A DNA stretch of 41,534 nucleotides. It comes from a virus. The stretch covers positions 1-41,534 of IMG/VR virus record IMGVR_UViG_3300050035_000540. One strand, 5' to 3'. The position numbers and the translations under genes are program-made. This document shows, in pieces, positions 1-41,534 of this stretch; position 1 is the stretch's first letter, and each line of letters opens with the position of its first letter. The notes beneath the pieces were generated by a model. That model was not told the origin of the DNA. It searched no databases and worked only from the letters and a program-made list of their open reading frames with translations.

Positions 1-35
1 AAAAAAATTATGCTTACACTATGCACCAAATTTTC

Positions 36-752
36 TTACAGCAAAAATTTATCAATTGCTGTAATTACCTTATCATCACCTTCTTTGAGATAAATTCCGT
101 TCTTCTGAACATAATTTTCTCCAAAACTCATTTCGCCCTTATTGCCAGGAAATAGGAATGCTCCGGGAGTTGATGGGGTTGCAACTAAGTCAAAACCAAT
201 TAATTCAAAGTCTGCTTGTACAAGATTCTCACCGTTTATTTCTTTAAGTGTACCAACACCACGAGAAGATATACCTAATCTTATTTTATTTTGAAGGTAT
301 AGAACCACTTTATCACCAACCATAGAAACTATACCATATTTAATAAATCCGGGACTGACGATAATTTTAATTTCGCCAAAGAGAATATTTTCTTGTGCAC
401 CTTTACCCCACCACATTTTAGTAATCATGTGAGAGATATTTTGTAAAGAAATTATGCTACTGTCAGGGTGGTCGGCTTCAGAAACCGCACTATTAGTATC
501 AACCAACTTTTGGTACTCTAAAACTTGTGGTAATAAAACGTTTTTGGGATATATTCTGCCATTCTTGTTCTTAACACCCCATTTTTGAAGAATGCAGTCA
601 ATTAAAACTGGCTCGTTTGGCTTAAGAACAAATGCTTCATTAATAAATTTAGGATTTAAATCAGTATCTATATAACCCGCATCATGTTCAATTAAAATTC
701 CGAATCCCGTATCACCTGCTTCCAATATCCTGCTTAATTGTTTCTTTAACAT
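36..752 (-). CDS. 21: T4 gp21-like prohead core protease (S80 family)
   Basis: Predicted serine protease that matures the procapsid by cutting scaffold and head proteins after (I/L)xE sites. The 238-residue protein has the conserved EADHP segment (candidate catalytic His about residue 95) and LGISSRGVG (candidate catalytic Ser about 162-163), followed by an FELIGFDLVATPSTPGA segment typical of T4 gp21 relatives. The ATG at 752 is chosen because a GTATTTATA-class box lies 12 nt upstream; a longer reading from 785 would need a GTG start. The N-terminus holds an RILE/A site that could be self-cleaved. In T4 this gene sits between portal and major capsid genes; here it points out of the left edge, where scaffold and capsid genes would be expected. 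Confidence 0.85.
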   Translation of the reverse strand: MLKKQLSRILEAGDTGFGILIEHDAGYIDTDLNPKFINEAFVLKPNEPVLIDCILQKWGVKNKNGRIYPKNVLLPQVLEYQKLVDTNSAVSEADHPDSSIISLQNISHMITKMWWGKGAQENILFGEIKIIVSPGFIKYGIVSMVGDKVVLYLQNKIRLGISSRGVGTLKEINGENLVQADFELIGFDLVATPSTPGAFLFPGNKGEMSFGENYVQKNGIYLKEGDDKVITAIDKFLL

Positions 753-764
753 AACAATATCTTT

Positions 765-773
765 AATATAAAT
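765..773 (-). promoter_or_regulatory. GTATTTATA-class box
   Basis: Gene-sense CTATTTATA ending 12 nt before the protease ATG at 752. A second copy on the same strand lies at 836-844. Confidence 0.55.
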
Positions 774-893
774 AGTTTGTAACACTATTTTAGTTCAACA
801 ATTGCCTTTGGCTGTAGTTGACTTATTTTGTTTACTATAAATAGTCCTGAAACTCCGATAAGATTTTATTATCTTTATATTTTTTCTGCTTCC

Positions 894-902
894 GTATTTA
901 TA
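894..902 (+). promoter_or_regulatory. GTATTTATA-class box
   Basis: Gene-sense GTATTTATA ending 14 nt before the ATG at 917. Confidence 0.65.
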
Positions 903-916
903 GTAAAAAACAAAGA

Positions 917-3900
917 ATGGCAAACAGTCCAGTAACCCAATATGGTAATGTTTTATTGATTGACCCTAACTTAGTTAATGTAAATACCGAAATGCCCAAC
1001 AGCATACCTCCGTATCAAGACATGTTCATTTTTGCTGAACTAACCGCAAAAAGAAGAGGAAGAACTGTATTAGAAACTACTTCAGAAGGTATTACGAAGA
1101 TTCAAGATAATGGTACTAATAATAATATTACTGTAAATTTTATTGGTAATAATCAAGATACTTCACAACCAAATCCAAACTATTTAAATTTTACAACTAA
1201 TTGGTATGATGGTAGTAGTGGAGATAGAATACAATTTGAGGGGTTTGGTATCACAGGTATCAAAGTAATTGTAAACTCATCATTCATTCCCCAAGTAAAT
1301 ATTGATTTTGTTGACATAAGAGGATTGGCTTTTTTCAATCAAGCAAATTCACCCTACAGAATATTATTCGATTTTCCACCGCCAATATTCAATTTAACAC
1401 TTAAAGGATATTATGGTATGCAATTGGTATATAAATTACACCTTGTTAAATATACGTCAGACTTTAAGTCAGAAAATGGTAATTATGTCATTAATGCGCA
1501 ATTTATCGCATTAACATATGCACCATTGACTGATGTACTTTTCAGATACGTTATTAATTTTCCGTTGATGCCAATGGCAAATAATGGTGATATGTCAATT
1601 AATCCCGATTCAGGTATGCCACCAAAAAACACATATGAATTAATATTAAAACTTAAAAATTTATATACACAATATGGCGAAAAAAAGAATACAGATGTTG
1701 ATGCACAGGAATATAAAAACACATTACAAAATCTAAGCAATTATGATGAGATTATAAGTATTTTAAGTCAGTATAAAAATAATGATGGATTAAAACAGAT
1801 TGGTACTCCCCAATTAATAGTTAGAAATGGGTCATATGTTGCAGATGGCGGTAAAGAATTAACTGTACTTAACAATCTCACGGACTACAATGGCTATATC
1901 AAAGAAATTCCAACAGAAGGACTACCAAATAACATAAGCCAGAGACTACTTATTGTTTATTTGGTCAGTGCAATAACCCTTCCCACAGAAGATTTGACTG
2001 ATAATCCTAATGCAAATATTAATATCAGAAGAAATGAAGCAATTAGAATATTATCCAAATATCGACAAGAAGAATTGCTTAATAGAAGTACCGATAAATT
2101 AGGTAAATTTATCACAGATAGCGACATAAAGATTCCAAATATAAATGGTTTCACAAGCAACCAAAATATTGCCTCTGCCACTCCAGAAATCACAAATTTA
2201 TATGTTGGTCTGGATGTTACTGATTTTTATGTAAAATTATATAAAGAAAAAACGGCTCAATTAAAATTAAAAGCCGATGCAATGGATAACATGAACGAGA
2301 AAATCAATAATATGGTTATAGAAAATCTCGGTATGAAGCCAACAATTTATAATATATTTAAATTAATTTTAGATGATGTTGACACATTCTTTAAAGTATT
2401 GCGCACAACCGCATGTGATGCCGAAAATCACCATAAAACATATATTGATAAAATTGTTAGGGGTAGCGGATATAAAGATACAGAAAATAAGATTTTTGCG
2501 TTTCCATTGGTCGTTAAAGATGAAAAGGTCTGCAATCAAATCAAACAATCAAGAACTGCACCAATAGAATTAAGTTATAATTTAGATGCAGAATTTCCAG
2601 AACTTAAATTAATTCGGGAATTTATCGAAACATTTACAAAACAGCAAACAATAACTGCACTTTTAAATATGAAAGCAGAGCAAAATGCTAATGGTACATT
2701 TAAATGGATACCAATATCACCAGTTGATTCAAAACTCGCCAGCATTAATTTGGAAACTCCCTATTATGGCGTTGACAACTCTGACGGTGGCTCAACATCG
2801 CAACCAATCAATTTGTCAACAGAACCAAGGTTAAAACAGGTTTTTACAAAACTAATAACGAGATTTTATATTCTTTCACAAAATTCATTTGCCGAAGGCT
2901 TTTATAGTACCGAAAAAGGTCAAAAAGAATTGGTCAGCATGTTCAGCCAGTCAGAATCAATTAACTTAGCATCTTCAATAACAAATAAAGAATTTGCTAA
3001 TCTTCTACTCACTGCTGCTAAACACTATGGAACTGAAAATAATATAGAAGATTTTTATGCATATGTAAAAGATAATATCCCCGACCTATATTCTTTCACT
3101 GAGGCAGAACAACCATTTTTCAAAATTTCGAATGGCGGTATTAATGTATATACAAATAAGAAAAATTCACAATATGAGGGTTTTTCCATGTATAATGAAG
3201 ACATTTCTCTTCAAACTTCAGAAGGCGGCAATAACCCAATTGATAATTTTCAGAAAAATGTCAAAAGAACCAAATGGAAAGAATTTTGGAATGGTAAAGT
3301 ACTTGAAAGTTTATATGGATTTACTCAAGAAAATGTCTTTTTGATTAAAGATAGTAGTCCAAGTGGTAGTGGCTTTAATAGTGAAGGTACTAATTCTCAA
3401 TCACGCTTTATTGCTAAGCAAGGAACAATAAAAATTATTCCAGCAACACCCAAATCTAATTATGACGATTATGAAATAAAATTTTATAATGCCACAAATA
3501 ATCAACTTCAATACGCAGAACCAACAACTGCCCTTTTATTTCAATTTTTTGGTACTAATACAACCAAAATAAACAGAAAAAAATTTATTGATTTTACAAT
3601 AAGCAAAAATTTTGGCAATACTGCTTTTCCATTGGTGGGTGCAAATGCAATACCTGAAGTCGAAAAATTAGAAATGTTTGGTGACGTTTCTGAAACATGG
3701 ATTAGTCAATTATCTGAACATGACACTGAAATTTTGGCTGAAATAATAAGTGGCTACACTGACCCAAGTAAACCTGCTGAATATAATTCCAAATTTAATC
3801 CAAGATTAAGCGCATTAGTGCTGGCATCAAATTTTGGAACTACTTTAAGTCCATTTAATGTTTATCCGCACTTTTTAAGCAGATATATTTTTAATGACCC

Positions 3901-5692
3901 TGCTGTAGTTGAAGTTCCCTCATTCTTACCTATTTATGTTGGTGCTTTGATTGACGTTATTTCCGGGACTACGGAATATAATACCATTTATGATTTTTTT
4001 ATAAGTGGTTCTGGCAAAAATCTAAATAGTGGCGGTGTTTTTGTGTTTGCGGATATGGTTGACATAAATAATGGTTTGGCTGAAAAAGATAAAGCATTAT
4101 TTAAAATTGAATTCGAAAAATTCTATGGAAGTAATGGTCAACTTGGTAAACCATTTTCTAACATTATATTACAATTAAGAACGTTATATGCTGGAGCACA
4201 ATTAGCATCAAAAAATGCAAAAAGTGAATCTGAACGAATTAAATTAAAAGCAAAGTATTACGAAAGTATGTTAAATGCGAGCAACGGAAAAGCCTTCAAT
4301 GTAGTGCTACAACCATTGTTAATTAATGTGGACACTTCAGCAAAAAACAACATAATCAATTACAATCAATTAACATTCTTGCCTTGGACCAATACAGAAA
4401 TAGGTTATGAATCTATTGATACAATTAATACTGGTGCCATTAATGGTATCAAAAAATATGTAAATAAAAATGCGGTTAATAGAAATTATTTTAAGGGATT
4501 ATTTGAAAATTTAGCAATTGATATTCAAGCACAACAAACTAAAATTGCTAATAAGGAAGAAGAAAATAAAAAAATGACTGGTGATGAAGACATTATCACA
4601 CAAACATATTATTCGTTTAAAAACATTAATGATAAATGGCTCACATCTCCCAATAAAAACAATAAAAATCTTGGATATCCGCTTGATATTAGTGAAAATT
4701 TAACCGCAACAAACAATCGAACATTAATAGATGCATTTGTTTTTGTCGATAGGGCAATGAACCCAATTGGAAATACAATTATCAATCCAGAAATGTTAAT
4801 TGATTTAATGGATAATCCTGACGTATCAATATTTAGCGTATTGTCTCAAATATTGTCCATGAACGGCTTTGAGTTCTTTCCATTGCAAAATTTCATGAAA
4901 TTTGAAAATAAGGGTTGGGAAGAATCATTTAAAATCGACACTCAAATGGACATAACTTCAAGTCCTGCATTCGTTTGCATGTATATTGGTGGTTCGTCAA
5001 GTTATCCAACAGGTATTGGAAATATGGGTGGTAATTTTGTTGATGACGGTATTCTTGAAATCAGTACACCGGGAGTGCCCGATTTTTCACTTCAAGAATG
5101 TGAAGCAATTCCAACGGATGATAATCAAACGGCAAAAAATTCAGAATTTCCATATAGAGAAGTAAGGGCATTTAGGGTTAAATTTGGTACACAGGCACAA
5201 TCTATGTTCAAGGACATAAAAATAGACAGTAAGGAATATCCAGAAACCAATGAATCTTTGCAAATATTGTCAAGATTGGCGGGTGATAATAAATTAAATG
5301 CACCACCACCAAAAGGGCAGAACTTATATAACTTATACGAAAACAGGTCATATAGGGCAACCGTATTAGGATTAGGAAATATGATGATTCAGCCAACGCA
5401 ATATTTTCAATTGGAAAACATTCCAATGTATAATGGCGCATACATTATTTTAGGCGTTGAACATAATGTTGAACCAAATAAAATGACCACAAGTTTTACT
5501 GGCACTAAAATATTAAAATACCCAGTTCCAAGAGTATTGCAATCGTCTTCTATTGTAGGTTTCGAAGGTGGAAATACGAATGATACTAATGTGGCAATGG
5601 CATCGGCAAATGAAGTTACAATTGGTGTAGGTGCTTTGGGCAACCCGCCACTATCACAATTTAATTCATTATATACATTTAAAATCCAATAA
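917..5692 (+). CDS. large tail/baseplate structural protein
   Basis: A 1591-residue protein without signal peptide or membrane segments. It is rich in Asn, Thr and Gly with many short beta-type stretches, as usual for virion proteins. Its last 100 residues (IPMYNGAYIILGVEHNVEP, then a T.F.GTKI strand) resemble the closing part of baseplate-hub / late-control (gpD, gp27) folds, where a G.Y.V..V.H pattern precedes the last strands. It is followed after 1 nt by the lysin gene, as hub and lysozyme genes often are, so a baseplate hub or wedge role is likely. It has its own GTATTTATA box 14 nt upstream. The fold assignment is an inference; a large tail protein of another kind is possible. Confidence 0.6.
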   Translation: MANSPVTQYGNVLLIDPNLVNVNTEMPNSIPPYQDMFIFAELTAKRRGRTVLETTSEGITKIQDNGTNNNITVNFIGNNQDTSQPNPNYLNFTTNWYDGSSGDRIQFEGFGITGIKVIVNSSFIPQVNIDFVDIRGLAFFNQANSPYRILFDFPPPIFNLTLKGYYGMQLVYKLHLVKYTSDFKSENGNYVINAQFIALTYAPLTDVLFRYVINFPLMPMANNGDMSINPDSGMPPKNTYELILKLKNLYTQYGEKKNTDVDAQEYKNTLQNLSNYDEIISILSQYKNNDGLKQIGTPQLIVRNGSYVADGGKELTVLNNLTDYNGYIKEIPTEGLPNNISQRLLIVYLVSAITLPTEDLTDNPNANINIRRNEAIRILSKYRQEELLNRSTDKLGKFITDSDIKIPNINGFTSNQNIASATPEITNLYVGLDVTDFYVKLYKEKTAQLKLKADAMDNMNEKINNMVIENLGMKPTIYNIFKLILDDVDTFFKVLRTTACDAENHHKTYIDKIVRGSGYKDTENKIFAFPLVVKDEKVCNQIKQSRTAPIELSYNLDAEFPELKLIREFIETFTKQQTITALLNMKAEQNANGTFKWIPISPVDSKLASINLETPYYGVDNSDGGSTSQPINLSTEPRLKQVFTKLITRFYILSQNSFAEGFYSTEKGQKELVSMFSQSESINLASSITNKEFANLLLTAAKHYGTENNIEDFYAYVKDNIPDLYSFTEAEQPFFKISNGGINVYTNKKNSQYEGFSMYNEDISLQTSEGGNNPIDNFQKNVKRTKWKEFWNGKVLESLYGFTQENVFLIKDSSPSGSGFNSEGTNSQSRFIAKQGTIKIIPATPKSNYDDYEIKFYNATNNQLQYAEPTTALLFQFFGTNTTKINRKKFIDFTISKNFGNTAFPLVGANAIPEVEKLEMFGDVSETWISQLSEHDTEILAEIISGYTDPSKPAEYNSKFNPRLSALVLASNFGTTLSPFNVYPHFLSRYIFNDPAVVEVPSFLPIYVGALIDVISGTTEYNTIYDFFISGSGKNLNSGGVFVFADMVDINNGLAEKDKALFKIEFEKFYGSNGQLGKPFSNIILQLRTLYAGAQLASKNAKSESERIKLKAKYYESMLNASNGKAFNVVLQPLLINVDTSAKNNIINYNQLTFLPWTNTEIGYESIDTINTGAINGIKKYVNKNAVNRNYFKGLFENLAIDIQAQQTKIANKEEENKKMTGDEDIITQTYYSFKNINDKWLTSPNKNNKNLGYPLDISENLTATNNRTLIDAFVFVDRAMNPIGNTIINPEMLIDLMDNPDVSIFSVLSQILSMNGFEFFPLQNFMKFENKGWEESFKIDTQMDITSSPAFVCMYIGGSSSYPTGIGNMGGNFVDDGILEISTPGVPDFSLQECEAIPTDDNQTAKNSEFPYREVRAFRVKFGTQAQSMFKDIKIDSKEYPETNESLQILSRLAGDNKLNAPPPKGQNLYNLYENRSYRATVLGLGNMMIQPTQYFQLENIPMYNGAYIILGVEHNVEPNKMTTSFTGTKILKYPVPRVLQSSSIVGFEGGNTNDTNVAMASANEVTIGVGALGNPPLSQFNSLYTFKIQ

Positions 5693-5693
5693 T

Positions 5694-7436
5694 ATGGCAT
5701 ATGTATCAATAACAGAAGAAGGCGAAGCGTTTATTCGTGCAGTTTGTACAGACAGTAAAACTGGTGGCGCAAAATTACTTTCGGGTAAAAATAAATATCC
5801 GATGCCATATACTGGTCCACCATTAGTTGACCAAACATGGACAGCTAATTTTACCTATGGCGGTACTTTAGTAACTACAGGTGAAATGCTTGCAAATGCA
5901 CTAATTGCTTGGTTCAATAAATATGGCGAAATGTATAAAATGGATGCAAATGTTATCGCTGCACAAGCATATATAGAATCTAAATATGTTATGTGGACAT
6001 ATTCTGGCGGTGACAGTGCCGCATCAGGAATAAATCAATTTGAAATGTCCACTTTTTTTGGAATTGTTGTTGAAAATGACGGAAGTACAGCAAAAATGAC
6101 TCCACCTGAAATAGCAACATTAATTGATGGGTTAGATGAAAATAGAAACAAGGATTCATATCATGTCAGAAGCAGTACATTTATAAATGCAAGGCATAAT
6201 AGACCTATTCTTCATCAGAATATTATTGATAATCCGGAATTAATGATAAAGGCACAATGCCGATACATGAAAGACATAGCAAATAAAAGCGATTCTTTAA
6301 CAAGCACAACACTATTTTGTTATAACAGAGGTTTATATATGTCAAACACATACACTAAATCAATTCAAAGATGTAATAATGCAAATAAAGGCAACCCCGA
6401 TTATCAAAAATCTGGTCTTGATTATGCATTAAAAGTTTTTGGTGTGTTAGGCGACCAAGACAATTTTCTCGAAACAAAAGGATTGCCAACAGGTTATAAA
6501 TTAAAGGGCAAATGTTTTGGATATAATGAAATAAAATATCCTGATATAACAAAAGGAAATACTATTGTTTCTAATCCCAAAAATCTTAAATTAACAAAAC
6601 CCTTTGATGCATTTGGTGCAAATGTAGCTGAATCCGCTAATTTCAATTTAGACCCAAAATTTCCAAACGATAAAGTTGCAGAATATTTATCTAATTCTGT
6701 AAAAGACTATAGATATATTTACTATCCCTCAAATAGATATTATCAAACTTCTACCGAAAAGAAACAAATCGTATTGCATCATACTGCAAGTGGTGATGGT
6801 TCAGCGCAAGACATATTATGGTGGGAAAAAAATTCGGATAAGGTTGCCGTATCATTTATTATTACAAGACGTGGCGAAATACTTCAACTGTTTTCAACCA
6901 ATTATTGGGCATATCATTTAGGAATAACAGATAAGTTATTAACTGAATATGGTACTGCTGGAATAGATAATGAAAAATTAAATAGTGAATCAATTGGAAT
7001 TGAAATTGATAGTTGGGGCGGTTTAGTTTATTCTGATGGATATTGGTATCCTCCAGTACAAAACAGTAATACTGTTGCCGATACAAGAAATAAGCCAATC
7101 ACCAATGTTATTCAATACACAGCACCACAATATTCTAAAGGATATCATGGGTTCTATGGTTTTGAAAAATATACACCCGAACAAATTGGGGCACTCAAAA
7201 CCTTAATCTATGCGATAAGTTCAGTGTGGACTAAAATACCTTTAGGTTATGTTAATGATATATATTCCAGCGATAATGTAGATATGTGGGGTAAAGATAT
7301 TGTTCCAGGCATTTGGACTGCGGAACACGATGCATACGCTCAAAAATCGGGCATTTGGACACATGTTAGTTATCTACCAAGCAAATCCGACTGTCAACCG
7401 CAACCCGAATTAATTGCAATGTTAAAATCACTATAA
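5694..7436 (+). CDS. two-domain peptidoglycan lysin (lysozyme-like + amidase_2)
   Basis: A 580-residue protein with two predicted cell-wall domains. Residues about 60-250 look like a lytic transglycosylase/lysozyme fold: MDANVIAAQAYIESKY with candidate catalytic Glu95, then SAASGINQFEMS, an SxxGxxQF-type motif. Residues about 355-575 are an N-acetylmuramoyl-L-alanine amidase of the T7-lysozyme/PGRP type. Candidate zinc ligands are His362/363 (VLHHTASG), His557 and Cys567, with Lys564 near the last. The ATG at 5694 is used because it follows the upstream stop by 1 nt; an in-frame upstream ATG at 5631 would overlap the preceding gene by 62 nt. Translational coupling to the tail protein suggests a virion-borne lysin for DNA entry, as with T4 gp5, rather than a late endolysin, though the latter is not excluded. 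Confidence 0.75.
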   Translation: MAYVSITEEGEAFIRAVCTDSKTGGAKLLSGKNKYPMPYTGPPLVDQTWTANFTYGGTLVTTGEMLANALIAWFNKYGEMYKMDANVIAAQAYIESKYVMWTYSGGDSAASGINQFEMSTFFGIVVENDGSTAKMTPPEIATLIDGLDENRNKDSYHVRSSTFINARHNRPILHQNIIDNPELMIKAQCRYMKDIANKSDSLTSTTLFCYNRGLYMSNTYTKSIQRCNNANKGNPDYQKSGLDYALKVFGVLGDQDNFLETKGLPTGYKLKGKCFGYNEIKYPDITKGNTIVSNPKNLKLTKPFDAFGANVAESANFNLDPKFPNDKVAEYLSNSVKDYRYIYYPSNRYYQTSTEKKQIVLHHTASGDGSAQDILWWEKNSDKVAVSFIITRRGEILQLFSTNYWAYHLGITDKLLTEYGTAGIDNEKLNSESIGIEIDSWGGLVYSDGYWYPPVQNSNTVADTRNKPITNVIQYTAPQYSKGYHGFYGFEKYTPEQIGALKTLIYAISSVWTKIPLGYVNDIYSSDNVDMWGKDIVPGIWTAEHDAYAQKSGIWTHVSYLPSKSDCQPQPELIAMLKSL

Positions 7437-7440
7437 CAAA

Positions 7441-7465
7441 AAAGGCATCTTTCGATGCCCTTTCA
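7441..7465. terminator. bidirectional terminator between convergent genes
   Basis: Stem GGCATC/GATGCC (7444-7449, 7454-7459) with loop TTTC, A-run before and T-run after, placed between the convergent lysin and 7470-8276 genes. Confidence 0.8.
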
Positions 7466-7469
7466 TTAT

Positions 7470-8276
7470 TTATAACAATTCCTTTTTAAATTCATGTAAA
7501 CCAATAATATCATCATTAATGGTATTCTTGTTGTATTTCATTTCTTTTATTTTACGAATCGCATTAGCAATTTTAAGTTTTTTTTCTTCAGCATCATCAT
7601 TACCAACGCCTTCAAGTATTGCCAAGCATTCTGTTTTATATTCTTCAAGAATTGTTGTTTTTTCCTTTTTATCGGCTTTAATGAGTTTTTTTAATAATAT
7701 CTTGTCGGATTCATTGAGCGATTCATATTTATCGTTGAATTTATTAATTGCAATTTCAATAACATCTTCATTAACATCCTTCACTTCCATGTTTTCAGTT
7801 AATGCTTGTGTTTTAGGTGTTTTTATGTGATTGAGAACCAAATCAAATGACTCATGCATTGCATCAACATCGATTTTATCGCAATCATTAAGCGATTCGC
7901 ATATAAGAGTATCAATAGCATTATATAATAATCCTCTTTCGAGTTCAGACGGCATACCATCAAGAACCATGCTTCCACCCTTCAAAAATTCATTTAATTT
8001 CAGACGTTCTTTATCTATTTCATCAATAGTATATACTTCGAACAATTTTATATTACTGTCAATATAGCGTGTTGCCGCTAAATCATTTTCAATGGTTTTA
8101 TTTTCTAAATTATTGAAAACTTTAAACTCTAACTGTAAAATAGGCGAACTTTTAACAACTTCAAAAAAATCAGTTGTTATTTTTTTGGATTCCTCAATAA
8201 GACTGTTGTTAAAATAAGAATCCCTTAATTTGTTTGAAACTACTAAATTGGCTATTCCTATGTTAGTGTTTTTCAT
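7470..8276 (-). CDS. putative head core / scaffold-type protein
   Basis: A 268-residue charged, mainly helical protein with no recognised domain. It lies directly behind the portal gene, where T4 carries the small core genes 67/68, and has its own GTATTTATA box 20 nt upstream. The N-terminus contains SLIEE, an LxE site compatible with cleavage by the prohead protease. The C-terminal 100 residues are Lys/Glu rich. A role in the internal core of the prohead fits gene order and composition but is inference. Confidence 0.5.
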   Translation of the reverse strand: MKNTNIGIANLVVSNKLRDSYFNNSLIEESKKITTDFFEVVKSSPILQLEFKVFNNLENKTIENDLAATRYIDSNIKLFEVYTIDEIDKERLKLNEFLKGGSMVLDGMPSELERGLLYNAIDTLICESLNDCDKIDVDAMHESFDLVLNHIKTPKTQALTENMEVKDVNEDVIEIAINKFNDKYESLNESDKILLKKLIKADKKEKTTILEEYKTECLAILEGVGNDDAEEKKLKIANAIRKIKEMKYNKNTINDDIIGLHEFKKELL

Positions 8277-8296
8277 AATTATTTTGTTCGATTTAT

Positions 8297-8305
8297 TATA
8301 AATAC
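8297..8305 (-). promoter_or_regulatory. GTATTTATA-class box
   Basis: Gene-sense GTATTTATA, 20 nt before the ATG at 8276. Confidence 0.65.
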
Positions 8306-8340
8306 TATAATTTACTCTAAATGATTATTTTTGTCCATAC

Positions 8341-10401
8341 TTAAATTACTGTACCACCACCTTCAGTAGGACCAGAAACACTTAATTCATCAATGTCACC
8401 CAAATCTTCAAGGTTAACGTCATCTGTTTCAACGATTTTCTGCTGAGTATTAAAATTTTCGCCTTCTTTCAAAAGACTATCAATTTCATTTGCCATTCTC
8501 ATTGCACGGTCATTCAATTCATTATTTTTAACAGTATTTTCATGTATAACCTTTTTATGTTTAGCTTCTTTTTTTGTATCGGGTTGCTGAGTGCTACCAA
8601 ATACAAGTTTTTCAACCCGAGTATTATATTCTTCTTCACTCAATACTTTTCTTCCACGAACATTTTCTTGCGCTTCAATTGGTGGAAGTTCTGCAGGAGA
8701 TTGATTTGGTAATCCCGGAATTGGTGCTGGTGCACCCGGACCGCCTGCACCGCCTGTGGGTGGCATTCCACCGCCTGCACCACCTGCAGGTGGCATTCCA
8801 CCTTGTTCAGTACCACCGCTTGGAGCACCAAGTGCAGCATTTGCTTCACCATATCTCTTATCAATATCTGCAAATAATCCGGTTTTCTTAATAAGAACAG
8901 GAGCATCTTGAAGTTCTTGCATAATTGCTTTTTCCATCTTCTGCTGTTTCAAGTCTTCAACAATTTCTCTATCGCTCATATTGAATAATACTCGCTTAGC
9001 TGTTGTGTGTGACATAGCAGCAATACCAGATTCTGCACGTGTTAACTCAGTATAAGTTTGTGCTTTATCACGCATCAATTCAGACTTAAGTAATTCTTGC
9101 TGAGTTGAAGGATTGGTAAGAGTAAGTGTAAAGTCTTTCAAATCATCACCAGTATAACCTAAAAGGTATAGGTGAATCATTGCCATTTTATTGAGTTCCT
9201 GAATTATTGCCTGTTGAATACGATTGACTTTCTTAGAAAATCTGATATCGTATTGTGCCATATTTTTACCTGCACCTGCAGCATCTTGAAAACTTAAGAA
9301 AGGTTTAGGAACACCAAGTCCAACAAACAAATTATCACGAAGATATTCAATGTCTTGAATAGCATCCAAGTTACTTGCACCCGGAAGAGTTTCAATACCT
9401 GTTTGTGTATTTGCATTTCTTACTGGAAGAAAATAATCTTCGTCATTACCAAGTATGTTGAAACGATAATCAATTTGTCCATCATTTGGTTGCACTTGTG
9501 CGGTCTTTTTGAATTTCGTTGCTACCTTATAGATATAGTTTTCAATATCGTCTTCGTCAATATTACCTACGTCAATTTTGAATACTTTCTTTTCTCCTGC
9601 ACGGATAATACGATAAGTTAACATAGCATCTTCAGCCATAACTAATTGTCTGAAAACTCTACGAACTTTATTAAGAATTGATGAACCATATGGTAAGTAT
9701 TTGTCGTCACCCAATAATCTGAAATGGGCAATTTCAAATACGTTGAATTCGTCACCCGTCATTCTTTCTTTAAATTTTACTAAAGGCTTACCGTTTTGTA
9801 TTCTTTCAAATCTTTCAATTTCATAATTTACCATTTGTTTTACGTGAGTAATACCCTTTTTACGTTCACCGTAAAGCAATACGAAATTATCACCGTACTT
9901 ACATAGGTTTCTTACCCAAAAAGGTAAGTTAACATTCACATTAACAATATCATAAAAGAATTCTTCAAGTAAATACTTAACACGTTCTTTGTTGGAATAA
10001 ATGTTTAACATTTTACCGTTTAAGCCAATTGTTGTTGCTTCTTCCATAAAAAGGTCCAATGCACTACTAATAATTGGGTAATATTCCATACCTTCATAAT
10101 CAATATATGCAGGAAGTCTGGCTGCTTCATATTGAAGTGCCTTTTGAAAGCCTCTGTCAGTTGTACGAAAGAATTTGCTTTGAAGTTCTTTTTTCTGCTC
10201 CAATTCCAAACCTTTCTGATGAATTTCTTCGGGAGTATTACCCTTAATAATTATCTTGGTTTCTCTTGGTGGAGCAACAGATGTACCAACACTTGCAGTC
10301 GAAGACATGGGCATTCCATCAGTAAAACCCATACCATCAAGGTTTAACAATCCATTAAGTTGCTGGTATATTGTTAATTTATTTTGTTTCTCATCAGCCA
10401 T
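8341..10401 (-). CDS. 20: portal vertex protein (T4 gp20-like)
   Basis: A 686-residue portal that forms the DNA entry channel and docks the terminase. Portal-type signatures are the segment around residues 110-180 (LDLFMEEATTIG, then FWVRNLCKYGDNFVLLYG), a central DDIENYIYKVATKFKK region, and LFVGLGVPKPFLSFQDAAG near residue 360 followed by FSKKVNRIQQAIIQELNK. Residues about 530-575 are a Pro/Gly/Ala-rich linker (8700-8830) and the C-terminal tail is acidic, both probably disordered. It lies downstream of the large terminase on the same strand, and its GTATTTATA box is 23 nt upstream. Length is above T4 gp20 (524 residues) because of the C-terminal extension. Confidence 0.9.
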   Translation of the reverse strand: MADEKQNKLTIYQQLNGLLNLDGMGFTDGMPMSSTASVGTSVAPPRETKIIIKGNTPEEIHQKGLELEQKKELQSKFFRTTDRGFQKALQYEAARLPAYIDYEGMEYYPIISSALDLFMEEATTIGLNGKMLNIYSNKERVKYLLEEFFYDIVNVNVNLPFWVRNLCKYGDNFVLLYGERKKGITHVKQMVNYEIERFERIQNGKPLVKFKERMTGDEFNVFEIAHFRLLGDDKYLPYGSSILNKVRRVFRQLVMAEDAMLTYRIIRAGEKKVFKIDVGNIDEDDIENYIYKVATKFKKTAQVQPNDGQIDYRFNILGNDEDYFLPVRNANTQTGIETLPGASNLDAIQDIEYLRDNLFVGLGVPKPFLSFQDAAGAGKNMAQYDIRFSKKVNRIQQAIIQELNKMAMIHLYLLGYTGDDLKDFTLTLTNPSTQQELLKSELMRDKAQTYTELTRAESGIAAMSHTTAKRVLFNMSDREIVEDLKQQKMEKAIMQELQDAPVLIKKTGLFADIDKRYGEANAALGAPSGGTEQGGMPPAGGAGGGMPPTGGAGGPGAPAPIPGLPNQSPAELPPIEAQENVRGRKVLSEEEYNTRVEKLVFGSTQQPDTKKEAKHKKVIHENTVKNNELNDRAMRMANEIDSLLKEGENFNTQQKIVETDDVNLEDLGDIDELSVSGPTEGGGTVI

Positions 10402-10424
10402 TTTTATAATTTATTATAGTTTTT

Positions 10425-10433
10425 TATAAATAC
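10425..10433 (-). promoter_or_regulatory. GTATTTATA-class box
   Basis: Gene-sense GTATTTATA, 23 nt before the portal ATG at 10401. Confidence 0.65.
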
Positions 10434-10472
10434 TATGATTTTTAGCAAAAGTCATGTAGTTATAAATACATT

Positions 10473-12554
10473 CTATCTTTTGTTTTTATCTTTAATTCCA
10501 TCAAATAGCCACGCATTTACCATGTATGGATTCATTGGATTAGTGCTATTAGGTGAAATCATGGGTTTATTCTTGAAAATATTAGTATTAGTATTTCCGC
10601 TATTCATTCTTTTATCCATTTCAGCGAAATCATTTACGGTCATAATTGCATTAAGCATTTTTTCTGTAATACCCTTACTTTGTTTATATCTTGCCATATC
10701 ATAGTTTAAAACATATAAGGCAATCGATAATCCCATGATACTATCATCGTGGAATGAACGTTTATGGTCTGCAACCCTATTACCGGGCACTGTGACGAAG
10801 GTTTTAAGTTCATTGAGTAATCTGACTGACCTAATAATCACGTCTTCCATATGTATCGCTCTTTGCATTTCAAGCACTACTGATGAACGATTACCACCAA
10901 CAAAAAATCCGGGAATTAAATCAACATTAATAATCAATCCGTCTGCCATTGCTTTTTGACCCTTCTTAATATATCCCTGTAATCTATCTCTTGATGGCTT
11001 ATGCGTTACTTCAGCATAATGAACATTTTCATATCCATATTCCAATAATTTTTCAACGGTCTGAACGCCATAACCACCTGTGATATCAACAACAACATAA
11101 GCATTATTATATCTTCTTGCAAATTGGTATGCTACTTCAGCAAGTACTTGTGGTACTATTTTGCCCATATATTCAGCAACTTGATAAACCCTATTTCTCC
11201 GTATTTTAGTCTTTTTAACTTTCTCGCCTTTGGTAATAAGTTTTTCTTCAATTATTTGCTTGACCTTTAAAACGTTAATCGTTGAACTGTCTTCACCGTG
11301 TCCCGGAGAAGCATCAATTCCCATTATGTAATCTTCGCCAGGAATTGGGTCTTCCCAAACCCAAAAATTCATATCCATATATTCCTGTTTGATTGGAACC
11401 AGAACTTCATGTTCTTGAATACGTAAAAGATATTCTTCAGCAATAAAGTTATCACCAGACCCTAAGAAAGAACAAAGTAATTCTTGACTGATTTTACGCA
11501 TATCACCGTTAGCATCCCTTACTTGTTCTTCAAACCAAGGAGAACTTGCTTCCCAGAATTCTTCAACCATTTTACTACGTTTCTCAGCATCCCAATTTTC
11601 GTCAGTTATACGAATCTCATTTTCCTTGCCTTTATTCTTCACCCACTCAAGACCCTTATTATATCTTGGGTCATTATACCACCATAATTCAACTGCCTTA
11701 AAGTTGTTTTCTCCCCTACGAGCACCATCAAAATGTTTGTAGAAAACTGCATCAAGACCCGAAGGTGTTGAAACCATGATAGCACCACCACCAGTACCTA
11801 ATGTAGGTCTTGCTGCGGTCCAGAATTTATCTCCCTTTTCTGTCCATGCAGTTTCATCCCAGAATATCAAAGTAGGTGTCATACCACGAAGACCTTTAGA
11901 TGAGAAAGCACCTAAACGAGAATTATTGTCATAAATTTTATCCTTCTGAGTATCTTTTAAATTCTTACCATCAACCATACCTGTTTTTGGCTTCAGCCAA
12001 GTCGGACAACTTTCAATGAATAAAACTACATCACTCATAATTTCATCACGTGCTGTTTCAAGTTTATCTGCCACAATAGCAACCTGTCTGTTACTGTTGA
12101 ACATTATATACCATGCAATGTATGCACAGGTGGTTGTTGAAACACCTGCTTGACGATATTTGTTTGCAACAACAAATCTGTTGTCCATATAAGTTCGAAT
12201 TAACTTCTTTTGAAAGTCAAATAATTTAAATGGTACAATAAGACCTGCTTTACCCTGTGTCTGGTCAAAAATTGTTAAATATGTTTCAATAAAATAAAAT
12301 GGATTTGTAGCACAACGAACAAATTCAAATTCTTGTTCTTCTACAGTTAATTCTTTTGCTTTTTTTACAATTCCGTCTTTTGTAATAATGATAGGTTCGA
12401 TTCTTCCAACCTTTTTACGGAGTTCATCAGCCAGTTTTCTTGCAACTTCTTTATCCTTTTCTCTTTGTAAATCATACGGCACTAAAGGAATGTGTTCCGC
12501 ACCTTCATCTTCATCTTTATCGAAACCGAGATTTAAATCGATGTTAACGCTCAT
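10473..12554 (-). CDS. 17: terminase large subunit (T4 gp17-like)
   Basis: ATP-driven DNA packaging motor and headful nuclease, 693 residues from the ATG at 12554. A longer reading from 12626 is rejected because GTATTTATA-type boxes lie inside that extension. The ATPase domain has a Walker A-like segment KYRQAGVSTT (about 132-141) and Walker B with catalytic Glu, LIFWDETAW (about 245). The RNase H-like nuclease domain shows the expected acidic residues in IMGIDASPGHGEDSS, VVVDITGG and DHKRSFHDDSIMGL. It leads directly into the portal gene. The first 45 residues are strongly acidic then basic, probably a flexible N-terminus. Confidence 0.93.
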   Translation of the reverse strand: MSVNIDLNLGFDKDEDEGAEHIPLVPYDLQREKDKEVARKLADELRKKVGRIEPIIITKDGIVKKAKELTVEEQEFEFVRCATNPFYFIETYLTIFDQTQGKAGLIVPFKLFDFQKKLIRTYMDNRFVVANKYRQAGVSTTTCAYIAWYIMFNSNRQVAIVADKLETARDEIMSDVVLFIESCPTWLKPKTGMVDGKNLKDTQKDKIYDNNSRLGAFSSKGLRGMTPTLIFWDETAWTEKGDKFWTAARPTLGTGGGAIMVSTPSGLDAVFYKHFDGARRGENNFKAVELWWYNDPRYNKGLEWVKNKGKENEIRITDENWDAEKRSKMVEEFWEASSPWFEEQVRDANGDMRKISQELLCSFLGSGDNFIAEEYLLRIQEHEVLVPIKQEYMDMNFWVWEDPIPGEDYIMGIDASPGHGEDSSTINVLKVKQIIEEKLITKGEKVKKTKIRRNRVYQVAEYMGKIVPQVLAEVAYQFARRYNNAYVVVDITGGYGVQTVEKLLEYGYENVHYAEVTHKPSRDRLQGYIKKGQKAMADGLIINVDLIPGFFVGGNRSSVVLEMQRAIHMEDVIIRSVRLLNELKTFVTVPGNRVADHKRSFHDDSIMGLSIALYVLNYDMARYKQSKGITEKMLNAIMTVNDFAEMDKRMNSGNTNTNIFKNKPMISPNSTNPMNPYMVNAWLFDGIKDKNKR

Positions 12555-12555
12555 A

Positions 12556-12577
12556 TATAAATATTTACAATAAATAC
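12556..12577 (-). promoter_or_regulatory. double GTATTTATA-class box
   Basis: Two boxes before the terminase ATG: gene-sense GTATTTATT (12569-12577), 14 nt upstream, and ATATTTATA (12556-12564), 1 nt upstream. The first has the usual spacing. Confidence 0.55.
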
Positions 12578-12681
12578 TCATATATGTATAAAACCGCAAA
12601 GCGTGGTACATATCTTGATGTATCACGCTCCATAACCCGCTTCTTCCGAATCTGGTAAGATGGGCAATTATAAATACGTAG

Positions 12682-13170
12682 TTATTCTAATTTCAACGAA
12701 GAGGTTTCAACAAATTCGTTATTTTTCAATATAATTTTACGTGCATAAAGTAAATCCTTAACTCTCGTCAACGACATACCGTAATGAAAAACCAATAATG
12801 GTGCATTTTCTTCGTCTTTAGCAAACATGCTGTCATATTGAGCAAAGCCATTACTTGTATCACCCTGTTTTTCAATTTCATATGCAAGAGCATGAATTGT
12901 ATTATAACCATGCATATACGGTCTATCAACTGCTTCATGTAAACAAAATAAGTCAAAAGATTTGGTCTTAAGATTAAAAATTGCATTAATAAATTCTTCG
13001 GTTGGCGGTAATGCATTATTACAAGCGGGTTCTAAGTCCCAGCACCATGCCTCAATATCTACGTTAGTTTCATCCGTAGAAAAAATAAACTCATATAACC
13101 CCTCATCTTTAGAATTATAGCCTATTTTCAACACATAAATCAACTTGAGTTTCTTGTCATCAGATTCCAT
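12682..13170 (-). CDS. hypothetical protein
   Basis: A 162-residue acidic protein with no family I can name. It has no signal peptide or membrane segment. The centre carries an aromatic, Cys-containing stretch (EAWCWDLEPACN, LFCLHEAVD). It stands between the small membrane protein and the terminase in the head module, with its own box 13 nt upstream, so it is probably expressed late. Function unknown. Confidence 0.6.
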   Translation of the reverse strand: MESDDKKLKLIYVLKIGYNSKDEGLYEFIFSTDETNVDIEAWCWDLEPACNNALPPTEEFINAIFNLKTKSFDLFCLHEAVDRPYMHGYNTIHALAYEIEKQGDTSNGFAQYDSMFAKDEENAPLLVFHYGMSLTRVKDLLYARKIILKNNEFVETSSLKLE

Positions 13171-13183
13171 ACTGTGAGTTTCC

Positions 13184-13192
13184 TATAAATAC
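13184..13192 (-). promoter_or_regulatory. GTATTTATA-class box
   Basis: Gene-sense GTATTTATA, 13 nt before the ATG at 13170. Confidence 0.65.
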
Positions 13193-13194
13193 AG

Positions 13195-13599
13195 TCAAAT
13201 ATCTAAACCCGTTATGTTTTTTATTTCGTTTTTTACAATACTAACTGACATGTTATATGAGGATAGGGTTTCCGTAGTTTTCTTTTCGAAAAATTTATGT
13301 AAAACATAGAAAAATGTTGATAATAAAACTATAATTATTGATAGTGCTTGAACATGTAAAAATATTGTAAGGAAGGAAAGTCCTAAAAGAATATAACTTA
13401 AAACTTTACTTGCAAGTGAACGGGAAAAATTGATATGCATCACATCTTCGAGATAAGGAAATAAAATTCTGCGATATTCAATCCAATCGCATTCATTATT
13501 ACCATATTGTACATGGTTAAAAATTTCGAGTTCTTTTTCTTTTGACCCGCCAGTGTAAGTTCTATTGAACTTCAAGTATTGATAATTTCTCTGTTTCAT
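13195..13599 (-). CDS. small membrane protein with two TM segments
   Basis: A 134-residue protein. Residues about 62-102 form two closely spaced hydrophobic helices (VLSYILLGLSFLTIFL and LSIIIVLLSTFFYVL), predicting a membrane hairpin with both ends on the same side. The N-terminal 60 residues are charged (RTYTGGSKEKELEIFNHV). It could act at the host envelope, for instance in lysis or exclusion, but size and placement inside the head module do not settle this. Function unknown. Confidence 0.6.
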   Translation of the reverse strand: MKQRNYQYLKFNRTYTGGSKEKELEIFNHVQYGNNECDWIEYRRILFPYLEDVMHINFSRSLASKVLSYILLGLSFLTIFLHVQALSIIIVLLSTFFYVLHKFFEKKTTETLSSYNMSVSIVKNEIKNITGLDI

Positions 13600-13645
13600 A
13601 TTATTAGTTTTGTCTGTTATACGTAATACTATAACAAAATGTTAC

Positions 13646-13676
13646 AAAAAAACCCGAATTTCTTCGGGTTTTTTTA
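13646..13676. terminator. strong intrinsic terminator
   Basis: AAACCCGAA / TTCGGGTTT hairpin with a short TTTC-type loop, flanked by A and T runs. It ends the 749-residue protein's transcription unit and can work in both directions. Confidence 0.85.
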
Positions 13677-13695
13677 TTTATTACATTAATTTAAC

Positions 13696-15945
13696 TTATA
13701 TACCACGTAATCCTGTGCTACCACCACCTTGTGGTGTTTGAATTCCAGTACTTTGATATTGTTTTGACATATAAATTGGTCTACCTGCTTTATCTAATCT
13801 CAATGTACCACCATTACCTTCAACATATTGTTTAATAAGATTATATTTTTCAGCAGTAGTTGCTCTCTTTGCATTATCACCAATAACACTCATATGAGGA
13901 TTCATGAGAATATTTTTGAATGCTTCTTGAAATAGTGCCTTAACACCTGCTTCATCATTCGGGTCTAACTTTGCAAATTTTTCCGCAACGCTAAATCCTA
14001 AAATTTCATTCACAGCACCTTCTGTTAGTTTACCCTTTTTTTTAAGTATTACACCTTCATATAGTTTGAATTGTTCAGCAATTACTGCATCGAGTTTTTT
14101 CAATACAGGAGATTTTTTACTTTCGTTCAAACTTGGTTTTCTTTTACCTGCAAGTTCTTCAAGTTTCATGCGAACATATTTTCTTAATTTTACTTCGCTT
14201 TCATTCATGCTGATGTTAACAGTTTTATCGGGTTCAATTGAAATTTCAACGCCTGCGCCATCAGGTTTAATTGTTCCTACGCCAAGACTTTGACCTTCTG
14301 GAGCAAAACTAATACCGTCTGCTGCAGGAGTTTCTTCTCCACCAAATTCTTCTCCACCTGGTTCATGTTCAGTCTTTTCTTCTGCGGGAGTTTCACCTGC
14401 TTCAAGACCTTCTGGTTTTTCCAATTCGTCATCCTCTTCTTTAAGCATGTTAGGTTCACCAACTACTTTATTTCCTGGAGCAACTTTTTTATTGGTTTCT
14501 TTAAGCATGTTAGGTTCGCTAACCACTCTATTTCCGGGAGCGACCTTTTTATCAGTTTCTTTGAGCATGTTAGGTTCACTAACTTGAGTATTTGAAGGGT
14601 CTATACCATTAACTGTTTCTGCAACAGCACCTTCACTACCCCAAAGTTCATTGAGTTGTGCCATTTTATCTTCATCTGATGATTCATTCATTTCATTAGC
14701 AAGTGGTTCAACTTGATTTGCATATTCATCATGACCGTAATCACCCTTGAGTTTTTCAAGAATTTCTGGAGTAATAACAATAGCAACAGTTTTAAAATCA
14801 CCATCATTTTGTCCGTCATTATGAGCATTTGCATATCCGCTAATTACGTTTGCCTTTTCTTCATCGCCACATTCCATGAAAGACTGTGCAGTATCATAAC
14901 CTCTTGATTTTGCATATTCTGGTAAGCTACCACATTCTGCACAAGGTTGTTCTTCTTCTTTAACACCACCTGCAGCACCGTCTGCTGTTACTGGCTCTGA
15001 TGGCATTGTTTGTTCAAGGTCATCAATGTTTTGGTCTTTAGTAACTTCAAGTATTTTCTTTGCTAATTCCTTACGGTCTTCAATTGGCATATCAACAAAA
15101 TTATCTTTGAAATATCCAAGAAACATATTAACATAGTCAACAACCTTTTTATCGTCAAGAGTTTTATCTTGAACCTTTTCACCAATTTTGCCAATATCCG
15201 ATTTGATTTCATCTTTAGCACCTTCTTCACCTTCAGGATTTTCATCACCACCAAGTGCAGGTTCACCCGTATCTTCACCATCGGGATTTTCATCACCTTC
15301 AGGTGCAGGTTCACTCGTATCATCAGCAGATGGCAATTCTTCACCGCCTTCAGGCGCAGGAACACTATCTTCTGCAGGAGGCACTTCGCCTTCTGGTGAA
15401 GGTTCTTCTGCAGATGTTTTATCTGTAGGTTTTGCGCCTAATCCAGCAGCCATTTCATCACCACCTTCAGGACCAGAAACTGGTTCAGCAGGAGGCATTG
15501 CTTCAGCACTTGTAGCAGCATCTAAATCACCAACCTTGCTTACAGCTTGGTCGATTTCTTCACCTGCCCTGTCCTCATTAAGTTTTTTCCTTTTGCTACC
15601 GTTCTTATCTACTTTCATTGAACTGGCTTCATTGATAGTATGAAAAATCATATTTCTTTGCTTATCGGCTTCAGCTAATGAAGGATATTTAAAACCAGTG
15701 ATGTTTGCCAATCCACCAATGTATGCAAAATCTGCAACATCAGGGTCTTGTTTTGTACCACCAACCTTAAGGAAGTAATTGTGATTCTCCTTAACAATAC
15801 CATATGCAATGCCATCGGCTGCCCTCTTATAATCAATAAGACTGCCTAAGTTACGTATTTTGGATTCTTTGAGTGCTGGCTTATTTACTTCAGCTAAATT
15901 CTTTAGTCTTTCGAAATATGCCTCTTTATTTGTATGTTTTGCCAT
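13696..15945 (-). CDS. large acidic head-associated repeat protein
   Basis: A 749-residue protein. Residues 1-130 form an ordered N-terminal region (GTKQDPDVADFAYIGGLANI). Residues about 140-270 are a Pro/Glu/Gly/Ala low-complexity stretch. Near residues 450-505 lie three 20-residue repeats built on EPNMLKE. The last 170 residues are basic and helical (KLRKYVRMKLEELAGKRK). The N-terminus (NLAE/V, ALKE/S) and each repeat contain LxE sites of the kind cut by T4 gp21. Position upstream of terminase and portal, high acidity and these sites suggest a cleaved internal head or scaffold protein, like T4 gp22/IP proteins in role but not in sequence. This is inference; no family was recognised. Confidence 0.6.
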   Translation of the reverse strand: MAKHTNKEAYFERLKNLAEVNKPALKESKIRNLGSLIDYKRAADGIAYGIVKENHNYFLKVGGTKQDPDVADFAYIGGLANITGFKYPSLAEADKQRNMIFHTINEASSMKVDKNGSKRKKLNEDRAGEEIDQAVSKVGDLDAATSAEAMPPAEPVSGPEGGDEMAAGLGAKPTDKTSAEEPSPEGEVPPAEDSVPAPEGGEELPSADDTSEPAPEGDENPDGEDTGEPALGGDENPEGEEGAKDEIKSDIGKIGEKVQDKTLDDKKVVDYVNMFLGYFKDNFVDMPIEDRKELAKKILEVTKDQNIDDLEQTMPSEPVTADGAAGGVKEEEQPCAECGSLPEYAKSRGYDTAQSFMECGDEEKANVISGYANAHNDGQNDGDFKTVAIVITPEILEKLKGDYGHDEYANQVEPLANEMNESSDEDKMAQLNELWGSEGAVAETVNGIDPSNTQVSEPNMLKETDKKVAPGNRVVSEPNMLKETNKKVAPGNKVVGEPNMLKEEDDELEKPEGLEAGETPAEEKTEHEPGGEEFGGEETPAADGISFAPEGQSLGVGTIKPDGAGVEISIEPDKTVNISMNESEVKLRKYVRMKLEELAGKRKPSLNESKKSPVLKKLDAVIAEQFKLYEGVILKKKGKLTEGAVNEILGFSVAEKFAKLDPNDEAGVKALFQEAFKNILMNPHMSVIGDNAKRATTAEKYNLIKQYVEGNGGTLRLDKAGRPIYMSKQYQSTGIQTPQGGGSTGLRGI
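14437..14590 (-). repeat. three tandem 60-bp repeats inside the 749-residue ORF
   Basis: The segment TTTAAGCATGTTAGGTTC (one TTGAGC variant) recurs with an exact 60-bp period at about 14440, 14500 and 14560. It encodes 20-residue units with EPNMLKE and, in two units, KKVAPGN. Confidence 0.9.
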
Positions 15946-15988
15946 TTGACTATGATTTTATTAATGTCGTTATTTTATTAAACTTTTT

Positions 15989-15997
15989 TATAAATAC
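15989..15997 (-). promoter_or_regulatory. GTATTTATA-class box
   Basis: Gene-sense GTATTTATA, 43 nt before the ATG at 15945; spacing is longer than usual. Confidence 0.55.
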
Positions 15998-16024
15998 TTT
16001 ATTTAGAACGAAAAATTAAGAAAC

Positions 16025-16273
16025 TTAGATAATTTGACCAGTTTCATCAGTAATTTTATACTTAATAAGCATTTCAGCTACTCTTTGATTAATAAGTTTT
16101 TTACCCATAAATCTATGAATTATAGATTGATTTGCCTTTTTATGCGAAACATCTTCCTTAAGAAACTTCTGATTTTTATGAATACTCTCAACAATTTCAT
16201 AAAAAACTTTTTCGGCTTTCTTGTTCTCTACGTACTCCCTCAATTGAGCCTCTGTTAGTATAAATCTTTTCAT
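16025..16273 (-). CDS. small basic protein with CTS-like N-terminus
   Basis: An 82-residue basic protein of unknown family. It opens MKRFILTEAQLREYVENKK. FILTE/A closely resembles the T4 capsid-targeting sequence FIAE/A, so removal of the first eight residues by the prohead protease and packaging inside the head are plausible. It starts 4 nt after the end of the nucleotidyltransferase gene and is probably co-transcribed with it. Confidence 0.6.
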   Translation of the reverse strand: MKRFILTEAQLREYVENKKAEKVFYEIVESIHKNQKFLKEDVSHKKANQSIIHRFMGKKLINQRVAEMLIKYKITDETGQII

Positions 16274-16277
16274 CGTA

Positions 16278-17090
16278 TTATTCGTTAATTTCGTCTAAGG
16301 TTAATTCATCTACCAAGTATTCATTCTTCATTTCTGTCATCTTCTTCAAAAATCCTGAATGCCTTAATATCTTAAATACAAGATTTTCCACAGAAAATTC
16401 ACCACCACTACTATCAAGTCCGGTTTGCCTGTATTTTCTTATTTTATTTTTTAACTGTTCATATTTTTTTAAAAACTCCTCACTGTCCTTATCGTCTTCA
16501 AGTTCATCAATATTATTTATTAAATCTGCCGCTTTTAACTGTACGTCTGCCATATCAACATTGACAATTTTTTTTATGGGTTTTCTAATCCATTTATCTT
16601 TAGCAAGAGAATATACACCCGAAGAATGATGTGGCTCATTAGCATCTTGAAAATACATTTCAACATCATGACCCTTAACCTGTATTGGAAGTTTTTCTGC
16701 CCATAATGCTTTCTTCAACATTAAAAATTCACCAACAAAAATTTTATTCTCAGAAATCTGATTAAAGTCCATTATAATATGAACATCAACATCAGAATCT
16801 TCAGTATAATTATAATTGGCAAGACTGCCTGTCAATACAATATCATTAAATTTTAAGCCTTCAACATCAGAAAACTCAATAAACCTTTTGGCATTTTTAA
16901 GCAATACCTCTCTTACTTCGGGTTTCAGTTTTTCATCTGATTCCCAAATCATAGAGCAAAGCGTATCATTCATTTTAATTGTAGATACATCAACTGCCTC
17001 TGGTTCAATCACTTCTTTTAACACATCAGAAATGTCGTTCTGTTGCCAATATTTAGAACTCCATTTTCTTGGATTACTCTTGATGTCCAT
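16278..17090 (-). CDS. nucleotidyltransferase-fold protein
   Basis: A 270-residue protein with a clear nucleotidyltransferase core at about residues 84-115: VLTGSLANYNYTEDSDVDVH matches the GS...DxD pattern that binds the nucleotide and metal ions, with a possible third carboxylate in DVEMYFQD. Substrate cannot be told. Residues 200-240 are Lys/Glu-rich helix. A VLKE/V site lies near the N-terminus. The gene overlaps the preceding one by 17 nt, indicating translational coupling within a late head-protein operon; related proteins occur in other T4-like phages, possibly as packaged enzymes. Confidence 0.75.
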   Translation of the reverse strand: MDIKSNPRKWSSKYWQQNDISDVLKEVIEPEAVDVSTIKMNDTLCSMIWESDEKLKPEVREVLLKNAKRFIEFSDVEGLKFNDIVLTGSLANYNYTEDSDVDVHIIMDFNQISENKIFVGEFLMLKKALWAEKLPIQVKGHDVEMYFQDANEPHHSSGVYSLAKDKWIRKPIKKIVNVDMADVQLKAADLINNIDELEDDKDSEEFLKKYEQLKNKIRKYRQTGLDSSGGEFSVENLVFKILRHSGFLKKMTEMKNEYLVDELTLDEINE

Positions 17091-17610
17091 TTCTATCTTC
17101 TCTTTTTTTAATCTGATTGCCCCACATTGCTTTATTTTGTCCGACTTGTACAGGGCGTATTTCTATTTCATATGCATTTCCGTCTTTCTCATACCTATAT
17201 AATCCAACAAAGCCGTTTGCAGTTGACCATAAATTAAGTCTTTTAAGTCCAGGAATTTTACTAATTTCCGAATGAATATTGCTTGCAAAAGTCTCAAGTC
17301 TTTCATTTAGAACCTCTTGATTTTCTTCAACATTCTCATTTCTTCCGAGAGCATCAAAAATTTCTTGTAATTCTTGTGGTGATGCTTGTGCAATTGGCTT
17401 ATTTCTTTTTATTAATAACCTATATAAAGTATCAATATCACCAAACTCTTCTTCATTGAATAGTTTATCAATTTGTAATTTAATTTCCTCTGCTTTTTTC
17501 TTATATTCGGTTGGTCGATAAAACATATTAAGATTAACGCCCTCATTTGTAAATGAAGGGTCAACCCTTTGCATTATTTCAAGTAATCTTTCTTTAGTGT
17601 GCTTTTTCAT
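17074..17610 (-). CDS. small head-type protein with shared N-terminal leader
   Basis: A 178-residue protein of unknown family. Its first 25 residues (KERLLEIMQRVDPSFTNEG) match the leader found on the 17613-18410, 24435-24776 and 32678-33019 products: KxxLxxxMxxxxPxF. The rest is a charged helical domain, then a compact C-terminal beta region (LNLWSTANGFVGLYRYEKDG). It follows the 265-residue gene by 2 nt and overlaps the next by 17 nt. Likely co-packaged virion protein, by inference from the leader and operon. Confidence 0.6.
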   Translation of the reverse strand: MKKHTKERLLEIMQRVDPSFTNEGVNLNMFYRPTEYKKKAEEIKLQIDKLFNEEEFGDIDTLYRLLIKRNKPIAQASPQELQEIFDALGRNENVEENQEVLNERLETFASNIHSEISKIPGLKRLNLWSTANGFVGLYRYEKDGNAYEIEIRPVQVGQNKAMWGNQIKKREDRNGHQE

Positions 17611-17612
17611 AA

Positions 17613-18410
17613 TTACCTTCTAAAATTTTGATAAATAATATCATTTTTTATATCCACTGGTTGCCCTTTCGGAGTTGAAACTGGAACAACACGACCCATA
17701 TCATATCCAAACCAACGACCAGATAAACCATCTAACCATTTTTTTGCTTCTTCTTCTGTATTATATTCCATTGCATTTGTCGACCAAACATTTTCACCCT
17801 TTCCAGTTACTTCTGCACGAAATTTTTCGCTTGGTTGTTGCATATCAACTGGCTGTTGCTCTCCACCTAATTCTTCCTCACTAATTTGTTTAGCCAATAC
17901 CCAATCTTCTAATTTTTTCTGATTGCTGCCATCAAGTTCAGCATAGAATCGATTCATTACTGCATCTGCACCATATTGCTTGTAAAACGAATCAAATTTA
18001 GGTTTTAAATGCTGTACCATATTCTGCTCATTCTGCCATACTTGTTCAATGAAATCTGGCGAAAAATTATAACCAAACATTACCCATGCATGAATTGGTG
18101 AATCTGGTCCAGTTGCTTCTTTAAGTCCAATTTCTTCTTGAATTGGTTTAGCCATAGATTTTCCAAGCGGGTCGGGTGTACCATATGTTTCATTTTCAAC
18201 ACCTTTCTTAAAACGTTTTGCCAATGCTTTACGTGCAGGCGTACAGGTTGGTTTAGTCATTGGAGTACAATAACCTTTATGCTCTGGATTGACTGCCCCT
18301 TGAATCCATTTATCTTCGTCTTCGTTTAAAACCTCTCTTTTTTTAAAAGTCGGGTTTAATTTTGCCATTAATATAAACATTTTTTGTTTACTATCTTCAG
18401 AAATTGCCAT
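17613..18410 (-). CDS. head-type protein with shared N-terminal leader
   Basis: A 265-residue protein of unknown family, first gene of the minus-strand head operon. The leader KQKMFILMAKLNPTFKKREV ends in VLNE/D, an LxE cleavage site. A Cys/Pro/Lys-rich segment follows (GYCTPMTKPTCTPARKALAK), then a helical middle and a C-terminal region with FRAEVTGKGENVWSTNAMEY that looks like a compact beta domain. A GTATTTATA box lies 34 nt upstream. Internal head protein is the favoured role. Confidence 0.6.
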   Translation of the reverse strand: MAISEDSKQKMFILMAKLNPTFKKREVLNEDEDKWIQGAVNPEHKGYCTPMTKPTCTPARKALAKRFKKGVENETYGTPDPLGKSMAKPIQEEIGLKEATGPDSPIHAWVMFGYNFSPDFIEQVWQNEQNMVQHLKPKFDSFYKQYGADAVMNRFYAELDGSNQKKLEDWVLAKQISEEELGGEQQPVDMQQPSEKFRAEVTGKGENVWSTNAMEYNTEEEAKKWLDGLSGRWFGYDMGRVVPVSTPKGQPVDIKNDIIYQNFRR

Positions 18411-18444
18411 GTTATATATTTTTTATCTCTATAATGATATTTTC

Positions 18445-18453
18445 TATAAATAC
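18445..18453 (-). promoter_or_regulatory. GTATTTATA-class box
   Basis: Gene-sense GTATTTATA, 34 nt before the ATG at 18410. Confidence 0.6.
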
Positions 18454-18502
18454 AAAACTATTAATTAAAATGCATGAGTATTAACACAATCATATTTAAT
18501 TA

Positions 18503-18544
18503 ATTTTCTAAAATGACTTATAAGTATAAAATATTTTAGAAAAT
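18503..18544. repeat. left-end hairpin of the TnpB element
   Basis: ATTTTCTAAAAT (18503-18514) and ATTTTAGAAAAT (18533-18544) are perfect inverted repeats. The loop itself contains the palindrome ACTTATAAGT (18516-18525). Confidence 0.7.
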
Positions 18545-18579
18545 AATTAACATTTCTCTAAATTTTTATAAAATTATTC

Positions 18580-18588
18580 GTATTTATT
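18580..18588 (+). promoter_or_regulatory. GTATTTATA-class box before tnpB
   Basis: GTATTTATT ends 6 nt before the tnpB ATG, so tnpB may be read from the phage's own signal. Confidence 0.45.
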
Positions 18589-18594
18589 ATTGAT

Positions 18595-19764
18595 ATGAAA
18601 TATAAAACATTTAAATATAGGATATATCCAAATAATGAACAACAAGAATTAATATTAAGACATATTGGTTGTTCTCGTTGGATATATAATTATGGTTTAG
18701 AGAAAAAAATTAAATCATATCAAGAAACAGGTAAAGGATTGTCAATGTTTGATATTAAAAAAGAATTACCAATACTAAAGAAATCTGAAGATACTAAATG
18801 GTTAAAGGAAGTTAATTCTCAATCATTACAAGAATCATTGGTTCATTTAGATAAAGCATTTACTAAGTTTTTTAAAGAAAAAAAGGGATTTCCTAAATTT
18901 AAATCAAAAAAGAATAACCGTCAAACTTTTTCAATACCACAAAGTACAATAGTTAATTTTGAGAATAATACTATTGATATTCCTAAATTTAAAAAATCGA
19001 TTAAAATTATACTACACAGAAAATTCGAAGGTAAAATAAAAACATCAACAATAAACAAAACATCAACAGATAAATATTTTATATCAATTTTAGTTGAATT
19101 AAATGAAAATAATCCAATAAAAAAACCAATTTGTGAAAGTCAAGCAATTGGTATTGATTTGGGTATTAAAACATTTGCAACATTATCTAATAGTGTTGAA
19201 ATTAAAAATCCTAAATACTTACGTAAGTCACTTAATAATTTAAAAAAAGCACATCGTAAAATGAGCAAAAAAATAAACGGAAGTAATAATTATAAAAAAT
19301 CTGTTAAAAATTTAGCAATTTTACATGAAAAAGTGGCTAATAAACGTTTGGATTTCTTACATAAAACAACACATTATTTAACAACTAATTACGATACATT
19401 ATGTTTAGAAACATTAAAACCTTGTAATATGATTAAAAATCATAAGTTGGCACAAGCATTAAATGACATTGCTATTGGTAAATTTAATGAAATACTTGAT
19501 TATAAAGCTGAATGGTATGGTTGTAATGTATTAAAAATAGGTCAGTTTGAGCCAAGTAGTAAAATGTGTAGTTGTGGTGTTATAAATAAAGAATTAAAAC
19601 TAAGCGATAGGACATGGACATGTAAAAGTTGTAGTGTTACTCATGACAGGGATTTATTGGCAGCAAATAACATCAAACATTTTGCTTTTTTAAAAAATAA
19701 TACGGCAGGAACTGCCGAAATTCACGCTTATGGAGATATGAACGAGATTACTCGTTCAGCCTAA
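18595..19764 (+). CDS. tnpB: TnpB RNA-guided nuclease (IS200/IS605 family)
   Basis: A 389-residue TnpB. The N-terminal OrfB domain starts KYRIYPNNEQQELILRHIGC. The RuvC-like nuclease has its three acidic residues in GIDLGIKTFATLS (about residue 190), LCLETLKPCN (about 275) and HDRDLLAANNI (about 360). The zinc finger reads C-S-C ... C-K-S-C; the first pair has one residue between cysteines instead of the usual two. TnpB proteins cut DNA matched by an omega RNA made from the element's right end; in a phage this could favour element retention or attack competitors. All catalytic residues are present, so it may be active. Confidence 0.92.
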   Translation: MKYKTFKYRIYPNNEQQELILRHIGCSRWIYNYGLEKKIKSYQETGKGLSMFDIKKELPILKKSEDTKWLKEVNSQSLQESLVHLDKAFTKFFKEKKGFPKFKSKKNNRQTFSIPQSTIVNFENNTIDIPKFKKSIKIILHRKFEGKIKTSTINKTSTDKYFISILVELNENNPIKKPICESQAIGIDLGIKTFATLSNSVEIKNPKYLRKSLNNLKKAHRKMSKKINGSNNYKKSVKNLAILHEKVANKRLDFLHKTTHYLTTNYDTLCLETLKPCNMIKNHKLAQALNDIAIGKFNEILDYKAEWYGCNVLKIGQFEPSSKMCSCGVINKELKLSDRTWTCKSCSVTHDRDLLAANNIKHFAFLKNNTAGTAEIHAYGDMNEITRSA

Positions 19765-19795
19765 GAAACTATTATTAGTAGTTCACAATGTTTAA
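19700..19795 (+). ncRNA. candidate omega RNA / right end of the TnpB element
   Basis: CGGCAG-GAA-CTGCCG (19703-19717) and GAACGAG-ATTA-CTCGTTC (19740-19757) form strong hairpins at the 3' end of tnpB, followed by CTATTATTAGTAG. Omega RNAs overlap tnpB ends in this way. The exact 3' boundary, and so the guide, is not determined; it probably lies near 19780-19800. Confidence 0.5.
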
Positions 19796-19820
19796 ATGGT
19801 ATTTTTAATAGAAAATAAAA

Positions 19821-19829
19821 CTATTTATA
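19821..19829 (+). promoter_or_regulatory. GTATTTATA-class box
   Basis: CTATTTATA ending 14 nt before the ATG at 19844; it decides that start over an upstream in-frame ATG at 19796. Confidence 0.65.
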
Positions 19830-19843
19830 AGAAATTAATTAAA

Positions 19844-21997
19844 ATGAATTTAGAGTGCCTAAATGGTATAATTACAGATAATTTAGCAATACAAATTGAT
19901 TTAACTCAGTTAAAATCATGGGATTTAAACACTGGTTTTACTGCATTTAGTTTAACCAAATGGGCGGGTGCTGTATCTGACAATATTAATCTTATTGATT
20001 TTGGTCTAACCGAGTTCGATAATGGCAGAACAAATATTATGTGGAGTGGCATAACATTAACGCCAAAAGACACATTATTTTCAATGTATAGGATTGGCTA
20101 TAATGTAATTCAAAATCCCACAAGCAATAATACAAGTGGTTATACTGCAACAACGAAATATAATGGATATTCTATAAGTGGTATAACAACAAGTACATTT
20201 GGTAATTACTTCGAACTTAATGGTGGATATCTACAAGGATTTTTTAAATTAGACGGATACAATTTCAGTTTATTACCATCAAGATATAATAATGGTATTA
20301 CGATTGAAACACTTGTTAAATTAGAACCAGATTCTCAAGGCATATTTTATATGATGGGACTTCGTGCAGAAGACAAATATAATCCGTATTTTAGTGGTGA
20401 AACAACAATTAGTGGAACAAGTATTATTGAGAATACAATCAGTGGAACTACAATCAGTGGAACTGGTGTCAGTGGCGTTAATTCAAGCGAAAACAATTAC
20501 TTAGATGCGTTTTATAAAACTGATGTAAATAGACTCGCATTTGCTGATTGGAGCATGAGAAAAAAAGTGGAATATAAAGAATTTCCACCAATTGACAATA
20601 TTAAAGGTAATGCAATTGCATTCTTTTTAACAGCAGAAAAACACTTGGGATATAAGTACATCGATAATGAAGGTTTAATTGTTCAAAACATTAGTCCAAC
20701 ACAAATTTTTCCCACCACTGGCTGGACCATGATAGCAATATCATTTTTGCCAAATGATATAATTACCTATACTGATTATGAATTATTTTTATGTGCTCCG
20801 CAAAGAATGGGTAAAATGATATTTTATGTTAATGGCAGAGCACAATGGATTCTTAGGGATTTTCCAGAATATTTCTTTCATGCATTAAAAAACCAAAAAG
20901 AAAAACAAATCGGTGTACCGTACTCAATTAGTTGGGGTGGTGGCTCATTTGGTCTAAGACATTCATGGCATTACGATTATCAGAAATATAAAATATATAC
21001 AGGTGAAGATACACAATACATTGAAGACAATTTCTTTGTAGAAGCTGACCCAATTCCCACAGAATGCTATATACCTCCAACAGGAAGTACATATCTTCCA
21101 GGATTGGCACTTAGTGCAGACAGCAATACGTTTAGCAGGATAGATAAATGTGACCCAACAATTATTCATCCAACAACAGTAATGCGTATTGAATATACTG
21201 GAACTACGGGAAATACTGGTGGAACTGCAAACAAATATTTTATCAAATTCAATCATCCGATTACAGTTCTTTCAAATAGAGATTATGAGATAGATATGTC
21301 ATTTTTTGATTCTGGATTTTTTAAGACGTATGATATTAATGGTAATGAAATAATTAATAAAGCAACTATTATAGTATATGGTACTGTCGATATTGATATT
21401 GTTGACGAAGTAAGATATTCAAATCCTCTTACTGCTACCGACCTATTAGATTTGTATGGCGGTAAATTACACCCGTTTCCCGACAGGCAAGACTATCAGT
21501 ACATATATACTGATGGTGTTATGTATTATGGTGCTACGGGTCTTCCTGTGGCAGTACAAGATGCAATATTCTTTGGCTTTGCACCACCAGAAAATTATTT
21601 GATGTATGATAATACAATATATGGTAATGTTGTAACGGGTACAAATGGTTGGAAACCGCTTAAAGCAGTATTCAGAACCAAAGAAAATTCCGGACAACAA
21701 ATTGTATATATTGGATTATTACTTGAAAGTAAACAAGAATTTAATTTAAACATGCCAATATACGTGAATGACTTCACATATACGGGAGCAGACATATTAG
21801 TACAAGACCCAAGAAAAAATGATTTGCTGATTGAACAGAATTTTGATGAATCATTTATTGGTGGTATTCAAAAACTCAGAGTTTACAATCGGGGTTTGAC
21901 TCCATCAGAGATTCTTCATAATGCACTTATTGAAATGAAACTTAATCCGTCTTTAAATATGAGAGTAACTAAAGGCGGTAGAATAATTTATAGATAA
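19844..21997 (+). CDS. tail adhesin-like protein with LamG-type folds
   Basis: A 717-residue protein. Two regions look like LamG / concanavalin-type beta sandwiches: about 120-350 (YFELNGGYLQGFFKLDGYNF, ITIETLVKLEPD) and the C-terminus (FIGGIQKLRVYNRGLTPSEI), the latter a common LamG closing motif. Between them, about residues 185-215, is a Ser/Gly/Thr repeat (TISGT, TISGTGVSG). Such proteins are usually phage tail fibres or tips that bind surface glycans. No signal peptide. The start at 19844 puts the GTATTTATA box at the standard distance. Role in host recognition is inferred from fold and position. Confidence 0.65.
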   Translation: MNLECLNGIITDNLAIQIDLTQLKSWDLNTGFTAFSLTKWAGAVSDNINLIDFGLTEFDNGRTNIMWSGITLTPKDTLFSMYRIGYNVIQNPTSNNTSGYTATTKYNGYSISGITTSTFGNYFELNGGYLQGFFKLDGYNFSLLPSRYNNGITIETLVKLEPDSQGIFYMMGLRAEDKYNPYFSGETTISGTSIIENTISGTTISGTGVSGVNSSENNYLDAFYKTDVNRLAFADWSMRKKVEYKEFPPIDNIKGNAIAFFLTAEKHLGYKYIDNEGLIVQNISPTQIFPTTGWTMIAISFLPNDIITYTDYELFLCAPQRMGKMIFYVNGRAQWILRDFPEYFFHALKNQKEKQIGVPYSISWGGGSFGLRHSWHYDYQKYKIYTGEDTQYIEDNFFVEADPIPTECYIPPTGSTYLPGLALSADSNTFSRIDKCDPTIIHPTTVMRIEYTGTTGNTGGTANKYFIKFNHPITVLSNRDYEIDMSFFDSGFFKTYDINGNEIINKATIIVYGTVDIDIVDEVRYSNPLTATDLLDLYGGKLHPFPDRQDYQYIYTDGVMYYGATGLPVAVQDAIFFGFAPPENYLMYDNTIYGNVVTGTNGWKPLKAVFRTKENSGQQIVYIGLLLESKQEFNLNMPIYVNDFTYTGADILVQDPRKNDLLIEQNFDESFIGGIQKLRVYNRGLTPSEILHNALIEMKLNPSLNMRVTKGGRIIYR

Positions 21998-21998
21998 T

Positions 21999-22208
21999 AT
22001 GGGTCAATTAGAAGAAATTTATGAAGGGTGGAAAAATCTCGCATTTCCCAATCTTGATGTTGAAGCAATTGCTAAAAAAAGAATTGCTATTTGTGTCGCT
22101 AATGAATGTGGTAAATTCAAAAAGAATAAATCGTGTGCAATGTGTGGCTGTTATATGCCAGCAAAGGTCCGAAGTCCTAAATCACAGTGCAAATTAAAAA
22201 AATGGTAA
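21999..22208 (+). CDS. small zinc-ribbon-like protein
   Basis: A 69-residue protein with a Cys pattern suited to a zinc ribbon: ICVANECGKF, then SCAMCGCYMPAKVRSP and a final Cys near KLKKW. Small phage proteins with C..C...C..CGC.m..K.r......CPlgkW patterns are common in T4-like phages and are of unknown function. It follows the adhesin stop by 1 nt and is probably translated with it. Confidence 0.7.
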   Translation: MGQLEEIYEGWKNLAFPNLDVEAIAKKRIAICVANECGKFKKNKSCAMCGCYMPAKVRSPKSQCKLKKW

Positions 22209-22216
22209 TTAAAATA

Positions 22217-22840
22217 TTAGCAATATCCTACTTTCGTAGCATTATCATAATCTGCAGGTGTTTTCATGTCATTTCCCGCCCCATGACTAATAAAATCACT
22301 TAACATGTCTCTAAGAAATAAATGTTGAATTCTTTTTGGCGCATGTTCAAATGCAGAGAACTCAATTTTATCACCCTCAAATCCTTCTTCAATTGAAAAC
22401 ATTTCAACGTCAATAGCATCCCAATCTATTTGATTAAACCAATTACCGCCAGATGGTGGAGTCGAATCAGGCATAGTACCCATCAATTTACCTGGGTCGT
22501 AATCGCTATCTTCAGAATACCCAATTCTGTCACCCTTTAATTGCAGCCCTAATTTCGCTGGTTCTTTGGTAGTATCATAAGTATATGCCAATTCAATAAT
22601 ATAATCAATGGTCATATATTCCCTTTCTTCCCAATTATCGCCAAATTCTGATTGAACTACTTGCAATGTTTTTATTTTTTCTTTTCGTTTTAAAAGTAAA
22701 TCGCAAATAAATTGTTTCTGAAATTCTTCGTTTTTAATTACATTAACACCTTCTTCTTCTTTGACATATTGTTCATTGCCCAAAAAATCGAATTCCGAAA
22801 TTTCTTCATTTATTATTTTAATGAGTTGCTTGTTTTTCAT
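22217..22840 (-). CDS. hypothetical acidic protein
   Basis: A 207-residue acidic protein from the ATG at 22840; the codon 3 nt upstream is TTG. No family recognised. It begins MKNKQLIKIINEEISEF, with IINE/E an (I/L)xE site near the N-terminus as in other presumed head proteins. The middle has WEEREYMTIDYIIELAYTYD and the C-terminal half is Asp-rich (EDSDYDPGKLMG). A box lies upstream at the standard spacing. Confidence 0.6.
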   Translation of the reverse strand: MKNKQLIKIINEEISEFDFLGNEQYVKEEEGVNVIKNEEFQKQFICDLLLKRKEKIKTLQVVQSEFGDNWEEREYMTIDYIIELAYTYDTTKEPAKLGLQLKGDRIGYSEDSDYDPGKLMGTMPDSTPPSGGNWFNQIDWDAIDVEMFSIEEGFEGDKIEFSAFEHAPKRIQHLFLRDMLSDFISHGAGNDMKTPADYDNATKVGYC

Positions 22841-22855
22841 CAAAGTTTATTTGCT

Positions 22856-22864
22856 AATAAATAC
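22856..22864 (-). promoter_or_regulatory. GTATTTATA-class box
   Basis: Gene-sense GTATTTATT, 15 nt before the ATG at 22840. Confidence 0.6.
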
Positions 22865-22906
22865 TAATATATTTGTATAAAAGATAGGCAGAACCTATAA
22901 TTAAAA

Positions 22907-22915
22907 GTATTTATA
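22907..22915 (+). promoter_or_regulatory. GTATTTATA-class box without an ORF
   Basis: GTATTTATA on the plus strand, followed by no open frame longer than 8 codons; it heads the candidate ncRNA. Confidence 0.6.
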
Positions 22916-22916
22916 T

Positions 22917-23078
22917 GGGAAAGTCATTGCTTAATTACTGAATTAAGTTACGTCTGAAAAATCAGGAATGATTTTTAAATTTTATTGCCTGTTAGTGGTT
23001 ACGTAAAATTTTTAAGACCTAACTGATTGAAATTTAAAAGGATAGTTGCACCCCAATAAAGCGGGGTGCAATTTTTTT
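22917..23078 (+). ncRNA. candidate structured small RNA
   Basis: About 160 nt between a GTATTTATA box and a strong terminator, with no coding potential. Visible stems are CTTAATT-ACTG-AATTAAG (22929-22946) and CTGA-AAAA-TCAG, before the terminator hairpin. Family unknown. It lies between the convergent-facing ends of an acidic protein gene and the aminomutase gene. Confidence 0.5.
23046..23078 (+). terminator. intrinsic terminator
   Basis: TTGCACCCC (23046-23054) pairs with GGGGTGCAA (23063-23071), followed by seven T. It overlaps the stop region of the aminomutase gene on the other strand. Confidence 0.85.
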
Positions 23079-24282
23079 ATAGGGGGTAGGAATACTCCAT
23101 GTCGAGATAGTTGGTTAATATTATTTCATTGTCTCGAATTTCTTTTACATAATTAGGTAAAAGTGGAATTTTACCACCGCCACCAGGTGCATCAATTACG
23201 TATTGCGGTACTGCATATCCACTTGTAAAGCCACGTAATCCCTTAATAATATCAAGTCCTGTCTGTATTGATGTTCTGAAGTGTAAAGAGCCGGGAATTG
23301 GGTCGCATTGATATATGTAATATGGTCTAACACGAACACTAAGCAAACCCTTATTAAGCCTTCTGAAGGTTTCTATATTATCATTAATCCCTTTCAATAA
23401 AACGCTCTGTGACCCCAATGGAATGCCTGCATCAGCCAACATGTTACATGCCAATCGAGTTTCTTCCGAAAGTTCGTCAGGATGGCTGAAATGTATACTC
23501 ATGTAAAGCGGATGATACTTCTTCAAGATATTCATCAACTCTGGAGTTATACGCATAGGCAGAACTACGGGTACTTTAGTTCCAATACGTATTATTTCTA
23601 CATGTTTTATGTTACGTAATCTATGTAATATGTATTCTATTTGGTCGTCACGTAAAGTCAAAGGGTCACCACCAGAAACAATTACATCACGAATTTCGGA
23701 ATGACTTTCAATATATTGAAAACCCAATTCCCATTGAGATTTTGTTGCGGTTATATGGTTTTCTTTTGAAACCATATGACTTCTCGTACAATACCTACAA
23801 TAAGTACTGCAAAAGTTCGTAATCAAAAATAATGCCCTGTCGAGATATCGATGAACAATATTTGGAACAGGCGAATACTTTCCTTCATCGAGAGGGTCTT
23901 CTTTCTCACCTTTAATCTGATTTAATTCACTTACCGTAGGAATAATTGTTTTATATAATGGATGGTCCGCAGATAGTGTATCCAATAAATAAACAAAATA
24001 CGGTGTTATTCTAAATGGTAAATGATTTACTGGCATATCAATAATAGTACCGTTCTTTTTCTTACTCAATACTTGTATAAGTTTTTCGGTGTTGGTAATA
24101 CTGTTTATAATTTGCCATTTCCAATCATTCCAATTTTCAAGGGTACTGCCTTTAAAATTCTCGTCAATAAAAAGTTTTAATTTAATTTTTTGAAGCAAGG
24201 ATTTACTATCCTTGCATTTCGCAGGATAATCATCACTACATTCTGATTCATTTTGAGACGGTTGTAAATTTTGTTCGTTCAT
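23077..24282 (-). CDS. kamA: lysine 2,3-aminomutase (radical SAM, PLP)
   Basis: A 401-residue enzyme converting L-lysine to L-beta-lysine with a 4Fe-4S cluster, SAM and pyridoxal phosphate. The radical SAM motif CSTYCRYC gives Cys158, Cys162 and Cys165. Residues known from the Clostridium enzyme are all in place at a near-constant offset: Arg167 after the cluster, Asp327 (YIYQCDP) and Asp364 (VIDAPGGGGK) for the substrate, and Lys371 for PLP. Length fits KamA better than the shorter EF-P-modifying EpmB. The first 30 residues are Ser/Asp/Cys-rich. A box lies 15 nt upstream. Possible roles are beta-lysine supply, modification of translation factor EF-P, or a modified nucleotide; no partner gene is visible. 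Confidence 0.9.
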   Translation of the reverse strand: MNEQNLQPSQNESECSDDYPAKCKDSKSLLQKIKLKLFIDENFKGSTLENWNDWKWQIINSITNTEKLIQVLSKKKNGTIIDMPVNHLPFRITPYFVYLLDTLSADHPLYKTIIPTVSELNQIKGEKEDPLDEGKYSPVPNIVHRYLDRALFLITNFCSTYCRYCTRSHMVSKENHITATKSQWELGFQYIESHSEIRDVIVSGGDPLTLRDDQIEYILHRLRNIKHVEIIRIGTKVPVVLPMRITPELMNILKKYHPLYMSIHFSHPDELSEETRLACNMLADAGIPLGSQSVLLKGINDNIETFRRLNKGLLSVRVRPYYIYQCDPIPGSLHFRTSIQTGLDIIKGLRGFTSGYAVPQYVIDAPGGGGKIPLLPNYVKEIRDNEIILTNYLDMEYSYPL

Positions 24283-24297
24283 CTATTTTTTGTTTAG

Positions 24298-24306
24298 TAT
24301 AAATAT
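24298..24306 (-). promoter_or_regulatory. GTATTTATA-class box
   Basis: Gene-sense ATATTTATA, 15 nt before the aminomutase ATG at 24282. The following stretch to 24411 is AT-rich with no gene seen. Confidence 0.55.
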
Positions 24307-24411
24307 AAGGAATACATAAAAAAGTCGTGCAAAATTACAATTATTTTAATAAAAAAATAACAATAAAAAAACAATAATTTTGATGTCATTATAACTTACG
24401 TCATTATAGAA

Positions 24412-24420
24412 GTATTTATA
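24412..24420 (+). promoter_or_regulatory. GTATTTATA-class box
   Basis: GTATTTATA ending 14 nt before the ATG at 24435. Confidence 0.65.
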
Positions 24421-24434
24421 TAAAATTGGCAATT

Positions 24435-24776
24435 ATGGCTAAGAAAAATACTAAACAACTGCTTTTTGAAAACATGGGAAAACTGAATCCTGAGTTTAAA
24501 ATGCAAGAAGAGCAAAATTTACAAGAACTACAACCTGTTGCAGCTACAAGCACTGCAACACAACAATATGGTCAGCAACCAGATGTTACTTATGCCGATA
24601 GTACATATAAAACTATTGCACCTGCATTAAAGCAAATCAATACTCCCGAAAAGTTTGCAGGAGCATTTAAAGGTTGGTTTCAATACTTAGGATATACACC
24701 ACAAGCAGGTAACATGACGATTCAAAGAGCAAGAATGGATGTCGAAAACGCCTTAAAAGCACTTGGCTATAGATAA
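24435..24776 (+). CDS. small head-type protein with shared N-terminal leader
   Basis: A 113-residue protein of unknown family. Its leader, KQLLFENMGKLNPEFKMQEE, ends in NLQE, an LxE site, and is nearly the same as the leader of the 32678-33019 product. The remainder is Gln/Thr-rich, then a helical C-terminal domain (IAPALKQINTPEKFAGAFKG). The ATG at 24435 is preferred over an in-frame TTG at 24426 because of the box spacing. Predicted packaged protein. Confidence 0.65.
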   Translation: MAKKNTKQLLFENMGKLNPEFKMQEEQNLQELQPVAATSTATQQYGQQPDVTYADSTYKTIAPALKQINTPEKFAGAFKGWFQYLGYTPQAGNMTIQRARMDVENALKALGYR

Positions 24777-24813
24777 AAAAATAAAAATATTTTAAAAATA
24801 AATTGATATTTGC

Positions 24814-24843
24814 TTGTATTTATAATTTTAATGCATATATTTG
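24814..24843 (+). promoter_or_regulatory. Bacteroidota-type promoter of leader 1
   Basis: A -7 box TATATTTG (24836-24843) with TTG at 24814-24816 for the -33 element. A GTATTTATA box (24816-24824) is embedded, so host and phage signals may both act here. Confidence 0.55.
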
Positions 24844-24877
24844 CAAGGATTTTGTTTTAATAAATGTTTTGAAGAAG

Positions 24878-24952
24878 ATGAAAAGATTAACAAACATACA
24901 ACCCCAACCGCAGCAACATCCACAGATGTCTGAATGGGGAAGCTATGCTTAA
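24878..24952 (+). CDS. leader peptide 1, Gln/Pro/His-rich
   Basis: A 24-codon ORF. Codons 8-16 (24899-24925) read Q-P-Q-P-Q-Q-H-P-Q, exactly the three amino acids served by the tRNAs of array 1. The codons used are CAA, CCC, CAA, CCG, CAG, CAA, CAT, CCA, CAG. The final codons (Glu-Trp-Gly) form the antiterminator arm. GAAGAAG just before the ATG may help initiation. The peptide is probably a sensor of translation rather than a functional product. Confidence 0.75.
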   Translation: MKRLTNIQPQPQQHPQMSEWGSYA

Positions 24953-24990
24953 ATCTTTTTATCAAAAAGAAGTTTTAAGGTTAGACATGA

Positions 24991-25020
24991 AACCCCATTC
25001 GCAAGGATGGGGTTTTTGTT
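24991..25020 (+). terminator. terminator hairpin of attenuator 1
   Basis: AACCCCAT/ATGGGGTT stem with 8-nt loop and a T-rich tail, ending 12 nt before the first tRNA of array 1. Confidence 0.8.
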
Positions 25021-25031
25021 TTTTGATATAT

Positions 25032-25125
25032 CGGGTAGTGAGCGAGTGGATGAAGCTGCTGGTCTTGGAAACCAGTGACGGCACAAAGGTAGTGTCGTCC
25101 GTGGGTTCGAACCCCACCCGCCCGA
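25032..25125 (+). tRNA. tRNA-Pro(TGG) with 25-nt variable arm
   Basis: Acceptor CGGGTAG/CCGCCCG (one A-C mismatch), anticodon arm CTGGT-CTTGGAA-ACCAG, and T arm GTGGG-TTCGAAC-CCCAC. The variable region holds an 8-bp stem GACGGCAC/GTGTCGTC. Anticodon TGG by 7-nt loop geometry. C1-G72 and A73 are proline features. A serine tRNA read one base out of register (GGA) is the alternative. CCA is not encoded. Confidence 0.7.
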
Positions 25126-25135
25126 AGTAGTTGAA

Positions 25136-25194
25136 GTTAAATTACCTGCACGTGGTAACTACTGCACAATCGAAAGATTGACTAAAAATTTAAC
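25136..25194 (+). ncRNA. small three-way-junction RNA in array 1
   Basis: Terminal stem GTTAAA/TTTAAC encloses TTACC-TGCACGT-GGTAA and CAATC-GAAA-GATTG. The size is under that of a tRNA and no T arm is present. Function unknown. Confidence 0.45.
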
Positions 25195-25195
25195 G

Positions 25196-25209
25196 AGTTC
25201 TTTGACATG
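25196..25209 (+). promoter_or_regulatory. boxA-like AGTTCTTTGACATG, copy 1
   Basis: The same 14-mer occurs at 34567-34580 in array 2. It resembles rRNA antitermination boxA (TGCTCTTTAACA in E. coli). Its TTTG could instead be the -33 element of the HNH gene promoter, with TATATTTA at 25226-25233. Confidence 0.45.
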
Positions 25210-25247
25210 ATACGATTAATTTTTATATATTTACAAAAAATAAATGT

Positions 25248-25757
25248 ATGAGAAATATAAAAGATGTTTTATTTGAGGCAAAAAGAAAAGGATACCATTC
25301 TGATATGAATGGCAATATATTTTCATCAAAAAAGAAAATTGCATTACGTAAATCAAATCAAAATAGATATAATTTTACTATTAGATTTTATGGTGAAAGA
25401 GTAACAATTGCCGTACACAAATTTATTGGTTATTTGAAATTCGGTGATGAAATATTTAAAGAAGGTATTGAAATAAGACATTTAGATGATAATTCATTAA
25501 ATAATTCATGGATTAACATCGGTATTGGAACACATATTGAAAACATGGGTGATATTCCAAAAGAAACAAGAATTAAAAGAGCAGTTAATGCTACTAACTA
25601 TGTTAGACGTTTTAACGATAATACAGTAAAAGAAATAATTAATGATAGAAATAATGGATTTACATATGTACAATTATGTGATAAATATAATACAAGCAAA
25701 TCTACATTAAGTTACTTTTTCAATAATGCTCAATATAGTAAAATAAAAACAGAGTAG
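25248..25757 (+). CDS. HNH homing endonuclease inside tRNA array 1
   Basis: A 169-residue HNH protein. HKFIGYLKFGDEIFKEGIEI leads to RHLDDNSLNNSWINI and GTHIENM, the core of the HNH family in which His-Leu-Asp and Asn-Asn replace the classic H-N-H spacing. Residues about 120-160 form a helix-turn-helix (VKEIINDRNNGFTYVQLCDK) that would bind DNA. Its TAG stop (25755-25757) lies within the first six bases of the next tRNA-Pro, so insertion was exact at the tRNA border. Probably a selfish gene using the conserved tRNA as target. Confidence 0.8.
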   Translation: MRNIKDVLFEAKRKGYHSDMNGNIFSSKKKIALRKSNQNRYNFTIRFYGERVTIAVHKFIGYLKFGDEIFKEGIEIRHLDDNSLNNSWINIGIGTHIENMGDIPKETRIKRAVNATNYVRRFNDNTVKEIINDRNNGFTYVQLCDKYNTSKSTLSYFFNNAQYSKIKTE

Positions 25758-25826
25758 TTGGGGAGTTGGTCACCCCGCCACATTTGGGATGTGGAGAACT
25801 CGTGAGTTCGAATCTCACCTACTCTA
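25752..25826 (+). tRNA. tRNA-Pro(TGG)
   Basis: Acceptor AGAGTAG/CTACTCT, D stem GGGG/CCCC, anticodon arm CCACA-TTTGGGA-TGTGG, T arm GTGAG-TTCGAAT-CTCAC, A73. No CCA encoded. The 5' end overlaps the HNH stop codon. Confidence 0.9.
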
Positions 25827-25828
25827 CT

Positions 25829-25904
25829 GTGCTAAGTGTAGATGTTGGCATTCTTCACCTGACTGTGAATCAGGGTTTCGTGGGTTCGATTCCCATTTAG
25901 CACC
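25829..25904 (+). tRNA. tRNA-His(GTG)
   Basis: Acceptor GTGCTAA/TTAGCAC, anticodon arm CCTGA-CTGTGAA-TCAGG, T arm GTGGG-TTCGATT-CCCAT, C73. The base before position 1 is T rather than the usual G(-1). No CCA after the discriminator. Confidence 0.88.
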
Positions 25905-25991
25905 AAAATATCGTTTAAAAATACGATAATTTAAAAATATCGTGTGTAGATAGCATAATTAGTATTTATGCATTGAAAATACGATAATTTT

Positions 25992-26068
25992 CGGGGTGTA
26001 GTTCAGTTGGTTAGAATGGGTGCTTTGGGAGCATCAGGTCGCAAATTCGAGTTTTGCCATCCCGACCA
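25992..26068 (+). tRNA. tRNA-Pro(TGG), CCA encoded
   Basis: Acceptor CGGGGTG/CATCCCG with A73 and CCA, anticodon arm GGTGC-TTTGGGA-GCATC, T arm GCAAA-TTCGAGT-TTTGC. Carries the same anticodon as the tRNA at 25752 but a different body. Confidence 0.92.
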
Positions 26069-26071
26069 TAT

Positions 26072-26148
26072 GGTGAGCGTAGTTCAGTTGGTAGAACACC
26101 AGATTGTGGTTCTGGTAGTCGCAAGTTCAAATCTTGTCGCTCACCCCA
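26072..26148 (+). tRNA. tRNA-His(GTG), CCA encoded
   Basis: G(-1), acceptor GTGAGCG/CGCTCAC, C73 then CCA. Anticodon arm CCAGA-TTGTGGT-TCTGG. Carries the standard histidine G(-1):C73 pair. Confidence 0.92.
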
Positions 26149-26189
26149 AATCGGCAATAAATTAATAAAATTGCCAAAAATGTGATATT

Positions 26190-26330
26190 ATGAAAAAGGG
26201 TAACAAACAAAATGCCTTCCTTAATGGCGAATGGGCAGCACACATGCGTAAATGGGGTAAATCTTTCACCGCCAAAATACGCAGAACTGTTGACAAAAGG
26301 GTTATTAGGGAAGAACTTAAAAATACATGA
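26190..26330 (+). CDS. 46-residue basic protein within array 1
   Basis: A short ORF between tRNAs encoding a strongly basic protein (MRKWGKSFTAKIRRTVDKR) of unknown family. A GGCAAT/ATTGCC hairpin (26153-26175) precedes it and an AAAGTC/GACTTT hairpin follows. Composition suits RNA or DNA binding; whether it is translated is unproven. Confidence 0.5.
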   Translation: MKKGNKQNAFLNGEWAAHMRKWGKSFTAKIRRTVDKRVIREELKNT

Positions 26331-26376
26331 TAAAATAAAGTCTGACTTTAAATTATCACGTATATAAGTGATATAT

Positions 26377-26449
26377 TGTCTCGTGGTGTAATGGTTAACA
26401 TGTTTGACTCTGAATCAAAAGAGTGCAGGTCCGACTCCTGCTGAGACAA
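26377..26449 (+). tRNA. tRNA-Gln(CTG)
   Basis: Acceptor TGTCTCG/TGAGACA, anticodon arm TTTGA-CTCTGAA-TCAAA, T arm GCAGG-TCCGACT-CCTGC, A73. No CCA. Confidence 0.9.
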
Positions 26450-26453
26450 CAAA

Positions 26454-26541
26454 AGTGATGAACATAAAAAACCTGGTAATCCAGTGCCGTGGGTTTAAAA
26501 GATATCTAATCAACCCACACGGTTAGAGCACCTGCATCACT
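26454..26541 (+). ncRNA. tRNA-sized structured RNA of unknown class
   Basis: Terminal 7-bp stem AGTGATG/CATCACT spans the gap between two tRNAs. Inside are CTGG-TAAT-CCAG and a long hairpin CCG-TGGGTT / AACCCA-(CA)-CGG. There is no TTCRA T loop or 7-nt anticodon loop. The piece GGTTAGAGCACC looks like a tRNA D arm, hinting at a tRNA origin. Confidence 0.5.
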
Positions 26542-26547
26542 CAATAT

Positions 26548-26630
26548 AGTCCTTTGGCAGAATGGTCATTGCATCAGTCTTTGAAGCTGACACCCCAACG
26601 GGTTTGTAAGTTCGAATCTTACAGGGACTA
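26548..26630 (+). tRNA. tRNA-Gln(TTG) with 15-nt variable arm
   Basis: Acceptor AGTCCTT/AGGGACT, anticodon arm TCAGT-CTTTGAA-GCTGA, T arm GTAAG-TTCGAAT-CTTAC, A73. The variable region contains CCC/GGG. The D arm GGCAGAATGGTCATTGC resembles serine tRNAs, but the loop at positions 34-36 reads TTG, not TGA. Confidence 0.68.
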
Positions 26631-26640
26631 CTAAATGTTC

Positions 26641-26670
26641 TTTGAATTGTCGTATTTATTATTATCTTTG
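26641..26670 (+). promoter_or_regulatory. Bacteroidota-type promoter
   Basis: TTTG (26641-26644), 18 nt, TATCTTTG (26663-26670); directs the last tRNA-Gln of array 1. A GTATTTATT box is embedded at 26652-26660. Confidence 0.7.
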
Positions 26671-26678
26671 CAAAACAT

Positions 26679-26751
26679 TGACCTTTGGTGTAATTGGTTA
26701 ACACATCTGATTTTGATTCAGGCGAGTGTAGGTTCGAGTCCTACAAGGTCA
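26679..26751 (+). tRNA. tRNA-Gln(TTG)
   Basis: Acceptor TGACCTT/AAGGTCA, anticodon arm TCTGA-TTTTGAT-TCAGG, 5-nt variable loop, T arm GTAGG-TTCGAGT-CCTAC, A73. Its 3' half is overlapped on the other strand by an HNH ORF. Confidence 0.9.
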
Positions 26752-27227
26752 ACTTTTTTACGACAACGACAATGTGTCGGTAATGTTGAATTACAGTTAG
26801 GACATAAAATTCGTAAGTTTTCTAAACGATGGTCCGAATTACGACCATTTATATGGTCAAGTATCAGACTCATGTGTTCCCCGTGCCAATTTTCGTCTTG
26901 TCCACATTTTTCACAAATTCGTTCTTTTAATCCTTCTTCATACAAACGATTTTTAATATTACCCACATTTGTATATGTTGACCCCGACACTAATATTTTA
27001 CTTGTAAGAAATCTTCGAGAATCATTTAATTTACTGTTTGTTCTTGAATATCTTTCCACATCAGTTTCAAAATGAGAAATATTAATGTTATATAGTTTTA
27101 CGTATTTTTTTAATATCGGTCTTGAATTGCCTTTAATACCCAACCCCATTTTTTGTAAAACTTCAGTGTAATTCTTTGAACATTTAACTATGGGTTCGAA
27201 ATTTTCCTTTAAATATTTTGCTTTCAT
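26718..27227 (-). CDS. HNH homing endonuclease, C-terminally truncated
   Basis: A 169-residue HNH protein close to the 34750 and 36184 products: GLKERICEKCGQDENWHGEH, then LILDHINGRNSDHRLENLR and CPNC give the zinc-bound beta-beta-alpha core. The two relatives continue into a helix-turn-helix (TGKKYGVSDN-type), which is missing here. The reading frame instead runs into the opposite strand of tRNA-Gln(TTG) and ends VGLEPTLA, a translation of the tRNA's T arm. It is therefore truncated at the tRNA and may bind DNA less specifically. Confidence 0.78.
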   Translation of the reverse strand: MKAKYLKENFEPIVKCSKNYTEVLQKMGLGIKGNSRPILKKYVKLYNINISHFETDVERYSRTNSKLNDSRRFLTSKILVSGSTYTNVGNIKNRLYEEGLKERICEKCGQDENWHGEHMSLILDHINGRNSDHRLENLRILCPNCNSTLPTHCRCRKKVDLVGLEPTLA

Positions 27228-27258
27228 AATTTATTTTTTTAACTTCGTGAATTATTTA

Positions 27259-27267
27259 AATAAATAC
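27259..27267 (-). promoter_or_regulatory. GTATTTATA-class box
   Basis: Gene-sense GTATTTATT, 31 nt before the HNH ATG at 27227. Confidence 0.5.
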
Positions 27268-27305
27268 GGTTAAAATTTTAAAAAGACAATTAATTGTAAC
27301 ATTTT

Positions 27306-27314
27306 GTATTTATT
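27306..27314 (+). promoter_or_regulatory. GTATTTATA-class box
   Basis: GTATTTATT, 20 nt before the ATG at 27335. Confidence 0.55.
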
Positions 27315-27334
27315 TACGTATAATCACATGAATT

Positions 27335-27544
27335 ATGGAAAAAGCAGATGAAAACGGATTTATAAAGATTGACCCGAAGACCGATATTTATTGGGTCGTC
27401 AATCCCGAAGTAACAGATAAAATAGAAAAGGGCGAACCAGTTATAAAACTCACATGGGGTTTTGATTGGTATGATAATCAGATTCTTATGACCAAGAGCA
27501 TGGCAATAATGCTCAGAGATAGTTTAAATGAAATACTTAAATAA
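27335..27544 (+). CDS. hypothetical small protein
   Basis: A 69-residue protein with a clear start and no recognised family. It carries aromatic residues in IYWVVNPEV and LTWGFDWYDNQ and ends in a short helix. It is followed after 2 nt by the receiver-domain gene, so the pair forms one unit and may share a task. Confidence 0.6.
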   Translation: MEKADENGFIKIDPKTDIYWVVNPEVTDKIEKGEPVIKLTWGFDWYDNQILMTKSMAIMLRDSLNEILK

Positions 27545-27546
27545 TT

Positions 27547-27993
27547 ATGGGATACAACTTATTCTTAGACGATGTTCGGATGCCGAAGGATACCTTCGAC
27601 TACATGAAACTTCCAATTTATATTTCAGTCGATTGGTCCATCGTCAGGAATTACTATGCCTTTGTACAGATAATTGAAGGTAAAGGTATTCCGGATATTA
27701 TTAGTTTCGACCACGACCTTGCTGATGAACATTATGACCCAAAAATTGTTGGTACTGAATCGTATGAACAAATCTACGACATGTTTGACGAAAAGACCGG
27801 ATACCATTGTGCCAAGTGGCTTATTGACTATTGTATTGACAACAATAAAAAACTTCCTGCAGATATTTTGATTCATTCAATGAATCCTGCAGGAAGTATG
27901 AACATTAAGTCATTATTCGAAACCTATTTTAAGGTTTATAATATAGACCAATCGGGAGATATTTTTATCTTATCTACAAATAAGCGTATTTAA
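27547..27993 (+). CDS. cyclic-phosphate-processing receiver-domain protein
   Basis: A 148-residue single-domain protein. YNLFLDDVRMP at the N-terminus, ISFDHDLADE in the middle and ILIHSMNPAGSMNI near the C-terminus are the three signatures of the cyclic-phosphate-processing receiver family, a receiver-like fold proposed to act in nucleotide or RNA end metabolism. In a phage with many tRNAs, a role in RNA end repair or signalling nucleotide removal is conceivable, but no activity can be read from sequence. The last codons overlap the convergent phosphatase gene by 4 nt. Confidence 0.75.
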   Translation: MGYNLFLDDVRMPKDTFDYMKLPIYISVDWSIVRNYYAFVQIIEGKGIPDIISFDHDLADEHYDPKIVGTESYEQIYDMFDEKTGYHCAKWLIDYCIDNNKKLPADILIHSMNPAGSMNIKSLFETYFKVYNIDQSGDIFILSTNKRI

Positions 27994-29210
27994 AGTTTAA
28001 TACCAAGCACTAATATGTCATCAGTTTGGTCGTTAGTGCCTTTCCATCTTAATAATCTTTGTTCGAGTAATTGACACTGATATTCCAATCCAAGATGCTG
28101 AAAAGAATTTAATAACGTGAAGAAATTATCTTTTAATAACTTTTTATTTTCTTTCCCGCCAAATTGGTCAACATAACCATCACTATACATGTAAATCACA
28201 TCATCAGTTTCATATTTAATTTCTTGTGTAGGGAATATTTTTTCAATTCTATAATCTACACCGCCAACTAAATATGGATTACCTTTATATGTGGTAATCT
28301 TTTTCTCGCCCTTCATCAAATATAATAATGACCTCTGGCATCCACAGTAATATATTTTCTTTTCGGTTTTATTAATTGATATCAATGCTAAATCAATTCC
28401 ATCTTGATATCCATCACCGGATGACTGATTTAATACTTTACAAATATGCGCATCAAGCCTGGTTAATATGTCTGTAGGATTATTGGTACAAGTTTCATCT
28501 GCCAAAATCTCATTTAAGAAATTACTGCCAAGCATTGCTAATAGCGCACCAGACACACCATGTCCCGTACAATCAGCAACAACAACAATAATATTGCCAT
28601 TTTTTTCGGCAAACCAATAAAAATCACCACTAACAATATCTTTGGGTTTATAAAATACAAATGCTTCACTAAAATTTTTTAATAAGAAATCAATTTTTGG
28701 GAGTGTTAGTGCTTGTATTCTTGCCGCAAATATAATGCTTTGGGTTATGGTCTTCTTTTCTTCTTCAATTATCTTATATGACCTTTCTAATTCTTTGTTC
28801 ACATTTTCCAAATTAGCCACTTCATCCCTATACAGATTTTTTAAATACGCATTTTCAATTGAAAACGGTAAAAAAGATAAATGGTCATTATTGACATAAT
28901 CATCAAATCCTTCTTTAAGTATCTCAATAGCAAATTCATCATTAATTGTACCTGAAAGCAGAATACACAAAATGTCTGGATATGTGCTTTTTGCAAGCCT
29001 AAATGCTTCCAAAGAATTAAATCCTTCAGGTAAAACATGACTACATATCATCACATCAATCTTATTGTTTTCTAATATAGAAATGAAGGATTTTCTATCG
29101 CTTGCAATTAATATATCTGTGGTATATTCGTTGTTTTTCAATAAATTAGAAATCAACTCTGCTTGGATTTCAGAGTTATCCAATAGAAGTATTTTAGCAG
29201 AATCTTTCAT
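27990..29210 (-). CDS. receiver-like domain + SpoIIE/PP2C phosphatase
   Basis: A 406-residue regulator. Residues 1-120 have the receiver fold (ILLLDNSEIQAELISNLL), but the usual phospho-acceptor aspartate is replaced in MICSHVLPEG, so the domain is probably not phosphorylated. A helical linker (ELERSYKIIEEEKKT) leads to a SpoIIE-type PP2C serine phosphatase from about 160: KPKDIVSGDFYWF, VVADCTGHGVSGALLAMLG and TDDILVLGIKL supply metal-binding aspartates. In Bacteroidota such proteins act in phospho-switches. In a phage it might alter host stress or sigma-factor control. It lies 5 nt after the hendecad-repeat gene. Confidence 0.85.
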   Translation of the reverse strand: MKDSAKILLLDNSEIQAELISNLLKNNEYTTDILIASDRKSFISILENNKIDVMICSHVLPEGFNSLEAFRLAKSTYPDILCILLSGTINDEFAIEILKEGFDDYVNNDHLSFLPFSIENAYLKNLYRDEVANLENVNKELERSYKIIEEEKKTITQSIIFAARIQALTLPKIDFLLKNFSEAFVFYKPKDIVSGDFYWFAEKNGNIIVVVADCTGHGVSGALLAMLGSNFLNEILADETCTNNPTDILTRLDAHICKVLNQSSGDGYQDGIDLALISINKTEKKIYYCGCQRSLLYLMKGEKKITTYKGNPYLVGGVDYRIEKIFPTQEIKYETDDVIYMYSDGYVDQFGGKENKKLLKDNFFTLLNSFQHLGLEYQCQLLEQRLLRWKGTNDQTDDILVLGIKL

Positions 29211-29215
29211 GCATT

Positions 29216-29857
29216 TTATTTTTTGCCGTTTCCGTTTAAAACATTAAGAACTTTACCTTCTTGCTTATCTAAAGCATCAAGAACCTTTTTTTCTTGTACT
29301 TCCAAAGCATCAAGAACCTTACCTTCTTGCACAGCCAAAACGCCAAAAACAATACCTTCTTGTTTTCCTAAAGCATGAAGAACTTTATCTTCTTGATTTC
29401 TAACCGCATCGAGAACCTTACCCTCTTGTACTCCCAATGCGCCAAGAACTTTGCCTTCTTGTACAGTCAAAACACCAAGAACTTTATCTTCTTGTGCCTC
29501 TAATGCCGCAAGAACTTTATCTTCTTGTGTATGAACTCTTGCAAGAATTCTACCTTCTTGTTCTTTTAAAGCATCTCTTACTTTGCCTTCTTGAAGTCTT
29601 AAAGCATCTTGTACCTTAGTTTCTTGATATTTTAATGCATCAAAAGTATGTTCTTCACGAGTGTTTAATTCATTAATAATTTTATTAACAAGAACATTGT
29701 AATTATCTCTCAACAAATTCGATATAAATGCTTCTTTTATATTATCTTGGCGACTGAACATATTTTTTATAAAAGCCACATCAAACGCATTCAATGACAT
29801 TTTTTCATTCCATTGAATATCATCATAATTTTGAGTACCACCAGTTATTTCTTCCAT
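29216..29857 (-). CDS. hendecad-repeat coiled-coil protein
   Basis: A 213-residue protein. From about residue 72 to 207 it consists of 12-13 repeats of eleven residues with consensus xxQEGKVLDAL. Such 11-residue periodicity gives a right-handed or straight coiled coil. The first 60 residues are a separate N-terminal part (VAFIKNMFSRQDNIKEAFI). No signal peptide or membrane segment. Transcribed between a one-TM protein and the phosphatase with 5-9 nt gaps, so it may form a scaffold for either. Function unknown. Confidence 0.7.
   Translation of the reverse strand: MEEITGGTQNYDDIQWNEKMSLNAFDVAFIKNMFSRQDNIKEAFISNLLRDNYNVLVNKIINELNTREEHTFDALKYQETKVQDALRLQEGKVRDALKEQEGRILARVHTQEDKVLAALEAQEDKVLGVLTVQEGKVLGALGVQEGKVLDAVRNQEDKVLHALGKQEGIVFGVLAVQEGKVLDALEVQEKKVLDALDKQEGKVLNVLNGNGKK
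29237..29632 (-). repeat. twelve 33-bp tandem repeats
   Basis: Each unit encodes QExKVLxAL-type hendecads. DNA copies have diverged (for example CTTGTACTTCC, CTTGCACAGCC) while the protein pattern is kept, so the array is under coding selection. Confidence 0.85.
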
Positions 29858-29866
29858 TTTTATTTT

Positions 29867-30358
29867 TTATTTTTTATCCAATTTATTTACTATAATATGA
29901 CCTCTATATTTGCTCGTATCCTCCTTGACTTCAATAGGTTCAGTTACCGCTTTTTTTTTACTTTCCCAGGTTACACCTTCCATGTAATTACGAAAGTCAT
30001 CCTTACTAAGTGATTTATTGTTTTGCATAAACAATACATAACTATTACTTAACCCTTCAACAGTCTCAGTATTTTCTTTTACCAATTCTTTAATTTCTTT
30101 AACATTAACAAGAATTGAATCGCTTAGTTTTTTTTGCGCTAATTGAGTATTAATAATAATTTCAAGTTTTTCGGTACTCGCATTTTTATCAATACCTTTT
30201 TTAACAAGAAATTGAATGCTGCCGCCTATAGCAAGAACAACAACAATTATAGCACCTGCATACCAAAGAATTTTTTTAAATAATTTTGTTGCTTTAGATT
30301 CTTTGTCCTCATTGATTTCTTCTAAGTCGAATTCATCCTTAACTTTTGCGTTTGCCAT
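29867..30358 (-). CDS. single-pass membrane protein
   Basis: A 163-residue protein with a charged N-terminus (residues 1-28), a membrane helix at about 30-52 (ILWYAGAIIVVVLAIGGSIQFLV) and a helical outer region rich in Lys and Glu. Topology is probably N-in. Size and layout resemble accessory lysis or i-spanin-like proteins, but nothing specific supports that. It is 9 nt upstream of the hendecad gene. Confidence 0.6.
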   Translation of the reverse strand: MANAKVKDEFDLEEINEDKESKATKLFKKILWYAGAIIVVVLAIGGSIQFLVKKGIDKNASTEKLEIIINTQLAQKKLSDSILVNVKEIKELVKENTETVEGLSNSYVLFMQNNKSLSKDDFRNYMEGVTWESKKKAVTEPIEVKEDTSKYRGHIIVNKLDKK

Positions 30359-30384
30359 TACATTTATTAATTAATTTCAATACA

Positions 30385-30413
30385 ATAAACTTCCGGTGAA
30401 AATCGGAAGTTTA
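30385..30413. terminator. hairpin between minus-strand genes
   Basis: AAACTTCCG and CGGAAGTTT pair around GTGAAAAT. No long T-run follows on the minus strand, so it may process or protect RNA rather than terminate. Confidence 0.45.
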
Positions 30414-30444
30414 TACAAAATAATACATAGTATAGTTATTACTA

Positions 30445-30882
30445 CTATTTCTTAGCTGATTTCGGAGTAATTGGTTGACCTTTAATTATCTGAGGTTTAG
30501 CCAATTTCAAAGTAATCTGTTCACCTTTAATAGACTGAAGTTTAGCTAAAATAGCACCAACAACTAATTGAATAATTCCACCAAAAATAAGTCCTTCGGC
30601 ATCTTCATCAAGACCGGGAATATCAATTAAACCATTGACAATATCTGTTGCTAATTGTTCTGCTAATGTAACGTCTTTTGCCATTACTGCATCCACAAGA
30701 GCAGCTAATTTAACTTTAATGTCTTCTTTTATCTTATCGATAACTGTATCGTCTAAAAGTGTAATTACAACTTTAAAAACATATCCATCGACAAGTTCCC
30801 AAAGTCCTTTAAGTTTTACCAAGTCATCAAGCATTACTGCTAATTCCTTTTCCTGTACTGCTGTTAAAATTCCTTTTTCCAT
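30445..30882 (-). CDS. hypothetical protein with C-terminal hydrophobic region
   Basis: A 145-residue helical protein. Residues about 100-118 (GLIFGGIIQLVVGAILAKL) form a possible membrane or amphipathic segment. Two near-copies of a short motif follow (ITLKLAKPQIIKGQ, ITPKSAKK). Alternating charged and Leu/Val-rich helices precede it. No family recognised; it belongs to the same run of small membrane-linked genes as its neighbours. Confidence 0.55.
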   Translation of the reverse strand: MEKGILTAVQEKELAVMLDDLVKLKGLWELVDGYVFKVVITLLDDTVIDKIKEDIKVKLAALVDAVMAKDVTLAEQLATDIVNGLIDIPGLDEDAEGLIFGGIIQLVVGAILAKLQSIKGEQITLKLAKPQIIKGQPITPKSAKK

Positions 30883-30910
30883 TTTTTTGTTTTTAATTTT
30901 AAATTATTAT

Positions 30911-31369
30911 TTATTTTATAACACCAAATTTTGCCAAAAGTGTAATAACGGTTATAATTAACGATATTCCTGCAATAATATATGCAACCATAGCACTTCC
31001 ACCCGCTTTTACATTTTCGGTCTTTTCTATTTTGGTCGTTAATGCTGTAATTTTATCATTTATGCTTTTATTTGATGTTTCAATTTTATCATTTATATTC
31101 TTAATCAAAACTTCGGTTTCAATACGTGGCATAAGTGTTCTCGATTGGTCGCCAAGTTGTGCACGAAATTCATTAACACCTTCGAAACGTTTCTCAGTGG
31201 CAACTTCTGCTTTATTAACTGCCAATTCCATTGAATTATACCTCTGAACCATTCTTTCATCACGCTCTTTAAGCAGTTGGTTAAAGTCATCATTTTGAAG
31301 TTTTATTAATGCTTCATAATGCTCTTTAAGTGCTTCAAGTGTCCAAACATTTCCATTATTCTCTTTCAT
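30911..31369 (-). CDS. coiled-coil protein with C-terminal TM anchor
   Basis: A 152-residue protein from the ATG at 31369, chosen because a GTATTTATA box lies 17 nt upstream; the longer frame to 31447 reads through that box. Residues 1-115 are helical with the phrase EGVNEFRAQLGDQ, known from a widespread group of phage tail-anchored proteins of unknown role found near lysis genes. The C-terminus is a membrane helix (MVAYIIAGISLIITVITLLA). A lysis-related or virion membrane role is possible. Confidence 0.65.
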   Translation of the reverse strand: MKENNGNVWTLEALKEHYEALIKLQNDDFNQLLKERDERMVQRYNSMELAVNKAEVATEKRFEGVNEFRAQLGDQSRTLMPRIETEVLIKNINDKIETSNKSINDKITALTTKIEKTENVKAGGSAMVAYIIAGISLIITVITLLAKFGVIK

Positions 31370-31386
31370 ACCAATTCGTTTTAATA

Positions 31387-31395
31387 TAAATACAG
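31387..31395 (-). promoter_or_regulatory. GTATTTATA-class box
   Basis: Gene-sense GTATTTATA, 17 nt before the ATG at 31369. Confidence 0.65.
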
Positions 31396-31456
31396 TTACA
31401 GTTGTAAAACGACTACAGCAAAACAATTGTAAAAACAAAAAAACCAATTATTTATA

Positions 31457-32596
31457 TTATCTTCTTCCCGTACCAGAAGTTCCTGAACGACTACCCGAAC
31501 CACTTGAACTACCGCTACTTCTGCCACCACTTGAATTGCTTGAACCATTTGAGCCACTGAAACTTCTACTGCTATTAGCACCACTATTTTGACCATTATT
31601 GTTAATTGTACGTGATTCGCCATAACTTCTTGATGGTGTGGTATATGAGCGTACTGGTATACGTGTTTCTGACCCACGAATATTTGATTGAATACCGCTT
31701 TTTCTATTTTCAGTATTACGATATTGCTGACTTCTAACATCTGGTCTAACACTATTAGTCTGATATCTATTAGTATTTTCTCGAATCAAATTAACACGAG
31801 TATTATTATATTGTGGTCTTGTACTCATACGGGGATTATTATAAGAAGGCGTGTATGCCCTTCTTTCGTTATTATATGTGGGTCTATTATTAGGGTCTCT
31901 ACCAGTAATTTTTCTTTCTTGTGGCTGAGTTCTTCTATTATCAATTTGATTGTTTGACGGTCTTTCTCTATGACCATACTGAGGTTGTTGATTAAAACCA
32001 TTATTACGTCCGTAAAAGTTATTATGCTGACCGTGCCAATAATTGTTATGATAATAAGGATGATACCAATTCCAACCAAAATTCCAACCCCAATAAGAAT
32101 TATATCCAAAATAATAACCATCATAAAATCCCAAATTGCCATATCTCCAAGGATTTCCGTAATAAGGATTCCAATTCCAATCATACCAAGGGTTGTAAAA
32201 GAATGGATTATAGTGCCAATAATTAAATCCACCATGATAAAACATTCCTAAATGATTTGAATAAAAGAATAGGTCATCATTGTACATATAATTAATACTA
32301 ATGTCTGGATTTTCATTTACGAGAGTATCAACAATTGCCCTAAGAGTATCTTCAGTATTAACTTTTTTGTGCTTCTTGACAATTGAAATATCTTTACCTG
32401 GTTGATAATAAAGGTCATCATATTCTGGCTTTGCAGAAGTAATTTGATTTTCTGTTGCATTATTACTTAAAGTCGTTTGACTTTTTGTAATTGAGTCTTC
32501 TCTGGCTTGCCAATACTTTTCATAATTGGTTTTCTTTTGTGCAGATAATATACTTGCTAAAAGCAAAAGACAGATAATTAATAAAATTTTTTTCAT
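31457..32596 (-). CDS. secreted Trp/Tyr/Asn-rich, Ser/Arg-rich protein
   Basis: A 379-residue exported protein. The first 19 residues are a signal peptide (KILLIICLLLLASILSA, cut before QKK). Residues about 105-200 are extremely rich in Trp, Tyr, Asn, Phe and Gly (NPWYDWNWNPYYGNPWRYG), typical of Bacteroidota envelope proteins with no known activity. The C-terminal half is Arg/Asn/Ser-rich and ends in a Ser/Gly tract (SSGGRSSGSSSGSGSRSG), probably disordered. The ATG at 32596 fits the box 15 nt upstream. Likely of host origin; it could alter the cell surface during infection. Confidence 0.7.
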   Translation of the reverse strand: MKKILLIICLLLLASILSAQKKTNYEKYWQAREDSITKSQTTLSNNATENQITSAKPEYDDLYYQPGKDISIVKKHKKVNTEDTLRAIVDTLVNENPDISINYMYNDDLFFYSNHLGMFYHGGFNYWHYNPFFYNPWYDWNWNPYYGNPWRYGNLGFYDGYYFGYNSYWGWNFGWNWYHPYYHNNYWHGQHNNFYGRNNGFNQQPQYGHRERPSNNQIDNRRTQPQERKITGRDPNNRPTYNNERRAYTPSYNNPRMSTRPQYNNTRVNLIRENTNRYQTNSVRPDVRSQQYRNTENRKSGIQSNIRGSETRIPVRSYTTPSRSYGESRTINNNGQNSGANSSRSFSGSNGSSNSSGGRSSGSSSGSGSRSGTSGTGRR

Positions 32597-32611
32597 AAAT
32601 TTATGTTTATA

Positions 32612-32620
32612 TATAAATAG
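32612..32620 (-). promoter_or_regulatory. GTATTTATA-class box
   Basis: Gene-sense CTATTTATA, 15 nt before the ATG at 32596. Confidence 0.6.
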
Positions 32621-32654
32621 CAATATCTGTACCAAACTTTTATATTATTACTGT

Positions 32655-32663
32655 GTATTTATA
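32655..32663 (+). promoter_or_regulatory. GTATTTATA-class box
   Basis: GTATTTATA ending 14 nt before the ATG at 32678. Confidence 0.65.
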
Positions 32664-32677
32664 ATAAATTCAATATT

Positions 32678-33019
32678 ATGAAAACTACAGATACCAGACA
32701 AAAGCTATTTGAAAATATGGCTAAATTAAATCCAGATTTCAAACCAAACGCTAAACTTCTTACAGAATGGAACTTCGACAAGAAAAAGGGCGATGTTGAC
32801 AAAGATGAAGATAAGGATGACGATATGAAAAAAACTTCTGGTAAGAAAAAGTGGAACTTTGAAAAGAAGGAAGGTGAAGAATCTACCGAACACGAAGAGT
32901 CTGAAACTCCTGAAGAAGAAAAAGAAGAACACAAAGACAAGAAAGAACTTGATGAAGTTAAACCTAATGCCGGAAAGAAAATACCTGTTAATGCAATAGC
33001 AAAAGTAGGCGGCAAGTAA
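32678..33019 (+). CDS. highly charged head-type protein with shared N-terminal leader
   Basis: A 113-residue protein. The leader RQKLFENMAKLNPDFKPNAK ends in LLTE/W, an LxE site, and is nearly identical to that of the 24435 product. Behind it is a Lys/Glu/Asp tract with two copies of KKWNFEKK / EWNFDKK and no hydrophobic core, so it is probably disordered. Small, charged, leader-bearing proteins in T4-like phages are internal head proteins injected with DNA; this is the favoured inference. Confidence 0.65.
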   Translation: MKTTDTRQKLFENMAKLNPDFKPNAKLLTEWNFDKKKGDVDKDEDKDDDMKKTSGKKKWNFEKKEGEESTEHEESETPEEEKEEHKDKKELDEVKPNAGKKIPVNAIAKVGGK

Positions 33020-33069
33020 TTCCAAGCATAATATTAATTAAAATTTAGCATATTGTTTATCTTTATTTA

Positions 33070-33078
33070 GTATTTATA
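33070..33078 (+). promoter_or_regulatory. GTATTTATA-class box
   Basis: GTATTTATA ending 10 nt before the ATG at 33089. Confidence 0.65.
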
Positions 33079-33088
33079 ATAAAATACA

Positions 33089-34129
33089 ATGAAAAAAATA
33101 TTATTTATACTAAAAAAAAGATTCTATGGCAATACTAATGTTAAATCATATGGTTTAATAAACTCATCAACACATATTGCCAATTTTTTGAATGTATTAA
33201 AAGGTATTGAAACAAAAGTAGTTACAGTTATCGATGCCAATGGTATTGATAAAGAAGTTCATGGATACAAACCAGATATTGTTGTTATTGAGGCATTATG
33301 GATTACTGGTGAAAAACTAAAGGAACTCATCAAAATTAATAAATATAAAAACATTAAATGGGTTATTAGAATACATAGTGATATTGGATATTTAAGTGCA
33401 GAAACATTAGCATTAAAATATGTAAATGATTACATAGCATTAAATAGACCAAACCTATTCATAGCACCAAATAACAAAATTTTCACTAAATATCTTTCAA
33501 ATGCAATGGGGTATGATTTCACATACCTACCAAATGTCATCACAATTAATCATGAAAAAAATAATAATCATGAAGAACATAATTCAAATATTATAAATAT
33601 TGGATGCTTTGGTGCACTAAGATTATTGAAAAATCCTGTATTTCAAGCATTATGTGCAATCAAGGCAGCAGATATTCTTGGCAAAACATTACATTTTCAC
33701 GTCACTTTAGCAAAAATAGACGGATATGATGATGAGCATCAAATTAAATTAAATCCGGTTTTAAAAAATCTTGAAGAATTATTTGCTAATAGCCGTCACG
33801 TACTTGTAAAACACGAATGGAAAGAAAATAAAGAATTTCAACATTTAATTAAAAAAATGGATATTGGTATGCAATTATCATTTAGTGAAAGTTTTAATAT
33901 TGTTACTGCTGATTTTATAAATAATAATAAGTTAATTCTTGTTAGCGAAGCAATTGAATGGATGCCAAGAATATTTAAAACATCAACAATTGATTATAAT
34001 GATGTTACAGGAAAAATAATTTTTATGTATGAATATCGACACTCGTGTATATTAAAAAAATTAATGCATAGAAGTTTAAATAATTATAATGAAAAAGCCA
34101 AAAAAATGTGGCTTGATTTTATTTATTAA
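33089..34129 (+). CDS. putative GT-B glycosyltransferase
   Basis: A 346-residue protein that reads like a two-Rossmann (GT-B) glycosyltransferase. The N-terminal half starts KKILFILKKRFYGNTN and has PDIVVIEALWI and IKWVIRIHSD strands. A linker with APNNK and YLPNVI follows, and the C-terminal half begins NIGCFGALRLLKNP. The usual sugar-nucleotide segment is represented by DIGMQLSFSESFNIVTADF, with Glu in the expected SESF region. Target unknown: DNA bases, virion proteins or host surface are all known for phages. It is a late gene by its box. Confidence 0.65.
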   Translation: MKKILFILKKRFYGNTNVKSYGLINSSTHIANFLNVLKGIETKVVTVIDANGIDKEVHGYKPDIVVIEALWITGEKLKELIKINKYKNIKWVIRIHSDIGYLSAETLALKYVNDYIALNRPNLFIAPNNKIFTKYLSNAMGYDFTYLPNVITINHEKNNNHEEHNSNIINIGCFGALRLLKNPVFQALCAIKAADILGKTLHFHVTLAKIDGYDDEHQIKLNPVLKNLEELFANSRHVLVKHEWKENKEFQHLIKKMDIGMQLSFSESFNIVTADFINNNKLILVSEAIEWMPRIFKTSTIDYNDVTGKIIFMYEYRHSCILKKLMHRSLNNYNEKAKKMWLDFIY

Positions 34130-34159
34130 AAATAATTTTAAAAAATAATTGCAAAAATA

Positions 34160-34189
34160 TTTGGAATTAAGAAAACTTTACTATCTTTG
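34160..34189 (+). promoter_or_regulatory. Bacteroidota-type promoter of leader 2
   Basis: TTTG (34160-34163), 18 nt, TATCTTTG (34182-34189). Near-consensus for the -33/-7 promoters of Bacteroidota; start of transcription expected near 34196. Confidence 0.75.
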
Positions 34190-34234
34190 CCAAGTATTTA
34201 AATGAAAGAAACAACAAATTTAAAAGAAACAACA

Positions 34235-34327
34235 ATGAAAAAATTATTCGACATATTGATGGCAGTCCTCATGGTGGATGTCCTATTATGGGCAGCCGAA
34301 GAGGATAAGCTATGTACAGTCGGGTAA
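34235..34327 (+). CDS. leader peptide 2, Leu/Trp/Glu/Asp run
   Basis: A 30-codon ORF; an in-frame ATG at 34202 would add eleven residues including four Thr. Codons 17-24 (34283-34306) read L-L-W-A-A-E-E-D using CTA, TTA, TGG, GCA, GCC, GAA, GAG, GAT. Array 2 encodes Leu(TAA), Trp(CCA), Glu(TTC), Glu(CTC) and Asp(GTC), the matching set. The final codons ACA-GTC-GGG-TAA form the antiterminator arm. Probably a translation sensor. Confidence 0.75.
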   Translation: MKKLFDILMAVLMVDVLLWAAEEDKLCTVG

Positions 34328-34362
34328 TACTTTGATATTACAACCTCCTTTCTTTAATAAAG

Positions 34363-34400
34363 AAACCCGACTGTCGCAAAATGGTCGGGTTTTTTGTTTT
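34363..34400 (+). terminator. terminator hairpin of attenuator 2
   Basis: AAACCCGAC/GTCGGGTTT with 12-nt loop and T-run. Confidence 0.85.
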
Positions 34401-34423
34401 TAAACAATTAAAGGAAAAATAAA

Positions 34424-34555
34424 ATGGAAACGATTAAATATTTTATACACGCAATAAGGTCTTCCTTCAAACATAGAATCGGAAGTAATTATGCAACAAG
34501 ACAACACCAATACTATAATGCTTGGACAAGCAAAGTTTGGTTTGAAAAGTTTTAA
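34424..34555 (+). CDS. 43-residue basic protein behind attenuator 2
   Basis: A short ORF just after the terminator and before the first tRNA of array 2, preceded by AAAGGAAAAATAAA. The product (AIRSSFKHRIGSNYATRQHQ in the middle) is basic and aromatic and matches no family known to me. Like the 46-residue protein of array 1 it may be co-expressed with tRNAs. Translation is not proven. Confidence 0.45.
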   Translation: METIKYFIHAIRSSFKHRIGSNYATRQHQYYNAWTSKVWFEKF

Positions 34556-34566
34556 AGATTGTCTAA

Positions 34567-34580
34567 AGTTCTTTGACATG
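34567..34580 (+). promoter_or_regulatory. boxA-like AGTTCTTTGACATG, copy 2
   Basis: Identical 14-mer to 25196-25209, placed 10 nt before the first tRNA of array 2. Confidence 0.5.
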
Positions 34581-34590
34581 TTGGAAATTT

Positions 34591-34677
34591 GGTCTCAGGA
34601 GCTGCTTGGCGTGGCTGCCGGACTGTCACTCCGGAACGGATAATACCGACAGGTGGGTTCGAATCCCATTGGGACCG
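34591..34677 (+). tRNA. tRNA-Asp(GTC) with 18-nt variable arm
   Basis: Acceptor GGTCTCA/TGGGACC, D stem AGCT/GGCT, anticodon arm CCGGA-CTGTCAC-TCCGG, T arm GTGGG-TTCGAAT-CCCAT, G73. The variable region AACGGATAATACCGACAG holds a CGG/CCG stem. Loop and discriminator equal those of the normal tRNA-Asp at 35379. Confidence 0.7.
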
Positions 34678-34682
34678 CAATG

Positions 34683-34714
34683 TTTGATTATATGATAATT
34701 ATTGTTTATCTTTG
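34683..34714 (+). promoter_or_regulatory. Bacteroidota-type promoter
   Basis: TTTG (34683-34686), 20 nt, TATCTTTG (34707-34714), followed by a GTATTTATA box (34727-34735) 14 nt before the HNH ATG at 34750. Confidence 0.7.
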
Positions 34715-34749
34715 CCGAACTATCACGTATTTATATAAAACACTTTGCT

Positions 34750-35388
34750 ATGGACATAGATAAATTAAAAGCAATTATTGCAGAATCAAATAGCACTACC
34801 GAAACATGCTTTAAATTATATGGTAATAAATTATACGGTAATAGAATAACAATAAAAAAATATATTAATCAACATAATATTGATATATCACATTTCGGAA
34901 CAAATAACGGAAATGTTCGTTCAAATAAATTTATTAAAACACCACTATCAAAAATATTAATATCTGGCTCAACATACAATACGACAAATTTAAAAGAAAG
35001 ATTGTATGATGAAGGAATAAAAGAACGTAAATGTGAGTTATGTGGACAAGATGAAAATTGGCATGGTGAACACATGAGTTTAATTCTTGACCATATTAAT
35101 GGGATAAATAATGACCATAGACTTGAAAATTTGAGAATTGTTTGTCCTAATTGTAACGCAACCTTACCAACATTTAGTGGAAAAAATGTAAAACGAAATA
35201 AAAAAAAGAAAATTACACGTTTAGAACAATCTGTTATTCAACGTAAAGTTAAACGTCCATCATTCGAACAACTTCAAAATGAAATAAAAGAATTGGGATT
35301 TACTGGAACTGGAAAAAAATATGGTGTAAGTGACAATGCAATAAGAAAATGGATTAAATTTTATAATAAACATACAATACTCTCGTAG
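34750..35388 (+). CDS. HNH homing endonuclease inside tRNA array 2
   Basis: A 212-residue HNH protein. N-terminal helical region (TETCFKLYGNKLYGNRITIK, NIDISHF), central zinc/HNH core (RKCELCGQDENWHGEH, LILDHINGINNDHRLENLR, CPNCNATLP), C-terminal helix-turn-helix (GTGKKYGVSDNAIRKWIKFY). The ATG at 34750 fits the box; the frame from 34702 starts inside the promoter. The TAG stop (35386-35388) falls within the first ten bases of tRNA-Asp(GTC), so the gene is inserted flush against the tRNA. Confidence 0.85.
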   Translation: MDIDKLKAIIAESNSTTETCFKLYGNKLYGNRITIKKYINQHNIDISHFGTNNGNVRSNKFIKTPLSKILISGSTYNTTNLKERLYDEGIKERKCELCGQDENWHGEHMSLILDHINGINNDHRLENLRIVCPNCNATLPTFSGKNVKRNKKKKITRLEQSVIQRKVKRPSFEQLQNEIKELGFTGTGKKYGVSDNAIRKWIKFYNKHTILS

Positions 35389-35453
35389 GCTTCTTGGTGA
35401 AGAACTTGGCTGTCACCCATGTAAAATAGAGGTTTCGAATACCTCCGGGAGTG
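35379..35453 (+). tRNA. tRNA-Asp(GTC)
   Basis: Acceptor ACTCTCG/CGGGAGT, anticodon arm CTTGG-CTGTCAC-CCATG (one T-T mismatch), 7-nt variable loop, T arm GAGGT-TTCGAAT-ACCTC, G73. Confidence 0.85.
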
Positions 35454-35461
35454 CAATCTCA

Positions 35462-35534
35462 ACCGAATGAAAGTAGGTTACTGGTGAATACTGGCTCGTA
35501 TGTCAGCTACCGATTCGAGTCGAATCAGTCGGTG
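35462..35534 (+). tRNA. degenerate tRNA-like element, possibly Thr(CGT)
   Basis: Acceptor-like ACCGAAT/AGTCGGT (one mismatch) and D-like AGTA/TACT. The anticodon region CTGG-CTCGTATG-TCAG has an 8-nt loop, and the T region GATTCGA-G-TCGAATC folds as a plain hairpin. It may be a decayed tRNA or another structured RNA. Confidence 0.3.
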
Positions 35535-35565
35535 CTCGGTGCAAAAAACAGTTCGGAGATTATAT

Positions 35566-35646
35566 GCAGCGTTATACAAACGGCTAAAGTAGGCAGACCT
35601 TCAATCTGTCCCGAAAGGTTCGGGGGTTCGAATCCCCCACGCTGTA
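35566..35646 (+). tRNA. tRNA-Glu(TTC) with 12-nt variable arm
   Basis: Acceptor GCAGCGT/ACGCTGT, D stem TAC/GTA, anticodon arm GCAGA-CCTTCAA-TCTGT, T arm GGGGG-TTCGAAT-CCCCC, A73. The variable region can form CCGAA-AGG-TTCGG. Position 33 is C instead of the universal U. Confidence 0.6.
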
Positions 35647-35649
35647 CGC

Positions 35650-35777
35650 TAAATATCTTAGGTAAACGTGATAGAAAGTATGTTAGAATAGGGCAATGTC
35701 GGATACCGACAGAGTGCCGCCTGGCTCCCCATCAGGACTTCAGAAGATAATTAACTTCACCGCAGAATAGATATTTA
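35650..35777 (+). ncRNA. structured RNA between two tRNA-Glu genes
   Basis: Terminal stem TAAATATCT/AGATATTTA exactly fills the gap between tRNAs ending at 35646 and starting at 35781. Inside, GGCA/TGCC encloses GTCGG-ATA-CCGAC, next to CCTGG-CTCCCCA-TCAGG, which looks like an anticodon arm for Gly(CCC). No T arm follows. Confidence 0.5.
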
Positions 35778-35780
35778 CAC

Positions 35781-35852
35781 GCTCGGTTCTTCTAACGGTA
35801 AGGAAAATAGACTCTCAATCTATGAATGCGGTTTCGACTACCGCACCGAGTA
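35781..35852 (+). tRNA. tRNA-Glu(CTC)
   Basis: Acceptor GCTCGGT/ACCGAGT, anticodon arm ATAGA-CTCTCAA-TCTAT, T arm GCGGT-TTCGACT-ACCGC, A73. Confidence 0.88.
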
Positions 35853-35857
35853 CAAAC

Positions 35858-35932
35858 TTTCCCATCGTCTAATTGGTTCAGGACATCACCCTTTCACGGT
35901 GGGGATTATGGGTTCGAGTCCCGCCATCTGCA
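35858..35932 (+). pseudogene. tRNA-Glu(TTC)-like, acceptor stem unpaired
   Basis: The inside matches a bacterial tRNA-Glu: TCGTCTAATTGGTTCAGGAC, then an anticodon arm with loop CTTTCAC and a TTCGAGT T loop. The 5' end TTTCCCA cannot pair with the 3' end CATCTGC and the T stem is weak. Probably a recombined pseudogene. Confidence 0.6.
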
Positions 35933-35962
35933 CGACCTTATTTTGGATAACGAAGCAAATAG

Positions 35963-36009
35963 TTCCAAACACTTAGGCACGAAGTCATGGTTCGTGAATA
36001 AGGACAACT
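35963..36009 (+). ncRNA. small hairpin element before tRNA-Leu
   Basis: CACGAA-GTCATGG-TTCGTG hairpin within an outer stem AGTTCC / GG(AC)AACT, ending at the base before tRNA-Leu. Confidence 0.3.
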
Positions 36010-36083
36010 GCCCCGTTGATGTAACTGGTAACCATACCTGTCTTAAAAGCAGTTTTCTCTCAGTCCGAATCTGAGACGGGGTA
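36010..36083 (+). tRNA. tRNA-Leu(TAA) lacking the long variable arm
   Basis: Acceptor GCCCCGT/ACGGGGT, D stem ATG/CAT, anticodon arm CCTGT-CTTAAAA-GCAGT, variable loop of only 5 nt (TTTCT), T arm CTCAG-TCCGAAT-CTGAG, A73. Bacterial leucine tRNAs normally have a long arm. Confidence 0.75.
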
Positions 36084-36161
36084 CAAATTTTTTGAATTTA
36101 ATATGATTATCGAACTTAAAGGATTATATTTGCAAAAACAATACCTTTTAAGATTTTTAAA

Positions 36162-36170
36162 GTATTTATC
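36162..36170 (+). promoter_or_regulatory. GTATTTATA-class box
   Basis: GTATTTATC ending 13 nt before the HNH ATG at 36184; a host-type TATATTTG box lies upstream at 36125-36132. Confidence 0.5.
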
Positions 36171-36183
36171 ATAAAATTCTAAA

Positions 36184-36921
36184 ATGAAATATAATAAAGA
36201 AGTTTTAACACGATTTGTAAAAGAAAGTAATTCAATTGCTAATGTGCTTAAATTACTTAAATTGAAACCTGCAGGTGGAAACTATAAAACAATATTAAAA
36301 AAATTCAATGAATATAATATTGATACATCGCATTTTTTGGGAATGGGATGGAATAAAAATAAAAAACTGCATCAAAAATACAGCAAAGAAGAATTTATTA
36401 AAAAATTCTTAGTTGTTAATTCCACATATACTAATACACATAGATTAAAACTAAAATTGTTTGAATTTGGATTAAAAGAAAGAAAGTGTGAAAAATGTGG
36501 TCAGAGTGAAATTTGGTTTGGAGAAAAATTAAGTCTGCATTTAGACCACATTAATGGCATTAATAATGATTATCGTTTAGAAAATTTAAAAGTGTTGTGT
36601 CCAAATTGTCATTCACAGACATCCACATATTGTGGAAAAAATGTTGATAAGAAAAAATATAAAAAACATGAAAACATTAATTATTGTTCATGTGGTGCTC
36701 AGATAAAAAATAATAGTACTAAATGTCAAAAATGCCATCATGAAAATTTACGTAAGGTTAAATCACGACCAACATATGGTGAACTAATTAATAATATTAC
36801 TTTTTCTGGTGGATATACTGCAACAGGAAAAAAATATGGCGTTTCGGATAATACAATACGTAAATGGCTTAAATTCTATGAAAAACAAATTAACACATCG
36901 GTAGTTCAGTTGGTAGAATAG
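36184..36921 (+). CDS. HNH homing endonuclease overlapping tRNA-Trp
   Basis: A 245-residue relative of the 34750 product with the same order: helical N-terminus (NIDTSHF), HNH core (RKCEKCGQSEIWFGEK, LDHINGINNDYRLENLK, CPNCHSQ), an extra four-Cys zinc knuckle (NYCSCGAQ, KCQKCHHE) and a helix-turn-helix (ATGKKYGVSDNTIRKWLKFY). The first HNH His is replaced in GEKLS, where relatives have GEHMS. The last nine codons lie inside tRNA-Trp, which supplies the ending TSVVQLVE, the deepest gene-tRNA overlap in the window. Confidence 0.85.
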   Translation: MKYNKEVLTRFVKESNSIANVLKLLKLKPAGGNYKTILKKFNEYNIDTSHFLGMGWNKNKKLHQKYSKEEFIKKFLVVNSTYTNTHRLKLKLFEFGLKERKCEKCGQSEIWFGEKLSLHLDHINGINNDYRLENLKVLCPNCHSQTSTYCGKNVDKKKYKKHENINYCSCGAQIKNNSTKCQKCHHENLRKVKSRPTYGELINNITFSGGYTATGKKYGVSDNTIRKWLKFYEKQINTSVVQLVE

Positions 36922-36967
36922 TGCTCTCCAAAAGCAAAGGTCGGGAGTTCGAGCCTCTCCCGGTGTG
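36895..36967 (+). tRNA. tRNA-Trp(CCA)
   Basis: Acceptor ACATCGG/CCGGTGT, anticodon arm GTGCT-CTCCAAA-AGCAA (outer pair mismatched), T arm GGGAG-TTCGAGC-CTCTC, G73. Confidence 0.85.
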
Positions 36968-36976
36968 CAATAAAAT

Positions 36977-37048
36977 ACGTCTGTCGTCTAATGGCTAAGA
37001 TAACGGCTCCCAAACCCGTGGATGAGGTTTCGATTACTTCCAGACGTG
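36977..37048 (+). tRNA. tRNA with expanded anticodon loop, Trp(CCA) or Gly(CCC)
   Basis: Acceptor ACGTCTG/CAGACGT, D stem GTCT/AGAT, T arm GAGGT-TTCGATT-ACTTC, G73. The anticodon stem is ACGG/CCGT with nine unpaired bases CTCCCAAAC. Read from T33 the anticodon is CCC; by centred geometry it is CCA. A1-U72 and G73 favour Trp. Confidence 0.7.
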
Positions 37049-37053
37049 CAAAA

Positions 37054-37189
37054 TGAAGTGATAGTAAAAATCGCAGGTATGTACTGCAGGTTGGCGTTCA
37101 GTCCAAATGAACTAAGAGCACAACGACCACTGAGGGCAGATTTATCTGTGCCTAAGAGCAATATCAGTTAGCAGTACACTACCACTTCA
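37054..37189 (+). ncRNA. 136-nt multi-hairpin RNA closing array 2
   Basis: Outer stem TGAAGTGATAGT / ACTACCACTTCA (one G-T type change), second stem TGTACTGC/GCAGTACA, and inner hairpins GTTCA-GTCCAAA-TGAAC and CAGAT-TT-ATCTG. No coding frame and no tRNA arms. Comparable in setting to stable RNAs C and D in the T4 tRNA cluster. Confidence 0.55.
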
Positions 37190-37227
37190 GAGATTCCTAA
37201 TATTTTCAAATTTTGGATAAATTAGGA

Positions 37228-37485
37228 ATGATTAGTAATAACTTAATAAGAAAGGAGTACATCTTCAAAATCAGATTTAGGTATCGCAGAACATTGTGGT
37301 GGAAATTCGTACATTACAATTACTTCCACAAACAACTCTTTAAGAAGTATTATATTCAAAAGAGAAGAAAGCCATTTAGTGACAGAGAAATCAAGAAGTA
37401 TGAACTCTATAAAAAACTCGATGATTTAATTACCCTTAGAAAAGTTGATTGGCTACGAGAATTTATTTGGAGATTAGAACCTTAG
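37228..37485 (+). CDS. small basic hypothetical protein
   Basis: An 85-residue protein from the ATG at 37228; a TTG at 37213 in frame is less likely. Very rich in Lys, Arg, Tyr and Trp (RFRYRRTLWWKFVHYNYFHK), which suits nucleic-acid binding. No family recognised. It opens the run of small plus-strand genes after array 2. Confidence 0.55.
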   Translation: MISNNLIRKEYIFKIRFRYRRTLWWKFVHYNYFHKQLFKKYYIQKRRKPFSDREIKKYELYKKLDDLITLRKVDWLREFIWRLEP

Positions 37486-37495
37486 AAATATTTTC

Positions 37496-37504
37496 GTATT
37501 TATC
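37496..37504 (+). promoter_or_regulatory. GTATTTATA-class box
   Basis: GTATTTATC, 49 nt before the ATG at 37554; spacing is long. Confidence 0.4.
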
Positions 37505-37553
37505 TGTAACATTTCTTGTTTAATTACGTATAATGAAGTAAATTTGTCGGATT

Positions 37554-38279
37554 ATGTATATAATTGCAAAAAGAAAAGATTATTATGATGGCGTTGCAGG
37601 TACAACTGGTATAGATAAAACCATTGTATATGAGCGAGAAACTCAAGAATTCGAAAAAGACGATATTCCTGTGCTCTTTGAAAGACATAGAGGATATTGG
37701 GGTTTAAGCCGAGCAAAAACACCTTTTCATGCAATGCATTATCATAATATGAAAAAAGAATTTCGAAACATTTGCAATCATCATTCGTATTTTATCTTAG
37801 GTTTTTGTGGAAAATTGTACATTGGTTGGAAACTCTACAGGGTAATAAATTCAGATGAAGAAGTCAGTACAGAATATACTTATGACACAGAATACATGCT
37901 GAATATTCTTGAAGAAAAAAGTTGGGAAGGTAATATATCAGACAGTGTTAAATATGTTCAATCATATAATGCAATGCAAATATTCAGAGACCTTAAGAGT
38001 CCTGCATTTGTTTATGACAGTGATTATGGAAGAACGCATTATTTCAGAAGAAAAAATAATGACCAATATTCAAAATTTATTATTAATCCACTTTTAAAAG
38101 ACTTTCAGTTTTACAAAGTCTTTGATGCAGTACAAGCATTTCAAGAAGTTTCGATGTTCATGGGTGGAGTACTTGGCAGGGGTGAAAAGGAAATCGTGGA
38201 AGTAGCAGACAAATATAAGATTACACAACACGGATTTGATAAATGGTCATTCAGAAAAGAACCAGAAAAAAGTAAATAA
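37554..38279 (+). CDS. conserved phage protein of unknown function
   Basis: A 241-residue soluble protein. YIIAKRKDYYDGVAGTTGID at the N-terminus and TQHGFDKWSFRKEP at the C-terminus are signatures I associate with a widespread family of large-phage hypothetical proteins; its role is not known. The centre has Tyr/His-rich strands (HAMHYHNMKKEF, ILGFCGKLYIGWKLYRV). It starts a unit with the 38281 and 38537 genes, separated by 1 nt and then overlapping. Confidence 0.7.
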   Translation: MYIIAKRKDYYDGVAGTTGIDKTIVYERETQEFEKDDIPVLFERHRGYWGLSRAKTPFHAMHYHNMKKEFRNICNHHSYFILGFCGKLYIGWKLYRVINSDEEVSTEYTYDTEYMLNILEEKSWEGNISDSVKYVQSYNAMQIFRDLKSPAFVYDSDYGRTHYFRRKNNDQYSKFIINPLLKDFQFYKVFDAVQAFQEVSMFMGGVLGRGEKEIVEVADKYKITQHGFDKWSFRKEPEKSK

Positions 38280-38280
38280 A

Positions 38281-38553
38281 ATGTGTACAATAACTGAAAA
38301 AAGCAAAAATGCTTTAATTAAAGCACTGGAAACACATCTTGACACAAGAGACAAAAGATTTATGTTCTTGAAGATATGTTTTAAAGAATTGGTTTCTCAA
38401 ATAAATCTCGAAGGTTCAGCACATGAAGTTGCATGGAACATTTACAGCGAATTTGAGAAACATCAAATGCTTGGCTCTTTGATGGCATGTATGAATGGAC
38501 ACTTAGATTGTGACCTATATTTGGAAACTAAATTAAATGGAAGAAGTAAATAA
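38281..38553 (+). CDS. hypothetical protein
   Basis: A 90-residue helical protein of unknown family from the ATG at 38281, 1 nt after the preceding stop; an in-frame ATG at 38236 would overlap it by 44 nt. His and Cys residues are scattered and no zinc motif is clear. Its end overlaps the next gene by 17 nt, implying coupled translation. Confidence 0.6.
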   Translation: MCTITEKSKNALIKALETHLDTRDKRFMFLKICFKELVSQINLEGSAHEVAWNIYSEFEKHQMLGSLMACMNGHLDCDLYLETKLNGRSK

Positions 38554-38839
38554 GATAATTATCATTCCCGCAATATTTCTTCGTAAATCTGAGAAAGGTT
38601 ATGTAGTTAGATGTTTAATCGACAAAGATTATACAGAAGACCGGGAATTTGAAGCATACTCACTTGAGGGAATTAAAGACCCGAAGTATTTACTTATAGG
38701 CATTAAATCTGGTCATGGTGTGAGAGGAAGAAAAAAAGAAAAATACGGATTTACACAAATTACTTTTGTAGATGCGAATGACATGGAAAAGATGTTTATT
38801 AAAAAATGGATGGAATTATATAAAAACGTTGAATATTAA
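38537..38839 (+). CDS. hypothetical protein upstream of tmRNA
   Basis: A 100-residue protein of mixed beta-alpha type (IIIIPAIFLRKSEKGYVVRC). A basic loop, SGHGVRGRKKEKYGF, might bind nucleic acid. Family unknown. The tmRNA begins 5 nt after its stop, so both are probably on one transcript and separated by RNase P. Confidence 0.6.
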   Translation: MEEVNKIIIIPAIFLRKSEKGYVVRCLIDKDYTEDREFEAYSLEGIKDPKYLLIGIKSGHGVRGRKKEKYGFTQITFVDANDMEKMFIKKWMELYKNVEY

Positions 38840-38844
38840 TAATT

Positions 38845-39194
38845 GGGGCAGCCTGGTTTTGACAGCGTGGCAGAGTGGTATAGTAAGCAAGTGGTAGTTG
38901 AATCAGACTACGTTAAAAAGGTTCAAAACAACAAACGCAGAAGACATAATGTCTATTCCAACTTCTCTTACGAGAGGTAATGCAGTATTCGCAAGAAACG
39001 CTGAACTCGCAATCGCAGCATAAGGAAACAAAAAACTCAGCAAAGAACCTTCCGGCTTAAGGAAGCAAAAGACAAGACGGATTGTTGATGTTCCGCAAAC
39101 ATCAGATATTTCGCTGAATTAGAAAATTCAGATAAACTTGTAGAAAACGTATTAGTCGCATGACTGGACAAGGGTTCAACTCCCTTCTGCTCCA
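38845..39194 (+). ncRNA. ssrA: transfer-messenger RNA
   Basis: Complete 350-nt tmRNA. The tRNA-like ends pair as GGGGCAG/CTGCTCC with T arm AAGGG-TTCAACT-CCCTT and A73; GGGGCAGCCTGGTTTTGACA is the classic tmRNA 5' end. The tag frame most likely resumes at GCA 38990 and reads ARNAELAIAA then TAA (39020-39022), ending in AA like known degradation tags. CCA is not encoded. It would rescue stalled ribosomes with a phage-chosen tag. Confidence 0.93.
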
Positions 39195-39222
39195 CTTCCA
39201 CAAACTTTTCCGCACTTCCACA

Positions 39223-39231
39223 GTATTTATA
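39223..39231 (+). promoter_or_regulatory. GTATTTATA-class box
   Basis: GTATTTATA ending 17 nt before the ATG at 39249. Confidence 0.6.
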
Positions 39232-39248
39232 ATAAAATATTGTGGAAG

Positions 39249-39791
39249 ATGGAAAAGTATAAAAGAAAAACAGCAGTAGTTATATGTTATAACTGCAATA
39301 CTCCGTTTGAAAAAGCGGTTTCAGAAATAAAAAGAACGGAAGCAAAAGGTAAAAAACATTATTGCTCCCAAAGTTGCCTTGGAAAAACAAATATTAAAAA
39401 TCTGGGCATTTGGATAGGAAAGGGAAATGTTGATAATTTTAATGGTAAAACTCAAAGAGACCAATTTACTGGTTTTCGGGAATTTATAAGGAGAGCAAAA
39501 CGAAGAAAAAACTTGGGTGATTTAACATTAGACGATTTGCTTGAACAATGGAATAAACAAAACGGTAAATGTCCATACACAGGAATTGAACTTAAGTTAC
39601 CTCAAGCAAGAAAAAGACATCAGATGTTTGAAATGGCATCGCTTGACCGAGTTGATTCGAATAAACCATATGAAAAAAATAATGTGGTGTTTGTGTCAAC
39701 ACCAATAAACTACATGAAAAATTCGATGACCGAAGAAGAAACAGTTGCTTTTTGCAAAAAAATTGCGTTATTTTGGATAAATAAATTATGA
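39249..39791 (+). CDS. HNH endonuclease next to tmRNA
   Basis: A 180-residue protein. An N-terminal zinc ribbon (CYNCNTPFEK, HYCSQSCLGK) precedes an HNH-like domain with GKCPYTGIELKLP, ASLDRVDSNKPYEKNN and PINYMKNSMTEEE, where Asp-Arg and Asn residues take the nuclease positions. The ATG at 39249 is preferred to an in-frame TTG at 39240. It lies 54 nt behind the tmRNA, as homing genes often settle beside conserved RNA genes. Its stop overlaps the next ATG by 4 nt. Confidence 0.8.
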   Translation: MEKYKRKTAVVICYNCNTPFEKAVSEIKRTEAKGKKHYCSQSCLGKTNIKNLGIWIGKGNVDNFNGKTQRDQFTGFREFIRRAKRRKNLGDLTLDDLLEQWNKQNGKCPYTGIELKLPQARKRHQMFEMASLDRVDSNKPYEKNNVVFVSTPINYMKNSMTEEETVAFCKKIALFWINKL

Positions 39792-39979
39792 CTGACGAAG
39801 AAATAAATAAACTTGACAGAGCGAAAGAAGCAATACTTTTTGTGCTCTACATGAATCATCCAAATACTATGAAAAAAAGGGATGTTGAAGCCAAAATATT
39901 AGCAGACGGACTACTTAAAATGTCAGATAAAGAATTTGATGAATATAAAAGAAAATTTGAACTAACAAAATTAAATTAA
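39788..39979 (+). CDS. small hypothetical protein
   Basis: A 63-residue helical, charged protein (KLDRAKEAILFVLYMNHPNT) of unknown family, coupled to the HNH gene by an ATGA overlap and followed after 2 nt by the next gene. Confidence 0.55.
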   Translation: MTDEEINKLDRAKEAILFVLYMNHPNTMKKRDVEAKILADGLLKMSDKEFDEYKRKFELTKLN

Positions 39980-39981
39980 TT

Positions 39982-40413
39982 ATGAGTTTGGATTACAAAA
40001 AAATGAAAAAATGGGCAGAATCTCCTGAAGGTATTGCCATTCGTAATGAGTTTATTGAAAAAATGGCAAAGGAATTAAAAATTGCCGATGGTCGTTACAG
40101 AAAATTCGAAAAATATCTTGAAACTCATGATTTTGAAACTCTGATGTACCGATTGATTCTTGAACATGATGACGGTTATTTGGAAAAATGTGGACATAAA
40201 GGCTATGAGCCATATCCAAATAATAAATTGGCTTTTGTGATTGATTATCTTGTTCACAATTATGAACCAATTGAAGTAGCAGAAATTGAACCAAAACATT
40301 TTCCAAGTACGATTTATTTCTTTAAGGGTTACTATTTTCAAACAATTTGTGGACAAGGATGCTTCCACAGAATATATAATAAAGAAGACATGCGAATGGT
40401 ATTGCAGGTATGA
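39982..40413 (+). CDS. hypothetical phage protein
   Basis: A 143-residue acidic protein of unknown family. Helical N-terminus with many Lys/Glu, then HDDGYLEKCGHKGYEPYPNN and a C-terminal beta part (TIYFFKGYYFQTICGQG). It overlaps the MazG-like gene by 4 nt, so the two are translated together. Confidence 0.6.
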   Translation: MSLDYKKMKKWAESPEGIAIRNEFIEKMAKELKIADGRYRKFEKYLETHDFETLMYRLILEHDDGYLEKCGHKGYEPYPNNKLAFVIDYLVHNYEPIEVAEIEPKHFPSTIYFFKGYYFQTICGQGCFHRIYNKEDMRMVLQV

Positions 40414-40718
40414 AAACATATAATAAACTGGTTAGGGATAAAATTCTTAAAATCATTAAAAGGTCTGGCGGGGGTTGCAAATACCATATAGCTAAAGACG
40501 ATAAAGAATTTCTTGAAAAACTCTACGAAAAACTTGGAGAAGAAATCTTGGAATTTAAAGAAAAACCAAGTCTGGAAGAATTTGCTGATGTAATGGAAGT
40601 ACTTGAAGCACTTGCTAAGTTTTACGATTTTCATTTGGATAAAATTAAGGAAGTAAAAGCGAAGAAAAAATTAGAACGTGGCAGTTTTGATAACAGAATA
40701 ATACTTGAAGAATCATGA
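40410..40718 (+). CDS. MazG-like / PRA-PH nucleotide pyrophosphohydrolase
   Basis: A 102-residue all-helical protein. TYNKLVRDKILKIIKRSG at the N-terminus is the signature of small phosphoribosyl-ATP pyrophosphatase-like proteins. KLGEEILEFKE and FADVMEVLEAL supply the EExxE and ExxD metal-binding helices. The family removes non-canonical or alarmone-type nucleotides; in a phage it may protect the nucleotide pool or blunt ppGpp-like signals. Overlaps both neighbours by 4 nt. Confidence 0.85.
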   Translation: MKTYNKLVRDKILKIIKRSGGGCKYHIAKDDKEFLEKLYEKLGEEILEFKEKPSLEEFADVMEVLEALAKFYDFHLDKIKEVKAKKKLERGSFDNRIILEES

Positions 40719-40912
40719 AAACAGAAGATAGATATGATGGTGTCGATTTAACTGAAACAGCAGCTAATATTGTTAGAGAGAAAAATAAGAAAAAGAAAAT
40801 AAGGTTTGCAAGATTAAATGCCTTAGATGATGACGATATTCCTGTTGTAAAGAATTCCACTGATAGTGGTTTTTGGGGTAACAATACAACTGGTCATCAT
40901 GACAAAGAATGA
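40715..40912 (+). CDS. small hypothetical protein
   Basis: A 65-residue charged protein (VREKNKKKKIRFARLN, then LDDDDIPVV) with a Gly/Asn/His tail, probably partly disordered. Coupled to the MazG-like gene by an ATGA overlap. Unknown function. Confidence 0.5.
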   Translation: MKTEDRYDGVDLTETAANIVREKNKKKKIRFARLNALDDDDIPVVKNSTDSGFWGNNTTGHHDKE

Positions 40913-40951
40913 TATTTGGCGTAGTGGTGAAATTTTAAATAATTTTTAAAA

Positions 40952-41534
40952 ATGAAATATAATAGAGAATTAGCTTTTAATTTTGGTGTCGAAGGTGCAA
41001 AATTATCGGGATTCTATGAAAATCCCACCGAATATCCATGCCCAATATGTTTATCGTTATTTCCCAATAACACTCAAGTTTTAACTGATGAACACGTCCC
41101 ACCAATAGCATGGGGTGGTATAAGAACAACACCTGTATGTCATACATGTAATTGTGGTTTTGGAACTATTGAAGAAAAGACCAACAAAACATTCATGCTT
41201 GATAATTTCTATATGAAAAAAGAAATTAAAGATGATTTGGTTGCCAATTTAAAATTAAAAGGAGTTATTGCACCATTTCAAGTGAAATTAAATTATCAAA
41301 AAGAAAAATTAATAGTTTCTGATGGTAAAAGAGTTAAGGGGAATGAATATAAATCACTTTCAGATTATTTTAGTAAAAACAATTCATTCACAATAGAAAA
41401 TCTGACATTATCAGATAGACTTCTTATTAAAGAAACTCATTTAGGATTATTTAAAAGTGCATATCTTTTTCTATCAACCCATTTTGATATAAGAATAATA
41501 AAGCTAATTAATGTTGACACAATTAGATTGTTTT
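40952..41534 (+). CDS. HNH endonuclease, cut by the window end
   Basis: An open frame of 194 codons running off the right edge. Near the N-terminus YPCPICLSLFP, LTDEHVPPIAWGGI and PVCHTCNCGFGTIEE form an HNH_5-type core: two CxxC zinc pairs with EHVPP and the following Asn. The remainder to the edge is a helical and beta region without a recognised motif. It is the sixth HNH-type gene in 16 kb. Confidence 0.75.
   Translation, partial: MKYNRELAFNFGVEGAKLSGFYENPTEYPCPICLSLFPNNTQVLTDEHVPPIAWGGIRTTPVCHTCNCGFGTIEEKTNKTFMLDNFYMKKEIKDDLVANLKLKGVIAPFQVKLNYQKEKLIVSDGKRVKGNEYKSLSDYFSKNNSFTIENLTLSDRLLIKETHLGLFKSAYLFLSTHFDIRIIKLINVDTIRLF

Follow-up and report, generated by a model that had tools for sequence, protein, structure and literature searches.

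A tRNA array of the virus described here is very probably controlled by a ribosome-mediated transcription attenuator of the his/trp type, which would be one of four such switches per phage. The assignment is built on anatomy, codon-to-tRNA match, conservation, covariation and predicted folds, all of which we observed. The initial annotation had read a single leader as an attenuator matched to the tRNAs behind it; homologues support that reading, which was nevertheless too narrow, as three further leaders precede three further arrays. The window (the whole stretch of DNA that was analysed) is a 41.5-kb virus record with a T4-like portal and terminase, and its nearest named relatives, such as the Flavobacterium phages immuto and the Microcystis phage Mel-JY01, are distant. 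Protein and DNA-pattern searches yielded 42 IMG/VR contigs for analysis, the window included, of up to 349 kb, and the leader-bearing family is one of large viruses of bacteria, probably Bacteroidota. The window also carries a lone IS605 OrfB/TnpB-type gene (18595-19764; Pfam OrfB_IS605) and, unusually for a phage, a response-regulator receiver domain fused to a SpoIIE phosphatase domain (27990-29210).

Judged from its sequence, the leader 1 region carries all four segments of a classic attenuator; its features, like those of leader 2 and both arrays below, lie on the + strand. A putative promoter at 24814-24843 was recognised by pattern match (TTG-N19-TATATTTG), and TAnnTTTG stands at the matching place in nearly all aligned class 1 relatives, that is, homologues of leader 1; we call this promoter and that of leader 2 Bacteroidetes-type after the consensus of that group. 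The 24-codon ORF reported initially, with its run Q-P-Q-P-Q-Q-H-P-Q, was confirmed at 24878-24952 (MKRLTNIQPQPQQHPQMSEWGSYA; 28 distinct homologues), the run itself, which would form the sensing block, occupying 24899-24925. Pro, His and Gln together make up 39% of the peptide, compared with 8.3% of the phage proteome (binomial p = 5e-5). Hairpin segment 1 is CCCC (24902-24905), in the first Pro codon of the block, and pairs with GGGG in segment 2, the antiterminator half (GAATGGGG, 24932-24939). Segment 2 is in turn the exact reverse complement of CCCCATTC (24993-25000), bearing out with eight of eight pairs the earlier claim that part of the ORF pairs with the 5' arm of a terminator ahead of the first tRNA. 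This intrinsic terminator (24993-25020) reads CCCCATTC-GCAA-GGATGGGG-TTTTTGTT, comprising segment 3, the loop GCAA, segment 4 and a T-run, and the first tRNA of array 1 begins right after it, at 25031. Folding of the leader 1 RNA gave z = -4.9 against shuffled sequences, with hairpin 1:2 (CCCC:GGGG) and the terminator 3:4 both formed. Across the 28 class 1 sequences, which were found partly by a pattern that fixes GAATGGG and CCCCATT, 218 of 224 cells of the segment 2 pairing are paired, with one compensatory pair.

Array 1 (25031-26753) had been described as encoding, among its parsable tRNAs, Pro, His and Gln only, and ARAGORN and Infernal agree: the eight tRNAs are, in order, Pro, Pro, His, Pro, His, Gln, Gln and Gln (3 Pro, 2 His, 3 Gln), with no other isotype found by either program in this interval. 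Several tRNAs of the window with Pro, Gln, Asp or Glu anticodons are 82-96 nt long (25031-25126, 26548-26631, 34591-34678 and 35566-35647), which suggests class-II-like long variable arms, and these often adjoin a tRNA of normal length for the same amino acid; across the relatives, 81 of 460 tRNAs for amino acids other than Leu, Ser and Tyr reach 82 nt or more. Inverted repeats such as GTGATG...CATCAC and GAAGTG...CACTTC close some of the spacers between tRNAs (26452-26538, 35647-35780 and 37052-37190), the last of which is nearly identical in L003 despite different flanks, and these spacers are possibly unrecognised small RNAs or processing elements. ORFs also lie between tRNA genes (25248-25757, 34702-35388 and 36184-36921); by eye they look like HNH homing endonucleases of the kind that invades tRNA arrays, and that at 25248-25757 has a weak HNH match.

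Leader 2 repeats this organisation farther along the window. Its putative Bacteroidetes-type promoter (34161-34189; pattern match TTG-N18-TATCTTTG) precedes a 30-codon leader peptide (34235-34327; MKKLFDILMAVLMVDVLLWAAEEDKLCTVG), in which Asp, Glu, Val, Leu, Ala and Trp supply 19 of the 29 residues after Met; among its 20 distinct homologues residue order varies while these six amino acids are retained. Segment 2 (ACAGTCGGG, 34316-34324) is partnered by CCCGACTGT at 34366-34374, with covariation in relatives, and CCCGACTGT is also the 5' arm of the intrinsic terminator (34366-34395; CCCGACTGTCGCAAAATGGTCGGG plus a T-run). Array 2 (34591-37048) encodes Asp, Asp, Glu, Glu, a Glu-like remnant (35867), Leu, Trp and a Trp-like tRNA (36977-37048), the isotypes of the Glu-like and Trp-like members being read from their anticodon loops. 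ARAGORN found no Val or Ala tRNA in array 2 of the window, though leader 2 has Val and Ala codons. Just downstream the phage encodes a tmRNA (38845-39195, tag AEDIMSIPTSLTRGNAVFARNAELAIAA), as do many of the relatives, and the proximity of tmRNA-based ribosome rescue to the sensing of ribosome stalls may perhaps be no accident. We looked for a leader ahead of the separate Leu and Met tRNAs near the tmRNA and saw none.

Short ORFs of this kind, which the initial annotation had proposed seeking upstream of the tRNA arrays of related phages, were indeed found there, and their codon-to-tRNA match beats random partitions. Two further leaders were read upstream of relatives' arrays: leader 3 (MITFGTYYYGKKSYKKHFIGIGNTVSKSIGM) precedes Lys/Tyr arrays, and leader 4 (MKTYRHISAIITSTSSRNGISIFCSDFTGRNNGDDGGSGFLMR) precedes Thr/Cys/Ile/Ser/Phe/Gly/Asn/Arg arrays. 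The four leader sets (P/H/Q; D/E/V/L/A/W; K/Y; T/C/I/S/F/G/N/R) have zero overlap and cover 19 amino acids, with only Met missing. In 31 nonredundant contigs, 494 of 500 tRNAs lie behind the leader for their own amino acid (150/150 in class 1, 176/178 in class 2, 38/39 in class 3 and 130/133 in class 4), so that the regulatory codons of the leaders match the products of the genes they would control. For each leader in G002, G013 and G009, the amino acids of its own array show the top enrichment, and none of 200,000 random amino-acid partitions equalled the match in any of these three contigs; the Lys/Tyr enrichment in leader 3 is modest (29-41%). For the two leaders of the window, set against strict ARAGORN tRNA sets, 36 of 200,000 random amino-acid sets did equally well. 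Beyond array 4, G004 (39516) and G013 (268386) each carry a CTA-anticodon tRNA, labelled Pyl by ARAGORN and amber-suppressor-like.

The arrangement is also distinctive when amino-acid composition is ignored. We defined a signature (X in a short ORF, then rcX, a loop, X again and a T-run, where the first X is segment 2) and scanned for it blind to composition, as a terminator stem whose arm recurs a third time 15-130 nt upstream, within or next to an ORF of 15-50 codons. The 42 contigs (5.09 million strand-bases) gave 102 matches. In 93 of these a tRNA follows within 1.5 kb, and the remaining nine include a leader 1 cut by a contig end; first-order shuffled contigs gave a single match in 4.85 million. 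Several of the 42 contigs are near-duplicates. Pattern matches in two contigs of the set (G030 and G032), together with L213, L215, L218-L220 and L224, were discarded as chance, since these contigs or loci lack tRNAs. The leader 1 pattern had 0 matches in bacterial and archaeal genomes, and a comparison with 50,697 GenBank phage records gave no match to the DNA of leaders 1 and 2 and, to that of leader 4, nothing beyond 30-nt matches in Staphylococcus phages, at the level of chance. Two huge phages with weak local similarity were considered and rejected: LR756504 lacks a leader peptide at its Lys/Tyr/Gln/Asp tRNA array, and LR756500 has no tRNA in the part examined.

Both the peptide and the RNA of the leaders appear, from patterns of substitution, to be under selection. 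Across 72 distinct leaders, with in-frame indels within the block, a short, translated-looking ORF lies between promoter and terminator, and synonymous changes exceed nonsynonymous ones in every class (pN/pS of 0.41, 0.58, 0.76 and 0.69 in classes 1 to 4). As the initial annotation had anticipated for a true attenuator, the homologous leaders retain both the Pro/Gln/His block (28 distinct) and the hairpin pair, compensatory change included. Such purifying selection on conserved peptides, and a terminator behind a small gene, which is ordinary, are what one would also see if the ORF encoded a conserved microprotein of the phage, flanked by a promoter and a terminator of its own, with the tRNAs expressed separately and the codon match incidental. 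In classes 2 and 4, however, composition is conserved while order drifts (in class 2, LMAVLMVDVLLWAAEED, LMVALEAVLLWAADED, LSLVLVALLWEDDADE and LVSEMAVVLLWADAED, of constant composition), a pattern that a codon sensor should show and a folded protein should not. Moreover, the reading frame in G006, G038 and G040 stops ahead of X, so that the C-terminus is missing, and X is nevertheless retained; it is therefore kept for pairing.

The pairing of X with the terminator arm covaries as well. The class 1 hairpin pair shows a compensatory T-A to C-G change, GAATGGGG/CCCCATTC having become GAACGGGG/CCCCGTTC in G040 with the same change in G038; in class 2, CAGTCGGGT has become TGGTCGAGA with matching arms in G042; and the class 4 variants of X (GGGTTCT, GTGTCGGG, TTCGGGT, GGGTTGT and CGGGTTCAG) each have their own matching arm. 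For class 3, all 104 of 104 cells are paired between X and the 5' arm, against 92 of 104 between the terminator arms, whose stem tolerates mismatches; relatives of classes 2, 3 and 4 were sought with peptide-coding patterns, which are silent on hairpins, and the leaders entering the pairing counts all bore the signature. The 5' arm of the terminator has a second partner within or next to the ORF (8/8 in the window), giving a 2:3 antiterminator. Given this covariation, the retention of X past truncated peptides and the fit of four unrelated peptides to four tRNA sets, we consider the microprotein explanation very improbable.

A terminator/antiterminator switch ahead of tRNA-related genes could likewise point to a T-box-like element, in which uncharged tRNA, the ligand that T-boxes sense (PMC4052509), would bind the leader RNA directly and without translation. 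An Rfam search of both leaders returned neither a T-box nor any other regulatory family at the gathering score, and no T-box at a relaxed threshold; direct tRNA binding, moreover, needs no whole ORF kept at pN/pS <1. These points argue strongly against a T-box-like element, to which we assign almost no likelihood.

For the ribosome-mediated attenuator that we favour, the following scheme of translation, stalling, antitermination and trigger is what we infer. Transcription would begin just upstream, and a ribosome would translate the leader. While charged Pro, Gln and His tRNAs are abundant, it would pass through the block of leader 1 and mask segment 2, so that the terminator 3:4 forms and the array stays silent. 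Were any cognate charged tRNA scarce, the ribosome would stall in the block and cover segment 1, leaving segment 2 free to pair with segment 3 ahead of the synthesis of segment 4, and polymerase would enter the array for the missing tRNAs. If the leader were not translated, 1:2 would form and transcription would terminate. Each array would thus sense depletion of its own charged tRNAs.

Folding simulations, in which RNA under a ribosome was masked at each codon of 14 leaders, are partly in keeping with this scheme. In most of them the predicted probability of the antiterminator before segment 4 is high (mostly >0.9) for A-site positions inside the block and goes to 0 immediately after its last codons, with leader 2 of G010 fitting the pattern poorly. 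Without a ribosome the terminator dominates, and X is predicted to be paired upstream with a probability of 0.52-0.99 in the 14 leaders, segment 1 sequestering segment 2 when untranslated. At full-length equilibrium the terminator outcompetes the antiterminator in most leaders, with p(term) mostly >0.9 even with a stalled ribosome; the switch must therefore act kinetically, by timing, as trp and his switches likewise do, and attempts to gauge leader strength by equilibrium folding alone failed, as it favours the terminator in the complete RNA. The stop codon of class 3 leaders, and of a few in classes 2 and 4, falls 20-36 nt beyond X, where a waiting ribosome would leave X unmasked; the ends of class 3 and some class 4 leaders likewise depart from the simulated pattern.

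Any ribosome halted ahead of segment 2 would free it, and the leaders might accordingly sense general translation arrest, under whatever stress or drug stalls ribosomes, with codon composition secondary and no particular tRNA involved; PMC12121999 provides a precedent in uORFs that sense several ribosome-targeting antibiotics. Yet a codon match would be superfluous for a general sensor, while four leaders fit four arrays, and in most leaders the block ends at the last stall position that leaves segment 2 free. There is consequently little to recommend general arrest, and we think it highly unlikely compared with sensing of particular tRNAs.

Codon-specific stalling is more probably triggered by a loss of host tRNAs in the infected cell, such as anticodon nucleases would cause, than by amino-acid starvation, since additional tRNA genes remedy the former and not the latter. 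A T4 Rnl1-type RNA ligase (PF09511) is encoded in six of eight relatives tested, at least five of which (G004, G010, G013, G015 and G021) have the gene in the stretch separating arrays 2 and 3, and G009, the most divergent relative, encodes RtcB near array 4. Ligases beside the arrays are consistent with tRNA damage or host tRNA cleavage as the trigger, an interpretation that we regard as evenly poised. Phage tRNAs that overcome tRNA-cleaving defences are reported in PMC10264068 and PMC11555353. We hypothesize, giving the idea about an even chance of being correct, that the code is partitioned into four codon-sensing channels in which depletion, e.g., by anticodon nucleases, induces exactly the replacing array, beside a tRNA-repair ligase, as an inducible, self-diagnosing counterdefence against tRNA cleavage.

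The reason for tRNA genes in phages has been disputed for decades, and the regulation of their arrays has received hardly any attention. Here the sequence itself would state the control logic, with tRNA genes grouped under a leader that reads their own codons. If attenuation holds true, the leader measures the array's own product, charged tRNA, closing a feedback loop; ribosome-mediated attenuation would reach beyond biosynthetic operons, into phages and the machinery of decoding, and the idea that phage tRNAs answer tRNA depletion becomes directly testable. The initial claim that no phage tRNA array so controlled has been described stands for the sources searched: we found no description of leader-peptide control of phage tRNA genes in open-licence literature on this or neighbouring subjects, no such leader family in Rfam at threshold and no case among GenBank phages. 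The type of mechanism is known; no description of its target, of the sensing of many amino acids or of the division of the code was found in the sources searched.

Among known systems, the huge-phage tRNA arrays of PMC7162821 are similar in that their phages are large and rich in tRNAs, with Bacteroidetes as the predicted hosts of some, but that paper mentions neither attenuator nor leader, and the LR756504 array has no leader peptide. Counterdefence arrays (PMC10264068 and PMC11555353) resemble those described here as phage tRNA arrays that may replace cleaved host tRNAs; T5-like phages differ in that a strong promoter drives the tRNA, and codon-sensing control is absent from the passages searched. 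T-box riboswitches share transcription antitermination keyed to tRNA charging and can sense two tRNAs, as in the Clostridium acetobutylicum transamidation operon with its two-codon T-box (Saad et al. 2013, reviewed in PMC4052509), whereas they bind tRNA directly without an ORF and the phage leaders have an ORF and no T-box match. In layout the phage leaders resemble his, trp and other enteric amino-acid operon attenuators, with a short ORF enriched in regulatory codons, 1:2, 2:3 and 3:4 hairpins that exclude one another and an intrinsic terminator ahead of the controlled genes; unlike these, which control biosynthetic enzymes, the phage leaders would control tRNA genes, a single leader would sense up to eight amino acids, and four leaders with a Bacteroidetes-type promoter divide 19 amino acids among them. 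Leader peptides of the ilvGMEDA type are multivalent, carrying codons of several amino acids in one leader, and the phage leaders similarly combine codons of several amino acids with a common fate; whereas ilvGMEDA combines three amino acids, the phage leaders include sets of six and eight, and their output would be the tRNAs themselves.

Follow-up and report, generated by a model that had tools for sequence, protein, structure and literature searches.

Leader-peptide attenuators predicted in front of phage tRNA operons, each probably switched on when ribosomes run short of the encoded tRNAs

Introduction

Ribosome-mediated transcription attenuators of the trp, his and leu type precede bacterial amino-acid operons (compare PMC1183508), and leader-peptide attenuators of such operons sense charging. 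The phage units described here resemble them in having a leader ORF with regulatory codons, 1:2, 2:3 and 3:4 stems, and an intrinsic terminator before the regulated genes. The targets of the bacterial attenuators are biosynthetic enzymes, whereas those of the phage units are phage tRNA genes. The phage leaders also differ in that a single leader may combine codons for eight or even more amino acids, in agreement with the tRNAs that its operon encodes, the amino acids are divided among several operons, and the codon choice extends in part to the isoacceptor. The uORF attenuator of E. coli topAI-yjhQ likewise uses a short ORF to sense stalled ribosomes, but its target is a toxin-antitoxin locus and its trigger is antibiotics (PMC12121999).

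Defences that cleave tRNAs, and their relief by phage tRNAs, are reported elsewhere (PMC10264068, PMC11555353, PMC12409363). In these reports, as in the present proposal, tRNAs lost by the host are replaced from the phage genome. Their subject is the tRNAs as such, and the main text of PMC10264068 nowhere uses the strings 'attenuat', 'leader' or 'terminator'. The same three strings are absent from the main text of PMC7162821, according to which phages of >634 kb (Mahaphages) and Lak phages form one clade with predicted Bacteroidetes hosts. Searches of open-access papers turned up no description of tRNA genes, phage or bacterial, under the control of leader-peptide attenuation.

Architecture of the predicted attenuator in front of tRNA array 2

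The window, which is the whole stretch of DNA analysed, comes from a large phage; this IMG/VR record of 41.5 kb has terminase and portal matches, two tRNA arrays and one tmRNA. Upstream of array 2 (34160-34400), a promoter is followed by a leader ORF of 30 codons, then by an antiterminator of 10 bp with which a terminator overlaps, and finally by the tRNA genes:

34160..34189, + strand: promoter of Bacteroidota type, TTTG at 34160-34163 and TATCTTTG at 34182-34189, identified from the Bacteroidota consensus
34235..34327, + strand: leader ORF of array 2, 30 codons, reading MKKLFDILMAVLMVDVLLWAAEEDKLCTVG and then stop
34243..34252, + strand: region 1, ATTATTCGAC, pairing with GTCGGGTAAT in RNAfold (1:2 stem)
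34283..34306, + strand: sensor codons CTA TTA TGG GCA GCC GAA GAG GAT (LLWAAEED)
34316..34325, + strand: region 2, ACAGTCGGGT, antiterminator strand formed by the last codons of the leader ORF, covarying with region 3
34365..34374, + strand: region 3, ACCCGACTGT, common to the antiterminator and the terminator (its 5' arm)
34360..34395, + strand: intrinsic terminator hairpin with U-run (3:4), -17.9 to -18.3 kcal/mol

An in-frame ATG at 34202, upstream of 34235, is also a possible start, and a homologous ORF is present in all 19 A2-type leaders collected. Of 26 leaders, 12 (6/6 of the window group) have the promoter motif TA..TTTG in the 110 nt preceding them, as against 10.4% of random positions. 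Region 2 and region 3 form a duplex of 10 bp with an energy of -20.2 kcal/mol, and (A)CTCGAC of region 1 is kept in alignment A3. The 1:2, 2:3 and 3:4 alternatives predicted here are the four-region anatomy of a textbook attenuator. The exact triple of a word, its reverse complement and the same word again, followed by a T-run, occurs once in the window, at this attenuator, and in none of 40 Markov-resampled windows. The initial annotation had placed an attenuator at 34160-34400, and the ORF, the duplex and the fold bear out its 10-bp antiterminator, the overlap with the terminator and the codon run; the residues L-L-W-A-A-E-E-D were read correctly, except that the codon of the first Leu is CTA and not TTA. 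A conserved CTCCTTTCTT-(A/T)AA...AAGAAA element, perhaps a pause hairpin or a protein site, lies between regions 2 and 3 of A2 leaders (window 34340-34365; alignment A4).

The tRNA genes of array 2 are the following:

34591..34678, + strand: tRNA-Asp(GUC), ARAGORN
35379..35454, + strand: tRNA-Asp(GUC), ARAGORN
35566..35647, + strand: tRNA-Glu(UUC), ARAGORN
35781..35853, + strand: tRNA-Glu(CUC), ARAGORN
35860..35932, + strand, ends approximate: tRNA-Glu(UUC)-like gene missed by ARAGORN, 86% identity over 64 nt to the tRNA-Glu of L007
36010..36084, + strand: tRNA-Leu(UAA), ARAGORN
36895..36968, + strand: tRNA-Trp(CCA), ARAGORN
36977..37049, + strand: second tRNA-Trp(CCA)-type gene, RF00005 44.3 bits, 96% identity to the tRNA-Trp(CCA) of L057

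The Leu(TAA), Trp(CCA), Glu(TTC), Glu(CTC) and Asp(GTC) genes listed for the array in the initial annotation are correct, and two further genes are added here. The tRNA-Glu(UUC)-like gene at 35860-35932 gives a partial RF00005 match of 28.5 bits, just below the cut-off of 29. Four Val and three Ala codons of the leader are without a matching tRNA in the window, in array 2 of which no Val or Ala tRNA was found, split or intron-bearing forms included. Relatives with a near-identical A2 leader (e.g. L051) carry both; the A2 arrays of L046, L049, L051 and L052 add Val, Ala and more Leu tRNAs, and L006 also has Ala. The tRNAs of the relatives account for the Val and Ala codons of the window leader, among them the Ala codons previously regarded as unmatched. 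The match of the array 2 leader alone is modest (12/29 codons, binomial P = 0.014; 19/29, P = 2.5e-4 with the amino-acid set of the family), and the strength of the codon-match case therefore comes from array 1 (9/23, P = 1.1e-4) and from the relatives.

Both tRNA arrays contain HNH endonuclease genes (window 25248-25757, 34702-35388 and 36184-36921), which look like homing endonucleases spreading in tRNA arrays, since several DNA-similarity matches to phages fall on such genes. Degenerate or interrupted tRNA-like stretches, uncalled by ARAGORN and Rfam, can be recognised by eye between the tRNAs at window 35455-35545, 35640-35760 and 37050-37180.

The same arrangement precedes array 1:

24836..24843, + strand: promoter -7 element, TATATTTG
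24878..24952, + strand: leader ORF of array 1, MKRLTNIQPQPQQHPQMSEWGSYA
24932..24939, + strand: region 2, GAATGGGG
24983..25021, + strand: terminator, with region 3 CCCCATTC at 24993-25000
25031..26753, + strand: tRNA array 1 by ARAGORN, Pro(UGG) x3, His(GUG) x2, Gln(CUG) and Gln(UUG) x2

The architecture common to the two arrays had been recognised from the window, and the leader ORF, region 2 and terminator before the Pro/His/Gln tRNAs agree with it.

Relatives of the window and covariation of the alternative stems

Homology to the protein encoded at window 37554-38279 identified L003, 99.99% identical in DNA over 8446 bases, and L004-L006, with 53-58% protein identity; the neighbouring protein (33089-34129) has no homologue in annotated phages. 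Both leaders are kept in L005 and L006. Array 1 of L006 begins with tRNA-Arg(ACG), and its leader reads GRPQQHPQ with a CGC codon, unique at that place among 33 A1 leaders. Two structure-only patterns, composed of region 2, region 3, region 4 and their spacing, with the codons of the sensor stretch excluded, were searched against 2.9 million IMG/VR viral contigs. They matched 38 (A1) and 12 (A2) stretches, 29 and 9 after deduplication, and a leader ORF and a downstream tRNA array are present in 29/29 and 9/9 of these. The first tRNA is Pro in 28 of the 29 A1 matches and Arg in the remaining one, L006; it is Asp in all nine A2 matches. The A1 pattern gave no match in GTDB genome contigs, and thus no binned host genome carrying it was found. 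From the phage structural genes and the promoter motif, we infer that the window group consists of huge phages with hosts in the phylum Bacteroidota.

In total, 33 A1, 19 A2, 7 A3 and 8 A4 leaders of the window group were collected. Leader codons without a matching tRNA were found for His in L016, L025, L030 and L031. A joint loss of the His codon and tRNA-His in G004 (L061) was considered and rejected: the central His codon is replaced by Gln, but a His codon remains at position 6.

The covariation alignment (A4) comprises 16 of the 19 A2 leaders; in the three left out (L009, L026, L127) the ORF runs past region 2. Nine of the 16 match the search pattern, in which the cores of the two stems and the preceding CA are prescribed but the bases beyond are free. 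Changes on both sides occur at 6 of 12 antiterminator pairs, in 13 such cells, a score reached by none of 500 shuffles, which ignore relatedness, and exceeding every slide of 1-3 columns. Four of the six covarying pairs use region-3 bases on the hairpin loop side, outside the seven-pair terminator stem, where the covarying partner is region 2 (window ACA/TGT, L042 GGA/TCC, L054 GTTCA/TGAAC). The terminator is paired in 100% of cells, with both-side changes at 2 of 7 pairs. Regions 2 and 4 of L131 have GTCGAGA in place of GTCGGGT, and its region 3 has TCTCGAC in place of ACCCGAC. L074, an A1 leader identified through its peptide sequence, reads AACGGGG / CCCCGTT / CGGGG. When partners of regions 2 and 3 were swapped among leaders, the native pairing was equalled in 0/5000 swaps for A2 (27/5000 for the ten leaders outside the search pattern) and 8/5000 for A4. 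The swap gives no signal for A1 (3597/5000) and A3 (1060/5000), because their stems hardly vary. The 1:2 stem is present in the folds, and its partner swap is clear only in A1 (12/3000; A2 996/3000, not significant; A3 108/3000; A4 124/3000). Both alternative stems thus covary, the outcome by which the initial annotation had proposed to check its attenuator.

Leader codons follow the tRNAs of their own arrays

The 364.7-kb contig G001 has most of its tRNA genes in four arrays, each with its own leader:

Pro/His/Gln array: leader IHPQPQQHPQ
Asp/Glu/Val/Leu/Ala/Trp array: leader VLDILVAETLVALLWAVDED
Tyr/Lys array: leader TYYYGKKSYK
Cys/Asn/Ile/Ser/Phe/Gly/Thr/Arg array: leader TTVSSRTISISTSISRNGNSIFCSNFGGRSRN

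The amino acids are partitioned otherwise in the huge phages LR756501 (735 kb), LR756504 (636 kb) and LR756502 (642 kb), with 5, 6 and 7 attenuator units, respectively, and the leaders track the partition. The terminase of the window is ~30% identical to those of the three phages, which are thus distantly related to it. Examples from these genomes are:

five Leu tRNAs: leader MNNILHINLLNSLCLLGIKLIG
Ile/Cys/Asp/Asn/Tyr array: leader MVRKYNDYCIND
Arg/Thr/Val/Ala/Gly/Pro array: leader TPAPAVAFRRGTGTGTGTCVPAG
Glu/Ala/Ile/Val/Gly array: leader NIAIVEIAVIGGAEEGV
Leu/Ser/Cys array: leader ILSLCLSLSLSL
four tRNA-Gln: leader MTTSFQQQQQQQINRTD, with QQQQQQQ

Two arrays of LR756502 contain second attenuators inside them (L096 5709-5790 and L098 6980-7046), with an additional leader for the Ile/Gly/Ala tRNAs in one case and a poly-Gln leader before four tRNA-Gln genes in the other. 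These internal leaders are nested behind a first leader that holds the same codons too.

The human gut phages Lak-C1 and Lak-A1 have two leader-terminator-array units each, with weaker antiterminators (L119, L136, L118, L137). One array supplies His/Pro/Arg/Gly/Cys/Met and the other most of the rest; the two leaders are not separated by a simple score (0.51 vs 0.61).

Leaders were assigned to arrays by permutation, scored as the fraction of leader residues in the amino-acid set of the array, with the best candidate ORF allowed for observed and permuted assignments alike. For 22 hand-picked attenuators of four genomes, with coding-gene candidates lacking a tRNA match omitted and tRNA-free genome regions outside the scope, the true assignment was the sole best permutation under both array rules (G001 1/24, LR756501 1/120, LR756504 1/720, LR756502 1/5040). 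The product of the four results is ~1e-10 if they are independent, to be read with the homologous sequences being non-independent and the leaders having been found partly by a detector that requires an antiterminator. A longest-ORF rule of the detector chose wrong frames in L006, L038 and L068, and hence the best candidate was taken in the permutations or every ORF was kept.

Position and frame were compared in 26 leaders (two of the window, four of G001, 18 of the three huge phages and two of Lak-A1). Codons matching the array make up 258/347 of those within 45 nt before region 2, 68/156 farther upstream, and 55/240 at or after region 2. Such clustering would be expected if stalling has to leave region 2 uncovered. 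Read in frame, the leaders match at a mean of 0.498, versus 0.227 and 0.186 in the other two frames. The agreement between leader codons and array tRNAs first noticed in the window thus extends well beyond it.

The match partly reaches the level of the isoacceptor. In 24 leaders, the two of the window left out, array anticodons can read 77 of 123 informative codons, where 59.7 are expected from long-ORF codon usage (2/5000 simulations). The Ile codon is ATA in 11 of 15 cases before arrays with only tRNA-Ile(UAU) and in 1 of 11 before arrays with only tRNA-Ile(GAU) (P = 0.0016). As far as the sequences tell, synonymous choice appears to follow the isoacceptor in part: none of the seven Ser codons of the Trp/His/Phe/Lys/Ser leader of LR756501 is readable by the sole Ser tRNA found, Ser(CGA), and Gly and Val leader codons often fall outside simple wobble rules.

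The detector was also applied to the control phages LR756508, LR756511, Xanthomonas phage XacN1 and T4, where it gave seven ORF candidates at six places; six resemble chance and are mostly within coding genes. No attenuator-array unit was found in T4, XacN1 or LR756511. The seventh candidate, L105 (4477-4570 of LR756508 476001-484177), combines a leader rich in Leu and Asn, LPLINILNANLALANNNPISL, with a strong terminator 666 bases upstream of tRNA-Leu(GAG) and tRNA-Asn, with 7 of 13 codons before region 2 matching; it may be a real attenuator, the lone one in LR756508. Tenacibaculum phage PTm1, Flavobacterium phage immuto and Microcystis phage Mel-JY01 were uninformative, having few tRNAs (0, 3 and 1). 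If all candidate ORFs are retained without selection, the array match in the 45 nt preceding region 2 is 254/419 codons in attenuator phages and 16/84 in controls, L105 included. In the window and the pieces analysed of G001, LR756501, LR756504 and LR756502, exact triple sites give 12 rows, two G001 sites being counted twice as loci overlap; 11 of the 12 lie within 900 nt upstream of a tRNA, the exception being L095:11690. None occurs in 498 kb of strand from LR756508, LR756511 and XacN1.

These results bear on the reading that the leader is just a small gene with a conventional terminator, that its codons agree with the array by chance or through local codon bias, and that the arrays are transcribed from promoters of their own. 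Terminators and small ORFs are common in phages, and the array 2 leader of the window, considered alone, gives only P = 0.014. The uniquely best permutation in 4/4 genomes, the dependence of the match on position and frame, the difference between attenuator phages and controls, and antiterminator covariation at bases outside the terminator stem make this highly improbable.

Proposed mechanism of control

It is very probable, judged from sequence, that a ribosome-controlled transcription attenuator governs the phage tRNA operon; stem covariation and the match of codons to arrays far beyond the window support this interpretation, which the initial annotation had put forward. The phage units have, as trp/his-type attenuators do, a leader ORF upstream of a terminator, cognate codons, and exclusive, covarying 2:3 and 3:4 stems (A2; by partner swap A2 and A4). 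The regulated genes are tRNA genes instead of the biosynthesis, transport or charging genes that are usual, if not strictly defining, for that type.

From the order of the elements, the exclusive stems, the codon enrichment upstream of the antiterminator strand, the re-matching of leaders across arrays and lineages, and the covariation, we infer leader translation, the direction of control and the trigger as follows. With an ample supply of all tRNAs that the array encodes, translation would proceed to the leader stop codon and the ribosome would cover region 2; the 3:4 terminator would then form and keep array expression largely off. A shortage of any of these tRNAs would stall the ribosome upstream, masking region 1 and leaving region 2 free. 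The 2:3 stem could then form, RNA polymerase would read through, and the entire array would be made. In an untranslated leader, the 1:2 stem would keep the terminator on. Each operon would thereby act as an OR-gate over the codons it supplies, and the arrays together as a codon-addressed feedback on tRNA supply, with each set probably switched on when ribosomes run short of it. The trigger would be the loss or scarcity of particular tRNAs, caused by a tRNA-cleaving defence of the host or by codon demand beyond the host tRNAs; perhaps the feedback is directed against tRNA-cleaving defences.

Control of the opposite sense, in which rapid translation would prevent termination and a stalled ribosome would silence the array, is conceivable because ribosomes close behind RNA polymerase can suppress terminators. 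However, region 2 is at the end of the ORF, and a finishing ribosome would therefore cover it and favour 3:4, whereas the sensor codons are just upstream, where a stall leaves region 2 free. Feedback of that sign would also starve the phage of a tRNA already lacking, and we regard it as improbable.

The same attenuator could instead respond to amino-acid starvation through uncharged tRNA, as in trp/his, so that the arrays would be a general response to poor charging. Stalling cannot distinguish a missing from an uncharged tRNA, although we judge this reading unlikely. More tRNA does not relieve an amino-acid shortage; the multi-amino-acid leaders track operon content and not pathways; and the charging of one amino acid does not require isoacceptor-wise codons such as ATA before tRNA-Ile(UAU) and ATT/ATC before tRNA-Ile(GAU). 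Because these operons yield tRNA rather than amino acids, we favour loss or scarcity of tRNA as the most probable trigger.

A T-box-like riboswitch in the leader, sensing uncharged tRNA directly by binding it, would also link tRNA to a terminator. T-box riboswitches exert tRNA-responsive control of terminators upstream of translation-related genes, as the phage units are proposed to do. The window has no T-box match at Rfam gathering thresholds, and neither a T-box nor any other known RNA family was found in the leader region; the signal is in reading-frame codons, many per leader. Such a riboswitch has practically no chance of being the explanation, and sensing by ribosome stalling is proposed in its place.

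Taken more broadly, we lean towards the view that giant Bacteroidota phages possess a codon-addressed emergency tRNA service, in which several operons have leaders that poll their own codons down to the isoacceptor and any shortage releases the set, and which would be the first case known to us of leader-peptide attenuation controlling tRNA genes. The component parts are known; the novelty lies in the target, in the carrier and in the use of multi-codon logic. If true, the phage answers tRNA-cleaving immunity or codon scarcity only where the damage sits, and a textbook bacterial mechanism would be extended to tRNA genes and viruses, combining OR-logic over many codons with a resolution down to the isoacceptor. 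For decades it has been asked why phages have tRNA genes. The leaders would tell codon by codon what the phage monitors, and simple reporters could then test the competing answers, namely codon compensation, the replacement of cleaved host tRNAs and amino-acid stress. The leaders would also be ready-made sensors for the loss of individual tRNAs. The layout in Lak gut phages brings the system within reach of work on Prevotella and Bacteroides, a possible route to tests near cultured Prevotella.

Additional features of the leaders and genomes

Leader peptides often start with MKNLxNI or similar, even before unrelated sensor stretches (A1, A2, LR756501, LR756504, LR756502). The start region of A1 can pair with bases around the stop codon (native versus swapped 12/3000), and this pairing may hide the start codon after one round.

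A complete tmRNA gene is located just 3' of array 2 (window 38845-39195) and is also present in the relatives L004-L005 and G001. A Leu/Met tRNA cluster recurs 3' of the tmRNA (L003 10484-11281, L005 13459-14388, L054 13639-14785), for which no leader-terminator unit was found in the group. The large terminase gene is whole in G001 and G003 and in two pieces ~1.6 kb apart in G002 (225215-228902) and G010 (23418-27121), where the split is probably due to an intron or inserted element. Two further genes of the window, at 18595-19764 and 23077-24282, encode a protein of TnpB/IS605 type and a radical-SAM protein whose C-terminal domain is that of a lysine-2,3-aminomutase.
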